Below are positions 1 to 64,000 of a DNA stretch of 64,000 bases, one piece after another. Origin of the DNA: Geobacter sp. AOG2 (lineage in GTDB: Bacteria > Desulfobacterota > Desulfuromonadia > Geobacterales > Pseudopelobacteraceae). The stretch is from the NCBI RefSeq assembly GCF_019972295.1, contig NZ_BLJA01000001.1:1-64000 (forward strand), in the 5' to 3' direction. A model generated the notes under the pieces. The model had not been told where the DNA came from. It saw only the letters and a list, made by a program, of their open reading frames with translations, and searched no databases. Position 1 is the stretch's first letter. Every line of letters starts with the position of its first letter. Made by a program: the position numbers and the translations under genes.

Positions 1-105
1 AAACTGGGTGGAACTTCTGCCGTGGATCTCCGCCGACCAGGCGGCTGTCGATGCCAGGACAACCGTTATGCAGGCCAGCAGGCAGAAAAATCTTTTACAT
101 GTCAT
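1..105 (-). CDS. Secreted protein of unknown function, N-terminal part only
   Basis: Only the first 35 codons are in the window; the gene runs off the left edge. A strong ribosome binding site (AAAGGAGG, 111-118) sits a few bases before the ATG at 105. The N-terminus has a basic start (MTCKR), a hydrophobic core of about 16 residues and a likely cleavage after AAWSA, so the product is probably exported through Sec. The mature start, EIHGRSSTQF, resembles the beginning of outer-membrane beta-barrel proteins, but too little is present to name a family. It transcribes away from the fmdB/galU genes. Confidence 0.55.
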   Translation of the reverse strand, partial: MTCKRFFCLLACITVVLASTAAWSAEIHGRSSTQF

Positions 106-838
106 CAGAAACCTCCTTTCATGTAATCTCACGACCCTAAAGCCAATCAATAGCCCGCCTTTCTTCACCACCTTTCTTCTTGCTATGGAATATGGCCCAC
201 TAAAGCCCTCCTTAAAGCATGAAACCGTTGTTACCGCCGTTACCGTGAAATAACGGTTCTCATTGCGCGCTTATACGTTAACGTACCATTGCTGCATATT
301 GCGATAATCACGTAACAAAACCTCGATATTACTGAAAAATCGGCTTACAGCAAAATCCTTTTGTCTTAATGCTTACTTGCGCATAAACCGTTAAATAGCG
401 TTTCACTCCGTCAATTAACGTCAGTCTGCAAACGCTGTGTCACCGTTCATCTTTTTTGCATTAAAGACAGAAATGTCAAAAACACAAACAAATAATGACA
501 CTTAGGATCGGCCACCCAGCCAAATGCCCATCAATGGCGGCATTGCTGCCTGTACAGACCCGTTGAAATGTGCACAACGTGAGCCAAAAAACGGATAACA
601 TGCTGATATGAGTAATGTTTATAAAATATGTCGAAAAAATAGCAGGATAGAAGTTACGACACTTCGGCAATCGTTCTAAATGTCTCTGCGAAGCAACCCT
701 CAGTGATTTGCCGTACCTCGTGGGATTAACCTGTTTGAAATGCCCGCCGCCGGTGATGGAATGCACCATAAAACATACGAAGATCCCAAGGCGGGTACAA
801 AATCCGTAAAAACTCGCGGCGAAAGCCAAGCGTCAAGA
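106..838. other. Long AT-rich intergenic region with no convincing gene
   Basis: About 730 bases between a leftward secreted-protein gene and the fmdB promoter. It is clearly more AT-rich than its surroundings and has scattered short repeats such as ttaccg/cggtaa and ttaacg. A minus-strand open frame at 476-829 exists, but it has no ribosome binding site and no recognisable protein pattern. I looked for c-di-GMP/GEMM-type riboswitch signatures and a sigma-54 site and did not find a convincing one. Promoters for both flanking genes presumably lie here. Confidence 0.5.
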
Positions 839-868
839 TTGACAAACCAGCCATAGAGTTATTACTAT
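839..868 (+). promoter_or_regulatory. Sigma-70-type promoter for fmdB
   Basis: A perfect -35 TTGACA (839-844), an 18-base spacer and a -10-like TACTAT (863-868, 4 of 6 consensus) lie 50-80 bases ahead of the fmdB start. The predicted leader would be about 45 bases and ends in a strong ribosome binding site (AAGGAGG). Confidence 0.5.
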
Positions 869-921
869 ATTCCTGTGAAGCAAAGAAAACTCGATCCGTC
901 AAGGAGGTTGGAATAAAAAGT

Positions 922-1158
922 ATGCCTGTTTACGAATATTGCTGTTCTGCCTGCAACCATCAGTTTGAACTTCGCCAAAAATTTTCCGATCCACCAGCCA
1001 GCGAATGCCCCAAGTGCGGTGGAGCCGTACAAAAAATGATATCGGCCACGGCCTTCAGCCTTAAAGGGGACGGGTGGTTCGCCCAGGGGTACTGCCCCAA
1101 GACAGAAGCCCCCAAACCTGCGGCCTGCGCAGGAGGCGGCTGTTGCGGAGGGAAGTAA
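922..1158 (+). CDS. FmdB-family zinc ribbon protein
   Basis: Short protein of 78 residues starting MPVYEYCCSACNHQFE, the hallmark of the FmdB/CxxC_CxxC_SSSS putative regulatory family. Two CxxC pairs (CSAC near residue 8 and CPKC near 32) form a predicted zinc ribbon. The tail is rich in Gly, Ala and Cys (GGGCCGGK), common in members from metal-reducing deltaproteobacteria. The start is set by AAGGAGG about 12 bases upstream. Members are often called regulatory, but no biochemical role is firmly established. It is monocistronic here: a hairpin terminator follows and galU starts 281 bases later. Confidence 0.85.
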   Translation: MPVYEYCCSACNHQFELRQKFSDPPASECPKCGGAVQKMISATAFSLKGDGWFAQGYCPKTEAPKPAACAGGGCCGGK

Positions 1159-1172
1159 TCCTCCGTTAATTG

Positions 1173-1201
1173 CCATGTAAATTCCCTTCTACATGGTTTT
1201 T
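1173..1201 (+). terminator. Intrinsic terminator after fmdB
   Basis: Stem CCATGTA / TACATGG (1173-1179 and 1190-1196) with a 10-base loop, followed by a run of five T. It lies 15 bases after the fmdB stop codon, on the correct strand. Confidence 0.65.
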
Positions 1202-1439
1202 GTCTGCAATTCCTTAATGTTTCTTTACAAATCGACCGGCTGAATCGTATTATGCCACTGGTTTTTGCCGACGCAAGTGCTCGATGGAAAAAAATGCACT
1301 GATTGTGGCCGGCAGGGCTTATTTTCGCAAATAATGAGGACCCACCAGCGTCAGGTTTGGCAAAAGAGGTCGTGCCCGGGTTGGTCGCGAAAGCGGAAAA
1401 CACCAATGAGCCGATGATTACATTGCGAGAGGAATGCAC

Positions 1440-2306
1440 ATGAAGGTCAAAAAAGCGGTATTCCCGGTTGCCGGCCTGGGCACCAGGTTTCTACCCGCCA
1501 CCAAGTCCTCGCCCAAGGAAATGCTGCCGCTGATAGACAAACCTCTGGTGCAGTATGTGGTTGAAGAAGCGGTCGCTTCAGGTATCGAACAGATCCTGTT
1601 CGTAACCGGCAGAGGCAAGCGGGCCATCGAGGACCATTTTGACATCTCCATGGAGTTGGAGTCGCATCTGGAGGAGAAGGGGAAGCAGAAGACCCTGAAG
1701 GCCATTCGCGAAATCGCCGACATGCTCGATATCTTTTATGTCCGTCAGAAAAAGGCGCTGGGGTTGGGGCACGCCATCCTCTGCGCCAAGGATTTTGTGG
1801 GCAACGAACCTTTCGCCGTCCTCCTGGGTGACGACATCATCGACAGTAAACACCCCTGTTTAGGGCAACTGCTGGATGTCTACGAAGAGCGGAACGGTTC
1901 GGTGCTGGCGCTTGAGAAGGTCCCCATGGAGAACATCTCGTCCTATGGCTGTGTCAAGGCAGAGCGGCTGTCGGACCGGATATTTCAGGTGGAGGACATG
2001 GTGGAGAAACCCAAACGGGAGGAAGCGCCCTCTGACATGGCCATTATCGGCCGTTACGTCCTGACGCCGCGCATTTTTAAGATTCTGGAACAGCAGGAAC
2101 CGGGAAAAGGGGGTGAAATCCAGCTTACCGACGCCATCCTCAAGCTTTCAAAGGAAGAGACGGTTTACGGCTGCCTCTTCGAGGGGCTGCGCCACGACTG
2201 CGGCGATAAGCTGGGTTTCCTCAAGGCCACGGTAGACATGGCCCTGAAACGCGATGAGTTCAAGGTTGAGTTTGAGAGCTACCTGCGCCGGAGGTTGGCG
2301 CAGTGA
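1440..2306 (+). CDS. galU: UTP--glucose-1-phosphate uridylyltransferase
   Basis: Makes UDP-glucose from UTP and glucose-1-phosphate in the cytoplasm, feeding LPS, polysaccharide and trehalose synthesis. The 288-residue protein has the nucleotidyltransferase signature FPVAGLGTRFLPATKSSPKE at its N-terminus (Gly-rich loop, catalytic Arg and Lys) and LLGDDIIDS near residue 130, where the Asp binds metal and sugar phosphate. Length matches bacterial GalU. An ATG at 1434 is in frame, but the GAGAGG ribosome site at 1427-1432 gives normal spacing only to the ATG at 1440. The 3' end overlaps the convergent TIGR04073 gene by 47 bases. Confidence 0.93.
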   Translation: MKVKKAVFPVAGLGTRFLPATKSSPKEMLPLIDKPLVQYVVEEAVASGIEQILFVTGRGKRAIEDHFDISMELESHLEEKGKQKTLKAIREIADMLDIFYVRQKKALGLGHAILCAKDFVGNEPFAVLLGDDIIDSKHPCLGQLLDVYEERNGSVLALEKVPMENISSYGCVKAERLSDRIFQVEDMVEKPKREEAPSDMAIIGRYVLTPRIFKILEQQEPGKGGEIQLTDAILKLSKEETVYGCLFEGLRHDCGDKLGFLKATVDMALKRDEFKVEFESYLRRRLAQ

Positions 2307-2730
2307 CCGCTCCGTCACTGTTCAGGGGCGGCGCGCCGGGGCTATCTACTTTCCGCTCCTTCTGCCAGGCATATTCAGGTTCAAAATAGGGATCATAAAA
2401 ACCGGGGAACGGAAAAGGAAACGTAAGAACCTCTCCCGCTCCGCTCAAAGTTCTGACCAGCGTCATGCCGACCCCCTTGAGGGGGCCGACCGTAAGCCCC
2501 ATGGTCACCCCCTCCTCCCGAAACGTCTGGTAAACCTGCTTCGGCAGTTCCCACCACCCCAAAGCAAAATTGGATACTCCGCGGACTATCTTGTGGGACA
2601 TCCCGCCGACCACCTCTTGGGGCGTCGAGTCCTCTACCGTCTTGAACGGGTCCGAGCCCTGGGAGGGTTCCGCACAGAGGCCTATCGCGAGGATAAGGCC
2701 CGCTACCGCCAACGGGCGAATCTGCCGCAT
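2260..2730 (-). CDS. Exosortase-associated protein, TIGR04073 family (copy 1)
   Basis: A 156-residue exported protein with a Sec signal (hydrophobic residues 6-20) and the features of the TIGR04073 family found in exosortase-encoding genomes: a 'RGVSN...W.ELPKQVYQT' segment, a 'GLTVGPLKGVGMTLVRTLSG' segment and a 'PGFYDPYFEPEYAW' motif near the C-terminus. No enzymatic residues are evident and the function is unknown; a role in the cell envelope or matrix is only inferred from the exosortase association. It follows its paralogue after a single base, so the two are surely co-transcribed. The proline- and serine-rich tail overlaps the 3' end of galU on the other strand. Confidence 0.8.
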   Translation of the reverse strand: MRQIRPLAVAGLILAIGLCAEPSQGSDPFKTVEDSTPQEVVGGMSHKIVRGVSNFALGWWELPKQVYQTFREEGVTMGLTVGPLKGVGMTLVRTLSGAGEVLTFPFPFPGFYDPYFEPEYAWQKERKVDSPGAPPLNSDGAVTAPTSGAGSSQTQP

Positions 2731-2731
2731 G

Positions 2732-3148
2732 CTAACGCGCCTCCTGTTGGGAAGGCTCCGGGACGCTTTGGGATAAGCCTGCCGAGGTATCCCGTTTCGG
2801 CCCCCACCCCTCCCACACGTAGGACGGATCGATCATGGGGTCATAGTAACCGGGCTGGGGAACAAGAAAGAATACCGCCTCCGTCATGCCGATGAATCCC
2901 CGGTAAAGGGTCATGACGACCCCTTTGAGCGGGCCGACGACATAGCCGGCACCACCCATATCACGGACGGTCAGCACCGACTGTTTGGGGAGTTCGACAA
3001 CACAGGTCGCGAGGTTGGTTACGCCGCGGGTAAACTTGACGGCCATCTTTTCAGCGATCATCTCAGGCTGCTGATCGGCACGGGCCATAACCGGAACCAT
3101 CAGTACGACGGCCAGCAGCACAACGGGAAGCAGCAGGTTCGTCTTCAT
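2732..3148 (-). CDS. Exosortase-associated protein, TIGR04073 family (copy 2)
   Basis: Paralogue of the next gene downstream: a signal peptide (cleavage likely after VMARA), then 'RGVTNLATCVVELPKQSV', 'GYVVGPLKGVVMTLYRGFIG' and 'PGYYDPMIDPSYVWEGW', in the same order and spacing. 138 residues. A ribosome site (AAAGGAG) lies 6-12 bases before the ATG. The pair probably arose by tandem duplication, since the two are similar along their whole length. First gene of a two-gene unit; repeat element R1 lies just upstream. Function unknown. Confidence 0.8.
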   Translation of the reverse strand: MKTNLLLPVVLLAVVLMVPVMARADQQPEMIAEKMAVKFTRGVTNLATCVVELPKQSVLTVRDMGGAGYVVGPLKGVVMTLYRGFIGMTEAVFFLVPQPGYYDPMIDPSYVWEGWGPKRDTSAGLSQSVPEPSQQEAR

Positions 3149-3183
3149 GGCATCTCCTTTTGTCGGCGAATACGGTCTTTAGC

Positions 3184-3304
3184 AGGTTGTTCAAAAATAG
3201 TCGGATCGTCGCACCCGGAGGAAGCCCCGCGGAGGCGTAGCAGCGCTACGCCGCACAAAAGGGCTTTCGAGGATGGCGGCGAGATGACCGTTTTTCAACA
3301 ACCT
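3184..3304 (+). repeat. Interspersed inverted-repeat element, copy R1 (short form)
   Basis: A 121-bp element bounded by AGGTTGTTCAAAAATAGTC on the left and the imperfect inverse GACCGTTTTTCAACAACCT on the right. The interior contains the self-complementary stretch GCGTAGCAGCGCTACGC and 'aaagggctttcgagga'. There is no coding capacity. Five further copies occur in this window. It sits between the 3' end of the polymerase gene and the 5' end of the TIGR04073 pair. Confidence 0.85.
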
Positions 3305-3346
3305 CTTTAGTAGCCTCTTACCACAAACGACCGCCGCATGCAAGCT

Positions 3347-5587
3347 TCACAGGTCGAAAAGGGTCGGCTCCTTGGGAAGATACGGCTCGAAACGGCGCTT
3401 GAGATGTCGGAGCTTCTCGACATAGTAGGGGACGTTTATGTCGGGGCGGGCAGGATCGAAGGCACTCACGGGGCGGCAATGCTCATAAGCCGTCGCATCG
3501 CGCCCCGACCCGCCGACGTAGTAACTGACCTGATCGCCGGCCCGGTAGACGCGTTGCGACGCCAGGGCGATCTCGAAGGCGGCCGCGGGATTGCGCCTGC
3601 CTCTCCCGACCTTCTCCCGGTATGCGGCAGGCGACTCGTTGAGCGTCTCCGTGCGGGCAACCCATGCCACGTCGAGATCCCTGGACCTGAGGCGGTCCAG
3701 ATATTCCTGGTACAGCCGTTCTATTGCCGCCGGTGAGCCGGTCAAGAGCAGTGTAATGGCATCACGCATGAACTCGCGCAGATATCGCTCCAACCCCCGC
3801 GAACGGAGCCCGCTCCCCCTGATGACGATCCGGCCGTCATATTCCAGAAGCGCGTAGTTTTTGGCCTTGTAGGCGAACATGGAGCGGTATCTGCCGTCCA
3901 TCTCAACCTCGATCCCTTCGGGAAAACCGTGGGACACCCGTTCCACCAGGGCCGACTCGTCCGCCTCGGTAACGCAGGAGGCCGGCGGCCTGAAGTAGAT
4001 CCCGTCCGTGTCCACCTCCACCGGCACCGCCCCTTCCCCCTTCAGAAGTTCGATCATGGTCCTGATGGTCAACCGCCCCAGCCGGGTCACCTCGGCCGCG
4101 GCGTCAGGATCGGAAAAGTTGTGCGACGGAGCCCCAAGGTAACCGAAAAATGAGTTGATCAGCACCTTGAAGACCTGTTGCAGGGCATCGTAGTAGTGAC
4201 GCTCGTTGTCATCGGCGCTCTCCCGGGCGGCCCGCTTTGCCTCCAGCCGGAAACGGCGCAATTCCGCCAGCATCGGCAGAAAGAGCCCCAGGGTATCCTT
4301 GGCCGGGCCGAGCCGGTAGGTCAGCATCAGGGAGGGGTAGAGCGACGCCACGTCGCAATGGACGATCGGCCCCGAAACCCCCTGCACCGCACTCTCGGTG
4401 TAGCCCCCCTCGAAGGCGGAGACCTCGCCGGTGCGCCGGGGTATGGCGTGGCCCCGGAACAGGTATTCGCGCAAAAACAGCGTATTGATGCGGGTTGCGT
4501 TGCCCCGCAGGGGGCAGTTCTGAAAGGAGTAGGGAAAGATGCGCGTCTGCAGGAACCAGGGGTAGCCCAGCAGGCGGAACAGGGCCAGGGTTTCGCGCAC
4601 ATCGTCCAGGTTGTAGCGGTAGAGCGTCTCCGGGTCATGGTCAAAGGTTGCCGCGATCCCGCTCCCCTCCAGATAGACCCGCTCGTCCGCCGCGATGCCG
4701 AAATGCCGGGCGACCTGTTTGAGGCCGTGGCTTTCCAGGCTGCGCAACGAGATGTCGTAAAGCTGCACCAGAAAATAGGTGTCTATGATGTGGCGGCCGT
4801 ACACGTCCCAGCGGGGGTAATCGATGACCTTCTCCGCCAGGGCCCAGCGGGAATTTGCCGCGATGCGGGGGGCGGCGCCGTTACGGCCCCAGTCGAGGCG
4901 GATGCCGTGCAGATCGGCGCGCGTGGCGATGTACTCCAGGTCGAACCGGAAGATGTTGTGGCCGACGATGACATCCGGGTCGCAACGGTGAATAGCCTCG
5001 TTGAGCGCCCGGAGCATGGCCGGCTCGTCGAGTTGGTCCCCGCGCAGCACGGTTTCCCCGCCATGGGAATCCTTGAGGGCAATGGAGACGATCCGGTCTT
5101 CCCGACGCTTGGGGTTGGAGAACTCGAACCCCTCGGCGCAATAGGTTTCTATATCCAGCGCCAGGCAGCGCAGGTCGCCGAACTCAAGTTCCTTGAACAG
5201 CGTGGTACCGGTGGTCAGCAGATACTGGTGGGAAAGATCGGCAATGAACAGGTAAGGGGCATCGGCGGAACCGGCCGGTACGCCGGTCTTGGCGGCAAGG
5301 AAGTCCCGCGCCGTCAGACAGTCGCCCCACGAATCGAACAGGAGCTGAAACCGGTAGAAATCGTCGCCTTCCAACTGGCGCACCGAACAGGGCGCCCGGC
5401 AGCCGCTCACGAGGGCCGGATCGCTGAGCAGGATGAACGGGTGAAAGGGCTCGTCGTGAAACCGGACGCCGTGGCCCGCCCTGAAGAAGAGGCGCACAAA
5501 CGGCCCCGCCGGCTCGACGGCGATGATGCCGGCCCGGCTGTCGTGCCCGAACAACAGCGGATTATGTCCCATATCGCTCATCTGCAT
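3347..5587 (-). CDS. Family-B DNA polymerase (Pol II-like)
   Basis: A 746-residue DNA-dependent DNA polymerase with 3'-5' proofreading. Exonuclease motifs: DIET (Exo I, about residue 146), NIFRFDLEY (Exo II, about 213) and YNLDD (Exo III, about 330). Polymerase motifs: DVASLYPS (A), KVLINSFFGYLG (B) and VDTDG (C, Gly where Ser is common). It is of the short archaeal/deltaproteobacterial Pol B type rather than a replicative Pol III. The role is probably repair or damage-tolerant synthesis (inference). The C-terminus ends in PTLFDL, which loosely resembles a sliding-clamp tail. The start at 5587 lacks a clear ribosome site, and MSDMGHN two codons inside is an alternative. Gene symbol polB is possible but not certain. 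Confidence 0.85.
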   Translation of the reverse strand: MQMSDMGHNPLLFGHDSRAGIIAVEPAGPFVRLFFRAGHGVRFHDEPFHPFILLSDPALVSGCRAPCSVRQLEGDDFYRFQLLFDSWGDCLTARDFLAAKTGVPAGSADAPYLFIADLSHQYLLTTGTTLFKELEFGDLRCLALDIETYCAEGFEFSNPKRREDRIVSIALKDSHGGETVLRGDQLDEPAMLRALNEAIHRCDPDVIVGHNIFRFDLEYIATRADLHGIRLDWGRNGAAPRIAANSRWALAEKVIDYPRWDVYGRHIIDTYFLVQLYDISLRSLESHGLKQVARHFGIAADERVYLEGSGIAATFDHDPETLYRYNLDDVRETLALFRLLGYPWFLQTRIFPYSFQNCPLRGNATRINTLFLREYLFRGHAIPRRTGEVSAFEGGYTESAVQGVSGPIVHCDVASLYPSLMLTYRLGPAKDTLGLFLPMLAELRRFRLEAKRAARESADDNERHYYDALQQVFKVLINSFFGYLGAPSHNFSDPDAAAEVTRLGRLTIRTMIELLKGEGAVPVEVDTDGIYFRPPASCVTEADESALVERVSHGFPEGIEVEMDGRYRSMFAYKAKNYALLEYDGRIVIRGSGLRSRGLERYLREFMRDAITLLLTGSPAAIERLYQEYLDRLRSRDLDVAWVARTETLNESPAAYREKVGRGRRNPAAAFEIALASQRVYRAGDQVSYYVGGSGRDATAYEHCRPVSAFDPARPDINVPYYVEKLRHLKRRFEPYLPKEPTLFDL

Positions 5588-5624
5588 GGCGCAACTCTAT
5601 GGCAACTCCCAGGGGCAGGGCAAC

Positions 5625-5662
5625 AAAAAAGGCGCGACAATAACTGCCGCGCCTTTTTCGCG
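5625..5662 (-). terminator. Intrinsic terminator after the peroxiredoxin gene
   Basis: Read on the minus strand: AAAAAGGCGCG, a loop of about 14 bases, then CGCGCCTTTTTT. The GGCGCG/CGCGCC stem flanked by A and T runs could stop transcription in both directions. It lies about 75 bases past the peroxiredoxin stop. Confidence 0.7.
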
Positions 5663-5736
5663 AATGATGCCACGTATGGCCACGGGAGGGTCGTGGCGTC
5701 TCTTAGCGGGCACCGGACACACAACATGCTCCCCTG

Positions 5737-6336
5737 CTATTTGCCATGTTTGGCGAGGTAGCTGGCGACCCCTTCCTCCGTCGGCTTCATGGCTTCGTCG
5801 CCTTCCTGCCAATTGGCCGGGCAGACCTGGTCGCCGTGGGTTTCGACGAACTGGAGGGCATCCACCATGCGCAGCGCCTCTCCGACATTGCGGCCCAGGG
5901 GCAGGTCGTTGATGACCGCGTGTCGGATGACGCCCTTGGTGTCGATCAGGAAGAGGCCGCGCAGGGCGACTGATTCATTGAAAAGGATACCGTATTCCCT
6001 GGCGATGTTCTTGTTCAGGTCGGACACCAACGGGTACTGAATATTGCCGATACCGCCGTCCTCAATAGGGGTGTTTTTCCAGGCCAGATGGGTAAATTTG
6101 GAGTCTATGGAGACCCCGATCACCTCGGTGTTGCGCTTTTTGAACTCATCCAGCTTCTTGTTGAAGGCCAGGATCTCGGAGGGGCAGACGAAGGTGAAGT
6201 CCAGCGGGTAGAAGAACAGGACGACATTTTTGCCCTTGAGGCTGGATATGGTGATCTGACCGAAAGTATTGTCGGGCATGACCGCATCGGCGGTGAAATC
6301 AGGGGCCTGTTGGGTGACGAGGGTAGCGATAGCCAT
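5737..6336 (-). CDS. Typical 2-Cys peroxiredoxin (AhpC/Prx1 type)
   Basis: Reduces H2O2 and organic peroxides in the cytoplasm. 199 residues with the peroxidatic site FYPLDFTFVCPSE (Cys about 49) and the resolving site QVCPANW (Cys about 168), so an intermolecular disulfide mechanism is expected. The extended C-terminus after VCPANW is typical of Prx1-type enzymes. The frame is open 22 codons further upstream, but AAAGGAGAG places the start at MAIATLVTQQ (6336). It has its own promoter and terminator, so it is a single-gene unit. Its reductant partner is not in the immediate neighbourhood. Confidence 0.92.
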   Translation of the reverse strand: MAIATLVTQQAPDFTADAVMPDNTFGQITISSLKGKNVVLFFYPLDFTFVCPSEILAFNKKLDEFKKRNTEVIGVSIDSKFTHLAWKNTPIEDGGIGNIQYPLVSDLNKNIAREYGILFNESVALRGLFLIDTKGVIRHAVINDLPLGRNVGEALRMVDALQFVETHGDQVCPANWQEGDEAMKPTEEGVASYLAKHGK

Positions 6337-6380
6337 GGGATTCTCTCCTTTTTTGTAAATAGTTGCATCGAATGGAATAA

Positions 6381-6409
6381 CTAATACCAGCCAATCCGGC
6401 ACCTGTCAA
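6381..6409 (-). promoter_or_regulatory. Sigma-70-type promoter for the peroxiredoxin gene
   Basis: On the minus strand, a perfect -35 TTGACA (6409-6404), exactly 17 bases of spacer and a -10 TATTAG (6386-6381). The predicted start point near 6374 gives a leader of about 38 bases. Confidence 0.6.
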
Positions 6410-6477
6410 GAGGATAAAAATAGTCTTTTAGTCTTTTTTACAAAGGAGGCCTTTATCGACGCTGCAAAAAAGATGAA

Positions 6478-6657
6478 TTGTTGTTGGTTACACCTCGGTT
6501 AATCGATAAGGCCAAAGCTGCTCTTATGCTGTCACAGGGTGTTTCCGGTCATGAGACGTTTCTTAAAAACGAGAGACTGGCCATAAGCAAAGCTAAGAGC
6601 ATGCGGGAGATCGCTGAGGCGATCCTGCTTGTCGAGAATATTCAACTGCATATCTAA
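6478..6657 (+). pseudogene. Remnant of an ANTAR-domain (AmiR/NasR-type) regulator
   Basis: The frame ending TAA at 6655 reads 'TPRLIDKAKAALMLSQGVS', then 'KNERLAISKAKSMREIAEAI'. This matches the three-helix pattern of ANTAR RNA-binding domains (LI..AK..LM...G.s...A...lr..A......l.eiA.ai). There is no ATG/GTG start with a suitable upstream ribosome site: a good AAAGGAGG at 6442-6449 is followed by an ATG at 6473 in another frame, which stops after nine codons. The receiver part normally found ahead of an ANTAR domain is absent. It is most simply a decayed gene fragment next to the kdp promoter region. A functional stand-alone mini-ANTAR started from TTG (6478-6484) is less likely. Confidence 0.45.
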
Positions 6658-6786
6658 TTTAATGTTTTCTTCACGCATTCGGCATCCCTTTTAACGCCAA
6701 CTTAATGCCAAAAGCGCTAAGGTGAAAGTCAGCAAAAAGTTTTCAGAGGGCGGAAGGAAGAAACAACCATAGGACCCGGTTCAATA

Positions 6787-7095
6787 GTGTACCTGTTTCA
6801 CAGCGGTACGGACGATGTGAAAAATTCCATCAATGTAAACGATGTATTAACCGTCTCTCGGGAATATCATCCTGACTTCACATTGGGAGGCAAAGAAACC
6901 GGTATGGCGCTGATACTACTCACGTCGGGGGATTATTTTTTCGAAGGGGAAGTGATTGGAGGTGAATTGCATCCCGGCTATCTGGCTAAGAAAGGTACGG
7001 TGGCCTGTTTCGTAACATCATTCGCGAAGATAATAGCTATTCGTCAGAAGATGAGTGATCCGCAGGGCTCACAAAAGGACGGAGGGAGATTCTGA
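6787..7095 (+). CDS. Conserved-looking protein of unknown function upstream of PII and kdp
   Basis: 102 residues from a GTG start; no ATG is available in frame and the ribosome site (AGGA at 6771-6774) is weak. The composition is mixed alpha/beta, soluble, with no signal peptide and no membrane segment. I do not recognise a family. The stop codon lies two bases before the PII start, so the two are almost certainly translated together, and both precede kdpA in the same direction. A regulatory or accessory role for potassium uptake is only a guess from position. Confidence 0.5.
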   Translation: MYLFHSGTDDVKNSINVNDVLTVSREYHPDFTLGGKETGMALILLTSGDYFFEGEVIGGELHPGYLAKKGTVACFVTSFAKIIAIRQKMSDPQGSQKDGGRF

Positions 7096-7097
7096 AG

Positions 7098-7394
7098 ATG
7101 ATAGAAGCGGCAATTAAACCGATCAAGCTCACAGAAGTCAGGGCTGCCCTGCAAACCATAGGCATTGATGATATTATTGAAAGCACACTCGCCTGCCATG
7201 GCCGTCAGAAGGGGGAGGCCGTGTTCTATCGCGGCGCCGAATTCGTCCTCGATTTTGTCGAGAAAGTGAAACTCGGGATTATAGCTGCAGATGAGTCCGT
7301 GGAGAAAATTATCGACGTCACTGGCGACATTGCCAATACGGAGCGCAAGGAGGATTGCCGGATCTTCATCCTGCCCTTCGTTGAGGCGTTTTAA
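7098..7394 (+). CDS. Short PII-family signalling protein
   Basis: 98 residues with the PII fold signature: an N-terminal 'IEAAIKPIKLTEVRAALQTIGI', the T-loop region 'CHGRQKGEAVFYRGAEFVLD' (Tyr in the YRGAE motif, the uridylylation site in GlnB/GlnK) and 'FVEKVKLGIIAADESVEKII'. It departs from GlnB in the B-loop: the usual TGxxGDGKIF becomes 'NTERKEDCRIFILP', so the usual ATP-binding glycines are missing. It also stops short of the C-loop. It is therefore probably a specialised PII paralogue rather than the general nitrogen sensor. It is followed by kdpA after 54 bases, suggesting a link with potassium transport (inference). Confidence 0.8.
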   Translation: MIEAAIKPIKLTEVRAALQTIGIDDIIESTLACHGRQKGEAVFYRGAEFVLDFVEKVKLGIIAADESVEKIIDVTGDIANTERKEDCRIFILPFVEAF

Positions 7395-7448
7395 AACTAT
7401 AGTAAAGTTTGTGAGAAAAGACAACATTGTGCCAATCGGAGATAACTT

Positions 7449-9233
7449 ATGAACAAGTATGAATGGGTGGAAACAATTCTCTTTTTTGCCGTCCTGCTTG
7501 CCATGATCAAGCCATTCGGCACATTCATGGCAAAGGTCTACCAAGGGGAGCGGACCTTGCTTACCCCTGTCCTCGCTCCCTGCGAGAATCTTCTCTATCG
7601 GGTCTGCGGTGTGGAGAAAGACGAGGAGATGGGCTGGCAGCAATACGCCATCAGCCTGACCCTCTTCAACCTCATGTGCGGTTTTAGCCTCTTTGCGATC
7701 CTGCTGCTCCAGGGAATCCTGCCTCTCAACCCGCAGAAATTTCCGGCCTTCTCTTGGCACCTGGCGCTCAACACAGCCATCAGCTTCATGACCAACACCA
7801 ATTGGCAGAACTACAGTGGCGAGCAGGCCGCCAGCTATTTCACCCAGATGTTCGGATTTGCGGTACACAACTTCGCCTCCGCCGCCACCGGGATGGCGGT
7901 CGCCATCGCACTTATCCGCGGTTTTGTTCGACGTAAAATCTCTGCCATCGGCAATTTTTGGGTGGATCTGAGCCGGAGCACCCTCTACATCCTGTTGCCC
8001 CTGTCGCTCATATTTGCGATTTTTCTCGTCTCCCAGGGGGTGATCCAGAATGTGAGCCCCTACAAGACGATATCGCTTGTCCAACCGACGACCTACGATA
8101 AGCCGAAACTGGACGACAAAGGGAACCCGCTCAAGGATGCCAAGGGTAACCCGATCACCGAGAGTGTAACCGCGAAAGAAGTTACTATCCCCATGGGGCC
8201 GGTCGCCTCTCAGGAGGCGATCAAGGAGTTGGGGACCAACGGCGGCGGCTTCTTTAACGCCAACTCGGCCCATCCTTATGAGAATCCGACACCCCTTTCC
8301 AATATGGCCGAGATCTTCCTGATTCTCCTGATCTCCGGTGGTCTCACCTATACCTTCGGCCGGATGGCTGGGAACCCCCGTCAGGGCTGGGCACTTTTGG
8401 CGGTCATGCTTGCCATCCTGATATTTGCCATGGGCGTTCTCTATTGGGCCGAGGCCAGCGGCAACCCGCTGATCTCCAAACTTGGCGCTACCGGCATCAA
8501 CATGGAGGGTAAGGAGACCCGCTTCGGGCTGGCTGGAAGTTCTCTCTTTGCGGTTGCCACCACCGGCACTTCCTGTGGAGCTGTCAACACCATGCACGAC
8601 TCCCTCACCCCCATAGGCGGAATGGTGCCGCTCTCCCTGATACTCCTCTCCGAGGTGATCTTTGGTGGCGTCGGCACGGGGCTCTACACCATGCTCTCCT
8701 TCGTGGTGATCGCGGTTTTCGTGGCCGGCCTCATGATCGGCCGGACCCCCGAGTTCCTGGGGAAAAAGATTGAGGTCCGCGAAATGTGGATGTCCATCAT
8801 CACGGTTCTTACTTCCGGTATCCTGATCCTCATTTTCTCGGGGATAGCCATGATGATCCCGTCTGCCGTTTCCTCCATGAGTAACCCCGGCGCCCATGGC
8901 CTATCCGAAGTGCTTTACGCCTTCGCCTCCATGTCCAACAACAATGGCAGCGCCTTTGCTGGGCTGAACGGTAATACCATTTTCTACAATGTGAGCGGCG
9001 CGGTGACAATATTCATCGGCCGCTTCGCTCCGATTCTAGCGTCGCTGGCAATGGCCGGCTCCCTGGCCGGGAAAAAATACGTTCCTCCCAGCCTGGGGAC
9101 GCTCCCCACTGACAAGGTTCCGTTTACCCTTTGGTTGACCCTCGTCATCCTGATCGTAGGTGCCTTAACCTTTTTCCCGGCTCTCTCCCTGGGGCCGATC
9201 GTCGAACACCTGACCATGCCGGGAGGTACATAA
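7449..9233 (+). CDS. kdpA: K+-transporting ATPase, channel-like subunit KdpA
   Basis: 594-residue polytopic inner-membrane protein that binds and conducts K+ in the KdpFABC pump. It shows the family's pore loops, including '[17 protein letters not shown]', '[17 protein letters not shown]' (residues about 264-280), '[15 protein letters not shown]' and '[12 protein letters not shown]'. It is slightly longer than E. coli KdpA because of an extended periplasmic loop around residues 205-245 ([17 protein letters not shown]). First structural gene of kdpABCDE. No kdpF-sized frame fits in the 54 bases before it. The stop is two bases before kdpB. Confidence 0.97.
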
Positions 9234-9235
9234 TA

Positions 9236-11305
9236 ATGTCGAAACATGAAGCCGAACCGATATCCATCTTTGACGCGCGGATCATGGGGGCCGCACTGCT
9301 CGAATCACTCAAAAAACTCGATCCCCGTGAACTGTGGCACAATCCGGTCATGCTCTGCGTGGAGATCGCCAGCATCATTACTCTGGTGACTTTCGTCATG
9401 TCGCTCACCGGCACCAACAAGGAGCCGGCCTGGTTTACCGGTACCGTTTCCGTCTGGCTCTGGCTGACGGTCATCTTTGCGGCCTTTTCCGAGGCCCTTG
9501 CGGAGGGACGCGGCAAGGCACGCGCCGCTTCGCTTCGTAAGACCCGTACGGACGTGATGGCCAGGCGCCTGACAAAGCCGGAGTTCGGTGCATCCTTCGA
9601 GATGGTCTCCGCAACGGAGCTTCGCAAGGACGACTATATCCTCGTTGAGGCCAACGAACTGATCGCCGGCGACGGTGACGTCGTAACAGGAGCGGCCTTG
9701 GTAAACGAATCGGCCATTACCGGCGAGTCGGCCCCGGTGATACGCGAGTCAGGCGGGGACCGGAGCGCTGTCACCGGCGGTACAACGGTCATCGCTAACG
9801 CAATCATTGTCAGGATCACCGCCAATCCTGGGGAAACTTTTCTCGACCGGATGATCTCCCTCATCGAAGGGGCCAAAAGGCGCAAGACTCCCAACGAGAT
9901 CGCCCTGGAGGTGCTTCTCATCGCCCTGACCCTGGTCTTTCTGCTCGTATGTGCCAATATCAGCCCGCTTTCAATTTACAGCGTGAAGGCAGCAGGCCAG
10001 GGAACACCGGTATCGCTGACCATCCTCGTGGCACTTTTTGTCTGCCTGGCGCCGACCACCATTGCTGCGCTACTCCCCGCCATCGGCATTGCCGGGATGG
10101 ACCGGCTGTTTCAGAAGAACGTCATCGCCTTGTCGGGCCGCGCCATTGAAGCGGCCGGGGATGTGAACGTGCTGCTGCTGGACAAGACCGGGACCATCAC
10201 TCTGGGCAATCGTGAGGCGGTTGCCTTCGTCCCTGTGGGAGGTCATACGGAAAGGGAACTGGCTGAGGTAGCGCTCATGGCGTCGCTGACCGATGAAACC
10301 CCGGAAGGGCGAAGCATCGTGGTGTTGACGAACCAGAAATACGGCATGAAACTGGATACGCTCCCCTCCGACGCGGAAACCATAGCCTTCAGTGCCGACA
10401 CCCGTCTTTCCGGCGTAAACACCGGGAAGAAACAGTACCGCAAGGGCGCTGCCGATTCGACTATTTCCTTCGTAAAAAAACTTGGCGCACTGAACGTCCC
10501 CAGCAACCTCAACGACGTCGTCGACAAGATAGCCCGGGCCGGAGCAACGCCATTGGTGGTGAGTTGCGACACCGAGATTTACGGAGTCATTAATCTGAAG
10601 GACATTGTCAAAGGCGGCATTCAGGAACGATTTCAGCAACTGCGCAGTATGGGGATTAAAACCGTCATGATTACCGGCGACAACCCCCTCACCGCCGCCG
10701 CAATAGCTGCCGAGGCCCAGGTGGACGACTTTCTGGCCCAGGCCAAGCCTGAGGACAAGCTCCGTCTCATCAAGGAGAACCAAGAGGCTGGTTTCATGGT
10801 GGCCATGACCGGCGACGGCACCAACGATGCTCCGGCCCTGGCCCAGGCGGATGTTGCCGTGGCGATGAACACAGGTACCCAACCGGCTCGCGAGGCGGCC
10901 AATATCATCGACCTGGACTCGAACCCGACCAAACTTCTGGACATAGTCGAAGTAGGGAAACAGATCCTGATGACCAGGGGCAACCTGACCACCTTCAGTA
11001 TCTCCAATGATATAGCCAAGTACTTTGCCATCATCCCGGCAATGCTGCTCTCCATCTATCCTCAACTGGGAGTGCTGAACGTCATGCACCTGGCGACTCC
11101 CATGAGTGCGATCCTGTCGGCGGTCATCTTCAATGCCCTTATCATCCCGCTACTGGTGCCGCTGGCGCTCAAAGGGACCAGGTTTCGCCCCATGCCGGCC
11201 GAAAAGCTCCTGATCCACAACCTCCTCCTTTACGGGGTCGGGGGGATTATCGCGCCGTTCATCGGTATCAAGGCAATCGATCTGGCGATTGGGTTGTTCG
11301 TCTAA
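9236..11305 (+). CDS. kdpB: K+-transporting P-type ATPase, catalytic subunit KdpB
   Basis: 689-residue P-type ATPase that energises K+ uptake by KdpFABC at the inner membrane. Key motifs: phosphatase loop TGES, phosphorylation site DKTGTIT (Asp about 316), nucleotide-domain 'KGAADS', hinge 'TGDNPLTA' and '[22 protein letters not shown]'. The frame extends 35 codons upstream, overlapping kdpA in another frame; the ATG at 9236 ([13 protein letters not shown]) is the natural start, two bases after the kdpA stop. Length agrees with E. coli KdpB (682). Confidence 0.97.
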
Positions 11306-11356
11306 CTATGTTTATGTGGCGGTGCGAATGCCGCGCCGCCATGGGAGAAAATCATC

Positions 11357-11938
11357 ATGAAAGAGATACGCCCAGCAATACTGATGCTAATCGTGCTCAC
11401 CGTAATATGCGGCGGCATTTACCCTGCAGTCGTCACCGGTGTCGCCTATGCTGTCTTCCCGAAACAGGCAAAGGGGAGCTTCATCACCGATAACAGCGGA
11501 AAAAAAATAGGGTCGGTACTTATAGGCCAGCCCTTCTCAGATTCAAAATACTTCTGGCCACGCCCGTCCGCGACAACCGATTTCGGCTACAATCCGGCTG
11601 GATCGAGTGGATCCAACTCAGGCCCGACCAATCCCGATTTTATCAAGACGGTAGGTGACCGGGTTAAGGTTCTCCATGATACGGGCATCATCGGCAACGT
11701 CCCGGCTGATTTGGTCGAAGCGTCGGCCAGCGGCCTTGATCCGCACATCTCGCCGGCAGCGGCCAATGTGCAAGTTGCACGTGTTGCCAAGGCTCGCGGG
11801 ATGAGCGAAGCAGAGCTGACCAAAATCGTTGCCGCTCACACTGAAGCCCGTCAGTTGGGATTTTTAGGCGAGCCGCGAGTTAATGTGCTTGAACTGAACC
11901 TGAAGCTGGATTCGCTGAAATCACAGGCAGCACCATGA
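11357..11938 (+). CDS. kdpC: K+-transporting ATPase subunit KdpC
   Basis: 193 residues with one N-terminal membrane anchor (about 8-30) and a periplasmic domain. The family motifs 'GSVLIGQPFSDSKYFWPRPS' and 'PADLVEASASGLDPHISP.AA..Q..RVAKARG' are present, as is the C-terminal 'LGFLGEPRVNVLELN'. KdpC stabilises the KdpA-KdpB complex. The ATG follows a GGGAGAAA ribosome site, 51 bases after kdpB. kdpD follows after 44 bases. Confidence 0.96.
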   Translation: MKEIRPAILMLIVLTVICGGIYPAVVTGVAYAVFPKQAKGSFITDNSGKKIGSVLIGQPFSDSKYFWPRPSATTDFGYNPAGSSGSNSGPTNPDFIKTVGDRVKVLHDTGIIGNVPADLVEASASGLDPHISPAAANVQVARVAKARGMSEAELTKIVAAHTEARQLGFLGEPRVNVLELNLKLDSLKSQAAP

Positions 11939-11982
11939 GGACAAATCTGTCCATGCAGAGCCATCAAGGTTAACCCGGAGCG

Positions 11983-14658
11983 ATGATGACCGAAATTGAC
12001 GACAAACGGCCTTCTCCTGAAGCTTTGCTGAAGCTCGCTAAGGCAGAAGAACAAGAAGATGGGCGGGGGAAGCTGAAGATTTTCCTCGGTTATGCCCCCG
12101 GTGTCGGTAAGACCTACGCCATGCTGGAAGCTGCCTGGCAGCGTAGGCTGGACGGCCGGGATGTAGTGGCGGCATATGTTGAATCCCACGGAAGGTTCGA
12201 AACCGATTCTCTCCTGGAAGGGCTGGAGATCATCCCCAAGGCTGAGATCTCATACATGGGGGTGACGTTACCGGAAATGGATCTGGATGCGGTGTTGGCT
12301 CGCAAACCCCAAATCGCACTGGTTGATGAGCTTGCCCATACCAATGCCCCCGGCTCCCGTCACGAGAAGCGGTGTCAGGATGTAGAGGAACTTTTGGCCG
12401 CCGGGATAGATGTTTATACCACGGTCAACATCCAGCATTTCGAGAGCCTAAACGACACCATTGCTCAGATCACCGGGGTGAAGGTGCGCGAGACGGTCCC
12501 GGACAGCTTCATCGATCTGGCCGCAGAGATCCGGTTGGTGGATATCCCTCCGGAAGACCTTCTTCAGCGTCTGCAGGAAGGAAAGGTGTACATTCCCAAG
12601 CAGGCGACCATGGCCATGGACAAGTTCTTCAAGCCGGGAAACCTGATGGCACTTCGCGAACTGTCGCTCCGCCGTGCTGCGGAGCGTGTTGACGATCAGA
12701 TGCGGGCCTATATGGACGCTCGCTCCATTTCCGGGCCTTTGCCGACTGCAGAACGGCTCCTGGTCTGCGTCAGCGGCAGCCCTTACAGCGAACAACTGAT
12801 CCGCACCACCCGGCGACTGGCCGATGAATTGAAGGCCACTTGGCACACTGTCTATATTGAAACTCCCGGCGGCGGCAAGCAGATGCGGGAAAACCGCGAA
12901 CGAGTATGGCGCGACATCCGCTTTGCTGAAACGCTGGGTGCCCAGGTGGCCACTATGACGGCCACCTCGGTGGCAAGCGCCCTCGTGGAGTATGCCAGCA
13001 AGAACCACATCACCAAGATCGTTGTCGGTAAGCCCTCCAAGCCGCGTTGGCGGGAATTTCTGCGCCAACCCCTCGTGGACCAGATCATCCGTTTGAGCGG
13101 GACGATCGATGTCTACGTCGTCAGTTTGGGCGAAGTTGAGAAAAAACCCGAATCCGGTATGGCGCCTCCCAGAAAGGAAATCCCCTGGTCAGGCTATATG
13201 AAAAGTCTGGTCTTGGTGATCGCGGCTACGGCCGTTTCCGAGCTCGCCTTTCAGTTTTTTTCTCCTACAAACCTGGTCATGATTTATCTGCTCTCCGTGG
13301 TGCTCGCTGCAACGCGTCTGGGCCGTAAACCGGCAATCATGACCGCATTTTTGAGCGTGCTGGCTTTTGATTTCTTCTTTGTGCCACCCCGCTTTACCTT
13401 TGCCGTTAGCGATACCGAATATTTCCTCACTTTTTTCGCCCTGTTTGTCGTTGGTGTCGTCATCAGCACGCTCGTTTCCCAGTCCCGTGAACGCGCTGAG
13501 GCAATACGGGTGCGTGAGGTCCAGACGGCAAGCCTTTACTATCTCAGCCGTGACCTCGCATCAGCCGTCGATGCCAAAGGTATTCTCGACGCTGTTATCA
13601 AGAACATCGGTGGTAGCCTCGAGGCCCAATTGATAGTTCTTCTCCCAGAGGGAGAACATTTGGCAATGAAGGCTGCCAGCGAGGATTTTACCCTTCATGA
13701 AAAAGAGTTGGCGGTTGCCGACTGGGCTTTTCGCAATCGGCAACCTGCCGGGAGAGGGACGGAGACCCTCGTTTCGTCGGAACTCCTCTACCTGCCGTTG
13801 CAGACCACCTCAAGCGTATTGGGGGTGATGGGAATCAAGCTGACGGATGATACCAACTATAGATCTCCGGAGACTCGTAGGCTTCTCAATGCCTTTGCCA
13901 CTCAGGCGACCCTGGCCATCGAGCGGGCCCAGTTCGTCAAGCAGGCCGAACAGGCCCAAATCCTCCATGCCCGTGATACATTGGAACGAGCGCTTCTCAA
14001 TTCCATTTCCCATGATCTTCGTACTCCACTGATGACGATAACCGTGGCTCTCGACAACATGTGGGAAAAAAGGGCGCAGATAACGGAAAAGGCACGAAAT
14101 AGTTTTCTCCTCACGGCCAGAGAGGAGGCGGGGCGGCTGAACCGCTTTGTCGGCAATCTCCTCGATATGACCCGCCTGGAAGCAGGCGCGGTCAAACCGA
14201 AGGACGTCCACTGCGATATCCAGGATCTTATAGGTTGTGCCTTGGCTACTCTCGAGCAAAGAATCGGCGCACGTAATATTGATGTTCAACTCTCTCCCGA
14301 CTTGCCGTTGGTCAGGTTGGACATGGTATTGATGATGCAGGTATTGGTTAATCTCCTGGATAACTCCATAAAATATGCCCCGGAAGATAAAAGTATTGAG
14401 TTAGTTGCACGAATTGAGGATGGTAGGCTTATTCTGGAAGTTCTCGACCGAGGTCCCGGTGTCCCGCCGGAAGACCTGACCAAGGTATTTGACAAGTTTT
14501 ATCGGATTCCGGTTCCCGAGGGGGCGGGCGGGACCGGGCTGGGTCTCGCCATATGCAAAGGGATAGTTGAGGCCCACGGCGGGGAGATTCGCGCTGAAAA
14601 CCGTGCAGGCGGCGGTCTGCGGGTCATCATTACAATCCCTATGAGAGAGGAATCATGA
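11983..14658 (+). CDS. kdpD: Osmosensitive K+ channel histidine kinase KdpD
   Basis: 891-residue membrane sensor kinase controlling the kdp genes. Order of domains: N-terminal KdpD domain (about 20-230) with Walker A GYAPGVGKT and 'LVDELAHTNAPGSRHEKR'; a universal-stress-protein-like domain (about 250-375); four membrane helices (DUF4118, about 400-495); a GAF-like region; a HisKA domain with SISHDLRTPL (phospho-His); and an HATPase with NLLDNSIKYAP and GTGLGLAICKGIVEAHGG. Length is close to E. coli KdpD (894). ATG codons at 11983 and 11986 are adjacent; the first follows a weak GGAGCG. It overlaps kdpE by 4 bases (ATGA), indicating translational coupling. Confidence 0.97.
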   Translation: MMTEIDDKRPSPEALLKLAKAEEQEDGRGKLKIFLGYAPGVGKTYAMLEAAWQRRLDGRDVVAAYVESHGRFETDSLLEGLEIIPKAEISYMGVTLPEMDLDAVLARKPQIALVDELAHTNAPGSRHEKRCQDVEELLAAGIDVYTTVNIQHFESLNDTIAQITGVKVRETVPDSFIDLAAEIRLVDIPPEDLLQRLQEGKVYIPKQATMAMDKFFKPGNLMALRELSLRRAAERVDDQMRAYMDARSISGPLPTAERLLVCVSGSPYSEQLIRTTRRLADELKATWHTVYIETPGGGKQMRENRERVWRDIRFAETLGAQVATMTATSVASALVEYASKNHITKIVVGKPSKPRWREFLRQPLVDQIIRLSGTIDVYVVSLGEVEKKPESGMAPPRKEIPWSGYMKSLVLVIAATAVSELAFQFFSPTNLVMIYLLSVVLAATRLGRKPAIMTAFLSVLAFDFFFVPPRFTFAVSDTEYFLTFFALFVVGVVISTLVSQSRERAEAIRVREVQTASLYYLSRDLASAVDAKGILDAVIKNIGGSLEAQLIVLLPEGEHLAMKAASEDFTLHEKELAVADWAFRNRQPAGRGTETLVSSELLYLPLQTTSSVLGVMGIKLTDDTNYRSPETRRLLNAFATQATLAIERAQFVKQAEQAQILHARDTLERALLNSISHDLRTPLMTITVALDNMWEKRAQITEKARNSFLLTAREEAGRLNRFVGNLLDMTRLEAGAVKPKDVHCDIQDLIGCALATLEQRIGARNIDVQLSPDLPLVRLDMVLMMQVLVNLLDNSIKYAPEDKSIELVARIEDGRLILEVLDRGPGVPPEDLTKVFDKFYRIPVPEGAGGTGLGLAICKGIVEAHGGEIRAENRAGGGLRVIITIPMREES

Positions 14659-15374
14659 CTGCTAAACATGACACAAAGAAAAAGATCAATCTCCCTCGCA
14701 TATTGATCGTTGATGACGAGGTGGCAATTCTGCGTTTGCTCCATACCTCTCTGGAAACAGGCGAGTATTCAGTCCATGAGGCGGAGAACGGGCATGCCGC
14801 ACTGGCTGCGACAGTTGCAATTAAGCCAGACATCATACTCCTTGATTTGGGGCTTCCCGATATTGACGGCGTTGAGGTGATCAGGCGGATACGGGAGTGG
14901 TCGCAGATCCCGATCATCGTACTTTCGGTGCGGGAACGCGAAGGGGACAAAATGGAGGCTCTGGATGCGGGTGCAGACGATTACCTGACCAAGCCATTCG
15001 GCGTCGGTGAGCTCATGTCACGAATAAAAGCGGCGCTCCGCCGCTCCCTTCGGGAGGCACCTGAGCCCATCTGCCGGATTGACGAATTGGAGGTCGACCT
15101 GCCGCGTCGGATTGTTTCTGTGGCAGGGAGGGAGGTCCAGCTGACTCCTACTGAGTACGACCTGCTTCGCCTTCTGGTGATCAATGCAGGCAAAGTGCTG
15201 ACTCATGGCCAGATCCTCAAGCAGATCTGGGGAGGTGCCTATACGGATCAACAAAATATTCTCAGGGTCAACATCAGCCACCTCCGCCAGAAAATAGAGG
15301 TTGATGCATCCCGCCCGCATTACATTGTTACGGAACCCGGGATTGGGTATCGCTTAAAAACCACGTTCATGTGA
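14655..15374 (+). CDS. kdpE: Response regulator KdpE (OmpR family)
   Basis: 239 residues: receiver domain (about 15-130) with the acidic pair DDE, phospho-acceptor Asp in 'ILLDLGLPDIDGVEV' and Lys in 'YLTKPFGVGEL', then an OmpR-type winged-helix DNA-binding domain ('ELEVDLPRRIVSVAGREVQL', 'LTPTEYDLLRLLVINAGKVL', 'QQNILRVNISHLRQKIE', 'YIVTEPGIGYRL'). It is expected to be phosphorylated by KdpD and to activate the kdp promoter. Last gene of the operon, overlapping kdpD by 4 bases. No clear terminator hairpin follows. Confidence 0.96.
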   Translation: MTAKHDTKKKINLPRILIVDDEVAILRLLHTSLETGEYSVHEAENGHAALAATVAIKPDIILLDLGLPDIDGVEVIRRIREWSQIPIIVLSVREREGDKMEALDAGADDYLTKPFGVGELMSRIKAALRRSLREAPEPICRIDELEVDLPRRIVSVAGREVQLTPTEYDLLRLLVINAGKVLTHGQILKQIWGGAYTDQQNILRVNISHLRQKIEVDASRPHYIVTEPGIGYRLKTTFM

Positions 15375-15751
15375 AAATTGATGACGTCTCAGCCGAACAG
15401 CCGGCTGGCCAGGTAGCACTCCTGCCGTTGCTTAACATGTTAGCACGCGCCATCGTCGTATTTCGATCAGGTTTGCCCGATCAGAAGCCTTCAAAAAAGT
15501 TGATGTTTTTTCACCTGTTATCGTCGGGGCAGCCTCCTATCCAACTTGGTACGATCAGTGCAATGCAATCGGCAACGTAACATTTTACACTTCTCCATCT
15601 TATAGCTTCTTTTCAATATAATTAGAAATTACCTATCGGCCTAGCGACAACATTTTTTGCCATGTGGCACTTATGTGGAAATGACGAAACAAGGTATCCG
15701 CTGAACATGGCCATACCGGCATATTTCCGTAACGGGCCAAAATATTTTTTG
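15375..15751. other. Convergent intergenic region, nothing identified
   Basis: About 377 bases between kdpE and the oppositely oriented sensor kinase gene. It is AT-richer than the flanks. A frame open for about 55 codons near 15430-15620 has no start codon after its upstream stop and no recognisable protein. No strong terminator hairpin or repeat was seen. Confidence 0.4.
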
Positions 15752-18721
15752 TCAAATACCCTGTATTACCGTTTTAAGCACGGACAATTTATACGGTTTC
15801 TGGATAAAGCCGGCGAGCCCTTTCCCGACAAACTTTTGAGTGACCTCGTGTTCATTGAAGCCGCTGGACATGATCACTTTGACGTCCGGATTTATTCGCC
15901 GCAATTCACGGAAGCACTCCTCGCCGTCTACGTGCGGCATCGTCAGGTCAAGTATTACAAAGGCAATGCCGGGGTTGTTTCTGAAGATCTCAAGCGCTTC
16001 CCGGCCATCATTGGCCGTGATGGTTGCGAACCCCAGCTCATGGAGCATTTCCTTCCCCACACCCCGTACGGTTTCTTCATCGTCCACCAGCAGTACCGTG
16101 CCGCTGCCGCTCCAGTCAACGTCGTGACCGCCGTGGCTGAACAGCTCGGCCGGTTTGCCGGAAGCAGGCAACAACACTTTGAAGGTGGTGCCCTTGCCCA
16201 CCTCGCTGTAAACCTTGATGGCCCCCTTGTGGCCGCGGACGATGCCCAGGACCGCTGCCATGCCCAGGCCGCGCCCGGTAAACTTGGTGGTGAAGAACGG
16301 GTCGAAGATTTTGGCTATGGTCTGAGCGTCCATGCCGCAGCCGGCGTCGGCAATCTCAAGGTAGACATACAGCCCTTCGGCGATGTTTTCGTTCAGCCAG
16401 ACATTCTTCAAGTAGTTCCCGTCGCAATCCATGCAGCCGGTGGTGATGGCGATAACGCCGCTTTTATCGCCAATGGCCTCCGAGGCGTTGATGACCAGGT
16501 TCATGACTATCTGGCGCATCTGCGTGGCATCGGCCTCTATCGTGGGAAGGTTTGGGGTGAGATTGAGCCGCAGGACCGCCTTCTTTGAGATCGAGACCTC
16601 CAGCATATGCAGCATCTCTTCCAGAAGGGCATTCAAATCGATCTGGTCGACTACGAATTTTCCCTTTCCGGAATAGGCCAGCATCTGCCTGGCCAAATCG
16701 GCCGCCCGGGCGGCTGCATCCTCGATCTTCCTCAGGTTTTCAATGCAGGGAGATTCTTTGCTGATGCGCATCAGCGCCAGGTCCGCATTACCCATTATCG
16801 CCATCAGGATGTTGTTGAAGTCATGGGCGATCCCGCCGGCGAGAACGCCCAGGCTTTCCAGTTTTTGCGCATGAAGAATTTGCCGTTCAAGGTTGTCGCG
16901 CTCATCTTCGGCATTTTTTCGATCGGTGAAATCCGTGGCCGCCCCGAAGAGAACCAGTTCCCCTTCTTTTTCACCAGCCTCGCAGCGGCTTGTTTCGGAT
17001 ATCCATCGTATGTTTCCGCCTTTTGTGACCATCCTGAATTCAATCTGTTTAACATCCCCCGGGGCCAGGCTGAAGAGGTAGGAGGCGACGCTTTGCCGGT
17101 CATCGGGGTGAACGAGGGGAAGCCAGCAGCCCTGTTCGAAAATCTCCTCAATGCTGTAGCCGCAAATAGCGCTGACTGAGCCGCCCATCCACTGGATGCG
17201 GAATGGCGATGTTCCGGTTCTCGAGCAGCGGTGGACATAGTCCGAGGTAAGACCGGCAAAGCAACGGTAGTTCTCTTCACTGTCCTTTAAAGCCTGTTCG
17301 CTCTGTTTCCGTTCGGAGATATTCCTGGCGACGCCCATTACCGCCGCCTGGCCGTTAAAATCAATGAGCCTGACATGCAGTTCGACCGGCAATCGGGATG
17401 CGTCTTTCCGCCGATGGACCGATTCGAAAAAGCTGGTCCCATTCTCCGTAACATCCCTGAGGGTCCCGGAAACCGCTTCCGGGGCCGTAAAGGTGGTATC
17501 CAGGTCGGAAATATGCAGCGCAAGCAGTTCATCATGGGCGTATCCAAGCTCTTGGCAGGCCTGGTTATTGACGGCAATGATCTTTCCCGACAGATCCGAG
17601 ATATAGATCGGGTCCGCTATGTTTTCAAACAGCTCCCGGAAAAGACGTTCGGATTTGATCCGTTCTCTTATCTGCCGCTCAAGTTCCGCAGTCCTGTCCC
17701 TGACCAGGCCCTCCAAACCATCAGCCATGGTTTTCAGGGCAAGTTCGGCCTTGCGCCGCTCATCGAGTTCCCGGTTCAGGGATGCGGTACGCCGGCGCAC
17801 GGTTCCCCGCAACGAGAAATTCCAGGCTACGATAATAAGGAGCAGAAACCCGAAAATGGCGGCTAAACAACCAATTATGAAGGCCTTGCCTGGTTGCCAG
17901 CGCATGTTTTCCACATGGACCCAGCCATTGATGGCATGTTGCCGCTCCACGTCGCTGATGGCTGCCAGCCCTTTGTTGATTATGCCCTGCAACTCGGGCC
18001 AGTCCTTGCGGATCCCGATGCCCCAGCGATAATCGAAATCGGTTTTGCCGACAAGTTGCAGATTTGTTATGCCCGCCTCCTGGGCATAGTAAGTGGCATT
18101 GGCCATGTTCTCCACATAGGCATCGACCATCCCCAGGGAAGCTTTAGCGAGGCCGGTGGAGACGTCCGGGACCACATCCAGAATTATGTCCGGATATTTT
18201 TCCTTCAGGACATCATGGGCAGCGTAGTTTGAGACGACGGCGACCCTTTTCCCTTTCAGGTCCTTCAGGGTCAGGTCGGCTCGAGAGCCTTTACGGGCAA
18301 AGATCCCTCCCGGCACCGTCACCAGGGTATCGGTGAACAGGGCGAATTTTTCACGATTGGGGGTCCTGACCATGGCCCCGAGCATGTCTACTTCATGGTT
18401 TTTAAACTTGGCCATTGCTGCATCCCAGTTCTTCAGATGAACAACCGTGATGGTCACGCCAAGCTTTTTCTCCAGGATTCGGATAATATCGGCAGCGGCG
18501 CCCTGATAGGCGCCGTTCTTATCGAAAAATTCAATCGGTTTGAAGTCGGGGTCCGGGGCAAGGGTAATACGGGGATGGTTCTTCAACCATTGCAGTTCGG
18601 CATCGGTAAGAGGTACCGTTGAGGTTGGATTTCCAACTGCGGAGGCGACAAAGCAGAGGAGAACTGCCAGCGATATTATCGGCAGGTAGAGGATGTGGCA
18701 GAAGTTTTTGCATGAGCGCAT
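15752..18721 (-). CDS. Hybrid sensor histidine kinase with periplasmic solute-binding domain, two PAS domains and receiver
   Basis: 989 residues. Signal/anchor at 1-30, then a family-3 solute-binding-like sensor domain (about 35-265, starting 'LTDAELQWLKNHPRITLAPD') of the type found in EvgS/BvgS. A membrane helix follows (about 280-300), a coiled stretch, PAS 1 (about 360-475), PAS 2 with PAC (about 485-600), HisKA with AGGIAHDFNNIL (His about 632), HATPase with NLVINASEAIGD and GRGLGMAAVLGIV, and a C-terminal receiver with LLVDDEETV and the phospho-acceptor in 'VILDLTMPHVDG'. The likely job is sensing an amino-acid-like or small polar ligand in the periplasm (inference). The start at 18721 is preferred: an upstream ATG at 18751 has no ribosome site. 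No dedicated response-regulator gene lies beside it. Confidence 0.88.
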   Translation of the reverse strand: MRSCKNFCHILYLPIISLAVLLCFVASAVGNPTSTVPLTDAELQWLKNHPRITLAPDPDFKPIEFFDKNGAYQGAAADIIRILEKKLGVTITVVHLKNWDAAMAKFKNHEVDMLGAMVRTPNREKFALFTDTLVTVPGGIFARKGSRADLTLKDLKGKRVAVVSNYAAHDVLKEKYPDIILDVVPDVSTGLAKASLGMVDAYVENMANATYYAQEAGITNLQLVGKTDFDYRWGIGIRKDWPELQGIINKGLAAISDVERQHAINGWVHVENMRWQPGKAFIIGCLAAIFGFLLLIIVAWNFSLRGTVRRRTASLNRELDERRKAELALKTMADGLEGLVRDRTAELERQIRERIKSERLFRELFENIADPIYISDLSGKIIAVNNQACQELGYAHDELLALHISDLDTTFTAPEAVSGTLRDVTENGTSFFESVHRRKDASRLPVELHVRLIDFNGQAAVMGVARNISERKQSEQALKDSEENYRCFAGLTSDYVHRCSRTGTSPFRIQWMGGSVSAICGYSIEEIFEQGCWLPLVHPDDRQSVASYLFSLAPGDVKQIEFRMVTKGGNIRWISETSRCEAGEKEGELVLFGAATDFTDRKNAEDERDNLERQILHAQKLESLGVLAGGIAHDFNNILMAIMGNADLALMRISKESPCIENLRKIEDAAARAADLARQMLAYSGKGKFVVDQIDLNALLEEMLHMLEVSISKKAVLRLNLTPNLPTIEADATQMRQIVMNLVINASEAIGDKSGVIAITTGCMDCDGNYLKNVWLNENIAEGLYVYLEIADAGCGMDAQTIAKIFDPFFTTKFTGRGLGMAAVLGIVRGHKGAIKVYSEVGKGTTFKVLLPASGKPAELFSHGGHDVDWSGSGTVLLVDDEETVRGVGKEMLHELGFATITANDGREALEIFRNNPGIAFVILDLTMPHVDGEECFRELRRINPDVKVIMSSGFNEHEVTQKFVGKGLAGFIQKPYKLSVLKTVIQGI

Positions 18722-18751
18722 AAGACTTACTTCCCGCCTTCCAAGTACCAT

Positions 18752-19121
18752 GTGATGGGCTAACTATAGCCAAATTGACCAAAAAAGCAATTACCATCGT
18801 CACTTCGCCATGCTGAAGTTGACGGCACACCGGCCAATCGCCGGAAAATCTCGTAAAGCAGGCCGGCTTTATAAGTGGGCCAATTAACGGCAACTCGGTT
18901 GGGGGAGCCGCGAAAGGGAAACACTCCGTTGCAAAGCGCTAACGGAAATTGCGACCTTTTTACATCGAGGGCCCCCAAGGCACCTCCGATGCCTTGGGGG
19001 CTCCGTGAAGCGTCAGGACCAATGACAGCACTCTTGTCGCTTACCACTCTGCCAAACCAATCGCTCTGTCGTTTCCAGAGAGTCAACAGATGCTGCCGGG
19101 TTACATCCTGTGAAACAGCAC
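18752..19121. other. Intergenic region with a strong hairpin
   Basis: 370 bases between two minus-strand genes. Apart from the hairpin at 18971-19001 I see no coding sequence. The stretch 18880-18960 contains short paired segments (gccgcgaaaggg, caaagcgctaacgg) faintly recalling GEMM riboswitches, but conserved bases are missing and I do not call one. The promoter of the sensor kinase must lie in the right part of the 18752-18970 interval. Confidence 0.4.
18971..19001 (-). terminator. Strong hairpin, probable terminator after the DUF1318 gene
   Basis: Perfect 12-bp stem GCCCCCAAGGCA / TGCCTTGGGGGC with a 7-base loop. On the minus strand it lies about 120 bases after the lipoprotein stop and is followed by CTCGATGTAAAAAGG, so there is no immediate T-run. 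It may act as a terminator or a 3'-end stabiliser. Confidence 0.45.
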
Positions 19122-19778
19122 CTATTTCTGCACCCATTTGCCGTTCTGCAACTGCATCCACCAGCCCGCTTTTGCTGATTCGCGTCTTGTTTCGGCATAT
19201 GTCGCGGCTGCTTTGCCCATGGTCTGATCAAGCGCGGCCTTCGTTGCTTCCTGCTTGGTCACTTTCAGTATGGCCTTTGCCATGCCGCCGATGATCGTCT
19301 TGCGATTCCTGTTTTCCGCGCCGACCAACGCTTCGTCTTGAGCGGACATCTTTGCTTTATCCCGCACCGAGACCAGCCCCTGGCTTGTCAATCCGACCGC
19401 CCCGCTGTCAAAAAGGGCCGCCAGGGCGGACTGTCTCTGGCTCATTTCGGCATAAGCGGCGGCAACCTCAGGCATGCTTCCCAATTCTATGGCCAGATCA
19501 TCGCCATTTTCGGCGGCCTGGGCAACAGCGGTGAAGGATAACTCCGGCAACCTGTCCGGCAGGCTGCTCTGGGGTCCCGGTTGCGACACTTTTGGTTCCA
19601 CAGCCGGTTGTTTTCCAGCATTCGGCACATTTTGCCCCTCTTTTTTCAAGAGTATTTCGTCAAGCGATTTATACGCATCCTTCACCGCTTTTTCAGGAAA
19701 ATAGACATTCACGGTGATGATCGCACAGGAAACCAAAAGTCCGCATCCCACAGCCAACAACCATTTCAAAGATTTCAT
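19122..19778 (-). CDS. DUF1318 (YdbL-like) lipoprotein
   Basis: 218 residues with a lipoprotein signal: hydrophobic 7-17 then LVSC, with Cys18 the likely lipidated residue. The mature start 'CAIITVNVYFPEKAVKDAYK' is followed by a Pro/Gln-rich linker (about 50-75) and an alpha-helical DUF1318 domain ending 'SAKAGWWMQLQNGKWVQK'. YdbL of E. coli is a periplasmic partner of the YdbH-YnbE bridge that affects outer-membrane lipid balance. Here the gene lies 39 bases after the AsmA/YdbH-like gene in the same direction with its own ribosome site (GGGAGGATGGGAG), so a joint role is likely (inference). No separate ynbE-like gene is present. Confidence 0.75.
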   Translation of the reverse strand: MKSLKWLLAVGCGLLVSCAIITVNVYFPEKAVKDAYKSLDEILLKKEGQNVPNAGKQPAVEPKVSQPGPQSSLPDRLPELSFTAVAQAAENGDDLAIELGSMPEVAAAYAEMSQRQSALAALFDSGAVGLTSQGLVSVRDKAKMSAQDEALVGAENRNRKTIIGGMAKAILKVTKQEATKAALDQTMGKAAATYAETRRESAKAGWWMQLQNGKWVQK

Positions 19779-19817
19779 CTCCCATCCTCCCTTTTGAGTG
19801 TACGTATCCGATCCAGG

Positions 19818-22800
19818 TTATTCGGCCCACTTGAATTCCGTTGCCGGTGCAGCGTCGGAGGGGGCTTCCTTTCCGGCCGCCCCCTTGCCGCGCACCGTTG
19901 CCTCTTTGATGGAATTCAGCAGATGATCCAGGGCGATCCGATTCTGGCTGGGGGCGATAGAGACACTCAGGTCCCGGACCCCGAAAAAATTCGTATGCGA
20001 GATACCCAGGCTGTCAAAGCTCAGAAAACCATCTTCAAGGACCGCCTTTATACCTGCATGGTCATAGGGCCTGTCGGAACTGAAAAAGAACCCGCTCAGT
20101 TTTTTCCCCGACAGGCGCTGGAGAAACTCCTTGCTGACAAGCATCTTTTCACCGGAGGTCTCCCGCGCCCAAAATTCGGTAAAGCCGGTTATCCCTGAAA
20201 GTGACGTGCCGCTTCCCTGAATGCTCACTATTCCGTCGATTCTGCCGGATATGTAGCCTGCAATAGCGGGAAAGGCTTTACATATCTGCACCAGGCTGAG
20301 ATCGTTGAACAGTATGTCACCGCGATAGAATACTCCATTTTGTGTCGTAATGAACCCTTTGCCCAACAGAGCGCCTTCATAGAGTGAAGAGTCGAGAGAG
20401 ATGATTTCAGTGACACCCCTATCCGCTCTCAACCTGATTTTTATCGAATCGGCACCTAAATTACCGAAACTGCAAGATGTTATGGTAATGGCGTCGCCTT
20501 TTCCCGCGGCCTGGCGAAGTTGCTTCACAAGGGTATCATAGTTCTGACGGTCAAAACGGGAAGAAGACAATGGCTTGACGGCGGTTGTACCTGCAAGATC
20601 AAGAGACAACGGCAGCACACCGTTGATACCCGTTACCTTTATTTTTTCCGTAGGGGCGTCAATGCCGATATTGGCAAGCGTAACTGCGCCATCGACAAGA
20701 ATTTTACCCTCCTGCAGGTTGACGCCGCCTTCTGCCGCGAGGCTCCCCTCAGCCGTTGCCTCCTGCATCCATCGCGGCAATAGATTGAGAAATGAGTCCA
20801 CAACATCCGTAAGCGATATTCTTGGCACCGTGAAGGCAATCCGCCCGTAGCGGTCCCGCAGAAAAGCATTCTCAAGAGCGCCACTGGCCTTGACGGCAAC
20901 ACCCTTTCCGGCAGTCAGCAGGACCTGGTTAATAACAAGCTTTTTGCCGGAGACCTCACTATCAACTTTAACCCCGGCGGATGAAAGAACCGTCTTGCCG
21001 GCTTTGCCGGTCACCGTAATATTTTTCCCGTTCGCCTCAATATGGCAGAAAAGGCCATTGGATAAGGAATAGGTGCCGGCGGCGGCAGCTTCCAGCACCC
21101 CTCCCGCACATGCCGTATCTCCCCGCAACCCGGCATAGGTAGTGATCCCGGCCAGTTGGATCCCTTTCGCGGTGCTGTTGAATACCACCTTGTCTTTCAG
21201 GGCAAAAGGGTTGAAAGCCGCGGTTCCCTGGATTGAACCACCCAGCAGAGCTGTCGTAAAATCCGCTTTGCCGCCTGATTTCGAAAATTGCGTGGTAATC
21301 CTGGAAGCGCCGACCTCTTTACCCTCCCAGACCGCCTTTGCCGCGGAAAGCTCTGCCGTCCCCTCCAACCATTTTGAGTTGGGATCGTAGGCATAAGCCC
21401 CCCTTATGTTTCCGGAAACCTTGTTCAGCACCATATCGCCACGGCGCACATTGCACTCGCGGAATTCCGCTTTTATCGGGTAGCGCACGGTTGCCGACGA
21501 AACATGTTTCACCGGTATCCCTGCCGAGAGATGTCCGATAGCCACCGATAAGTCTTTTGCCTTCACGGTGGCATTTTCCATAAGGCCGGTTCCATTCGCA
21601 TAGGATAATCTGCCGGTAAAGGAGACACCCTGACCCTTTGCGAATAATTCAGGTGAAAAGGCCGTAACGGTTTTGAAATGCCTATCGAGCGTGACCTTGA
21701 ACGGAGCATTAAGGGCCTCGAGAAATGCCCCCCCTTCGGATTGCGCCTGCGTGGCTTTTCCCGTTACCGTCAGGTGATCGCCTGTGCCGGAAATCGTGGC
21801 GGCGGCGTACAGATCCTTGAAAAAGAGCCGTTTATCCCGCATCAGCGACCCTTGGGAAAGCTCCAGGCGTCCCTTGGCGGAAAGGATTCCGTCAACGGCA
21901 TTGCCCGCCAGATGCACAAAACCCTTCCCCAACCTGCCGCCGACCACCATTTTTCCCTGCTCCAACGCTGGGATCAATGGGGCAATCTTACCGAGATCAA
22001 TTTCATCCGAATCGATAGTGATCTCGAAATCTTTGGCCCGCTTCAGTTCCCTCACACTGGCGGAGGCGCGGCAGGCGAGCAATTCGTTCAGATGCACTGC
22101 GAGATTTTCGATGGTGAGACGATCCTCGCGCATATCATAGTCGGCGAGAAGAGAGACTTTACCGTTGAAGGCGCTACCCCTTCCGGCTGCGGCCATCACC
22201 GTAGAACTGAAACTCATTTCCCCCGAGCTGCGGATTTTCCCTTTCCTGAGGCCTACGGACAGCCGGAGTCTGGCAGTACCCTTTTCCGGCAGGTACCCGC
22301 TTTTGCTCTTCACCACGTCGGAGAGGCTTTTAAAGGATATGGAGGAAGACGACACCGCCATCTCAAACTCGGGGTCTTTGCCCAGCCGCACCTTTCCGGA
22401 CAGGGCATAATGGTTTCGGCCCGGGTCATCGAACTCCAGGCCGATCCCCGATTTTTCCGACCCTTTCGTTGCAAGGTTCGAAATATTCAGGGCCAGGCCG
22501 GCAAAGGTTTGATCGTTTATCTGCAACGTTCCCTTGGTCATGGAGAGGTTACGAATGAACAGTTCGGCGGGAGAAGGTTTCGAAGATGAAAACTTCCGTT
22601 GCAGTTGGCTGAAATTCCAGGCACCGTCACGGTTTCGCCGCAAGGTTACGGTAATTCCCTCCACGGCAATTTTCTCAAAGATTCTCTTGCCGGACAGCAA
22701 CGTAAACCACAGTGGTTTTACCATAATCGAATCGACAGACAGGAGCTTGGACGGCGGGAAGCCCTCCGGATTGGCGAGAGACAAGCCCTCCAGGTGCAGA

Positions 22801-23000
22801 GCGCCATCCGAAACGGAGACCTTTTCGATGTGGACAGGCTGGCCCAGGGCATGAGAAAGCATCTGGGAAATATGTGATGCGGCCTGGGGGGTGGCAAGGT
22901 AGTATTTTAGAATTGCAGGAAGAGCTACTGCCAGGAGCGTAGCGGCAACAACGATGGCGAGCAGGATCTTTTTGTATGTTCCGGCATGTGAGTCTTCCAT
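19818..23000 (-). CDS. AsmA/YdbH-like inner-membrane-anchored protein
   Basis: 1060 residues: one N-terminal membrane anchor (about 11-32, ILLAIVVAATLLAVALPAI) followed by a very long, beta-rich, periplasmic region with the AsmA-type opening 'QPVHIEKVSVSDGALHLEGL' and many short repeated strand patterns. The C-terminal part ('AIAGYISGRIDGIVSIQGSG' to 'RDLSVSIAP') has the AsmA-like closing module. Proteins of this AsmA/TamB/YdbH class form hydrophobic grooves thought to carry phospholipids between the inner and outer membranes. The downstream DUF1318 lipoprotein supports assignment to the YdbH branch. The exact subfamily is not certain from sequence reading alone. Confidence 0.72.
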   Translation of the reverse strand: MEDSHAGTYKKILLAIVVAATLLAVALPAILKYYLATPQAASHISQMLSHALGQPVHIEKVSVSDGALHLEGLSLANPEGFPPSKLLSVDSIMVKPLWFTLLSGKRIFEKIAVEGITVTLRRNRDGAWNFSQLQRKFSSSKPSPAELFIRNLSMTKGTLQINDQTFAGLALNISNLATKGSEKSGIGLEFDDPGRNHYALSGKVRLGKDPEFEMAVSSSSISFKSLSDVVKSKSGYLPEKGTARLRLSVGLRKGKIRSSGEMSFSSTVMAAAGRGSAFNGKVSLLADYDMREDRLTIENLAVHLNELLACRASASVRELKRAKDFEITIDSDEIDLGKIAPLIPALEQGKMVVGGRLGKGFVHLAGNAVDGILSAKGRLELSQGSLMRDKRLFFKDLYAAATISGTGDHLTVTGKATQAQSEGGAFLEALNAPFKVTLDRHFKTVTAFSPELFAKGQGVSFTGRLSYANGTGLMENATVKAKDLSVAIGHLSAGIPVKHVSSATVRYPIKAEFRECNVRRGDMVLNKVSGNIRGAYAYDPNSKWLEGTAELSAAKAVWEGKEVGASRITTQFSKSGGKADFTTALLGGSIQGTAAFNPFALKDKVVFNSTAKGIQLAGITTYAGLRGDTACAGGVLEAAAAGTYSLSNGLFCHIEANGKNITVTGKAGKTVLSSAGVKVDSEVSGKKLVINQVLLTAGKGVAVKASGALENAFLRDRYGRIAFTVPRISLTDVVDSFLNLLPRWMQEATAEGSLAAEGGVNLQEGKILVDGAVTLANIGIDAPTEKIKVTGINGVLPLSLDLAGTTAVKPLSSSRFDRQNYDTLVKQLRQAAGKGDAITITSCSFGNLGADSIKIRLRADRGVTEIISLDSSLYEGALLGKGFITTQNGVFYRGDILFNDLSLVQICKAFPAIAGYISGRIDGIVSIQGSGTSLSGITGFTEFWARETSGEKMLVSKEFLQRLSGKKLSGFFFSSDRPYDHAGIKAVLEDGFLSFDSLGISHTNFFGVRDLSVSIAPSQNRIALDHLLNSIKEATVRGKGAAGKEAPSDAAPATEFKWAE

Positions 23001-23054
23001 GGGGAAATATATCCTGGAAAGGTTGTTACCGGCAGGGTTCCGGGCTTTTTGCCG

Positions 23055-23236
23055 TTACTCGGTCCACGGGTCTGAAGGGCCACGCCGTTGCGTAATAATT
23101 GTAGTGCCGATCTGAAAATTATCAACAACAAGAAATACGGCGATGATGACGGCGGCAAGGATCCCATGGAGCGGGTCCTGCCCGTAATACCGTTTCAGGG
23201 CTGATCTCGCGTGCCGTCCGGTTAATCCGTTGTCAT
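23055..23236 (-). pseudogene. Possible small membrane protein frame without a usable start
   Basis: On the minus strand the frame ending TAA at 23055 reads 'SALKRYYGQDPLHG', then a membrane-like segment 'ILAAVIIAVFLVVDNFQIG', then 'TTIITQRRGPSDPWTE'. It looks coding rather than random. The frame is open up to 23288 but contains no ATG, GTG or TTG. An ATG at 23236 lies in another frame and hits a stop after four codons, so one indel would restore a start. It lies between cobA/hemD and the AsmA-like gene, in the same direction. It could be a frameshifted gene, a non-canonical start, or chance. Confidence 0.3.
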
Positions 23237-23263
23237 AATTCCAACAACAAAACGGACAGCACC

Positions 23264-24805
23264 CTAGCGGGGAGAATGGAAGTGGCGTTCAATCTCTTCG
23301 GTGAGGCATTCCAGTGTGGAACGGGCAGGTTCGATGTCCACCTTGAGCCCCAGTTCGCGGCAGGTTTTCGAGGTAATGGCGCCGATACTGGCCACCGCCA
23401 CCCCCTTCAGCATGTCCACCAGGAGGTCGCTGCCCAACATGCGGGCCAGGTTGTGGACCGTGGACGACGAGGTGAAGGTGATGCAATCGACGGTGCGCTT
23501 TTCAAGGGCGAAGAGCGCCTCGGGCGGCAGCCGGTCCGGCATCACGTTACAATACGCCACCGGGCTGTCTATCCGGGCGCCCATGCGCTTCAGTTCGCAG
23601 GGGATGACCTCGCGGGCCTTGTCGGCACGGGGGAACAGGACCCTGGCGCCGCTCATTGCCAGCTTCCCGAACTCCGCCACCACCCCTTCCGCCTTATAAT
23701 CAGAGGGCACGAGGTCGGGGCTGATACCAAAAGCGCGGATCGCCTCGGCCGTCTTCGGCCCCACCGCGCAGACCCGGCAGGTCCCAAGGGCCCTGGCATC
23801 CAGCCCAAGCGCGGCAAGACGCTGGAAAAACCGGCGCACCCCGTTGACCGAGGTCAGCACCAGCCAGTCATAGCCGCCGATACCCCGAATGGCGGCATCC
23901 AAAGGTTCCCAGGATTCCGGGTCCACCAGTTTGATGGTAGGGCACTCCAGGACCACGGCCCCGCGGTCCGCCAGCATGGCGGCAAATTCTCCGGCTTGGT
24001 CGGCGGCGCGGGTCACCAGGATCTTACGGCCGAACAGCGGACGGTTGTCGAACCACGCCAGTTTGTCTCTCAGGCCGACCACCTCGCCGACGATGGTCAC
24101 GGCCGGCGGCTTGAAACCAATGGCCTCCGCCCGGTCGGCGATGTCGGCCAGGGTGCCGGTCAAAACCTGCTGGGTCGGCGCCGTTCCCCAGCGCACCAGC
24201 GCCACGGGCGTCCGGGGACTCCTGCCGTGCCGCAGCAAACGCTCCATGTTGCTCCGCAGGGTGGTGATCCCCATGTAAAAGACCACCGTGCCGTTACCCA
24301 GGGAGAGGCGGTCCCAGTCGATGGCCGACTCGCTCTTGTCCTTCCCCTCATGACCGGTGACGAAGGCCACCGAGGTGGTGAAATTACGGTGGGTCAGGGG
24401 GATGCCGCTATAGGCCGCCGCACCCAGGGCGGCGGTAACCCCCGGCACGATCCGGAAGGGTATCCCGGCCTCGCTCAGCGCCTCGCACTCCTCGCCGCCC
24501 CGCCCGAAGACGAAGGGGTCGCCCCCCTTGAGCCGGACCACGACCTTCCCCTCGCGCCCCTTTTCCACCAGCAGGCGGTTGATCTCCTCCTGATCCTGAT
24601 TATGGCGGCCGCCGATCTTGCCGGCGTAGATCAGCTCCGCATCATCCGGCGCATGGGCCAGGAGCTGCTCGTTGGCCAGGTAGTCGTAGACCACAACCTG
24701 GGCCCGTTGCAGGCACTCCACCCCCTTGAGGGTGATCAGCCCCGGATCGCCGGGACCGGCTCCCACCAGGTACACCATGCCGGTATGACACGGGGCGTTG
24801 CTCAT
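23264..24805 (-). CDS. Fused uroporphyrinogen-III C-methyltransferase / uroporphyrinogen-III synthase
   Basis: 513 residues with two enzymes. The N-terminal SUMT/CobA domain (about 1-250) shows '[20 protein letters not shown]', '[19 protein letters not shown]' and 'GIPLTHRNF', and methylates uroporphyrinogen III to precorrin-2. The C-terminal HemD-type domain (about 255-505) cyclises hydroxymethylbilane to uroporphyrinogen III. Both act in the cytoplasm at the branch between heme and siroheme/cobalamin. The fusion is usual in Geobacter and clostridia. The ATG overlaps the hemC stop by 4 bases, so the product of HemC is made beside its consumer. Confidence 0.93.
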
Positions 24806-25752
24806 GGGTGTGCAGGGGAAGCGATCTCTCTCTGGTAGACCTCTTCAAGGATCGCCTTGCCTCCCTCGCCGAGGAGTTGGTCGGCCAACTGGATACCCAG
24901 CTTTTCGCATTCGGCGACCGGGCCGCTGACCTCGCCCCGCACGGAACGCTGGCCGTCAACCGCCGCGATGAAACCGACCAGGCGCAAGACCCCGCCGGAT
25001 ACGGTGCCGTGGGCCGCGATGGGCACCTGGCAGCCGCCTTCGCAACGTTTCAGCAGGGCGCGTTCGGCCCGCACCGCATAGCTGGTGTCGGGATGGTTGA
25101 AGAAATCGATGGTTTCCGTGATCACGGCGTCGTCCAGACGGCACTCGATCCCCAGCGCCCCCTGGCCGATGGCCGGGATGGAGAGGTCCGTGTCCAGGTA
25201 TTCGCCGACCTTTTCGGTGAAACCGAGCCGTTTCAGACCGGCTGCGGCCAGGATGACGGCATCCAGGTTATCGTCTTCCAGCTTGCGGATGCGGGTTTCC
25301 ACGTTGCCGCGGATGATGACCATCTGCAGGTCGGGGCGCACCTTCAAAAGCTGGGCCTGGCGGCGCAGGGCGCTGGTGCCGATGCGGGCGCCCTGGGGCA
25401 GTTCGCTGAACCTGACGTTGCGGGAGATGACGGCGTCGCGCGGGTCCTCGCGCTCGGTGATGCAGTGCAGCCCCAGCCCTTCCGGGAAGTCGGTGGGCAC
25501 ATCCTTCATGCTGTGCACGGCGATGTCGATCTCCCCGCGCAGCATGGCCTCTTCGATCTCCTTGACGAACAGTCCCTTGCCGCCGACCTGGGCCAGGGGC
25601 ACATCAAGGATCTTGTCGCCGATGGTCTTGATCTTGGTCAGGGTGACCTCCATGCCGGGATAGCGCTTCTCCAGCTCGGATTTGACCCAGTTGGCCTGCC
25701 AGAGGGCCAATTGACTGGCGCGGGTACCGATGCGTAACTGTTTGGGGGGCAT
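24802..25752 (-). CDS. hemC: Hydroxymethylbilane synthase (porphobilinogen deaminase)
   Basis: 316-residue cytoplasmic enzyme that joins four porphobilinogens into hydroxymethylbilane. Signature residues: 'IGTRASQLALWQANW' at the N-terminus, 'AVHSMKDVP' with catalytic Asp, 'RIGTSALRRQAQLL', 'RGNVETR', and CEGGCQVP, whose Cys carries the dipyrromethane cofactor. It overlaps the downstream cobA/hemD by 4 bases. Upstream, the sfsA gene and a 280-bp repeat separate it from hemA, with which it is often contiguous in related genomes. Confidence 0.96.
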   Translation of the reverse strand: MPPKQLRIGTRASQLALWQANWVKSELEKRYPGMEVTLTKIKTIGDKILDVPLAQVGGKGLFVKEIEEAMLRGEIDIAVHSMKDVPTDFPEGLGLHCITEREDPRDAVISRNVRFSELPQGARIGTSALRRQAQLLKVRPDLQMVIIRGNVETRIRKLEDDNLDAVILAAAGLKRLGFTEKVGEYLDTDLSIPAIGQGALGIECRLDDAVITETIDFFNHPDTSYAVRAERALLKRCEGGCQVPIAAHGTVSGGVLRLVGFIAAVDGQRSVRGEVSGPVAECEKLGIQLADQLLGEGGKAILEEVYQREIASPAHP

Positions 25753-25809
25753 AATCTGTCTCCATTCACGGGAAATTCAAACGTTCACTGCTTTAAAAAT
25801 TAACATCTG

Positions 25810-25920
25810 CCACAGAGACACGGAGACGCGGAGGTTCACAGAGAAAGGCGAAACGTTTTTCGGGAAAAGCAAAATCCTGCCTTTTGGCCTGCATTGTTCT
25901 TCCGCTTTTCTCTCCCTGTG
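25810..25920. repeat. Purine-rich inverted-repeat element (CACAGAGACACGGAG type)
   Basis: Starts CCACAGAGACACGGAGACGC and has an inner arm CACAGAGAAAGGCG (near 25838) with an imperfect inverse ending TTTTCTCTCCCTGTG at 25920. Short 'cacagagacacagag' elements of this style are scattered in many deltaproteobacterial genomes. No coding potential. It lies directly left of repeat copy R2. Confidence 0.4.
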
Positions 25921-25928
25921 TCAGATTG

Positions 25929-26208
25929 AGGTTGTTCAAAAATAGTCAGATCGTCGCACCCGCAGAAGGCCCTGCGGAGGCAGGCCCTCTCTCTATCTCT
26001 CCCCCAGAGGGGGAGAGCATGCCTTGCCCTCTCCCTATGGGAGAGGGATTGGGTGAGGGTTTGCAGCGCTACGCCGCACAAAAGGGGCTTTCGAGGACGG
26101 CGGCGTATAATTATGCGTGAGCATAATTATCGGTGACGGAGCCATAGCGTAGTCATCCCGTTTAGCGGGACGCCGATAGGCGCTAAGATGGCTGTTTTTC
26201 AACAACCT
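25929..26208 (+). repeat. Interspersed inverted-repeat element, copy R2 (long form)
   Basis: 280 bp with the same ends as R1 (AGGTTGTTCAAAAATAGTC ... GGCTGTTTTTCAACAACCT). Three modules are embedded: a 'ccctctccc / gggagaggg' inverted segment (about 25985-26060), the 'cagcgctacgccgcac' core, and a long-form arm with the palindrome ATAATTATGC/GCATAATTAT and 'gtcatcccgt...acgggac'-type inverted pairs. The TAA stop codon of sfsA lies two bases beyond the right end, in the conserved CTCTTA flank. Confidence 0.85.
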
Positions 26209-26209
26209 C

Positions 26210-26902
26210 TTACACGACGACCGGCAACCGCTCCGTCAGCCTGATCTCCTCCGGCATCACCAGGGCCCGGTAGGCCAGGGCCTCCACGCCGTTATCCAGG
26301 GCCAGCCTGAGCAGCCGCCCGTACTCCGGGTCAATGGCGTCGGCCGGCGAAACCGAGTGGCCGTCCCCGCGCTGGACCGTGAAGAAGATCACGCCACGGT
26401 CCCCTTCCCCGACGACCCGCATCAACTCCCGCAGATGCTTCTGGCCGCGGGTGGTGACGGCATCCGGAAACAGCGCCCGGCCCCCTTCCACCAGGGTGAC
26501 GTTCTTGACCTCCACAAAGCAGCGTCCCTTTGCCCCTTCCAGGAGCAGGTCGATACGGCTGTGCTCGCCGTAGGGCACCTCGGGACGGATCGCCCCGTAT
26601 CCCTGCAACTCCGCCACCGTGCCGTCCTCGATCGCCTCCCGCGTCAGGCGGTTGGGCAGGGCGGTGTTGATGCCGGCCCAGAAGCCGTCGGCTTCCACCA
26701 GTTCCCAGGTAAAGGGATATTTGCGTCCCTCGTTGGCGCTGCGGGACAGGTACACCCGGCTGCCGGGAAGCGCACACCCCTTCATGCTGCCGGAATTGGG
26801 GCAGTGGGCGGTGATGACGGTGCCATCCTCCAGTTCCACATCCGCCAGGAAGCGCTTGTAGCGCCTGATCAGACGGCCTTCGACCAGCGGCGGCAATCTC
26901 AA
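26210..26902 (-). CDS. sfsA: SfsA family protein (sugar fermentation stimulation protein homologue)
   Basis: 230 residues matching SfsA: '[19 protein letters not shown]', '[20 protein letters not shown]', 'SRIDLLLEG', '[20 protein letters not shown]', '[11 protein letters not shown]'. The D...E-x-K arrangement (RIDLLL ... VEVK) is the PD-(D/E)XK-like nuclease core of the family; E. coli SfsA was described as a DNA-binding regulator of maltose genes, and its true role is unsettled. The start is a TTG (26902) with only a weak ACGGGG ribosome site; no ATG lies near. The stop codon falls at the edge of repeat R2. It sits between hemA and hemC in the same direction, with no obvious functional link. 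Confidence 0.88.
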
Positions 26903-26920
26903 GGCCCCGTGCCCCGTGCG

Positions 26921-28222
26921 CTAGGCTTCAAGTTCCAGCTCTTCGGCCTCTTCGAGAGCGGCTTCCAGCTCAAAGAGCTGCCGCAAGCCGTCCACGTACA
27001 GATCGACCCGCCCCCCTTGGCCGGCCTTCTTCAGCACCGTGGTGGGGGTATGGAGCAGTTTGTTCATCATGGCCATGGTCAGGGCTTCCAGGCGCTTTTC
27101 GGCGTCGGGCGGCAGGTCCTTCCAGTTGGCCAGGGTCTTTTCCAGTTCCGCCTTGCGGATCTCGTCGAAGTGATGGCGCAGGGCAACGATGGTGGGGGTT
27201 ACCTCCAGGGACGAAAGCCACTTGAAGAACTGGCCGATCTCCTGGTCGATGATCTCTTCGGCTTTCTCGGCCTCCAGGTTGCGCTGGGCCAGATTGGCCT
27301 GGACGATCTCCTGCAGGTTGTCCACCGTAAAGAGGTAGGCGTTCTCCAGGTCGTCCACCTTGGGGTCGATGTCCCGGGGCACGGCGATATCGATGAAGAA
27401 CATCGGCTTGAACCTGCGTCGCCTGATCACGTCCTCCACGTCCTTGGGGCCGATGATGACATGGGGCGCGCCGGTGGAGGAGAGGACGATGTCGGCCCGG
27501 TGGAGATGCTGGAACAACTCCTCGAAGGGCACCGCCTCGCCGCCGAACTCTTCGGCCAGCCGCTCGGCCCGTTCGAAGGTGCGGTTGGTCACCATCACGC
27601 CGCGGGCTCCGCTGTTCAGGAAATGCTTGGCGGCCAGCTCGCACATCTCGCCGGCGCCGATCAGCATCACGGTCTTGTCGGACAGGTTGCCCAGGATCTT
27701 CTTGGCCAGCTCCACCGCGGCAAAGGCCACGGAAACGGCCGAAGAAGCGATCTTGGTCTCGGTGCGCACCCGCTTGGCGACGGAAAAGGCCTTGTGGAGA
27801 AAACGGTTCAGGATGATGCCGGAGGATTTGTACTCGGCGGCGTACCCGTAGGAGGTCTTGATCTGGCCCAGGATCTGGGGTTCCCCCACGACCATGGAGT
27901 CCAGGCTTGACGCAACCCGGAAGACATGCCGGATGGCGGCTTCTGAGTGGTAGCTGTAGAGATGGGATTCGAGGGCTTCAAGCGGGATGTGATGGTAATC
28001 GGCCATGAAGCGCTTGATCCGGGCGATGCCGCCCGCGATGTCGCGGGTCGTGGCGTAGATCTCGACCCGGTTGCAGGTGGAGACGATCACCCCTTCGACG
28101 ATTTCGTCGAGGGAGACCAGCTCACGGAGCGGTTTCTCGATCAGGTTGGGCGAAAAGGCCACCTTTTCCCGTATCTCAACGGTTGCGGTCTTATGGGAGA
28201 GGCCAACGACGATAATATTCAT
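26921..28222 (-). CDS. hemA: Glutamyl-tRNA reductase
   Basis: First committed step of C5 tetrapyrrole synthesis: reduces Glu-tRNA(Glu) to glutamate-1-semialdehyde with NADPH. 433 residues with catalytic Cys in '[15 protein letters not shown]' (about 50), '[20 protein letters not shown]', '[10 protein letters not shown]', a Rossmann motif '[15 protein letters not shown]' and a C-terminal dimerisation region with an acidic tail. It starts [20 protein letters not shown], typical of the family. The preceding gene is ccsB, 62 bases upstream. Confidence 0.96.
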
Positions 28223-28284
28223 TCAGCACGCATTCCTTACAGCATGTGATATCTGCGGAAACGATGAGCCTGAGCCACGATATC

Positions 28285-29103
28285 CTATTTGTTATAACTG
28301 TGGAGGCCGGGCAGCCACATGTTCACCCCGATAAAGGTAAACAGCATGATCAGAAACCCGGCGATGGAGAGCAGCGCGGCGCGCTTCCCGCGCCAACCGG
28401 TGGTCATGCGGCCGTGCAGAAGAGCGGCGTAGATGAACCAGGTGATCAGCGACCACGTCTCCTTGGGGTCCCAGCTCCAGTATGTGCCCCAGGCCTTTTC
28501 GGCCCAGATGGCGCCCGAGATGATGGCAACCGTCAGGAGCGGAAAACCGATGGTCAGGCTGCGATAGTTGATATCGTCCAGGGTGTCGAGGGAAGGGAGC
28601 TTCTGGAACAGGGCCCCGAATTTCTTTTTCTTGAGAAAATGCTGCTGGATCAGATAGATCACGGCAGCGCCGAAAGCGATGGTGAAGGTCGCATAACTGA
28701 CGAAGGCCATGGTGGTGTGCACCCACAGCCAGCCGCTCTTGAGGGCCGGGTTCAGCTCATGGATGGCCGACGGGAAGGTGCTGGAGGCGATGATCATGAG
28801 CAGCGCCAGGGGGATGACGAACGAGCCCAGGACGGCGATCTTGTACTTGCGCACGAAGAGCAGGAAGGCCCCCACAATGACCAGGCTGAAGAAGGAGAGG
28901 GATTCGTGCATGTTGGTGATCGGCAGGTAGCCGGCCGCATTGAAACGATGGATGGTGGAGAGGGAATGGGTCACGAAACCGGCGAAGACCAGCCGGCTCG
29001 CCCAGGTCGCCATCCCCTTCGTCGTATGCAGCAGATAGCCCAGATAGAGCGCTGTGGCGCAGCCGTACAACACCAGGGTGCAATAGAAGAAAATCTGGCT
29101 CAT
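28285..29103 (-). CDS. Cytochrome c biogenesis protein CcsB/CcsA type (HemX-like)
   Basis: 272-residue polytopic membrane protein with about eight helices and the tryptophan-rich heme-handling motif 'WGTYWSWDPKETWSLITW' (about residues 205-222). Conserved His residues occur in 'THSLSTIHR', 'NMHESL' and 'LLHGRM'. In system II cytochrome c maturation this protein carries heme across the membrane with ResB; the related HemX proteins affect HemA level. Its place directly ahead of hemA fits either role. It overlaps the upstream siroheme synthase gene by 4 bases (ATGA). Confidence 0.88.
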   Translation of the reverse strand: MSQIFFYCTLVLYGCATALYLGYLLHTTKGMATWASRLVFAGFVTHSLSTIHRFNAAGYLPITNMHESLSFFSLVIVGAFLLFVRKYKIAVLGSFVIPLALLMIIASSTFPSAIHELNPALKSGWLWVHTTMAFVSYATFTIAFGAAVIYLIQQHFLKKKKFGALFQKLPSLDTLDDINYRSLTIGFPLLTVAIISGAIWAEKAWGTYWSWDPKETWSLITWFIYAALLHGRMTTGWRGKRAALLSIAGFLIMLFTFIGVNMWLPGLHSYNK

Positions 29104-29693
29104 GAAATGTCCTTGCGTGCGGAAAGCTCGGCGACCAGGCGTCTCGCCATCGTGCGTAAAAGCGTCTTATTGTATGTGGTGCCATTCCCTTCCGTCAATA
29201 GCTTTTCTCGCTCCGCAGCCAGTTGTTCCACAAGTCCGGCGTAATCATTACCGATCATCCCGGCGATGGCGTCGCGGACCTCGGCGGCAAGGGCCGGGCA
29301 ACGGCCGCCCGTCGAGACGGAGATCTCGAGCGCTCCCCGCCGCAAGATCGCGGGGAAATGGCAGTCTCCCGCTTCCGGCCGGTCGGCGACGGCCACGAGG
29401 ATGCCTTTCTCCCCCGCCTCAGCGGCTACCCGCCGGTTCACGGCGGCGTCATCCGTCGCCGCCACCACCAGCGCAATGCCGTCCAGGTCGGCGGCCTCAT
29501 AACAACCGATCCGTACCGTCACGGCGCCGGCCGCCTCCTGCTCGCGGATTTCGGGCAGCACTGCCGGGGCAACGACCCGGACGCCGGCCCCCGCCTCGCG
29601 CAATACCCGCAACTTGCGGGCGGCAACCGCGCCGCCCCCCACGATCAGGGCGGTCCGTTTCCGCATATCTATGTTCAGGGCAAGGTGCGGCAT
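29100..29693 (-). CDS. Precorrin-2 dehydrogenase / sirohydrochlorin ferrochelatase (siroheme synthase N-domain)
   Basis: 197 residues corresponding to the CysG N-terminal half (Met8p-like): 'ALNIDMRKRTALIVGGGAVA' with a GGGxxA NAD-binding loop, 'VVAATDDAAVNRRVAAEA', 'VADRPEAGDCHFPAILRRG' with the catalytic Asp, and 'ISVSTGGRCPALAAEVRD'. It oxidises precorrin-2, made by the CobA domain encoded 5 kb away in the same cluster, and inserts iron to give siroheme. The open frame extends to 29801, but the family start MPHLALNIDM at 29693 is preferred, with GGAAGAAAG just upstream. First gene of the tetrapyrrole run. Confidence 0.88.
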   Translation of the reverse strand: MPHLALNIDMRKRTALIVGGGAVAARKLRVLREAGAGVRVVAPAVLPEIREQEAAGAVTVRIGCYEAADLDGIALVVAATDDAAVNRRVAAEAGEKGILVAVADRPEAGDCHFPAILRRGALEISVSTGGRCPALAAEVRDAIAGMIGNDYAGLVEQLAAEREKLLTEGNGTTYNKTLLRTMARRLVAELSARKDIS

Positions 29694-29848
29694 GAGACTT
29701 TCTTCCGGGAAACGCCCCCGGCCCCCCTCGCTCATTGGGACAGGTTGCCGGTACGGCCGGAGACAACGGTCGATTTTGATCGGAAAGTTGACAACATACA
29801 ACCTTTGGTCCCGTAATTCAATAAATGGGATATATTCTGAGTTTATTC

Positions 29849-29876
29849 TTGATTTTTTCCCCGGCTAGTATATGAT
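29849..29876 (+). promoter_or_regulatory. Sigma-70-type promoter for the thioredoxin gene
   Basis: TTGATT (29849-29854), a 16-base spacer and TATGAT (29871-29876). It ends about 38 bases ahead of the thioredoxin start, which is preceded by AAAAGGAG. Confidence 0.5.
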
Positions 29877-29913
29877 TTTTTACATATGAACTCATCAAAA
29901 GGAGATGCTTTTT

Positions 29914-30243
29914 ATGTCCAGTGAAAAGGTAATTGCATTCACCGACGCTAATTTCGAGCGCGAGGTGATCCAGTCCGATACTCCCGTGCTCGTTGACTTC
30001 TGGGCAACATGGTGCGCCCCCTGCAAGGCTATCTCTCCGCTTGTGGATGCCGTTGCCGACGAATATGCCGGCAAGGTCAAGGTAGGCAAGGTCAATGTGG
30101 ACGAGAACCAGGCCACACCGGGTAAATACGGCGTGCGCGGCATTCCCACCATCATCCTGTTCAAGGGCGGCGTCGTCGTCGACCAGATCGTCGGGGCGGT
30201 TCCCAAATCGCAGCTGGATGCCCTGATCGCCAAGGCGCTCTAA
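29914..30243 (+). CDS. trxA: Thioredoxin
   Basis: 109-residue cytoplasmic disulfide reductase with active site WCAPC (about 31-35) in 'VLVDFWATWCAPCKAISP', the cis-proline loop 'GVRGIPTIILFKGG' and 'QLDALIAKAL' at the end. The ribosome site AAAAGGAG spaces correctly to the ATG at 29914 (MSSEKVIAF); an in-frame ATG at 29905 sits directly on the ribosome site and is unlikely. A TlpA-like exported protein follows after 6 bases, giving a two-gene thiol-redox unit. The gene symbol is by similarity only; other thioredoxins may exist elsewhere. Confidence 0.9.
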   Translation: MSSEKVIAFTDANFEREVIQSDTPVLVDFWATWCAPCKAISPLVDAVADEYAGKVKVGKVNVDENQATPGKYGVRGIPTIILFKGGVVVDQIVGAVPKSQLDALIAKAL

Positions 30244-30249
30244 CTTACC

Positions 30250-30768
30250 ATGAAACGTATCAGGCCAACCCGTCGGCTTGTCGCAAGCCTCGCCCTGGCA
30301 GGACTCATAGCCCTCCTGCCGGCCCAACTCCTGGCGTTGCCCCGCAAAGGGCAGCCGGCGCCCGCATTCAAGGTGGTCACCACGTCGGGACAGGCGGTAT
30401 CCCTGAGTAACTATCAGGGCTACGTGCTGGTGGTCGACTTCTTTGCCACGTGGTGCGAGCCCTGCCGTATGTCCATCCCCCACCTGGTGAAGATGAACCA
30501 GAAATACGGGAAACAGGGGCTGCAGATCCTGGGCCTGAGCGCCGACGAGGATGGGCCGCTCGTCGTCAAGTCGTTTGCCGCGGAACATCACATGAATTAT
30601 CCCGTCGCCCTGGCGGGTGATACGACGGAAGATTTTGGCGTCCGCTCGGTTCCGGTCATGATCGTCATCGATAAAAAAGGCAAGGTTTCCGAGGTATTCA
30701 GAGGATTCTCCGACGAAATCGCCGATTCCATGGAGTCGTTGATCAAAAAGCTGCTGGCCGAGAAATAG
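30250..30768 (+). CDS. TlpA/ResA-like exported thioredoxin-fold protein
   Basis: 172 residues with a Sec signal (hydrophobic 11-29, cleavage probably near QLLA-LPRKG) and a TlpA/ResA-type domain: 'GQPAPAFKVVTTSGQAVSL', active site 'VDFFATWCEPCRMSIPHL' (WCEPC) and 'FGVRSVPVMIVIDKKGKV'. It is expected to act in the periplasm as a thiol-disulfide reductant, for instance for apocytochrome c, which would fit the ccsB gene nearby (inference). It lies 6 bases after the thioredoxin gene, and its last 26 bases overlap the convergent truA. Confidence 0.87.
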   Translation: MKRIRPTRRLVASLALAGLIALLPAQLLALPRKGQPAPAFKVVTTSGQAVSLSNYQGYVLVVDFFATWCEPCRMSIPHLVKMNQKYGKQGLQILGLSADEDGPLVVKSFAAEHHMNYPVALAGDTTEDFGVRSVPVMIVIDKKGKVSEVFRGFSDEIADSMESLIKKLLAEK

Positions 30769-31531
30769 GCAGCTCTTCGCCCTTGCCGTCATCCGGGGGG
30801 TAAAAGACCTCCATCAGGCAGAGTCCACAGGCCGGCGCCGTAACGCCGGCCTTTTTTCTGTCCCGGTTCTGCAGCAGCCATGCGATATGATCCGGCGCAA
30901 AACGCCCTTTCCCCACGTCAACCACGGTTCCCACCATGATCCTGATCATGTTTTTCAGGAATCCTTCACCGACCACGTCAATGAAGATGAAGTCGTCTTC
31001 CCGGCTCATGGCAACGGAGTCGATCCTCCGCACCGTTGTCCGGGATACGCAATTGGAAGCCCGGAACGCCGCAAAGTCATGCCGTCCCGTGAATGCGGAC
31101 AGGGCCGCCTCCATGGCGGCCAGGTCGAGCTGGTCCTTAACGTGCCAGGCGTGGAAACGGTGCAGCGGCGAACGCACCGGGGAGACGCGGATGGTGTAGC
31201 GGTAGTGTTTGGCCAGGGCATCTTTGATCGGCTTGAAACCGGCCCGGACCTCTACGGCGTCGATGATGGCGATGTCGTCCGGCAGAAACCGGTTGGTGCC
31301 CTCGACGAATGCGCGCAGGGGCAGGTCCCGGTGCGTCGCAAAGGCGGCCGCCATGCCGCGGGCATGCACGCCGGCGTCGGTCCGCCCCGACGAACGCAGC
31401 CGCACCGCCTCTCCAAGCAGGCGCTCCAGGGCCTCCTCGATGACCTGCTGGACCGCCAGGCCGTTGGGCTGTATCTGCCAGCCGGAATAACGGGTGCCGT
31501 CGTACTCTATGGTCAGCTTGATGGTCCGCAT
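30743..31531 (-). CDS. truA: tRNA pseudouridine synthase A
   Basis: 262-residue enzyme forming pseudouridine at positions 38-40 of the tRNA anticodon arm. Catalytic Asp in 'RLRSSGRTDAGVHARGM', 'TIEYDGTRYSGWQIQPN' at the N-terminus, 'DFAAFRAS', and 'GFLKNMIRIMVGTVVDVG'. The start MRTIKLTIEYDG (31531) is one base past the hslO stop, so the frame extending to 31579 is not used. Near its 3' end the DNA carries a strong plus-strand terminator hairpin (30830-30857). Confidence 0.95.
   Translation of the reverse strand: MRTIKLTIEYDGTRYSGWQIQPNGLAVQQVIEEALERLLGEAVRLRSSGRTDAGVHARGMAAAFATHRDLPLRAFVEGTNRFLPDDIAIIDAVEVRAGFKPIKDALAKHYRYTIRVSPVRSPLHRFHAWHVKDQLDLAAMEAALSAFTGRHDFAAFRASNCVSRTTVRRIDSVAMSREDDFIFIDVVGEGFLKNMIRIMVGTVVDVGKGRFAPDHIAWLLQNRDRKKAGVTAPACGLCLMEVFYPPDDGKGEELPISRPAAF
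30830..30857 (+). terminator. Intrinsic terminator for the trx-tlpA unit, embedded in truA
   Basis: Perfect GGCCGGCG / CGCCGGCC stem with a 6-base loop followed by six T on the plus strand, 62 bases after the TlpA-like stop codon. It lies wholly within the coding sequence of the convergent truA (codons for KKAGVTAPA). Confidence 0.75.
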
Positions 31532-31532
31532 G

Positions 31533-32426
31533 TCAGCAGGTGCCGGCAGGTGTGCGTGACAATGCCGCAAGCGCCGCAAGCTCGGCCTCGTCGAAACGGT
31601 ACCCCTTCCGGCAGAACTCGCAGGTCACGTCGGCTCCGCGCTCCTTCTCACGCATGTCGTCGATTTCATCCGGCCCCAGGGTCAAAAGGGCGCGCTCGAC
31701 CTTGTCCCTGCTGCAGCCGCACCGGAAGAACACCTCGCGGGTCTCCAGCAGGTTGTAGGCGATGCCCTCGAACAGGCGGCTCATGATCGCCTCGCCTCCC
31801 CCCTCCTGCAAAAGCCCGGAAAGCGGCGGCAGCTCCGCGATCCTCCGCATCATTTCATCGATCTCGGCGGTATCGGCCTTGGGCAGCGCCTGCACCAGGA
31901 AACCGCCGCACAGGGAGATGCCGCCCCCTTCATCCAGCGAGGCGCTGAGGCCGACCGCCGACGGGACCTGTTCGGAGTCGGTCAGGTAGTAGGCCAGGTC
32001 GTCGCCGATCTCGCTGGTGCGCAGTTGCACCATGCCCTGGTACGGCTCGCCCCCCATTCCCAGATCCTTTGAGACCGTGAGAAACCCCGCATGACCCAAC
32101 ACCCCCGGGACATTCCATTTTCCGCCCAGCGGTTCGGCCTCGGCGGCGGGGTCGCCGACGCATCCCCGTACCGCTCCGTCCCAATCCGCCTCGATGATCA
32201 TCTTGCGCATGGGGCCGTTGCCTTCGAACTTGAGGGCCGTTCTCTGGCCCGGCTTGAGCAGGGCGCCCAACAGTGCGCCGCCGGCCAGCCCGCGGCCCAG
32301 GGCCACGCTCGCCGTGGCTGAAGCCTGCTGCAACGAGCATATTTCGCGGGCGAGACCGCCGACGCTGGCGGCCAGTACGCGTATTCCGCCCGAGGCGCTC
32401 AGGGCGCGGATGATGGTATCTGCCAT
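31533..32426 (-). CDS. hslO: Redox-regulated chaperone Hsp33
   Basis: 297-residue cytoplasmic holdase activated by oxidative unfolding. The C-terminal zinc-binding cysteines are present as CGC ('FFRCGCSRDKVERAL') and CxxC ('VTCEFCRKGYRFDE'). The N-terminal domain includes 'GRGLAGGALLGALLKPGQR' and 'GNGPMRKMIIEADWDGAVRG'. AAAGGAG ahead of ATG 32426 (MADTIIRAL) sets the start, ten codons inside the longest frame. It precedes truA by one base. Confidence 0.95.
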   Translation of the reverse strand: MADTIIRALSASGGIRVLAASVGGLAREICSLQQASATASVALGRGLAGGALLGALLKPGQRTALKFEGNGPMRKMIIEADWDGAVRGCVGDPAAEAEPLGGKWNVPGVLGHAGFLTVSKDLGMGGEPYQGMVQLRTSEIGDDLAYYLTDSEQVPSAVGLSASLDEGGGISLCGGFLVQALPKADTAEIDEMMRRIAELPPLSGLLQEGGGEAIMSRLFEGIAYNLLETREVFFRCGCSRDKVERALLTLGPDEIDDMREKERGADVTCEFCRKGYRFDEAELAALAALSRTPAGTC

Positions 32427-32534
32427 GGTATAGCTCTCCTTTTCGATCTCTTCCAAGGGTACAAGTTCCCGCCAGTGGCGGCAACCCTATTTTATGAGAA
32501 CCCCTCCTCGCCTGACCGCTGCCCGGGGGTGCAA

Positions 32535-32798
32535 TCATTTCGTGCCCAGCTTGCGTTCGAGCCGCTCCATGACCTCTTTTACCGTGCCGGGGATATCGTC
32601 TCCATGCACGGTAAAAAAGAAATACCGGCCGGCGTGGTTGGACCAGTCCAGGTCTTCCACCGGGAGCGGTTCCAAGAGGGACGCCATCTGCTCATAGGAT
32701 ATGAACGGGTCGCCATCGGGCCACTTCCGGTCCAGCTTTGCCTGTTGGGCATCCGTCAGGGGTATCCTGTAGGTTATGGAATAGACCTCGGCCTTCAT
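32535..32798 (-). CDS. Small conserved-looking protein of unknown function
   Basis: 87 residues, soluble, mixed charge, with 'RKWPDGDPFISYEQMASLL', 'VEDLDWSNHAGRYFFFTVHG' and a helical C-terminus. No signal peptide or membrane helix. The ribosome site AAAGGAGG (32811-32818) directly abuts the end of repeat copy R3, so its upstream control region consists largely of the repeat. It lies upstream of hslO in the same direction (108-base gap). I do not recognise a family. Confidence 0.6.
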   Translation of the reverse strand: MKAEVYSITYRIPLTDAQQAKLDRKWPDGDPFISYEQMASLLEPLPVEDLDWSNHAGRYFFFTVHGDDIPGTVKEVMERLERKLGTK

Positions 32799-32821
32799 GA
32801 CCTCGCAGCCCCTCCTTTAAG

Positions 32822-32980
32822 AGGTTGTTGAAAAACAGTCATCTTAGCGCCTATCGGCGTCCCGCAAGACGGGATGACTACGCTATGGCTCCGTCACCGA
32901 TAATTATGCTCACGCATAATTATACGCCGCACGAAAGGGCCTTCTGCGGATGCGACGATCTGACTATTTTTGAACAACCT
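32822..32980 (-). repeat. Interspersed inverted-repeat element, copy R3 (long arm, no GTAGC core)
   Basis: 159 bp in inverse orientation to R1: AGGTTGTTGAAAAACAGTC at 32822 and GACTATTTTTGAACAACCT ending 32980. It contains the palindrome ATAATTATGC/GCATAATTAT and the 'gcgcctatcggcgtcccgc...gacgggatgac' arm, but lacks the GTAGCAGCGCTACG core seen in R1, R2 and R4. Confidence 0.85.
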
Positions 32981-33027
32981 GCGCTTTTCGACAGCCTGTT
33001 AAGCGTCGCTGCGTCTTGCCCGGATGA

Positions 33028-35091
33028 TCAGGGCCGCACATCGACCGCAACGCCCGCGAAGGGAGCGGTAGTGGTTCCTTTTCGCCGGTTTGCCCCATCG
33101 GCAAAAACCAGGTAACTGTATTTCCCGTAGTGGGTGATCTTGGGCGCGTACTGCGCGGCCGCCGTTTCGGACAACGGCTGGAAAAGCGCCGCAACCCGTC
33201 CGGAGGCGGAGCCCCGCTGCATCACCAGCATGAGCAGGCCGTCGTTGGCGGAATACGTCGCCCCGCCAACGGCGAACGCGGTGGCGGCGCTGTCGATCCC
33301 CTCGGGAAGCGGAGGCAGGCGCGAACGATCGCGCGGCACTCCGCAGAAAACAAGGTCGTTTCGGGCTGCTTCTTTCTCCTCCAGTTGGGCCTCGTTTATG
33401 ATCCTCGCCCCCCCTTGGGAAAGAGACGCCAGGAAATCCTTGAAGGTCTCGCTGCGCGCGCGGCAGTTTTCCGTCATGACGCCTATGAGCTGCGACGAGC
33501 CCTTGATGCTGTTGACGGTCGCGGGGATCTCGCCGGGGGCAAGGATGCGGAAGATACCGGCTTCCGGGTCCAAAAGCAACCGTTTCGGGGCATCGGTGCT
33601 CGAAATGGTAAACCGGGTCCGCTCGTGGAGGACCGGCACCACCTCCCCGCTCCGGGCGCCCGCCGTCTCCAGGCGAAGCGGTACGCCCAACCGGAAGAGC
33701 GGCGGGGTCTGCACGATCATGCCGGAAACGGTCCACCCCCCGGCGTCGCGACGGGTGGTCACCTCCGCCAGGGAGAGGCGCGGACCGCCGGGCCGGGCAA
33801 GCCACTGCTCCATGAAGGCGGAGAGGTCCCGTCCGGCACTCTTGGAGAAGGCGCGGACAAGGTCGCTCCAGGAGGCCGACCGGTAGAGACGGTCGCGGCA
33901 GACCTGCCGCAGCGCGGCAAAGAAGGCGTGATCGCCGATCATGGAGCGGACCATGTGGAACACCATGGCCCCCTTGCCGTAGCCTATGGCCCGGGAGGCC
34001 GGGTCGCTGCGGCTTGCGAAGGCGCTCAGCGGAAAATCGCTTGCCGGCGTCACGAGGGACGCGTAGTCGATGAGGAGTTGCCGGCGGTACTCCTCGGCCG
34101 CGGAGCGCCGTTCCTTCAGGAGGTAATCGGCCAGATAGGTGACCAGTCCCTCGCACCAATTCCCCTCGCGCTGATCCACGTCTACCCCGTTGCCCCACCA
34201 GGAATGGGCGATCTCGTGGGGGAGGCTGGTGTCGATGATGAAGGGAAGCCGGATCACCGACCCGCCGAGCAGGGTGAAGGAAGGCAAACCGTAACCGGTG
34301 GGAAAAAAATTCTCGACCACGGCGAACTTTTCGAACGGATAGGGCCCGAAGAGATCGCGGTAAAATTTCAGGTACCTGGCGACGGCATCCAGATAGCGGG
34401 GCGCCATGGGGGCGTTGTCCCGGTAGAAGTACGTGTAGATATCGATACCTTCCACGCTCCCCTGCTCGACCCGGTAGGGGCCTGCGCACAGGGTGAGCAC
34501 GCCTATGGGCCGCGCCTCTTCCCACCGGGAGCGGGTGACGGCTCCGGTCGTCTCCCGGAGGGTCCTTTTCCCGGCTGTCACGGCCTCGATGCCGGCGGGG
34601 GCCGAGATACTGACGGAGCGGTGCTTCGGGACCTGCGACGGGACCGGGTACCAGAAGGCGCCACCCCCCAGAAAGGTTCCTTCCCGCGTAATGGCGCCAT
34701 TCACCCCGTAGCTTGGGTCCTCACCGGCGGCAGGCGCGTGCGAGACTTGATCGTTGAAGGTGGCGCGGTAGGAAACGGTGACCGGGAGGGCCTTCTCCCC
34801 GGCGGGCAGATCGAGGGAGAGGATGCCGCCGGTAAAGGAAAAGGCGCTCCTGCTGCCGGCTATCGTGACGGACTCTATCCGTGACGTCCCGGAGAGCCTG
34901 AGCGCTACGCTCCCGGTGCCGGCGGCAAAGGTGACCGTACTCTCGCCCACCAGGGAATGGCTCTCGGGCTGGAGGGTCACGGCGATGTCCTGCCGCTCCA
35001 CCACCGGTCCGGTCCCGTCCGCCCAAGCCACACCGGCCAGGAAGAATACCGCAAAAGCCGCTGCCGCCCGCACCCCCGCATACCTCATCAT
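33028..35091 (-). CDS. M1-family (gluzincin) peptidase-like exported protein
   Basis: 687 residues with a signal peptide (about 1-24, ending GVAWA). The zinc site HEIAHSWWGN with a downstream Glu in 'NWCEGLVTYLADYLL' is the HExxH-x18-E pattern of M1 aminopeptidases, and 'GYGLPSFTLLGGSVIRLP' precedes it as in that family. The GAMEN exopeptidase motif is not clear, so substrate preference is open. The C-terminal part ('LIGVMTENCRARSETFKDFL' onward) is not a standard M1 region and may be a separate domain. The start at 35091 follows GGGAGGT; the frame upstream to 35283 lacks support. A periplasmic or surface location is inferred from the signal. Confidence 0.82.
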   Translation of the reverse strand: MMRYAGVRAAAAFAVFFLAGVAWADGTGPVVERQDIAVTLQPESHSLVGESTVTFAAGTGSVALRLSGTSRIESVTIAGSRSAFSFTGGILSLDLPAGEKALPVTVSYRATFNDQVSHAPAAGEDPSYGVNGAITREGTFLGGGAFWYPVPSQVPKHRSVSISAPAGIEAVTAGKRTLRETTGAVTRSRWEEARPIGVLTLCAGPYRVEQGSVEGIDIYTYFYRDNAPMAPRYLDAVARYLKFYRDLFGPYPFEKFAVVENFFPTGYGLPSFTLLGGSVIRLPFIIDTSLPHEIAHSWWGNGVDVDQREGNWCEGLVTYLADYLLKERRSAAEEYRRQLLIDYASLVTPASDFPLSAFASRSDPASRAIGYGKGAMVFHMVRSMIGDHAFFAALRQVCRDRLYRSASWSDLVRAFSKSAGRDLSAFMEQWLARPGGPRLSLAEVTTRRDAGGWTVSGMIVQTPPLFRLGVPLRLETAGARSGEVVPVLHERTRFTISSTDAPKRLLLDPEAGIFRILAPGEIPATVNSIKGSSQLIGVMTENCRARSETFKDFLASLSQGGARIINEAQLEEKEAARNDLVFCGVPRDRSRLPPLPEGIDSAATAFAVGGATYSANDGLLMLVMQRGSASGRVAALFQPLSETAAAQYAPKITHYGKYSYLVFADGANRRKGTTTAPFAGVAVDVRP

Positions 35092-35338
35092 CCCGCACCT
35101 CCCGCCCCAATACCGACATGCCGTCCTGAAAAATATACACCCCCCTGAGGTGGATAAAAACAGGAAAAACGCCGCCGACAGGGGCGCCGGCATCGTTTTG
35201 GGCCTGCCCGGGTGTATATGGCTCCCATACATCTGCGGGGGAGCGACGGCCCCACATCCCGGGCAGCAGGTTCTTATCATCAATTTAATCTAATTATATC
35301 GAGATGTTAAGCATAACAGTCGAGATAGCCCGCCGTTA

Positions 35339-35353
35339 TGGCACGCTCGATGC
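35339..35353 (+). promoter_or_regulatory. Sigma-54 (RpoN) promoter candidate
   Basis: TGGCACG (35339-35345), four bases, then ATGC (35350-35353). Both invariant dinucleotides (GG at -24, GC at -12) are present at exact RpoN spacing. It lies about 50 bases before the ATG of the 73-residue membrane protein. Confidence 0.55.
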
Positions 35354-35402
35354 TATTACTTGGTCAAGAGCCTAACGGATCACCAAATAAAAGGAGGACG
35401 TC

Positions 35403-35624
35403 ATGAAAGCACTCGCCACCATCATCGGAACCATCGCCCCCGCAACCGCATTCGCAGCCTCCACACCGCGCGTCGACGACAGCGGGCTCTTCTCCTGGAT
35501 CTTCCTCGGCTTCTGCGCACTGATAATCCTCGCACAAGCCATGCCGGCCCTCCTGCTCATGTTCGGAATGGCGAAAGGGATGACGGGAGTCGTGAAGGAC
35601 GAATTGAAGGCACACAAAGCCTGA
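35403..35624 (+). CDS. Small membrane protein of unknown function
   Basis: 73 residues. A first hydrophobic stretch (about 3-18, ending AFA) could be a signal peptide or helix; a second strong helix covers about 29-55 (GLFSWIFLGFCALIILAQAM and onward), followed by a basic tail (KDELKAHKA). The ribosome site AAAGGAGG is excellent. The gene stands alone, between a candidate sigma-54 promoter and an intrinsic terminator, divergent from the M1-type peptidase. Family not recognised. Confidence 0.72.
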   Translation: MKALATIIGTIAPATAFAASTPRVDDSGLFSWIFLGFCALIILAQAMPALLLMFGMAKGMTGVVKDELKAHKA

Positions 35625-35664
35625 CCACTCTCAGGGAGGTGAAAATTGAATCAGGGCACACGGT

Positions 35665-35692
35665 AAAGGGGTCGCTCAATGCGGCCCCTTTT
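35665..35692 (+). terminator. Intrinsic terminator after the small membrane protein
   Basis: AAAGGGG-t-CGC / GCG-g-CCCCTTT hairpin with a 5-base loop and a T tail, 41 bases past the stop codon. Confidence 0.7.
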
Positions 35693-35738
35693 GTTGTTTC
35701 AATGAAGCGGGCGAAAAGGTTGCCCGCCGCCGGTCGCG

Positions 35739-38123
35739 TCACGTCCCCCAGAAATCGGCGACCTCGCTCAAAATGCTGCCGGACACCATCTCCGTAACAT
35801 CCGACGCGAACCAGTCGGCCGGCATCGCCTGGCTGAAACCCGGCTCCAGGAACCTTCCGTCCATCAGGACGATAAGGCCTTTGTCCGTCTCGGAGCGGAT
35901 GACCCGCCCGGCGGCTTGGACCGCTTTGGCCATGGCAGGTATCGTGTAGGCGTACTCAAAGCCTGCGGAGTACCTTTGTTGGTAATACCCCCTCATCTGC
36001 TCGCGTTCGAGATCGTAGGTAGGGAGCGGCGGCCCGACCACGAAGGCCCCGATAACCGTTTCCCCCGCGTAGTCCATGCCCTCGGAAAAAGAGCCCCCCT
36101 GTACGGCGAAGACGATCGTCGGAGTGCTCCGGGCGCGAAGATTCCCGACGATCTCCTCTATGCCGGCGGCTTTCATGCCCCGCTCCTGGCGTAACACCGT
36201 AAAACCGTCCGAAGGTTGAAAGAGGGAGGCGACCCGCTCAAGGAACTCGAAGCTCGGCAGGAACACGAAATAATTACCCTTGCGCAGTGCCGTCACGCGC
36301 TGGACGACCTCCGCGATCCTGGCGTAGTTGCGTCCGCGATGGCTGTAACGGGTCGATATCTGGGGGATGATCAGGAGCTTGCGCCGCTCCTTCGGAAACG
36401 GGCTGGCAAACTCCGCCGTTCTCACCCTGTCTTTGTCCAGGCCGGAAAGGCGCACATAATAGTCAAAAGGTTTCAGGGTGGCCGAGAAACCCACCACCTG
36501 CTGATAGTCGCCATAGCAATCCTTCAGCATCGCCGAAGCGTCGCAACAGGTTATTTTCACCACGCCGCCGGCCGGATGGGGATGATAGGTGGTGAAAAAC
36601 TCGTGCCGGTCCGGATGGCTGACGAACTCCAGGGTCTCCGTGAATTCGCCCCAGTAATGGCAGAGTCGCAGAATCACGTCCTGGTGCGGTATTTCCACGC
36701 CCGAGTCCAGGTAGCGGGAGAGGAAGGCGCCGAGCCGGGAGTGTTGGTTGAAAAACAGGTCCACGGGAGGGTCGATTCGCTGCGGTTGCGTGCAACCGGG
36801 CTTTCGGCAGGCGGCAACGGCCTGAAGGCAACCGTCCAGAAGCCCCTCGGCCTCATGGCGAAAGCGCGGGTTCGCGTTTTGGATTTCGGCACGCATCTGT
36901 TCCAGCAGGACGGACGAAAGCACCGGCGAATAGGAGTCCATGGCCCGTGTCGGAAGGTTGTGGGCTTCGTCGATAACCAGATTGGGCTTGCCGGTCTGGT
37001 CAACGGCGATGTCCGTGGTGCGTCCCAGCGGCGAGCGCGGGGCAAACACGTAGTTGTAATCGCAGATGACGATGTCCGCCTCGCGGGCGCTGTCGAGTTG
37101 CAGTTCGAACGGGCAGACCTGGTACCGCTCCCCCAGATCGCGGAACGTGCGGGCCTTCAGACTCCTTTTTCGCGCCAGCATTTGGAGGAGCCCCTGCCCG
37201 TGGACCTTCCCGTAATAATCGCGGGCATACTCGCAGTAGTCGGGATCGCACAACGGCTCGTTCTTGAAGCAGATCTTGCCCTTGGCGGTGATGGAGAGGG
37301 ATTTGAGTTTTGCCCCCGTATCCTGGAAGCGGGCGACGGCGTCCTCGGCCACGGAGTGCTGGCTGTTTTTCGGCGTGACGTACACGACCCTCTGCCCACG
37401 GCCGAGGGCTTCCTTCAGGACCGGGTAGAGAACGCCCACGGTTTTTCCGAGACCGGTGGGGGCCTGTATGAGCATCGGATGCCGCTCCTCCATGAATCGC
37501 TCGATTGTCTGCATGAGTTCGACCTGACCGGGACGGGGGTCGGCAAACGGAAAGGCGAAAGAGGCGGCGACCTTGCGGCGCCGGGCGGCGCGTTTCCCGG
37601 CCTGGTGCGTTTCAACAACCAGTTCGTCAAGGCGGCGGTCGAGCCATTGTTCGTACAGGGCCGGGGTAAGGGCCAGATCAAGGTCATGCGTCTCGCTGGT
37701 GCGGGAGGAGACCAGATGGAAGGCGAGGGTGGGGAGGACGCGGTGTTCGCGCCAGTAGAGGTAACCGTAGGTCAGCAGTTGCAGGCAGTAGGGATGATCC
37801 ATGGGGGCGTCCGTCAGATGCCGCGCCAGCTCCCGGATGTTGAACGAGCTCTTGATCTCCTCTATCTTCGGCACATCGTGACGGAATATCCCGTCCATCC
37901 GGCCGTCAACGCGAAATGAGCACCCGGCTCTCTCGAACAGGCCGCTGACCGGCACTTCCGATTGATATGCGGGGTCGGCCTTTGCCCGCTGCTTCTGCAC
38001 CCGGACGTGAATCTCCTGTCCGTCGGCCGCCGAGCGGCCGTAGCCCGAGTGCGCCTCAATGCTGCCGGACCGCGGGGCAGGCAGGGCAAAATCGCGGAGC
38101 GGTATGGTAATCGGTTTATTCAT
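35739..38123 (-). CDS. RecB-type nuclease fused to an XPD/DinG-type DNA helicase
   Basis: 794 residues. N-terminal PD-(D/E)XK domain (about 20-140): 'VDGRMDGIF' (Asp about 77), 'IEEIKSS' (Glu-x-Lys about 89-91) and 'QLLTYGYLYW' (QxxxY motif of RecB/Cas4 nucleases). Helicase superfamily 2: Walker A 'APTGLGKT', four cysteines in the iron-sulfur position of XPD ('KICFKNEPLCDPDYC' and 'YQVCPFE'), DEAH box 'VIDEAHNLPT', and C-terminal motifs 'GGSFSEGMDYAGE' and 'QAAGRVIRSETDKG'. A repair or recombination role is inferred. The open frame begins at a TTG (38171); the ATG at 38123 (MNKPITIPLRDF) is chosen, though a GTG at 38144 after GGGGGA is possible. It follows the dehydrogenase gene closely. Confidence 0.85.
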   Translation of the reverse strand: MNKPITIPLRDFALPAPRSGSIEAHSGYGRSAADGQEIHVRVQKQRAKADPAYQSEVPVSGLFERAGCSFRVDGRMDGIFRHDVPKIEEIKSSFNIRELARHLTDAPMDHPYCLQLLTYGYLYWREHRVLPTLAFHLVSSRTSETHDLDLALTPALYEQWLDRRLDELVVETHQAGKRAARRRKVAASFAFPFADPRPGQVELMQTIERFMEERHPMLIQAPTGLGKTVGVLYPVLKEALGRGQRVVYVTPKNSQHSVAEDAVARFQDTGAKLKSLSITAKGKICFKNEPLCDPDYCEYARDYYGKVHGQGLLQMLARKRSLKARTFRDLGERYQVCPFELQLDSAREADIVICDYNYVFAPRSPLGRTTDIAVDQTGKPNLVIDEAHNLPTRAMDSYSPVLSSVLLEQMRAEIQNANPRFRHEAEGLLDGCLQAVAACRKPGCTQPQRIDPPVDLFFNQHSRLGAFLSRYLDSGVEIPHQDVILRLCHYWGEFTETLEFVSHPDRHEFFTTYHPHPAGGVVKITCCDASAMLKDCYGDYQQVVGFSATLKPFDYYVRLSGLDKDRVRTAEFASPFPKERRKLLIIPQISTRYSHRGRNYARIAEVVQRVTALRKGNYFVFLPSFEFLERVASLFQPSDGFTVLRQERGMKAAGIEEIVGNLRARSTPTIVFAVQGGSFSEGMDYAGETVIGAFVVGPPLPTYDLEREQMRGYYQQRYSAGFEYAYTIPAMAKAVQAAGRVIRSETDKGLIVLMDGRFLEPGFSQAMPADWFASDVTEMVSGSILSEVADFWGT

Positions 38124-38148
38124 CTCCTGCACCGCGCGGGACACTGGC

Positions 38149-39078
38149 TTACATCCCCCGGAGGGCTGCAAGCCACTCCTGGATGAAGAGATCGATGTAC
38201 TCCCGGCTGATGGCGCTGGAATGCGGCGTAATCAGGACATTGTGCCTCCCCCAGAGCGGCGAGGAGGGGGGCAGCGGCTCTTCCGCAAAGACATCCAGGC
38301 CGGCGCCCGCAAGGGGGCCATGGTCGAGGGCGGCCAGCAGGTCCGCTTCCCGGTAACAGGTGCCGCGTCCCAGGTTATACAGGCAGGCCCCCTGTTTCAT
38401 GGCAGTGAAGTGCCGGGCGGTAAAGATACCCTCGGTCCCCTTCCCTCCCGGAAGAAGCAGCACCACGTGATCGGCATGGGGGAGTTCCTCTTCCAGCCTG
38501 TCGAACGCGATCATCCTGTCGATGCCGGGAGTGCCCCCGAATCCCGCCGGATCGCGCTTGACCCCGGTGACGTGCGCTCCAAAGGCCTTCAATAATTCCG
38601 CCACGGACCGCCCCAGCGACCCGCAACCGACGATCATCACCCGCTGGCTGAAGAGCGCCACGCAATCGCCATAGCCCGAGCGCCCCCAAATCCGGTTACT
38701 TTGATCATCAAGCGACTGGCCGATGCGCCGGTTGAAAAACAGCATCATGGAGAGGAGGCTCTCGCGCATGATCCGGCCGTGGAAGCTCCCGTAACAGGTC
38801 CGCACCCGGCCGGACGGGTCTTCCGCGACCCAGTCGTGTCCGGCGGCGGGGGTAAAGAGCGCCTTCAGCCTGGGAGCCCGTTCGTACCAGCCGGGCTTGA
38901 ACGACCACACCAGGGCGCAATCGGCCTCGGGGAGTTTCTCCAGAAAATCGCTGTTCCCTTCGGCGACGGTAATACGCACCTCCGGGAGGGCCGCGCGGAT
39001 CTGATCCACATGGCGCGGTTTGAGCGCGAAGGCGTCTACGCTGTTGGAAAGGTGGATGAGGAGGCGGGTTATGTCCAT
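38149..39078 (-). CDS. D-2-hydroxyacid dehydrogenase family protein
   Basis: 309 residues of the NAD(P)-dependent 2-hydroxyacid dehydrogenase family. Nucleotide-binding motif 'VMIVGCGSLGRSVAELLKAF', the substrate/cofactor Arg region 'LYNLGRGTCYREADLL', acidic 'LDVFAEEPLPPSSPLW' (Glu) and catalytic His in 'VLITPHSSA'. The N-terminal catalytic domain is short. The substrate cannot be read from sequence; glyoxylate/hydroxypyruvate-like acids are typical. Several in-frame starts exist upstream (39198, 39144, 39099) without good ribosome sites; MDITRLLIHL (39078) best fits the start of the fold. It nearly abuts the helicase gene downstream. Confidence 0.8.
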   Translation of the reverse strand: MDITRLLIHLSNSVDAFALKPRHVDQIRAALPEVRITVAEGNSDFLEKLPEADCALVWSFKPGWYERAPRLKALFTPAAGHDWVAEDPSGRVRTCYGSFHGRIMRESLLSMMLFFNRRIGQSLDDQSNRIWGRSGYGDCVALFSQRVMIVGCGSLGRSVAELLKAFGAHVTGVKRDPAGFGGTPGIDRMIAFDRLEEELPHADHVVLLLPGGKGTEGIFTARHFTAMKQGACLYNLGRGTCYREADLLAALDHGPLAGAGLDVFAEEPLPPSSPLWGRHNVLITPHSSAISREYIDLFIQEWLAALRGM

Positions 39079-39310
39079 GGCGCGCTCTTTCTCTTTCATT
39101 ACGGCATCGTCGGGAGGCTGCACGGGAAGAATGTAGCGATTCATGGAAGCGTGGTCAACCGGAATCGCGGTCCGCGGGGCACGGCATCCGGAATGCAAAA
39201 CTTTCCTGTAACCTTTTTAAACATGATGCGTTCTTGTTACTAGGGAATGATGGGGGCAAGGGGAGTTTCTTCCGTGCCCCTGCCACCGGAAACAAGGAGA
39301 TGAGAACACC

Positions 39311-40186
39311 ATGGGATTTATAGGGAAACAGGCGCCATATCTTTTGCTGCTGCTGTTGTGCGGCTGCGCGACCCTTCCGGAAGGGCCGAGCGTCAACGTG
39401 CTGCCGGCACAAGGAAAGCCGTTCGATACGTTCCGGGCCGAAGAGGCCACGTGCCGGCAGTGGGCGGAACGGCAGATGGGGAAGCCGACCCAGGAAGCCT
39501 ATGACCGGAATGTCGCCACCGGGGCGGTTGCGGGCACGGCCGTGGGGGCCGGGCTGGGTGCGGCCGTAGGTTCCGCCTCCGGCCACGCGGGGGTGGGCGC
39601 CCTCATCGGCGCGGCCGGCGGGCTTCTCGTCGGAACGGCGGCAGGCTCGGGTTCGGGCCAGGTCTATGGCCAGGAAGCGCAACGCCGGTATGACAATGCC
39701 TATGTGCAGTGCATGTACAGCTACGGCAACCAGGTGCCCGGATACCGGGCCCGTGTCGTTGCCGCAGCGCCCAAGCCCGTAGTGACGGCACCGCCGCCTG
39801 TCGTGGTCCGGGCGGCGGTACCGCCCCCGCCGCCCGAGGTGGTGCCGGAACCGGCTCCGGAGATCTATCTCGATGCCGCCCCGCAGTTCATCTATTCGCC
39901 CAGGCTGGGCATGTATGTGGCCGTGGGGGTTCCTTACGACCTGATCTATACGGGGAGCGAGTACTTCTACTTCTACGGCGGGCGCTGGTATCACAGCCCC
40001 TATTACAACGGGCCGTGGGTGTTTGCCCCGCGGAGGGTTCGCCCGCCGGTGTTCCTCCGGTACCGGATCGAGAACATCCGGTATTTCCGGGACGCGGAGT
40101 TCGACCGGTATGAGCGCAACAGAGGGCATTACGACGGGCGCTTTCACCGTCCCGCGTTTCGCGGGCGGGTAGAACACCGCCACTGA
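39311..40186 (+). CDS. Glycine-zipper lipoprotein
   Basis: 291 residues. Lipoprotein signal: hydrophobic 8-18 then LCGC, with Cys19 the likely lipidated residue. A glycine-zipper membrane-like segment spans about 75-120 ('GAVAGTAVGAGLGAAVGSAS', 'GVGALIGAAGGLLVGTAAGS'). A Pro/Val-rich linker (about 150-190) leads to an aromatic, Tyr-rich C-terminal domain ('YFYFYGGRWYHSPYYNGPWV') and a basic His/Arg tail. AAGGAGATG precedes the ATG. Such proteins usually sit in the outer membrane; the function is unknown. Single-gene unit with a terminator. Confidence 0.8.
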   Translation: MGFIGKQAPYLLLLLLCGCATLPEGPSVNVLPAQGKPFDTFRAEEATCRQWAERQMGKPTQEAYDRNVATGAVAGTAVGAGLGAAVGSASGHAGVGALIGAAGGLLVGTAAGSGSGQVYGQEAQRRYDNAYVQCMYSYGNQVPGYRARVVAAAPKPVVTAPPPVVVRAAVPPPPPEVVPEPAPEIYLDAAPQFIYSPRLGMYVAVGVPYDLIYTGSEYFYFYGGRWYHSPYYNGPWVFAPRRVRPPVFLRYRIENIRYFRDAEFDRYERNRGHYDGRFHRPAFRGRVEHRH

Positions 40187-40206
40187 TGGCGGAGAAGGAC
40201 ACAATG

Positions 40207-40241
40207 AAAACGCGGAAGCGGATCACGCTCTCCGCGTTTTT
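40207..40241 (+). terminator. Intrinsic terminator between convergent genes
   Basis: AAAACGCGGA / TCCGCGTTTT stem with a loop of about 14 bases and flanking A and T runs, so it could work for both the glycine-zipper gene and the oppositely oriented DUF4337 gene. Confidence 0.75.
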
Positions 40242-40264
40242 GTTTTCGGCTCTCGATCCGGCGA

Positions 40265-40846
40265 TCATTGCAACAGGGGCCAGGCAAAGAGAATTATCCC
40301 TACCCCTCCCGCGAGCAGCGAAGCGAACCAGACTAGCCTGAAGCGCGTCAACGCCGCCACGGCGCCCAGGGCGATGGATACCTGGAAGAGCGCGACCGCA
40401 CTTGCAAAGCCGTGGTGCTTATGGAGGAGGTGGTCGGATTCCCGCAGCCGCTCGTCCCGTTCCCGCTCCTTCTCATGCGCCTTGGCCGCAATCTCCTTTT
40501 GCTCTTCGCCGTAGCGCTGCGCTTTTTCCCCATAGGCAGGGGGAGGATTCTTGCCCATGGCCAGCCATGGCGTGCGCGACGCCTCCTGGACCGCCGCCTT
40601 GATCCCCTTGGCCTGGTAATAGGCCCATTGGTCCGAGGCTTCGGATTGCAGCCGCGTCGCCTCCGTCTTCAACACCAGGGCCATGTTGACCGTGGCGCCG
40701 GCCTGAAGCGATGCGATGGCGGCGAGAACGGCGAGGATTGCAGTGGTGATGGAGATCTGCTTGAGGAACGATCCCCCCTCCCGCTCCAGCTCTTCCTTGA
40801 TGGCTTCGTGCAGTTTTTCGGTTTCGACTTCCGGCCCTTCGGGCAT
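40265..40846 (-). CDS. DUF4337 membrane protein
   Basis: 193 residues with the DUF4337 layout: a soluble N-terminus ('TEKLHEAIKEELEREGG'), one helix near 30-52, a charged coiled segment (about 60-140, 'YGEEQKEIAAKAHEKERERD') and two C-terminal helices ('FASAVALFQVSIALGAVAAL' and 'LVWFASLLAGGVGIILFAW'). Function unknown. AAAGGAGG gives the start. It lies 80 bases after the DUF1003 gene on the same strand. Confidence 0.8.
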   Translation of the reverse strand: MPEGPEVETEKLHEAIKEELEREGGSFLKQISITTAILAVLAAIASLQAGATVNMALVLKTEATRLQSEASDQWAYYQAKGIKAAVQEASRTPWLAMGKNPPPAYGEKAQRYGEEQKEIAAKAHEKERERDERLRESDHLLHKHHGFASAVALFQVSIALGAVAALTRFRLVWFASLLAGGVGIILFAWPLLQ

Positions 40847-40926
40847 CCTGTGCCTCCTTTCATTCGCCGGTTGGTGCGGTCTGATGGGTACTCGCAGCTT
40901 GCCGTTTCAGCTTCAGGGGCAATTCC

Positions 40927-41475
40927 CTAAGGTTTTACGGCTCCCTGGACGATCTTGCCGTGCATCTCCGTGGTCAGCGCCTCGATACGCTGGCTCAGGT
41001 CTCTGACAAGTTCCGTCAACTGCGTATTCTGTTGTAGCAATTCCATTATTTGGCAGGCTTGGTGCGCGGCAAGGGTCTCCCGCTGCTCGCTGGCCAGGGC
41101 CAGGGCTTCCCGGTGTTGCGCATCGGCGTCGGCGTGCGCCTTGTCGCGGTCCGCCTGTCTCGTCTGAGCAAGCAGGATCAGGGGAGCGGCATAGGCTGCC
41201 TGGAGACTGAATGCGAGGTTGAGCAGAATAAACGGGTACACATCGAACTTGGTAAATCCGACTACGTTCAGCCCGATCCAGATGGCAACAATTACGGTCT
41301 GGGTAACGAGAAAAACCGGCGTCCCGAAAAAACGGGCGAACGCTTCGGCTTTCAGTGAAAACCAATCATCCCCGAAGACAGGGCCCAGGTGGCGGTGAGG
41401 ACGATGGAACCGGAAATAGTTATCCAGGCCATCGGTGACGGGGGCAGGATCAATTACCTTGGGCTCTTTTTCCAT
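40927..41475 (-). CDS. DUF1003 membrane protein
   Basis: 182 residues with two membrane helices (about 50-72 and 78-100) containing the DUF1003 pattern 'FFGTPVFLVTQTVIVAIWI', 'DVYPFILLNLAFSLQAAYAA' and 'PLILLAQTRQADRDK', followed by a long charged helical tail likely to form a coiled coil. Function unknown. AAAGGAG sets the start. Probably co-transcribed with the DUF4337 gene. Confidence 0.85.
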   Translation of the reverse strand: MEKEPKVIDPAPVTDGLDNYFRFHRPHRHLGPVFGDDWFSLKAEAFARFFGTPVFLVTQTVIVAIWIGLNVVGFTKFDVYPFILLNLAFSLQAAYAAPLILLAQTRQADRDKAHADADAQHREALALASEQRETLAAHQACQIMELLQQNTQLTELVRDLSQRIEALTTEMHGKIVQGAVKP

Positions 41476-41608
41476 ACGGTCTCCTTTATAGGCTACACCG
41501 CCTCCAGTAGAAAAGAATTGCTGCGTTGTTTGCTGTTCCTACCCACTGTATCGATCTTTTTGTTACTCAGCATATGACGGGGCTGAGTAACGTCTTCGCG
41601 GACAAAAC

Positions 41609-41652
41609 AAAAGACCGCGCGATCAACCTGGAGTTGACCGGCACGGTCTTTA
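41609..41652 (-). terminator. Intrinsic terminator after gyrB
   Basis: Long hairpin AAAGACCG...GTCAAC / ATC-type pairing...CGGTCTTT with a 5-base loop and T-rich flank on the minus strand (CGGTCTTTTGTTTTG), about 60-100 bases past the gyrB stop. Confidence 0.65.
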
Positions 41653-41712
41653 CCATACGGATGAAAGACTCCGTCCCGGACGAAATCATTCTCACCCCCT
41701 ACAAAATAAATC

Positions 41713-45226
<3,514 letters not shown>

Positions 45227-45238
45227 CCGTCTCTGTCG

Positions 45239-46360
45239 TCAGAGCCTCATCGGCATGATCACTGCCAAGAAGCTGTCCGAATTCTCCGGTACGATGATCG
45301 AGGGGGAGAGTTCATCCCTGAATTTCATCTCGACGCTGTCGGTTTCGGCCACGGCCAGCACGTCCAGAAGATAACGGGCATTGAACCTGACGGAGATCGG
45401 CTCGCCGGTGTAGCTTACGTCGAGATCCTCCATGGCGTCGCCCAGTTCGGGATTGCTCGAGGAGATCTTTATCCCGTCCGGGGTTATCTCCAGCATGATC
45501 CCTTTGAATTTTTCGCTGGAGAGTATGGCCATCCTGCGGACGGAGTGGGTGAAGTTCTCCCTGCTGACCGTGACGATGCGATCGTTGGCCGCGGGGATGA
45601 CCCGATTATAGTCCGGAAACTCACCGTCCACCAGGCGCATGACCATGTAGGAATCGCCCCGCTTGATCACCGCGCTGTTGTCCATGAAGCCGAACAGCAG
45701 GGTGCCGCTGTCCTCCTCGGTGATCTTTTTCATCTCATACACGCCTTTTTTGGGGAGGATGACCCCCTTCAAAAGCTCGGGACCGGCGGTTCCCTTCAGC
45801 GGCCCGGTGGCGATGGACAGGCGATGGCCGTCGGTGGCAACCATTTTGAGGGAGTTTTCACCGTTGCCGTTGACCTCGACCTTGGCGAATATGCCGTTTA
45901 AGTTGTATTTGGTCTCGTCGTTACAAATGGCGTAGGAGGTCTTCTCGATCATCCCCTTCAAAAGGGCGCTCTCGATCTCGAAGAGACTTTCTTCCTTGAT
46001 GTCCGGAAAATAGGGAAACTCGTCGGGAGAAAGCCCGACAATGTTGAATTGCACCTTGCCGCATTTGATCTCCACCCAGTCGTTGTCCTTTGTGGAGAAG
46101 ACGATTGCCTGGTTGGGGAGTTCCTTGACGATCTCATACAGCTTCTTGGCGCCGACCGTAATCCTGCCGGGTGACGCGACCTCGGCCGGATAGGTGCTCT
46201 TCATGCCCACTTCCAGGTCGGTGGCCGTGACGTGGAGTGCGGAATCCGTCGCTTCCAAAAGGACATTTGACAGAATCGGCATGGAGGTCCGCTTTTCCAC
46301 GATGCCCTGGATCTTCTGCAGCGATTTGAGGAACAGTTCCTTATCGATTGTAAATTCCAT
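45239..46360 (-). CDS. dnaN: DNA polymerase III sliding clamp (beta subunit)
   Basis: 373 residues, starting MEFTIDKELFLKSLQKIQGI and ending in the conserved C-terminal 'FLAVIMPMRL'. It forms the dimeric ring that tethers Pol III and repair enzymes to DNA. Typical features are 'RTSMPILSNVLLEATDSALH' near the start and 'VMRLVDGEFPDYNRVIP' in the middle domain. AAGGAGTGACAG precedes the ATG. Its upstream region carries several DnaA-box-like sites. Confidence 0.97.
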   Translation of the reverse strand: MEFTIDKELFLKSLQKIQGIVEKRTSMPILSNVLLEATDSALHVTATDLEVGMKSTYPAEVASPGRITVGAKKLYEIVKELPNQAIVFSTKDNDWVEIKCGKVQFNIVGLSPDEFPYFPDIKEESLFEIESALLKGMIEKTSYAICNDETKYNLNGIFAKVEVNGNGENSLKMVATDGHRLSIATGPLKGTAGPELLKGVILPKKGVYEMKKITEEDSGTLLFGFMDNSAVIKRGDSYMVMRLVDGEFPDYNRVIPAANDRIVTVSRENFTHSVRRMAILSSEKFKGIMLEITPDGIKISSSNPELGDAMEDLDVSYTGEPISVRFNARYLLDVLAVAETDSVEMKFRDELSPSIIVPENSDSFLAVIMPMRL

Positions 46361-46424
46361 CTGTCACTCCTTACAGGAAAAGGTTTTATATAAAAGATTT
46401 TTAAACCTTTGTTGTTATTGTTGG

Positions 46425-46560
46425 TCCTGTTGATATCGTTAAAATTGCATAACACTCAAATTCAATGGAAGATTTTCGCTTACAGGCCTGTTGATAAGTT
46501 TCGGTCGCAGGGGCCGGTTATCAACAAGACGGATGTTATGCACATCTATCCACACGCAGT
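46425..46560. other. DnaA-box cluster between dnaN and dnaA (origin part 1)
   Basis: DnaA-box-like nonamers: TGTTGATAA (46489-46497), TTATCAACA (46518-46526), TTATGCACA (46536-46544), CTATCCACA (46546-46554) and a weaker TGTTGATAT (46429-46437). Together with the cluster on the other side of dnaA this resembles a bipartite chromosomal origin; the spacing and density are far above chance. Confidence 0.6.
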
Positions 46561-46574
46561 TAACAGGGTTGTTA

Positions 46575-47936
46575 TCATTTCAGGATGCCCTGCCGTATAT
46601 CGTCGACCACCTTGAAAAATTTCTGGTCGTCATGCAACGCCTTTTCGATCTTTTTGGTGGCGTAGATAACCGTTGAATGGTCCTTGCCGCCGAATTTCGA
46701 GCCGATATCGGGATAGGAGGCCTTCGTCATGTCCCGGCAGAGCCAGATCGCTATCTGACGGGCCTGGACGAGGTTCTTCTGCCGCTTTTCCGATTTCAGG
46801 TCGGCTATTTTGATACCGAACTGCTCGGCTACCGCTTTCTGGATCAACTCGATGGTGATCTCTTTGCGCCGGTCGCCGAGGATGTCCTTAAGGCTTTCCT
46901 TGGCCATCTCAAGGGTTATGGGGATATTCTGCAGGCTGCTGTAGGCGCCCAGCCTGATCAGCATCCCTTCCAGTTCGCGTATGTTCCGGGTGTCGCTGGA
47001 GGCGAGAAAATAGGTGACATCCTCGGGCAGACGGATCTTCGTCACCTCCGACTTTTTCTTGAGAATGGCGATCTTGGTCTCAAGGTCGGGCGGTTGGATG
47101 TCGGCTATCAAACCCCATTCGAAGCGGGACCGGAGCCGCTCCTCCAGGTCGGATATCTCCCGGGGGAACTTGTCGGAGGTAATGACGATCTGTTTATGGG
47201 CCTCATGGAGAGCGTTAAAGGTGTGGAAAAACTCCTCCTGGGTCCCTGTTTTGCCGGATATGAACTGGATATCGTCGATGAGGAGCACGTCCACATTCCT
47301 GAAGCGGCTTCTGAACATATCCATTTTTTTGAGGCGCAGATGATTCACCATCTCGTACATGAACTTTTCGGCCGAGCAGTAGCAGACGTTCAAAGCGGGC
47401 GATGCGCTGCGGATGGTATGCCCGATGGCGTTCAGCAGGTGGCTTTTGCCGAGGCCGACGCCACCGTAGATGAAGAGCGGGTTATAGGTATCGGCCGGAT
47501 TGTTGGCCACCGCCATGGCGGCTGCGTGGGCAAAGTGGTTGCCGGTTCCGCTGACAAACAGATCGAAGGTATATTTGGGGTTTAAATGGGTGAAGGTCGA
47601 ATCGACCTGGGCGTTCTTGGCCTGTTCGGACTCTTCCTGATGCCCCTTGATGATGAGATCTTCCGGCAAGACGGTTTCGGATTCGCTGTTTTGATCCCTG
47701 ACGACAAAGGAGAGGGACAGGTTATGCCCCGAAGTGACCGATAACGCGCCAAGGATGACCTTCTGATAATTCTCTTCCAGCCAATCCTTGAAAAAGGAGG
47801 TCGGAACGGAAAGATAGACGGTAGTGCCCTCGACATGGCTGTAATTTACCGGTTTGATCCAGGTGGCAAAATCTCGCTCGGAAAGGACTTTTTCCAGGTT
47901 TTCGGCGGCTTGTTGCCAGGCTACGTGCATTTTCAC
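46575..47936 (-). CDS. dnaA: Chromosomal replication initiator DnaA
   Basis: 453-residue AAA+ initiator. Domain I (about 1-85, 'WQQAAENLEKVLSERDFATW'), a short linker, an AAA+ domain with Walker A 'GGVGLGKSHLLNAIGH' and Walker B 'VLLIDDIQFISGK', and the domain IV DNA-binding signature 'GGKDHSTVIYATKKIEKAL'. The start is a GTG at 47936 with GAGAA six bases ahead; an ATG two codons inside is the alternative. It is divergent from rpmH, with DnaA boxes on both sides of the gene. Confidence 0.96.
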   Translation of the reverse strand: MKMHVAWQQAAENLEKVLSERDFATWIKPVNYSHVEGTTVYLSVPTSFFKDWLEENYQKVILGALSVTSGHNLSLSFVVRDQNSESETVLPEDLIIKGHQEESEQAKNAQVDSTFTHLNPKYTFDLFVSGTGNHFAHAAAMAVANNPADTYNPLFIYGGVGLGKSHLLNAIGHTIRSASPALNVCYCSAEKFMYEMVNHLRLKKMDMFRSRFRNVDVLLIDDIQFISGKTGTQEEFFHTFNALHEAHKQIVITSDKFPREISDLEERLRSRFEWGLIADIQPPDLETKIAILKKKSEVTKIRLPEDVTYFLASSDTRNIRELEGMLIRLGAYSSLQNIPITLEMAKESLKDILGDRRKEITIELIQKAVAEQFGIKIADLKSEKRQKNLVQARQIAIWLCRDMTKASYPDIGSKFGGKDHSTVIYATKKIEKALHDDQKFFKVVDDIRQGILK

Positions 47937-47959
47937 ATCACATTCTCATTATCAGGGGG

Positions 47960-48145
47960 AGTGGAGGCAGTGGGGTTATCCACAGTGGTCGGATATGACT
48001 AATTACCAATGGTATGAACCGTTTTTACTTCGCTGCCCCTTATGGAATATCAACAGTTATCAACATAATTTTCAACACCTGTTGATAACTTTAACTGTAA
48101 TAAAATCGAATACTTAAACATACTTTACTGAATATTCAGGGTTTT
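47960..48145. other. DnaA-box cluster and AT-rich stretch between dnaA and rpmH (origin part 2)
   Basis: A consensus DnaA box TTATCCACA (47976-47984), TTATCAACA (48057-48065) and inverted TGTTGATAA (48080-48088), followed by a very AT-rich run (about 48089-48140) suitable as a duplex-unwinding element. The position between rpmH and dnaA is the classic site of a chromosomal origin. The unwinding element is inferred from composition only. Confidence 0.65.
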
Positions 48146-48232
48146 TTCGGGCTAGGGCAGATTAACAGAGGCCGCACCATTTTTCAAGGCAAATCACCTC
48201 TGGGTGCGCATTCCGGGTCAGTAATAATTATC

Positions 48233-48261
48233 TTGACAATTTCAAGACGATATGATTAAAA
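48233..48261 (+). promoter_or_regulatory. Promoter candidate for rpmH
   Basis: A perfect -35 TTGACA at 48233-48238. With 17-base spacing the -10 would be the weak TTAAAA (48256-48261); a better-looking TATGAT lies only 12 bases away. The -35 is convincing, the -10 is not settled. Confidence 0.4.
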
Positions 48262-48298
48262 ACCCATTTCCTGATAAATATTTTAGAGGAGTGATAAT

Positions 48299-48448
48299 AT
48301 GAAAAGAACCTTTCAACCCAGCAACATCTCGCGCAAGCGCACCCACGGCTTTCTGGTCCGCATGGCCACCAAGAACGGACGTCTCGTCATCAAGCGCAGA
48401 AGGGCCAAAGGCCGTAAAAGACTGTCCGTCGGCATTGCAACCAAGTAG
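48299..48448 (+). CDS. rpmH: 50S ribosomal protein L34
   Basis: 49 residues, too short for most automatic open-frame cut-offs: [18 protein letters not shown], then '[20 protein letters not shown]' and 'RLSVGIATK'. It matches L34 almost completely. GAGG lies 7-10 bases before the ATG. First gene rightward from the origin; rnpA follows immediately. Confidence 0.95.
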
Positions 48449-48455
48449 CCGATTT

Positions 48456-48836
48456 GTGGGAGAGCGGGGCGCCGATGCGTTTCCCAAGTCGGTACGGCTG
48501 CGGAAACGTTTCGAATTCCTCAGGCTTCTGAACTCTCCCCACAAGTTTGCCACCAGGGGTTTCCTTGTCGTATGGCTGGAGAACGGTGGAACCCAGGCAC
48601 GCCTGGGGGCCACGGTCAGTAAAAAGGTCGGTTGCGCCGTGATTCGCAACAGGGTCAAACGCTATATCAGAGAGTCGTTCAGGCAGATGCGGTTTCCGTT
48701 ACCGGGGGTCGACATCAACGTAGTGGCACGGCGCGACGCCGCGGCACTGGATTTCAGCGCCGTTCAGCGCGAACTTGAAAAGGCCTTCAGGCATATCGGC
48801 ACATCCCCATGCTCAAGCGCATTGCGCTCATCGTAA
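48456..48836 (+). CDS. rnpA: Ribonuclease P protein component
   Basis: About 126 residues; the basic protein that supports RNase P RNA in 5' trimming of tRNAs. 'FPKSVRLRKRFEFLRLLNSP' at the N-terminus and the RNR signature 'SKKVGCAVIRNRVKRYIRES' define the family. The start is uncertain: GTG 48456 is chosen, an in-frame TTG at 48435 would overlap rpmH, and neither has a clear ribosome site. The 3' end overlaps yidD by 28 bases, which suggests translational coupling. Confidence 0.9.
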   Translation: MGERGADAFPKSVRLRKRFEFLRLLNSPHKFATRGFLVVWLENGGTQARLGATVSKKVGCAVIRNRVKRYIRESFRQMRFPLPGVDINVVARRDAAALDFSAVQRELEKAFRHIGTSPCSSALRSS

Positions 48837-49021
48837 TCAGGTTGTACCAGAAGCTGCTGTCGCCACTTCTTCCGCAGACCTGCCGGTTTTATCCCTCCTG
48901 TTCCGAGTATTCCCGCGAATCAATTGTACGGCATGGAGTTGCCAGGGGAGTTTGGCTTACCCTTATCAGGCTCTGCAAATGCCATCCCTTTCATCCGGGT
49001 GGATTTGATCCGGTACCTTAA
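48809..49021 (+). CDS. yidD: Membrane protein insertion efficiency factor YidD
   Basis: 70 residues with the family core 'LIRLYQKLLSPLLPQTCRFYP'-like pattern, including 'CRFYPSCSEYS' (Cys residues) and 'CHPFHPGGFDPVP' at the end. A small membrane-associated protein that aids YidC function. It overlaps the rnpA 3' end and precedes yidC by 24 bases, the standard gene order. Confidence 0.93.
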   Translation: MLKRIALIVIRLYQKLLSPLLPQTCRFYPSCSEYSRESIVRHGVARGVWLTLIRLCKCHPFHPGGFDPVP

Positions 49022-49045
49022 CTAAAGAGCACAACTGGAGCTTTT

Positions 49046-50650
49046 ATGGAAAAGCGCGCATTTCTGGCAGTCATTCTCTCGATAGCGGTTTTCTACGCAT
49101 TTTCCATGGTCTTTGGACCGGGAAAGAAACCGCTTCCGCAAAAAACCGCTCAGGAAGCGGTCTCTGCCTCCGCGGCGACAACCCCCGCCCCTGAGCCGGC
49201 GGTGCCGCCGGCCGCCGCCGCCAATGGTGCCGCCGTTCAGACGAGCCAGGCCGGCGCGCGGGACGTTACCGTGGATACGGACCTCTACACCGCGGTGTTT
49301 TCTTCCCGCGGCGGGAGCCTCAAAACCCTGACCCTGAAAAAATACCGGGAGGAGAATACCCCCACGGCCAGCCAGGTCGTACTCGGCATCCACTCCGATC
49401 CCTCCCTTCTCAACTTCTCGACCAGGGCTACCGGGATCAACCTCCCGGACGGCACCGTCTTCCAGCCGGACGCCGACAAGATTACGCTGTCCTCCGGCGA
49501 GAGCCGGCAATTGACGTTCAACTACGTATCGGGCCAGGGCTTTACGGTGCGCAAGGTCTACACCTTCGCCGAAGGCTCCTACGGCATCAAGCTGGATACC
49601 CAGGTATTCAACAATTCCGCTGCTCCTTTGGTGGGAGCCATCCAGCAGGTCATGACCTATACCGCCGAACACAAGGTCAAGAACAGCCGTCTCGACGTGT
49701 CCGGGTCCTACATCTACACCGACAACAGCCTCAAGTCCGACAAGACCAAGGATGTGGCCTCCGCATCGAAAAAATACGACCGGAACATCCTCTGGTCCGG
49801 CTTTGCCGACAAATACTTCCTGAGCGCCATTCTGGCCGAGAAGGGGAGCATCTCCTCCGTCGAGGTGAAAAAGAACGCCGCCGGGTTCCTGGAAGCGATC
49901 GTCACCGCCCCCCAGTTCACCATCAATCCGGGGCATGCGGCCACGGTGTCGCAGCGCCTGTTCGTCGGCCCCAAGGACCTCGACATCCTCAAGGCCCAGG
50001 GCGATTCGCTGGAACAGTCCCTTGACCTGGGCTGGTTTACGGTCATAGCCAAGCCGTTGCTCTATACCCTCAAATTCTTCCATCGCTATGTGGGCAACTA
50101 CGGTATCGCCATCATCATCATCACCGTTATCCTCAAGGCGATCTTCTTCCCGCTGACCCACAAGAGCTACAAGTCCATGAAGGGGATGCAGAAGATCCAG
50201 CCGGAGATGAACAAGATCCGCGAGAAGTACAAAAACGACCGCGACGGCATGAACAAGGCGGTCATGGAACTGTACCGCGAGCACAAGGTCAACCCGCTGG
50301 GGGGCTGCCTGCCCATGGTCGTACAGATCCCGGTGTTCTTCGCCCTCTACAGGGCGCTCATGTCTTCCATCGAACTGCGCCACGCGCCGTTCTTCTTCTG
50401 GATCACCGACCTGTCCGACAAGGACCCCTACTACATCACCCCGGTCATCATGGGGATCACCATGTTCGTGCAGCAGAAGATGACCCCCTCCCAGATGGAC
50501 CCGATGCAGCAGAAGATGATGCTGGCCCTGCCGGTGGTGTTCACCTTCATGTTCCTGAGCTTCCCTTCCGGCCTGGTCCTGTACTGGCTGGTGAACAATA
50601 TCCTGACCATCGGCCAGCAGATGTACATCAACAAGCTGGTCAAGGATTGA
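49046..50650 (+). CDS. yidC: Membrane protein insertase YidC
   Basis: 534-residue inner-membrane insertase of the Gram-negative type: N-terminal helix (about 5-22), Pro/Ala-rich linker, a large periplasmic beta-domain (about 70-320) and the conserved five-helix core with '[20 protein letters not shown]', '[20 protein letters not shown]', '[20 protein letters not shown]' and '[20 protein letters not shown]'. A terminator follows. The jag gene, which often follows yidC, is missing here. Confidence 0.96.
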
Positions 50651-50677
50651 CGAACGCCGGCCGTTGCGGCACAATCA

Positions 50678-50709
50678 AAGCGCCCCTGCACAGGCAAGGG
50701 GCGCTTTTT
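50678..50709 (+). terminator. Intrinsic terminator after yidC
   Basis: Perfect AAGCGCCCCT / AGGGGCGCTT stem with a 9-base loop and a T5 tail, 27 bases past the yidC stop. Confidence 0.88.
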
Positions 50710-50730
50710 GCTTTAGAGGTTAAAAAGCTC

Positions 50731-50851
50731 AGGTTGTTCAAAAATAGTCAGATCGTCGCACCCGCAGAAAGCCCTGAGGAGGCGTAGCAGCGCTACGCCG
50801 CACGAAAGGGCTTTCGAGGATGGCGGCGAGATGGCTGTTTTTCAACAACCT
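50731..50851 (+). repeat. Interspersed inverted-repeat element, copy R4 (short form)
   Basis: 121 bp, nearly identical in layout to R1: AGGTTGTTCAAAAATAGTC ... GGCTGTTTTTCAACAACCT with the GCGTAGCAGCGCTACGC core. Its right end lies 17 bases before the start codon of the EndoQ-UvrD gene. Confidence 0.88.
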
Positions 50852-50868
50852 CTTAGGGACACAGTCTA

Positions 50869-53800
50869 ATGGACTACATCGCCGACCTTCATATCCATTC
50901 CCCCTACTCACGGGCCACCAGCCCGGAGAGTAATCCGGCCGGCCTGGCCGGCTGGGCGCGGGTCAAGGGGATCCAGGTGGTCGGCACCGGCGACTTCACT
51001 CACCCCGGCTGGTTCCGCCGCCTCAAGGACGAGTTGGAGCCGGCCGAACCGGGGTTGTTCCGGCTGAAGAATGAGGCCGCCATCCCCTCGCCGCTGCCGG
51101 GGGCAACGCCCCTTGCCGGGCCGGTGCGGTTTCTCCTCTCGGCCGAGATCAGCAGTATCTACAAACGCCACGGCGTGGTGCGCAAGGTCCACAACCTGCT
51201 CTACGTGCCGGACTTTGCCTCTGCCGAGCGGCTGAACGCCAAACTGGCCGGCATCGGCAACATCGAGTCCGACGGCCGCCCCATCCTGGGGCTGGACAGC
51301 CGAAACCTGCTGGAGATCCTGCTGGAAGAGGCTCCCGAAGGGTTCCTGGTTCCGGCCCATATCTGGACCCCCTGGTTCTCCCTGTTCGGTTCGAAATCGG
51401 GCTTCGACGCCATCGAGGAGTGTTTCGACGACCTGACGCCCCACGTCTTTGCCCTGGAGACCGGACTTTCCTCCGACCCGGACATGAACCGGCTCATCTC
51501 CGGCCTGGACCGTTTCGCCCTGATCTCCAACTCGGACTGCCACTCCCCCTCCAAGTTGGGGCGCGAGGCCAACCTCCTGGCCACCGACCTGGATTTTTTC
51601 GCCCTGCGGGACGCCATCAAGGGGAATCGGCGGGATACCTTCCGGGGCACGGTGGAATTCTTCCCCGAAGAGGGTAAGTACCATGCCGACGGCCACCGGG
51701 CCTGCCATGTCTGCCTCGATCCCGTGGAGAGCCGCAGGCTGGGGCTGCGCTGCCCCGTCTGCGGCAGACCCCTGACCATCGGTGTCTATCACCGGGTGAT
51801 GGAACTGGCCGACCGGGAGAAGCCGCTCTACCGCGAGGACGCGCCCAGCGTGTTCAGCCTCATCCCCTTGCCCGAGGTGCTGGGAGAGATCGTCGGGGCG
51901 GGACCGGCCTCCAAGGGGGTCATGGAACAGTACGCCCGCACCATCGGGCGGTTCGGTTCGGAATTCAACCTGTTGCTGCACGCCCCTCTGGAGGAGATCC
52001 GCGAGGCTTCGCCGATCCTGGGAGAGGCCGTGGAACGCATGCGCGCCGGCCGGGTCATCCGCAAACCCGGTTTCGACGGCGAGTACGGCGTGATCAGGGT
52101 CTTCGAGGAAGGCGAGGCGGAACGCCTGGCCGGTCAGGGAAGCCTGTTCGGCGATGGGCCGGCGCCGCGACGCCGGAGAAAGAAGACGGAGGCCGTGGCG
52201 CTGCCTGCCCTGGAGACGGACGCGACGCCTGTCCCTGTCCCCCCGGCGGAATCGTCCGGTCCCAACCCGGAGCAGGCGGCGGCCATCGCCTCCACGAGCC
52301 GTCATACCCTGGTTGCCGCCGGGCCGGGGACCGGTAAAACCACGGCCCTGATAGGACGGGTGGCGACCCTGCTGGCGGCGGGGAACGACCCGGCCCGCAT
52401 GGCGGCCATCACCTTTACCGCCAAGGCGGCCGAGGAGGTGCGCGAGCGCCTGCTGAGGGATGTCGGGCCGGCCGGCATGGGGGTGTTCGTGGGCACCTTC
52501 CACCGGTTTTGTCTCGATTGGCTCCGTCGCGAAACACCCGGTCTGGCGGTGGTCGGCCCGGAGGACCGGGAGCGTCTGTTCAAGCGCCTCTTCCCGGAAC
52601 TGGGCGTGACGGAGCGGAAGCGCCTGGGTGACGAGGTGGCCGATCATTTCATCCAACCGGACGATGAGGTTTCCGAGCCGGTTCAACGCTATCTCGACGA
52701 ACTGGACCGCCTCGTCGCCCTCGATCTGGATGCCGTCATTCCGGCCTTTGTCCAGCGGCTGGGCCGGGAGCCCGGCCTGCGCAGCCGTTTCTGCGACAGC
52801 GTCGGGCACCTCTTCGTTGATGAGTTCCAGGACCTGAACGAAAGTCAATTCGAGCTGGTGGCCATCCTGGCCGACCGGGCCCGGATCTTTGCCATCGGCG
52901 ATCCCGACCAGGCCATCTACGGCTTCCGGGGAAGCGACCTGGAGTTCTTCTTCCGCTTCGGCGGGATGCCGGGTGTCGAGCGGTTATCCCTCACCGGCAA
53001 CTACCGCTGCCCCGCTTCGGTCGTTGCAGCGGCGACGGCGGTCATCGCCCACAACGACAGGCGCAGCGGACTGCCGCTGGCCGCCGTTTCCGGGCGGCGG
53101 GGCGGCATTGAGCTGCATACCGCGCCGACCGGGGCGGCCGAGGCCGAATTCATCGTGCGCCGTATCGAGGAGTTGATGGGGGGCATCGAACACTTTTCCC
53201 TCCATTCCGGTCGGGGCGGGGACGGCGAAACAGGACGGGGATTGGGGTTCGGCGACCTGGCTGTGCTCTTCCGGCTCGGCAGGCAGGCCGAGGAGGTTGC
53301 CGCCGCCCTGGAACGGCGCGGCATACCGTACCAGCAGGTCGGGGTCACGCCCTTTTACCTTGCCCCGGAGATACGGGCGGCCTATTATTGGGTGCAGGCG
53401 GCCGCCGGGTCGGAGACCATAGCCGATTGGCTTCAGCTTGCAAGCGCCCTTCCGGGGATCGGGGCGGCCGGTATCGGGCGGATGGAGGCGGCACTCCCCC
53501 TGACGGGCGATTTCTTCGCCTCCCTTTCCGGCCGGGAGTTGCCCCAGGGGTTGCGCGGCGCTCTCCTTGACCTGGAGCGGTCCCTGGGCCGGTTTCGTGC
53601 CGCCGCCTGCAGCGGCCTGGCCGCGGCGCTGCTCGACGTGCTGCCGTACCTGTCCGTGGACCCGGCTCAGACCGTCACGGGGAGATTCCTGGATCTGGCC
53701 GGCAGCTTCGGCGGCGACCTGAAGGGGTTCGGCAGCCACCTGCGTCGCTATGCCGAGGCCACGGTCTACGACGAACGGGCCGAGGCCGTCGCCCTCATGA

Positions 53801-54114
53801 CCCTGCATGCCGCCAAGGGACTGGAGTTCCCGGTTGTATTCCTGGCGGGCGCGGAGGAAGGCCTGCTTCCCTGTTCTCTCTGGCGGGATGTGGATGTCGA
53901 GGAGGAGCGCCGGCTGTTCTACGTCGGCCTTACCCGCGCCAGGGAGCGGGTGATTGTGACCTCCGCCGTCAACAGGCCGTGGGTTGGGGCATCCCCCCGT
54001 CAACGCTCCCGGTTTGTCGCCGAGATCCCGCGACCGTTGCTGACGGATGCGCCCGCAGGTCCGGCCAGGAAAACGAAGGGTGCGCAGGACCCGGGACAGA
54101 TGGACCTGTTTTGA
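50869..54114 (+). CDS. EndoQ-like PHP endonuclease fused to a UvrD/Rep-type helicase
   Basis: 1081 residues. N-terminal PHP-type phosphoesterase (about 1-420): 'DLHIHSPYSRAT' (metal His), 'HIWTPWFSLFGSKSGF', 'ISNSDCHSPSKLG', and a zinc finger with CHVC near 278 and CPVC near 295. This matches endonuclease Q, which nicks DNA 5' to deaminated bases. A linker with QGSLF (423-427) leads to a superfamily-1 helicase: Walker A 'AAGPGTGKTTALI' (about 483), 'FVDEFQDLNESQ' (about 650), 'GDPDQAIYGFRGSD', 'LTLHAAKGLEFPVVF'-like motif V and 'VGLTRARERV' (VI). The protein ends in QMDLF, a sliding-clamp-binding-type pentapeptide. A repair role for deaminated DNA is inferred. The ATG has only a weak AGGGAC ribosome site, just beyond repeat R4. 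Confidence 0.85.
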   Translation: MDYIADLHIHSPYSRATSPESNPAGLAGWARVKGIQVVGTGDFTHPGWFRRLKDELEPAEPGLFRLKNEAAIPSPLPGATPLAGPVRFLLSAEISSIYKRHGVVRKVHNLLYVPDFASAERLNAKLAGIGNIESDGRPILGLDSRNLLEILLEEAPEGFLVPAHIWTPWFSLFGSKSGFDAIEECFDDLTPHVFALETGLSSDPDMNRLISGLDRFALISNSDCHSPSKLGREANLLATDLDFFALRDAIKGNRRDTFRGTVEFFPEEGKYHADGHRACHVCLDPVESRRLGLRCPVCGRPLTIGVYHRVMELADREKPLYREDAPSVFSLIPLPEVLGEIVGAGPASKGVMEQYARTIGRFGSEFNLLLHAPLEEIREASPILGEAVERMRAGRVIRKPGFDGEYGVIRVFEEGEAERLAGQGSLFGDGPAPRRRRKKTEAVALPALETDATPVPVPPAESSGPNPEQAAAIASTSRHTLVAAGPGTGKTTALIGRVATLLAAGNDPARMAAITFTAKAAEEVRERLLRDVGPAGMGVFVGTFHRFCLDWLRRETPGLAVVGPEDRERLFKRLFPELGVTERKRLGDEVADHFIQPDDEVSEPVQRYLDELDRLVALDLDAVIPAFVQRLGREPGLRSRFCDSVGHLFVDEFQDLNESQFELVAILADRARIFAIGDPDQAIYGFRGSDLEFFFRFGGMPGVERLSLTGNYRCPASVVAAATAVIAHNDRRSGLPLAAVSGRRGGIELHTAPTGAAEAEFIVRRIEELMGGIEHFSLHSGRGGDGETGRGLGFGDLAVLFRLGRQAEEVAAALERRGIPYQQVGVTPFYLAPEIRAAYYWVQAAAGSETIADWLQLASALPGIGAAGIGRMEAALPLTGDFFASLSGRELPQGLRGALLDLERSLGRFRAAACSGLAAALLDVLPYLSVDPAQTVTGRFLDLAGSFGGDLKGFGSHLRRYAEATVYDERAEAVALMTLHAAKGLEFPVVFLAGAEEGLLPCSLWRDVDVEEERRLFYVGLTRARERVIVTSAVNRPWVGASPRQRSRFVAEIPRPLLTDAPAGPARKTKGAQDPGQMDLF

Positions 54115-54141
54115 CGCCCCGGACGGAACGAGGAAACAGCC

Positions 54142-55512
54142 ATGTATATTGAGGACACCATCGCAGCCATCAGCACCCCCCAGGGCGAGGGGGGTATCGG
54201 CATCGTGCGCATCAGCGGCGGCAGTGCCGAGGCAATCGGCCTGCGGCTCTTCCGTTTCCGCACGGGCGGCGCCTTTACCGATCATTTTCTGCACTACGGC
54301 ACGGTGGTGGCGCCGGATGACGGCAGCGTGCTGGACGAGGCCATGGCGGTCCTGATGCGGGCGCCCCGTTCCTATACCCGCGAGGACGTGCTGGAACTGC
54401 ACTGCCATGGCGGCATGCTGGTGGTGGAGCGCGTTCTGGCCAAGGTCCTGGACTGCGGTGCGCGTCTGGCCGAACCGGGCGAATTCACCCGCCGGGCCTT
54501 CATCAACGGCAGGATCGACCTGGTGCAGGCCGAGGCGGTCATGGATGTGATCGCCGCCAAGACCGATGCGTCCCTGGCCCTTGCCCAGCGGCAGCGTACC
54601 GGCGCGCTCTCCGCCAGGATCGAAGCCATCCGCCAGGGGTTGACGAGGAGCCTTGCCTTTATCGAGGCCTCCATAGATTTCCCCGAAGACGACATCGGGG
54701 AGACCGACACGCTGGCCCTGCGGTCGGGCGTTGCCGATGCCCTGGAGGAACTCGGCAGGTTGCTGGCCGGTTTCGACGAAGGGCGCATCCTGAGGGACGG
54801 GATTTCCGTATTGATCGTCGGCAAGCCCAATGCCGGGAAATCCAGTCTGCTCAACCGCCTGCTCAAGGAAAACCGCGCCATTGTCACCCATATACCCGGC
54901 ACGACCCGCGACATCATCGAGGAAACCGTCAACATGGGGGGGCTGGCGGTCCGCCTGCTGGACACGGCCGGTATCCGCCACACGGATGACGTTGTGGAGC
55001 GCGAAGGGATCAGCCGCGCCCTGGACAAGATCCCCCAGGCCGATCTGGTGCTGTTCGTGCTCGATTCGTCACGGCCGTTCACGGATGAGGATCGACTGAT
55101 CCTGGACGCCGTGACGGGGAAAACGGCCATAGCGGTGTTGAACAAGAGCGACCTTCCGCCGGTTCTGGAACTGCCCCCCGAGTTGGCGGCGCTGCCCCGC
55201 GTCGCCCTGTCCGCCGGCACCGGTGCCGGCATCGACGGACTTCGGGAGGTGATCCGCACCACCTTTCTGCACGGGGCGGCCCTGGACAGTCGCGAATTCG
55301 TGGCCATCTCCCGTGCCCGTCATCGCGACGCCCTGGCCTCGGCCCATTCGATCCTCCGGCTGTTTCTTGCGGGCCTGGGCGAGGGTCGGGAGTTGGAAAC
55401 CCTGGCCATCGACCTGCGCGACGCCCTGGCTGCCGTGGGTCAGGTCACCGGGGAAACCACCACGGACGATGTCCTGGACGTGGTCTTCTCGTCATTCTGT
55501 ATCGGAAAATGA
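54142..55512 (+). CDS. mnmE: tRNA modification GTPase MnmE
   Basis: 456 residues; with MnmG it adds the carboxymethylaminomethyl group to wobble U34 of certain tRNAs. N-terminal tetrahydrofolate-binding domain ('[20 protein letters not shown]'), helical domain, inserted GTPase with G1 '[16 protein letters not shown]' (about 226), G2/G3 'IPGTTRD' and 'LLDTAGIR', G4 'NKSD', and the C-terminal 'CIGK' with catalytic Cys. Length equals E. coli MnmE to within two residues. It starts 27 bases after the EndoQ-UvrD gene. Confidence 0.96.
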
Positions 55513-55518
55513 TGCCCA

Positions 55519-55534
55519 TGTTTCACGTGAAACA
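55519..55534. promoter_or_regulatory. parS site 1 (ParB/Spo0J-binding palindrome)
   Basis: TGTTTCACGTGAAACA, a perfect match to the conserved chromosomal parS 16-mer, six bases after the mnmE stop codon. Confidence 0.85.
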
Positions 55535-55549
55535 TGCCTCCGCCCCGTC

Positions 55550-55648
55550 TTCACGGCATCTTTGCCCCGGCCTCACTTGCAAAATCCTCGACGTAGCGCT
55601 GCTACGCCTGCGGTTTTGCTCAATCGGCCAAGCCAAATCTGCCGTGAA
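55550..55648. repeat. Long imperfect hairpin between two parS sites
   Basis: Outer arms TTCACGGCA / TGCCGTGAA, then GGCC / GGCC, 'tgcaaaatcc' / 'ggttttgc', and an inner GTAGC-gct-GCTAC. The inner 'gtagcgctgctacgcc' is shared with the core of the R1/R2/R4 repeats, so this may be a related element. No coding potential. Confidence 0.6.
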
Positions 55649-55752
55649 TACGGGCGGGGCCCTCGCGAGTGGGCTGTTATGACACCAAGGTCCGCGGGCC
55701 CGGCTCTTCCGGACACGAAGTTGCCGTCGTCGCGGATTCAAGCTGATGCTCA

Positions 55753-55768
55753 TGTTTCACGTGAAACA
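55753..55768. promoter_or_regulatory. parS site 2
   Basis: A second perfect TGTTTCACGTGAAACA, directly upstream of the mnmG ribosome site (GGGAGG) and start. Confidence 0.85.
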
Positions 55769-55782
55769 TGGGGAGGATATTG

Positions 55783-57690
55783 ATGCACTGCTATGAAACC
55801 ATATACGATGTGATTGTGGTGGGGGCCGGCCATGCCGGTTGCGAGGCGGCCCTGGCCGCTGCCCGCATGGGCTGCTCCACGCTGCTCCTGACCATCAACC
55901 TCGATGCGGTTGCGCTCATGTCCTGCAATCCGGCCATCGGCGGCCTTGCCAAGGGGCACTTGGTCAAGGAGATCGACGCCCTGGGTGGCGAGATGGCCAG
56001 GAACATCGACGCCACCGGCATCCAGTTCCGCATCCTCAACACCCGCAAGGGACCCGCGGTGCGCGCCTCCCGCGCCCAGGCGGACAAACAGCTCTACCGG
56101 CTGCGCATGAAGCGGGTTTTGGAGCAGCAGGACGACCTGTACCTCAAGCAGGGGGAGGTGACGGGGCTCTACCTGGAGGGTGAGGAACTGCGGGGTGTGG
56201 ATACCCGCTCCGGCATCCGCTTTCTCGGCAAAACGGTCATTTTGACCACCGGCACCTTCATGCGGGGCCTGATCCACATCGGCCTGACCAATTATCCGGG
56301 CGGCAGGGCCGGGGATCTCCCCTCGGTGGGCCTTTCCGAGCAACTCGGCCGGCTCGGTTTCCAGGTGGGGCGGCTCAAGACCGGCACACCGGCGCGCCTC
56401 GACGGCCGGACCATCGACTTCTCCCGGTTGGAACCCCAGTACGGGGACGACCCGCCGGTGCCGTTCTCCTTCTCAACCGAATGTATCACCATGCCGCAGG
56501 TGCCGTGCCACATCGCCTATACCAACCCGCGTTCCCATGAGATCATCCGTTCCGGCCTGGACCGCTCGCCGCTCTACGCCGGGGTTATCGAGGGCATCGG
56601 TCCGCGCTACTGCCCCTCCATCGAGGATAAGGTGGTGCGTTTTCCCGACAAGGACCGGCACCAGACCTTTATCGAGCCCGAAGGATTGGAAACGGTGGAG
56701 GTCTATCCCAGCGGCATGTCCACCTCGCTGCCCATCGACATCCAGATACCGTTTTATCGCTCCATCGAGGGGCTGGAACGGGTGGAGATCATGCGCCCGG
56801 CCTATGCCATCGAATACGATTACGTGGACCCGATCCAGTTGCGCGCCTCCCTGGAGACCAAGCTGATCCGCAATCTCTATCACGCCGGCCAGATCAACGG
56901 CACCTCCGGCTACGAGGAGGCCGCCGGCCAGGGGTTGATGGCCGGTATCAACGCCGCCCTGAGGGTCAAGGGGAAAGAGCCCTTGGTGCTGGGGCGCAGT
57001 GAGGCCTACATCGGGGTGATGATCGACGACCTGGTCACCCTGGGCACCAGGGAACCGTACCGTATGTTCACCTCCCGGGCCGAGTACCGTCTGCTCCTGC
57101 GTGAGGACAACGCCGATATGCGCCTGCGCGAAAAGGGCCATAGCGTCGGCTTGGTTCGAGAGGAGGTCTTCGGGCAATTCCTGCGGAAGCGGGAGATGAT
57201 TGCCGCAGAATACGAGCGGATCTGTTCCGGCCGGTTGACCATGAATGACCGGGAGCAGGAGTTCCTTTCCCGGCATGACCTTGGGGATATCCAGAAAGGG
57301 ACCTCCCTGGAACAATTGCTCAGGCGTCCCGAGATCACCTATGGGGAGCTGGCGGAATTCGACGACGTTTCACGTGAAACGTCTCCCGAGGTGCGCGAGC
57401 AGGTGGAGATCCAGGTCAAATACCGCGGCTATATCGAACGGCAGCTTGACCAGGTGGAACGGGCGCGCAAACTGGAAGGCACCCGGTTACCCGAGGATCT
57501 GGATTATTCTTCCATCAACGGGCTCACGACCGAGGTGCGTGAAAAGCTGGCGAAGAACCGGCCCGACACCCTGGGGCAGGCCTCGCGCATTCCCGGCGTC
57601 ACGCCCGCCGCCATCTCGGTGCTGTCCATTGCCCTGAAGGCCAAGGGCGGGAAACAGGGCGGCAGGGAAGCCGGGCCGGAGGCGCTGTGA
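55783..57690 (+). CDS. mnmG: tRNA uridine-5-carboxymethylaminomethyl modification enzyme MnmG (GidA)
   Basis: 635-residue FAD enzyme partnering MnmE in wobble-uridine modification. FAD motif 'VIVVGAGHAGCEAALAAARM', 'CNPAIGGLAKGHLVKEIDAL', 'GTFMRGLIHIG', 'QVPCHIAYTN' and 'GLMAGINAALRVKGKEP'. GGGAGG and a 6-base gap define ATG 55783 (MHCYETIYDVIVVG), five codons inside the longest frame, which would begin within parS site 2. A third parS-like palindrome lies inside the gene near codon 530. It overlaps rsmG by 4 bases. Confidence 0.96.
   Translation: MHCYETIYDVIVVGAGHAGCEAALAAARMGCSTLLLTINLDAVALMSCNPAIGGLAKGHLVKEIDALGGEMARNIDATGIQFRILNTRKGPAVRASRAQADKQLYRLRMKRVLEQQDDLYLKQGEVTGLYLEGEELRGVDTRSGIRFLGKTVILTTGTFMRGLIHIGLTNYPGGRAGDLPSVGLSEQLGRLGFQVGRLKTGTPARLDGRTIDFSRLEPQYGDDPPVPFSFSTECITMPQVPCHIAYTNPRSHEIIRSGLDRSPLYAGVIEGIGPRYCPSIEDKVVRFPDKDRHQTFIEPEGLETVEVYPSGMSTSLPIDIQIPFYRSIEGLERVEIMRPAYAIEYDYVDPIQLRASLETKLIRNLYHAGQINGTSGYEEAAGQGLMAGINAALRVKGKEPLVLGRSEAYIGVMIDDLVTLGTREPYRMFTSRAEYRLLLREDNADMRLREKGHSVGLVREEVFGQFLRKREMIAAEYERICSGRLTMNDREQEFLSRHDLGDIQKGTSLEQLLRRPEITYGELAEFDDVSRETSPEVREQVEIQVKYRGYIERQLDQVERARKLEGTRLPEDLDYSSINGLTTEVREKLAKNRPDTLGQASRIPGVTPAAISVLSIALKAKGGKQGGREAGPEAL
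57366..57381. promoter_or_regulatory. parS-like site 3, inside mnmG
   Basis: CGTTTCACGTGAAACG: the 14-bp core GTTTCACGTGAAAC is identical to the other two sites, with C/G in place of T/A at the outer positions. It encodes VSRET in MnmG. Confidence 0.7.
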
Positions 57691-58340
57691 TCCGTCGCGC
57701 GCTTGAACAGGGGGCGAAGGAGATGGGCCTGGAGATCTCGGAGGAGAATATCCTGGCTTTCGAACTCTTCGCCGATCAACTCAAAAAGTGGAATCGCAAG
57801 ATCAATCTCACCGCCATCATCTCCGATGAAGAGATTGCGGTGAAGCACATTCTCGATGCCCTGGTATTTGCCGGCTGCGTGCGCGATGGCGAGAAGGTGC
57901 TGGATATGGGCTCCGGGGCAGGGGTGCCGGCCATCCCCTTGAAGATCGTCAAACCCTCGGTTCCGGTCACCTCCGTGGATGCGGTCGGAAAAAAGATCCT
58001 CTTCCAGCGCCATGTGGCCCGCCTCCTGAAATTCGTCGGCTTCGAGGCTATCCACGCCCGGGTGGAGGAGTTGTGCCGTACCCATGGTCACGGCTTCGAT
58101 CTGATCACCTCGCGGGCCTTTTCGCGCCTGGAGCAATTTGTCGGTTTTGCCGCGCCGCTGTTGGCGGAGGGGGGGCGGCTGGTCGCCATGAAGGGTCCGG
58201 GCGCCGCCGATGAAATCCAAGCGGATGAAGAGCGTCTTGCCGCCCTGGGGTTTGAAATCGTGTCGGTCACGCCCTATCGGTTGCCGTTCAACAAGGGCGA
58301 ACGTAACCTGATAGGGGTTACAGCCCGCAAAGCCGCTTGA
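57687..58340 (+). CDS. rsmG: 16S rRNA (guanine527-N7)-methyltransferase RsmG (GidB)
   Basis: 217-residue SAM-dependent methyltransferase. 'KKWNRKINLTAI' near residue 35, the SAM loop 'VLDMGSGAGVPAIPLKIV' (about 70) and 'FDLITSRAFSRLEQFV' are family hallmarks. The start is a GTG overlapping the mnmG stop (GTGA). In many genomes parA-parB follow rsmG; here they do not. Confidence 0.93.
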   Translation: MIRRALEQGAKEMGLEISEENILAFELFADQLKKWNRKINLTAIISDEEIAVKHILDALVFAGCVRDGEKVLDMGSGAGVPAIPLKIVKPSVPVTSVDAVGKKILFQRHVARLLKFVGFEAIHARVEELCRTHGHGFDLITSRAFSRLEQFVGFAAPLLAEGGRLVAMKGPGAADEIQADEERLAALGFEIVSVTPYRLPFNKGERNLIGVTARKAA

Positions 58341-58570
58341 AATGGGCATTTGGGGGCCGAAATTCCAAAAATCGCCGCTGACGCCGTTTCCGGGGCGCGT
58401 TCAGGTGCAGGGTTGCCTCGGCGGCCCGGACGCCTTGAAAGGAAAATTTGGGCGTTTTGTTTCGTATGTCGTCTGAAACGGGCGTTTTGGCATAGAATGG
58501 AGTTGCAGACCGCTGGATTCTGAACTAAAGTGACCAGAGAAGAGTGTAATTATAGTAGGGGAGATGAGTC
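58341..58570. other. Intergenic region, no clear feature
   Basis: About 230 bases after rsmG. It holds two similar 'gggcgttttg' stretches (near 58451 and 58481) and a possible weak promoter TTGCAG-17-TAAAGT near 58504-58532. No gene recognised. Confidence 0.35.
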
Positions 58571-58672
58571 ATGGGGAAAATCATCTGTCCGGAGATGATG
58601 ACGGCGCATCTTTCCCCGTGCGCCACGAACGAGAGCGCCACGGCGCGCATGCTCGACCCGAGGCTCGCATAA
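58571..58672 (+). CDS. Possible 33-codon small open frame ahead of ybgC
   Basis: MGKIICPEMMTAHLSPCATN and on to a TAA three bases before the ybgC start, preceded by a fair ribosome site (GGGGAGATGAGTC). It is too short to judge by composition and no family is recognised. It could be a leader that couples translation to ybgC, a small protein, or chance. Confidence 0.3.
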   Translation: MGKIICPEMMTAHLSPCATNESATARMLDPRLA

Positions 58673-58675
58673 CAC

Positions 58676-59077
58676 ATGGACATCCGCATCTATTACGAGG
58701 ACACCGACGCAGCGGGCGTGGTCTACCATGCCAGCTACCTGAAATTTTTTGAACGGGCCAGAACGGAATACTTCCGGGAACGGGGCCTTGGGGTGGCGGA
58801 ACTCGCCGATGCCGGCTTCGTCTTTCCCGTGATCCGCATGGAGATCGATTTCAAGGCGCCCGCCCTGCACGATGAGCTGGTCTCGATCATTACCCGCCCG
58901 GAACGGGTTGGGGGCTCATCTTTTACGGTACGGCAACAGGCGGTGCGCCAATCGGACGGCCGGCTTCTGGTGGAGGCGCAAGTCAGCCTCGCCTGTATCG
59001 GCCCGCAACGCAAGGCGCGACGGATTCCGCAGGAGATCCGGCGCGTGCTAGAGGAAGGGGCGGTACAGGAGGCATGA
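58676..59077 (+). CDS. ybgC: YbgC-like acyl-CoA thioesterase (4HBT fold)
   Basis: 133-residue hot-dog-fold thioesterase. The active-site helix 'YYEDTDAAGVVYHASYLKFF' has Asp11 and His18 in the positions of the YbgC catalytic pair, and 'ERARTEYFRERGL' follows. YbgC usually accompanies tol-pal genes, which are not seen here; instead it overlaps mqnC by 4 bases, so it may serve another acyl-CoA step. The symbol is by similarity. Confidence 0.85.
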   Translation: MDIRIYYEDTDAAGVVYHASYLKFFERARTEYFRERGLGVAELADAGFVFPVIRMEIDFKAPALHDELVSIITRPERVGGSSFTVRQQAVRQSDGRLLVEAQVSLACIGPQRKARRIPQEIRRVLEEGAVQEA

Positions 59078-60144
59078 CAACGCAACAAACCGTGGATACC
59101 GCCGCCGGAACGCGCATCGAGCGCGGAGAGGCGTTACGCCTGCTGCAGGGCGCCGAACTGCTGGAGCTGGGGATTTGTGCCGACAGAATACGTCGCAAAC
59201 TCCACCCGGAGGGGATGGTGTCGTTCGTCGTCGACCGCAACGTCAACTACACCAACATCTGCGACTCGAAATGCGCCTTTTGCGCCTTCTACCGCGACGG
59301 CGCCGCGGCGGACGCCTATGTGCTCACCCAGGAGGAAATCTTCGCCAAGATCGATGAACTGGTGAGGCTGGACGGCACGCAGCTCCTCATGCAGGGGGGG
59401 CTCAACCCCGATCTGAAGATCGATTTTTTCGAGCAGTTGTTCCGCGAGATCAAGGCGCGTTTTCCTTCGGTGCAGAACCACTCCCTTTCGCCGGCCGAGG
59501 TGGTCTGCATAGCGAAGAACTCCGGGCTTGAGCTGGATGAAACCCTGAAACGGCTCAAACGGGCCGGTCTCGATTCGATCCCCGGCGGCGGGGCCGAGAT
59601 CCTGGTGGACGAGGTTCGCGGCAGCATCTCTCCCAACAAGATCGGCTGGCGCCAGTGGGCCGAGGTCATGTCCAAGGCAGCGGGGCTCGGCATGCCGACC
59701 ACCGCCACCATGATGTTCGGCAGCCGGGAGAAGCCGGAGGACATCGTCGAACACCTGTTCCGGGTGCGGGAGATCCAGGACGGGGGCGGCTCGTTTACCG
59801 CGTTCATCCCCTGGACCTACCAGCCGGGGAATACGGAACTGGGGGGCGACACCGCCACCGGCGTGGAATACCTGAAGGTGCTGGCCCTGGCCCGCATCGT
59901 GCTGGACAACATCCCCAACATCCAGGCCAGTTGGGTCACCCAGGGGGCCAAGATGGCGCAGGTCGCCCTCTTTTTCGGGGCCAACGACCTGGGGGGCACC
60001 ATGCTGGAGGAAAACGTCGTTGCCGCGGCCGGCTGCAGTTTCCGCATGTCCCGGGAAGAGATGATCGATCTTATTCGCGGGGCCGGTTTTCGTGCCGTCC
60101 AGCGTACCACTACCTATCACATCCTAAAGGAGTTTCCGGCTTGA
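59074..60144 (+). CDS. mqnC: Cyclic dehypoxanthinyl futalosine synthase MqnC (radical SAM)
   Basis: 356-residue radical SAM enzyme of the futalosine menaquinone pathway that cyclises dehypoxanthine futalosine. The cluster motif is CxxxCxxC in 'NYTNICDSKCAFCAFYRD' (about residues 60-75), with 'GGLNPDLKIDFFEQLF', 'SLSPAEVVCIA', 'IPGGGAEIL', 'TTATMMFG' and 'FIPWTYQPGNT' downstream, as in MqnC rather than MqnE. It points to menaquinone-based anaerobic respiration. It overlaps ybgC by 4 bases and rnd by 4 bases. Confidence 0.9.
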   Translation: MTTQQTVDTAAGTRIERGEALRLLQGAELLELGICADRIRRKLHPEGMVSFVVDRNVNYTNICDSKCAFCAFYRDGAAADAYVLTQEEIFAKIDELVRLDGTQLLMQGGLNPDLKIDFFEQLFREIKARFPSVQNHSLSPAEVVCIAKNSGLELDETLKRLKRAGLDSIPGGGAEILVDEVRGSISPNKIGWRQWAEVMSKAAGLGMPTTATMMFGSREKPEDIVEHLFRVREIQDGGGSFTAFIPWTYQPGNTELGGDTATGVEYLKVLALARIVLDNIPNIQASWVTQGAKMAQVALFFGANDLGGTMLEENVVAAAGCSFRMSREEMIDLIRGAGFRAVQRTTTYHILKEFPA

Positions 60145-61295
60145 TATCTCTAACCCGGCAGGCCGGAACGTGTGAAATCGTCACTACCGCACCACGCCTG
60201 AAAGAACTGGCAGCCCATCTCTGCCGGCACCACGAATTGGCCGTAGATCTGGAGATGGATTCGCTCCACCATTATCGGGAGAAGGTCTGCCTGATCCAGA
60301 TATCGACCCGCAGCGAAAGCTGGCTGATCGACCCGCTGGCGCTGGAGGACCTGTCCCCGCTGGCCGCGCCGTTGGGCAATCCGGCGATCCTGATCGTGAT
60401 GCACGGCTCGGATTACGATATCCGTTCCCTGCACCGCGACTTCGGCATCGAGGTGCAAAACCTCTTCGACACCATGATTGCGGCGCGCTTTCTGGGCATC
60501 GCCGAGTTCGGCCTTGCTGCCTTGCTCAGGGCGCGTTTCGGCATCGAACTGGACAAGAAGTACCAGAAGGCCGACTGGAGCAAGCGGCCGCTCAGCCCGG
60601 AGATGTGCGCCTATGCCTCGGCCGATACGTCCGACCTGCTGCCCCTGTATGACCAACTGCACGCCGAACTGGCCGCGAAAGGCCGCCTCGGTTGGCAGGA
60701 GGAGGAATGCGCCCTGGTGTGCCGGGCGCGGGTCAGCGAAAAGGAGGGGCCGCTGTTTCTCTCCTGCAAGGGAGCGGGAAAGCTCAAAGGCCGCAGCCTG
60801 GCGGCACTGGAAGGGTTGCTGCGCTATCGCGACCAGCAGGCCCGGCTCCTGGACCGGCCCCCCTTCAAGGTAATGTCTGCCGAAACGCTCCTGGAGGCGG
60901 CGGAGAAGAAGCCCCGCTCCCTGAGCGAGTTGTCCGGTATCAAGGGCATGACCCCCAAACAGCTCCATCGCCACGGTCCGGCCTTGCTGGCGGCGGTCTC
61001 GACCGCCCTGGAACTGCCCGAGGATCTGTTGCCCCGGTTCCCGCGCACCCGGAGGGAAGAACCGTCCGATGGTGCCAAGGAACGGCTCAAGAGGCTCAAG
61101 TCGTGGCGCGAAAGATCGAGTGCAGCCCTGGGGCTTGAACCGGGGGTGGTTGCCCCCAATTGGCTTCTGGAGGCTGTGGCGGAGGTGAATGCCGCCTCTC
61201 CCGCCGACCTGGACGGAGTCGCCGGGATGCGGGAGTGGCAGAAAGGGCTCTACGGAAGAGAGCTGATCGAGGTGCTTGAAGCTGATGGACAATGA
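60141..61295 (+). CDS. rnd: Ribonuclease D-like 3'-5' exonuclease with HRDC domain
   Basis: 384 residues. DEDDy exonuclease motifs: 'LAVDLEMDSLHHY' (Asp/Glu), 'VMHGSDYDIRSLH' (Asp) and 'CAYASADTSDLLPLY' (Tyr, Asp). An HRDC domain follows (about 210-295) with 'LSELSGIKGMTPKQLHRHG', and a further helical C-terminal region (about 320-384). The likely role is tRNA 3'-end trimming. The start is a TTG overlapping the mqnC stop (TTGA), supported by AAAGGAG eight bases upstream; the frame extends much further left only as a shadow of mqnC. Confidence 0.88.
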   Translation: MISLTRQAGTCEIVTTAPRLKELAAHLCRHHELAVDLEMDSLHHYREKVCLIQISTRSESWLIDPLALEDLSPLAAPLGNPAILIVMHGSDYDIRSLHRDFGIEVQNLFDTMIAARFLGIAEFGLAALLRARFGIELDKKYQKADWSKRPLSPEMCAYASADTSDLLPLYDQLHAELAAKGRLGWQEEECALVCRARVSEKEGPLFLSCKGAGKLKGRSLAALEGLLRYRDQQARLLDRPPFKVMSAETLLEAAEKKPRSLSELSGIKGMTPKQLHRHGPALLAAVSTALELPEDLLPRFPRTRREEPSDGAKERLKRLKSWRERSSAALGLEPGVVAPNWLLEAVAEVNAASPADLDGVAGMREWQKGLYGRELIEVLEADGQ

Positions 61296-62238
61296 AACAC
61301 GCACGGAACAACCCTACCTGAGTATCGTCATACCGGTCTACAACGAGGAGGGCAATCTCGGCCCCCTGATGGAGAGGCTCTATCCTGCCGTCCAGGGGAC
61401 CGGCCGGCCGTTCGAGATCATCTTTACCAACGACGGTTCCCGTGACCGCTCCCTGGAGATCCTGCGCGGGATGGTGCGGGAGTATCCCGGGGTCAAGGTG
61501 ATCGAGTTCAACGGCAACTTCGGCCAACACATGGCCATCCTGGCGGCCTTCGAGGTGTCCCGGGGGGAGATCGTCATCACCCTGGACGCCGATCTGCAGA
61601 ACCCGCCCGAGGAGATCCCGCGCCTGGTGGCGGAGATCGAAAAAGGGCACGACGTGGTCGGCACCATCCGTCAAAAACGCCAGGATACCTTTTTCAGGAG
61701 ATCCGCCTCGCGCATCGTGAACATCACCACCAACCGGATCACCGGCATGCAGATGCAGGATTACGGCTGCATGCTGCGGGCCTACCACCGTTACGTGGTG
61801 GACAACATCAACCGTTGCCGGGAAGCCACCACCTTCATCCCGGCCCTGGCCCAGACCTTTGCCTCCAATCCCACGGAGATCGAGGTGGGACACGCCGAGA
61901 GGATGGAGGGGGAGAGCAAGTATTCGTTCTATAGCCTGATCCGGCTCAATTTCGACCTGATGACCGGTTTTTCGGTGGTGCCGCTCCAGATCTTCGCCCT
62001 GTTCGGCATCTGCACCGCCCTGTTTTCCCTGGTATTCGCCCTGTTCCTGCTGGTGCGGCGCTTCATCGTCGGGGCGGAGGTGGAGGGGGTCTTCACCCTG
62101 TTCGCCATCCTGTTCTTCTTCGTCGGCATCATCATCTTCGGCATCGGCATCGTGGGCGAGTATGTCGGCAGGATCTACCAGGAAGTGCGCAAACGGCCAC
62201 GGTATGTGGTGCGTCAGACCTACGGGTTCGAAGAATAG
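61285..62238 (+). CDS. ArnC-like family 2 glycosyltransferase
   Basis: 317 residues. GT-A fold with 'LSIVIPVYNEEGNLGPLMER', 'FTNDGSRDRSLEIL' and the DxD site 'VITLDADLQNPPEEIPRLV'; the C-terminal half has two membrane helices (about 230-255 and 268-295). The closest named enzyme is ArnC, which transfers 4-deoxy-4-formamido-L-arabinose to undecaprenyl phosphate; DPM1/GtrB-like transferases share the fold. The ArnA-type genes that follow favour ArnC. The start at 61285 overlaps rnd by 11 bases. Repeat R5 begins two bases after the stop codon. Confidence 0.85.
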   Translation: MDNETRTEQPYLSIVIPVYNEEGNLGPLMERLYPAVQGTGRPFEIIFTNDGSRDRSLEILRGMVREYPGVKVIEFNGNFGQHMAILAAFEVSRGEIVITLDADLQNPPEEIPRLVAEIEKGHDVVGTIRQKRQDTFFRRSASRIVNITTNRITGMQMQDYGCMLRAYHRYVVDNINRCREATTFIPALAQTFASNPTEIEVGHAERMEGESKYSFYSLIRLNFDLMTGFSVVPLQIFALFGICTALFSLVFALFLLVRRFIVGAEVEGVFTLFAILFFFVGIIIFGIGIVGEYVGRIYQEVRKRPRYVVRQTYGFEE

Positions 62239-62239
62239 G

Positions 62240-62520
62240 AGGTTGTTGAAAAACAGCCATCTTAGCGCCTAACGGCGTCCCGCTAGACGGGATGACTACA
62301 CTATCGCTCCGTCACCGATAATTATGCTCACGCATAATTATACGCCGCCGTCCTCGAACGCCACCTTGTGCGGCGTAGCGCTGCTACGCCTCCGCGGTTT
62401 TTTTAGCAGAGCCGTTCCGGCTCTGTCCCTGCGGGATGAACTGCGCTGCGCTCCGTCACCGATAATCGCCGAAGGCGATTATACTGCGGGTGCGACGATC
62501 TGACTATTTTTGAACAACCT
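62240..62520 (-). repeat. Interspersed inverted-repeat element, copy R5 (long form)
   Basis: 281 bp, inverse orientation: AGGTTGTTGAAAAACAGCC at the left and GACTATTTTTGAACAACCT at the right. It carries the ATAATTATGC/GCATAATTAT arm, the GTAGCGCTGCTACGCC core and an extra 'tccgtcaccgataatcgccg' module with 'gccgttccggctctg'. It occupies nearly the whole gap between the ArnC-like and formyltransferase genes. Confidence 0.85.
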
Positions 62521-62547
62521 GAGCGGATAATTGAAAATAACCATTTC

Positions 62548-63462
62548 ATGGGAAAAACAGTGCAAGCCGACAAACTGATAATCTGCGCCTACCATAATGT
62601 GGGCTATCGCTGCATCGAGGAGTTGTTGCGCCAGGGGGCGGACATCGCCCTGATCTTCACCCACGAGGATTCGCCCACGGAGGAGATCTGGTTCAAGTCG
62701 GTGCGCGAGCTGGCGGATGCCCACGGCATCCCGTACCTGACCACGGACATCTCCCTTCCGGAGAACGTGGCGCGGGTGCGGGCCATCGCGCCGGACTTCC
62801 TCTTCTCCTTCTACTACCGCAACATGATAAAACCGGCGGTGCTGGAGATCCCGAAGCGGGGCGCGTTCAACCTGCACGGCTCGTACCTGCCCAGGTACCG
62901 CGGCCGGGTGCCGGTCAACTGGGCGGTGATCAACGGCGAGAGCGAAACCGGGGCGACCCTGCATCACATGGTGGAGAAGCCGGACGCCGGCGCTATCGTG
63001 GACCAGGAGCGGGTGGAGATCGCCTTCACCGACACGGCTTTCGATGTCTTCAACAAGGTTACCGACGCGGCGGCGGCGGTCATTGCCCGCGCCTGGCCGC
63101 AGGTCCGGGAGGGGAGGGCGGCGTGCATCCCCATGAACCTGGCGGAAGGCGCCTACTTCGGCGGCCGCAAGCCCGCCGACGGCCAAATCGACTGGCGGCA
63201 AAGCGCCGTGCGGATCTACAACCTGATCCGCGGCGTGACCCACCCCTACCCCGGCGCGTTCAGCCACCTGGACGGCCAAAAGGTCGTCATCTGGTCCGCC
63301 TGGCCGGTGGCGGGGAGCGGGGAACCGGGGCGCATCGTGTCGCTTCGCCCGTTTCTGGTCGGCACCGGGGAAGGGCTGCTGGAGATCCGGTCGCTCCAGG
63401 CGGAGAACGGGGCCGAGGTCGCCGCAATGGAATTTACCACGGATGCACGGCAGTTTACGTAA
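62548..63462 (+). CDS. ArnA-like UDP-L-Ara4N formyltransferase (stand-alone)
   Basis: 304 residues of the methionyl-tRNA/ArnA formyltransferase family. 'RGAFNLHGSYLPRYRGRVPV' provides the catalytic Asn-His pair and 'GATLHHMVEKPDAGAIVDQ' the catalytic Asp. The N-terminus 'KLIICAYHNVGYRCIEELLR' is typical of ArnA N-domains, and the C-terminal 'RIYNLIRGVTHPYPGAFSHL' fits too. In E. coli this is the N-terminal half of ArnA; here it is its own gene. It uses 10-formyl-tetrahydrofolate on UDP-4-amino-4-deoxy-L-arabinose. No strong ribosome site precedes the ATG. Confidence 0.88.
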   Translation: MGKTVQADKLIICAYHNVGYRCIEELLRQGADIALIFTHEDSPTEEIWFKSVRELADAHGIPYLTTDISLPENVARVRAIAPDFLFSFYYRNMIKPAVLEIPKRGAFNLHGSYLPRYRGRVPVNWAVINGESETGATLHHMVEKPDAGAIVDQERVEIAFTDTAFDVFNKVTDAAAAVIARAWPQVREGRAACIPMNLAEGAYFGGRKPADGQIDWRQSAVRIYNLIRGVTHPYPGAFSHLDGQKVVIWSAWPVAGSGEPGRIVSLRPFLVGTGEGLLEIRSLQAENGAEVAAMEFTTDARQFT

Positions 63463-63480
63463 CAGACTGTTGAATAACTC

Positions 63481-63600
63481 AGGCTGTTCAAAAATAGTCA
63501 GATCGTTGCATCCGCAGAAAAGCCCCGCGGAAGCGTAGCAAGGCTACGCTGCACAAGGGGTTTTCGAGGACGGCAGCGAGAGGACTGTTTTCAACAACCT
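63481..63600 (+). repeat. Interspersed inverted-repeat element, copy R6 (short form, diverged)
   Basis: 120 bp: AGGCTGTTCAAAAATAGTC ... GGACTGTTTTCAACAACCT, with base changes from R1 and R4 in both ends and core (GCGTAGCAAGGCTACGC). It lies between the formyltransferase and decarboxylase genes. Confidence 0.82.
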
Positions 63601-63618
63601 CTCAAGGAGAAATAGAGC

Positions 63619-64000
63619 ATGAAAGTACTGATCTTGGGCGTCAACGGCTTCATCGGCAACGCACTCACCCACCGTATCCTCACCACCACCGACTGGGAGG
63701 TCCATGGCCTGGACATGGCCTGCGACAAGCTGGAGCGCTCCCTGGGGGATTCCCGGTTCCACTTCCTGGAGGGAGACATCACCATCAACAAGGAGTGGAT
63801 CGAGTATAATATCAAGAAGTGCGACGTCGTGTTGCCGCTGGTTGCCATCGCAACGCCGGTTACCTACGTCAAGGACCCGCTGCGGGTCTTTGAGCTGGAT
63901 TTCGAGGAAAACCTCAAGATCATCAGGCTGTGCCACAAGTACAAGAAACGGGTCATCTTCCCCTCCACCTCCGAGGTGTACGGCATGTCGCCCGACCGGG
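63619..64000 (+). CDS. ArnA-like UDP-glucuronic acid decarboxylase, 5' part
   Basis: The first 127 codons; cut by the window end. '[20 protein letters not shown]' is the NAD-binding loop of the extended SDR family, and '[20 protein letters not shown]', '[20 protein letters not shown]', '[15 protein letters not shown]' and '[15 protein letters not shown]' match the C-terminal domain of E. coli ArnA very closely. The product oxidatively decarboxylates UDP-glucuronate to the 4-keto pentose, the entry to L-Ara4N. AAGGAG precedes the ATG. Confidence 0.9.

Follow-up and report, generated by a model that had tools for sequence, protein, structure and literature searches.

PfuEndoQ, the reference for the nuclease part of the protein described here, incises DNA on the 5' side of a lesion and leaves a 3'-OH and a 5'-phosphate. 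SF1A helicases of the UvrD/PcrA type unwind DNA with 3'-to-5' polarity, and the bacterial clamp-binding consensus is a pentapeptide of the QL[SD]LF type. In TkoEndoQ, a C-terminal PIP box confers PCNA binding and stimulation, and clamp motifs have been noted in bacterial EndoQs (Shiraishi et al., PMC4858679). Models of the route from an EndoQ nick to completed repair invoke displacement by a polymerase or by an unnamed helicase: one passes through nicking, strand displacement, and flap removal, and the other has a helicase step (PMC4357722). Our literature search found no description of an EndoQ-helicase fusion.

We describe such a fusion in Geobacter sp. AOG2 (assembly GCF_019972295.1), in a window of 64,000 nucleotides (contig NZ_BLJA01000001.1, positions 1 to 64,000, forward strand). 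The reading frame starts with ATG, contains no internal stops, and lies 4.5 kb from dnaN. The features of the locus are these:

45239..46360, minus strand: dnaN, sliding clamp, presumed partner (ORF; name read from sequence)
49046..50650, plus strand: yidC, upstream neighbor, 218-base gap to the fusion (ORF; name from sequence)
50869..54114, plus strand: EndoQ-UvrD fusion protein, 1081 aa (ORF; Pfam, NCBIfam, and phmmer matches)
50869..52149, plus strand: EndoQ module, residues 1-427 (phmmer to PfuEndoQ; predicted fold against 5zb8_B)
51694..51762, plus strand: predicted zinc site H276-x2-C279 ... C295-x2-C298 (alignment to PfuEndoQ)
52135..52149, plus strand: junction pentapeptide QGSLF, residues 423-427 (sequence; equivalent to the C terminus of separate EndoQ genes)
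52150..52254, plus strand: disordered linker, residues 428-462, 35 residues (pLDDT <50 at 425-462)
52255..54060, plus strand: SF1A UvrD/PcrA-type helicase module, residues 463-1064 (Pfam UvrD domains; predicted fold)
52321..52341, plus strand: Walker A GPGTGKT, residues 485-491 (alignment of fusions)
54097..54111, plus strand: C-terminal pentapeptide QMDLF, residues 1077-1081, extreme C terminus (sequence; aligned columns)
54142..55512, plus strand: mnmE, downstream neighbor, 27-base gap to the fusion (ORF; name from sequence)

Used as a probe, the dnaN of the window recovered the Pfam-confirmed beta clamp of locus L121. Its closeness to the fusion may be a mere consequence of the oriC region, although dnaN is also present within the fetched flanks of 9 of 104 other fusion loci. 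No recurrent neighbor gene was widespread at these loci: dnaN is the most frequent, followed by a cluster whose representative matches RdgC (at 8) and gyrB (at 7). The yidC-fusion-mnmE placement is retained in genomes of the same genus and in some of the same family.

Nuclease and helicase modules

The initial annotation had read the gene as an EndoQ-like nuclease joined to a complete UvrD-type helicase, and sequence matches and predicted folds bear this out. Residues 5-414 match PfuEndoQ (5zb8) with an E value of 1.4e-53 by phmmer. The predicted structure of residues 1-427 has the EndoQ fold, aligning to 5zb8_B over 389 residues (Z 39.0, rmsd 3.1), with low-confidence stretches at 168-176 and 266-269. 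The Pfam PHP model gave no match to the N-terminal part of the fusion. NCBIfam TIGR00375 matches at E 1.8e-50, yet its 172.4 bits fall short of the curated cut-off, 326.6; that cut-off omits these bacterial EndoQs altogether, because none of 395 genomes of the host's phylum passes it.

By alignment, E76, H84, H139, E167, G169, and S171 of PfuEndoQ correspond to E93, H108, H164, E197, G199, and S201 of the fusion, and the D and H of the PfuEndoQ SDAH motif to D223 and H225. All eight residues are identical in 116 of 116 complete, distinct fusions, a result that for H164, G199, and S201 is partly circular in 75 of them, because these positions were part of the peptide patterns used to retrieve those sequences; the remaining 41 were obtained by BLAST or profile searches. 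Zinc ligands C279, C295, and C298 are present in every fusion, and H276 replaces the first Cys of PfuEndoQ (His in 114/116, Cys in 2/116). On this alignment, the EndoQ module is complete, with the catalytic and base-recognition residues of PfuEndoQ and a predicted four-ligand metal site in which one Cys has become His; the loss of metal ligands that the initial annotation had considered is not seen.

The C-terminal part matches Pfam UvrD-helicase (8.1e-47) and UvrD_C (1.2e-36), as well as PcrA (1pjr, E 3.9e-62); a match to Gabija GajB (E 2e-14) is much weaker than those to UvrD/PcrA. Its predicted fold aligns to Deinococcus radiodurans UvrD (4c2u_A) over 578 residues (Z 47.0, rmsd 4.9). Walker A residues G487, G489, K490, and T491 are kept in all 116 fusions, and chosen residues of what we take to be helicase motifs I to VI in 113 to 116 of them, with the exception of Y1018 (Tyr in 89, Phe in 27). 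The UvrD/PcrA SF1A core motifs and fold are thus present, and the scores for the UvrD/PcrA/Rep equivalogs lie below the curated cut-offs (TIGR01073, 275 of 911 bits; TIGR01075, 247 of 1144; TIGR01074, 233 of 951). The structure prediction has a pTM of 0.54, and we therefore leave the placement of nuclease relative to helicase uninterpreted.

Clamp-type pentapeptides

Both pentapeptides are found where they had first been noted, QGSLF at the end of the nuclease module and QMDLF at the extreme C terminus, the latter in a tail predicted with pLDDT <50. Across the 116 fusions, Q..LF lies within the last 15 residues of 85 (112 in relaxed form), compared with a mean of 1.25 and a maximum of 6 in 200 shuffles of the tails and a mean of 0.8 in random windows; the aligned columns keep Q in 114, L in 110, and F in 94. 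Within the 45-residue junction, 61 fusions carry the strict motif and 72 the relaxed one, compared with a shuffled mean of 1.2 (maximum, 5) and a mean of 2.8 (maximum, 7) in random windows of equal length. Chance pentapeptides are ruled out by these counts, 85 and 61 against about 1 to 3 expected. At the junction, L (101/116) and F (96/116) are better kept than Q (73/116), and the motif has been lost from family f38, a clade with short linkers, and varies in the others.

As far as sequence comparison goes, the C-terminal pentapeptide is real and conserved far beyond chance, and it would dock on DnaN; the junction pentapeptide is less universal. The conservation at issue in the initial annotation therefore holds for the first, with alterations in some odd fusions, and is weaker for the second. 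Eight later fused frames (L208-L215), chosen as low scoring or odd, include two with a Q..LF end and six in which it is altered or absent; among them, L213 ends early and L212 extends to 1267 aa. Actinobacterial fusions end in QLRLI or QLSLL, and three of the four fusions examined from family f46 have altered ends (HLSLL and PLSLL). A clamp-type C terminus was found in none of 20 canonical UvrD/PcrA/Rep paralogues and in 30 of 33 stand-alone EndoQs from other families of the phylum; none of 12 stand-alone EndoQs of the host's order has the motif in its last 15 residues.

Distribution, origin, and uracil repair context

The survey of phyla that the initial annotation had proposed yielded, by peptide-pattern search, 75 complete fusions that span 15 named phyla. 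In the host's phylum, at least 96 of the 395 genomes sampled carry the fusion (profile match spanning both parts, start ≤208 and end ≥838, no internal stop), and at least 103 do with internal stops allowed. The set of 116 consists of 75 of the 80 pattern-fetched loci and the 41 others. Left out of the 80 were L125, L131, and L157 (cut), L133 (two genes), and L175 (898 aa), and left out beside the 41 were L006 (frameshift near the C terminus), L071, L016, and L017 (cut), and L083 (frame not found). Presence in many genomes and phyla rules out a local one-off fusion or misassembly. A mobile gene is ruled out at the limits used, as the fusion has no match in 72,556 plasmids (E 1e-40) and the EndoQ part none in 50,697 phages (E 1e-5). 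Many EndoQ-bearing genomes are without the fusion.

At six loci, an EndoQ gene is followed by an adjacent helicase gene, and both products end in a clamp-type motif. In the helicase tree, built without fusions L101, L102, L104, and L108 (Walker A pattern of the script), the helicases linked to EndoQ cluster together and are separated from the 20 canonical paralogues with support of 100. A quick EndoQ tree held 110 of 163 rows after thinning at 80% identity. In a careful tree of 76 rows (42 of 80 thinned fusions, 20 named and 22 random; 28 stand-alone; 6 two-gene; L034 removed as a long branch), a branch supported at 100/99 has all 42 fused EndoQs on the same side. Comparison of the loci and the tree indicate that the fusion most likely arose from two adjacent genes, one for EndoQ and one for a dedicated helicase, and that it carries one internal and one terminal motif because both parent genes ended in one of their own. 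Within the host's order, EndoQ seems to have been retained while the helicase was lost (L018 and L019); a helicase of this kind adjoining stand-alone EndoQ was absent at 12 of 13 loci with flanks of 9 to 16 kb.

The host genome also has an ordinary uracil-DNA glycosylase (UDG), so the fusion need not be its sole uracil repair; no EndoV was found in that genome. We rejected the idea that EndoQ and UDG generally trade off against each other: by hand count, 21 of the 42 genomes without UDG and 234 of the 353 with UDG have EndoQ-family matches, and such a pattern is seen only in family f46. There, none of the 16 sampled genomes has a member of the UDG superfamily, and every one has an EndoQ-family match; among the matches listed, 13 of 16 have a single match over nuclease and helicase, and 2 more have frames of >1100 aa. 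The four f46 fusions examined have intact catalytic and helicase motifs, and an apparent lack of Walker A in f46 helicases, a regular-expression result, was overturned by alignment, in which GPGAGKT is intact.

Proposed mechanism and alternatives

We consider it probable that the fusion is a clamp-tethered incision and unwinding protein for deaminated bases; its activity, clamp binding, and polarity are what we infer. Judging from its conserved residues, the EndoQ module would flip out uracil, hypoxanthine, or an AP site and nick immediately 5' of it, which would leave a 3'-OH and a 5'-phosphate. If it shares the polarity of its SF1A family, the helicase would load at the nick, move 3' to 5' on the intact strand, and displace the downstream strand, whose 5' end bears the lesion, in the same direction as a polymerase extending the 3'-OH. 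The C-terminal QxxLF, in the host's lineage together with the junction motif, would hold the protein on the DnaN clamp, and such tethering could confine to one site the cut, the strand displacement, and the transfer to polymerase, flap nuclease, and ligase. These last three must come from elsewhere, because the fusion shows no domain for a polymerase, 5' flap nuclease, or ligase, and to call it a "self-contained" machine, as was done initially, was an overstatement.

More tentatively, it is possible that one clamp-bound polypeptide nicks and unwinds in a widespread, unrecognized bacterial excision pathway, that its two motifs engage both pockets of the clamp ring, and that it serves as the principal uracil repair in bacteria without UDG. 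The altered C termini of three of the four f46 fusions examined argue against bivalent tethering.

A helicase that acts before the cut is unlikely. It would track along DNA, perhaps behind the fork on the clamp, and open the duplex to let EndoQ check the single strands for uracil and hypoxanthine, the cut ending its run. EndoQ acts on both single-stranded and duplex DNA (PMC8307549), the clamp-type motifs are compatible with replication-coupled scanning, and the 35-residue disordered linker gives reach; a nick in single-stranded DNA at the fork would, however, produce a break, and published EndoQ models place displacement or unwinding after the nick (PMC4357722).

It is distinctly unlikely that the pentapeptides bind a partner other than DnaN (such as SSB, RNA polymerase, or MutL), or that the one at the junction is left over from unfused EndoQ. 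The assignment to DnaN is by motif resemblance only, and the actinobacterial and f46 ends and the less-kept junction Q fit such alternatives, but a QxxLF sequence that closes a disordered tail suits a clamp motif, and the archaeal counterpart TkoEndoQ binds PCNA (PMC4858679).

We find it quite doubtful that the nuclease has shifted to AP sites, oxidized pyrimidines, or helix distortions, as a mini nucleotide-excision enzyme. The host's UDG would accord with this, as would the action of PfuEndoQ on AP sites and oxidized pyrimidines (PMC8307549); against it, the residues reported to keep T and A out (Pfu H139, G169, and S171; PMC8307549) are unchanged in the fusion, and PfuEndoQ left CPD and 6-4 photoproducts uncut (PMC4357722). 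Defense against phages with uracil- or hypoxanthine-containing DNA, despite the possible antiviral role raised for Bacillus EndoQ (PMC8307549) and the GajB match, is very improbable given the retained chromosomal yidC-mnmE site and the lack of plasmid and phage matches at the E-value limits given above.

Returning to the reading of incision followed by clamp-tethered unwinding, we regard the dedicated helicase, encoded next to EndoQ in some bacteria and joined to it across many phyla, as a strong candidate for the factor missing after the EndoQ nick, and the fusion makes the postnick question testable with one purified protein. With PfuEndoQ, TkoEndoQ, and Bacillus EndoQ it shares the whole module, the catalytic, recognition, and zinc positions, and a clamp-type motif after the nuclease; it differs in carrying a helicase, in the His in place of the first zinc Cys, and in having that motif internal with a second one after the helicase. 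With UvrD, PcrA, and Rep it shares the SF1A core motifs and fold, but its helicase falls in a separate tree group, and a clamp-type tail replaces the PcrA-type C-terminal end, where a Tudor domain has been placed (PMC7585439 and PMC5397179). Like the alternative excision repair of EndoV, UVDE, and Mth212 (PMC4357722), it would make a single nick beside the lesion without a glycosylase; unlike them, it has an unwinding motor in the same polypeptide.

Architecture and active site of the fusion

The initial annotation described an EndoQ-like nuclease joined to a complete UvrD-type helicase and carrying two clamp-binding-type pentapeptides. We find both modules in one open reading frame, and the pentapeptides lie where they had been placed.

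50651-50868, past yidC: terminator-like hairpin with a T run (seen by eye)
50869-54114, forward strand: fusion, 1081 aa
residues 1-427: EndoQ module, almost full-length match to archaeal PfuEndoQ (E 1.4e-53 over 5-414)
residues 423-427: junction pentapeptide QGSLF
residues 463-1064: complete SF1A helicase
residues 1077-1081: C-terminal pentapeptide QMDLF

The predicted fold of the EndoQ module matches 5zb8_B (Z 39.0, rmsd 3.1 over 389 residues) and that of the helicase module matches Deinococcus radiodurans UvrD (Z 47.0, rmsd 4.9 over 578 residues); pLDDT falls below 50 across the linker region (425-462) and in the last 17 residues (1065-1081). The hairpin after yidC raises the possibility that the fusion is transcribed from a start of its own, with mnmE 27 bases downstream.

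The EndoQ assignment holds at the metal ligands. Metal-ligand, conserved, and recognition residues of the Pfu enzyme, as named in PMC4357722 and PMC8307549, each align with the same amino acid in the window protein. All of those checked across the 116 complete distinct fusions are invariant, apart from H8 (His in 115), although agreement at H164, G199, and S201 is partly circular in 75 rows, since PAH[IV]WTPW and GLSSDPxMN were the patterns used to retrieve these; the other 41 came from BLAST or profile searches. The SDAH motif of PfuEndoQ (numbered 191-194 in the text of the paper and 192-195 in the chain used for alignment) reads SDCH in the window protein. Its zinc site comprises H276, C279, C295, and C298, the first position being His in 114 of the 116 fusions and Cys in 2.

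Conservation of the clamp-type motifs

Conservation of the pentapeptides across orthologues stands for the C-terminal motif and is weaker for the junction motif. Q..LF occurs within the last 15 residues of 85/116 fusions (shuffled tails, mean 1.25; random 15-residue windows, 0.8), and the relaxed form Q..[LMIF][FLIMWY] in 112/116 (6.5 and 2.9, respectively); Q1077 and F1081 are invariant in the 31 rows of alignment A1. Four tails do not fit the relaxed form; they end in TASLF, QLPLKF, or QMSFDF or extend beyond QLSLL. Within the 45-residue junction, 61/116 fusions have the strict form and 72/116 the relaxed form, where shuffling gives means of 1.2 and 7.2, respectively, and random windows 2.8 and 11.3. 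Eight fused frames outside the 116, from family f46 of the window's phylum and other low-scoring genomes, follow the pattern less consistently, with Q..LF in 2/8. Of the four f46 rows (L208-L211), three have ends altered to HLSLL or PLSLL forms, although catalytic and helicase motifs are retained in the four. Short-linker fusions of family f38 (L059, L061, L063, L070, L072, L073, and L082) have lost the junction motif and kept the C-terminal one.

Of 20 canonical UvrD/PcrA/Rep paralogues from the window's own order, not one carries either motif form within its last 15 residues. Among stand-alone EndoQs, Q..LF is present in the last 15 residues of 30/33 proteins from other families of the phylum and 0/12 from the own order, where some tails look like decayed junctions (SLYGD in L019, SVFGE in L093).

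Distribution and origin

Among the matches listed, an intact full-length fusion is found in 12 of 57 genomes (the window's own and relatives). A thirteenth, in same-genus genome G003 (L006), has a helicase frameshift near the C terminus, which is either a sequencing error or a real change. In two other genomes of the genus, G001 and G004, a stand-alone EndoQ occupies the fusion's place with mnmE next; G004 also has yidC upstream. Genome G019 carries both a fusion (L007) and a second, stand-alone EndoQ (L093). Across the phylum, a TIGR00375 match (E 0.001 or better) occurs in 255/395 genomes and a fused frame in at least 96. The curated cut-off of this NCBIfam model shuts out every match in the 395, which may explain the lack of a name for these proteins.

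Carrier phyla were also surveyed, as the initial annotation suggested. A scan of 84,980 species genomes gave at least 590 confirmed relatives, of which the best 80 were kept; these included 75 complete fusions. They come from 15 named phyla, together with contigs titled KSB1, Aerophobetes, or unplaced; the names are those of record titles, mostly of MAGs (6/8 Myxococcota rows are titled Deltaproteobacteria only). The firmest hosts are cultured actinobacteria (Micromonospora, Salinispora, and Saccharopolyspora) and Desulfonema magnum, from a complete genome. The plasmid collection gave no match at E 1e-40, and the phage collection no match to the EndoQ part. In lineages other than the window's, dnaN lies in the flanking DNA of the fusion at L068, L088, L099, L100, L103, L107, L110, L121, and L139, several with gyrB and an RdgC-like gene also nearby.

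The two modules also occur as adjacent genes. At L133, on a Nitrospirae contig, the EndoQ product ends in KGQGTLF, and nine bases past its stop codon lies the ATG of a 650-aa helicase that ends in PQMGLF. The same order is seen in f59 genomes (L198, L199, L200, and L204) and an f73 genome (L216), with EndoQ ends QATLF, QTMLF, QMPLL, QMRLL, and QLKLF and helicase ends QMKLF (three times), QMELFS, and QLSLFSR. At L205, a helicase match lies beside an EndoQ gene that has a separate stop codon; dnaN is in the flank of that EndoQ gene. Around EndoQ in L201 (f59), in L202 and L203 (both f31), and in nine further stand-alone loci, the 9 to 16 kb searched showed no such helicase, and these 12 loci count against a fixed pairing.

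In a careful 76-row EndoQ tree, a branch supported at 100/99 separates all 42 fused rows, among which 10 stand-alone rows are nested, from 6 two-gene and 18 stand-alone rows. A quick 110-row tree is concordant, uniting 80 fused and 10 stand-alone rows (support, 95). The simplest reading of these sequences is a single fusion event with several later losses of the helicase, although change counts by themselves cannot separate gain from loss. In a quick helicase tree, helicases linked to EndoQ, whether fused or separate, cluster together apart from the 20 canonical paralogues (support, 100); within that cluster the fused ones group with a support of only 51.

Repair context and comparison with known systems

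The UDG superfamily (PF03167) has no match in 42 of the phylum's 395 genomes. Sixteen of these are the sampled f46 genomes, all 99-100% complete and all with an EndoQ-family match: 13 span nuclease and helicase, 2 more lie in frames of 1156 and 1387 aa, and one is ambiguous. EndoQ-family matches occur in 21/42 UDG-lacking versus 234/353 UDG-bearing genomes, so there is no general relation between the two. The window's own genome has a UDG and no EndoV match. A literature search on UDG in Desulfovibrio found nothing of use.

UvrD-family helicases have 3'->5' polarity. EndoQ cuts 5' of the lesion, leaving 3'-OH and 5'-P, as described in PMC4357722. The downstream strand therefore carries the lesion at its 5' end. 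From the nick, a 3'->5' helicase on the intact strand would travel in the direction of repair synthesis and would lift precisely the lesion-bearing strand. Clamp tethering would hold the protein at the nick for passage to polymerase, flap nuclease, and ligase; the window protein contains none of the three.

The literature searched, with subscription journals thinly covered, held no description of an EndoQ-helicase fusion or gene pair. The clamp part of the idea has been published: PMC4858679 reports that TkoEndoQ binds PCNA via a C-terminal motif, with its cutting stimulated, and remarks on clamp motifs in bacterial EndoQs.
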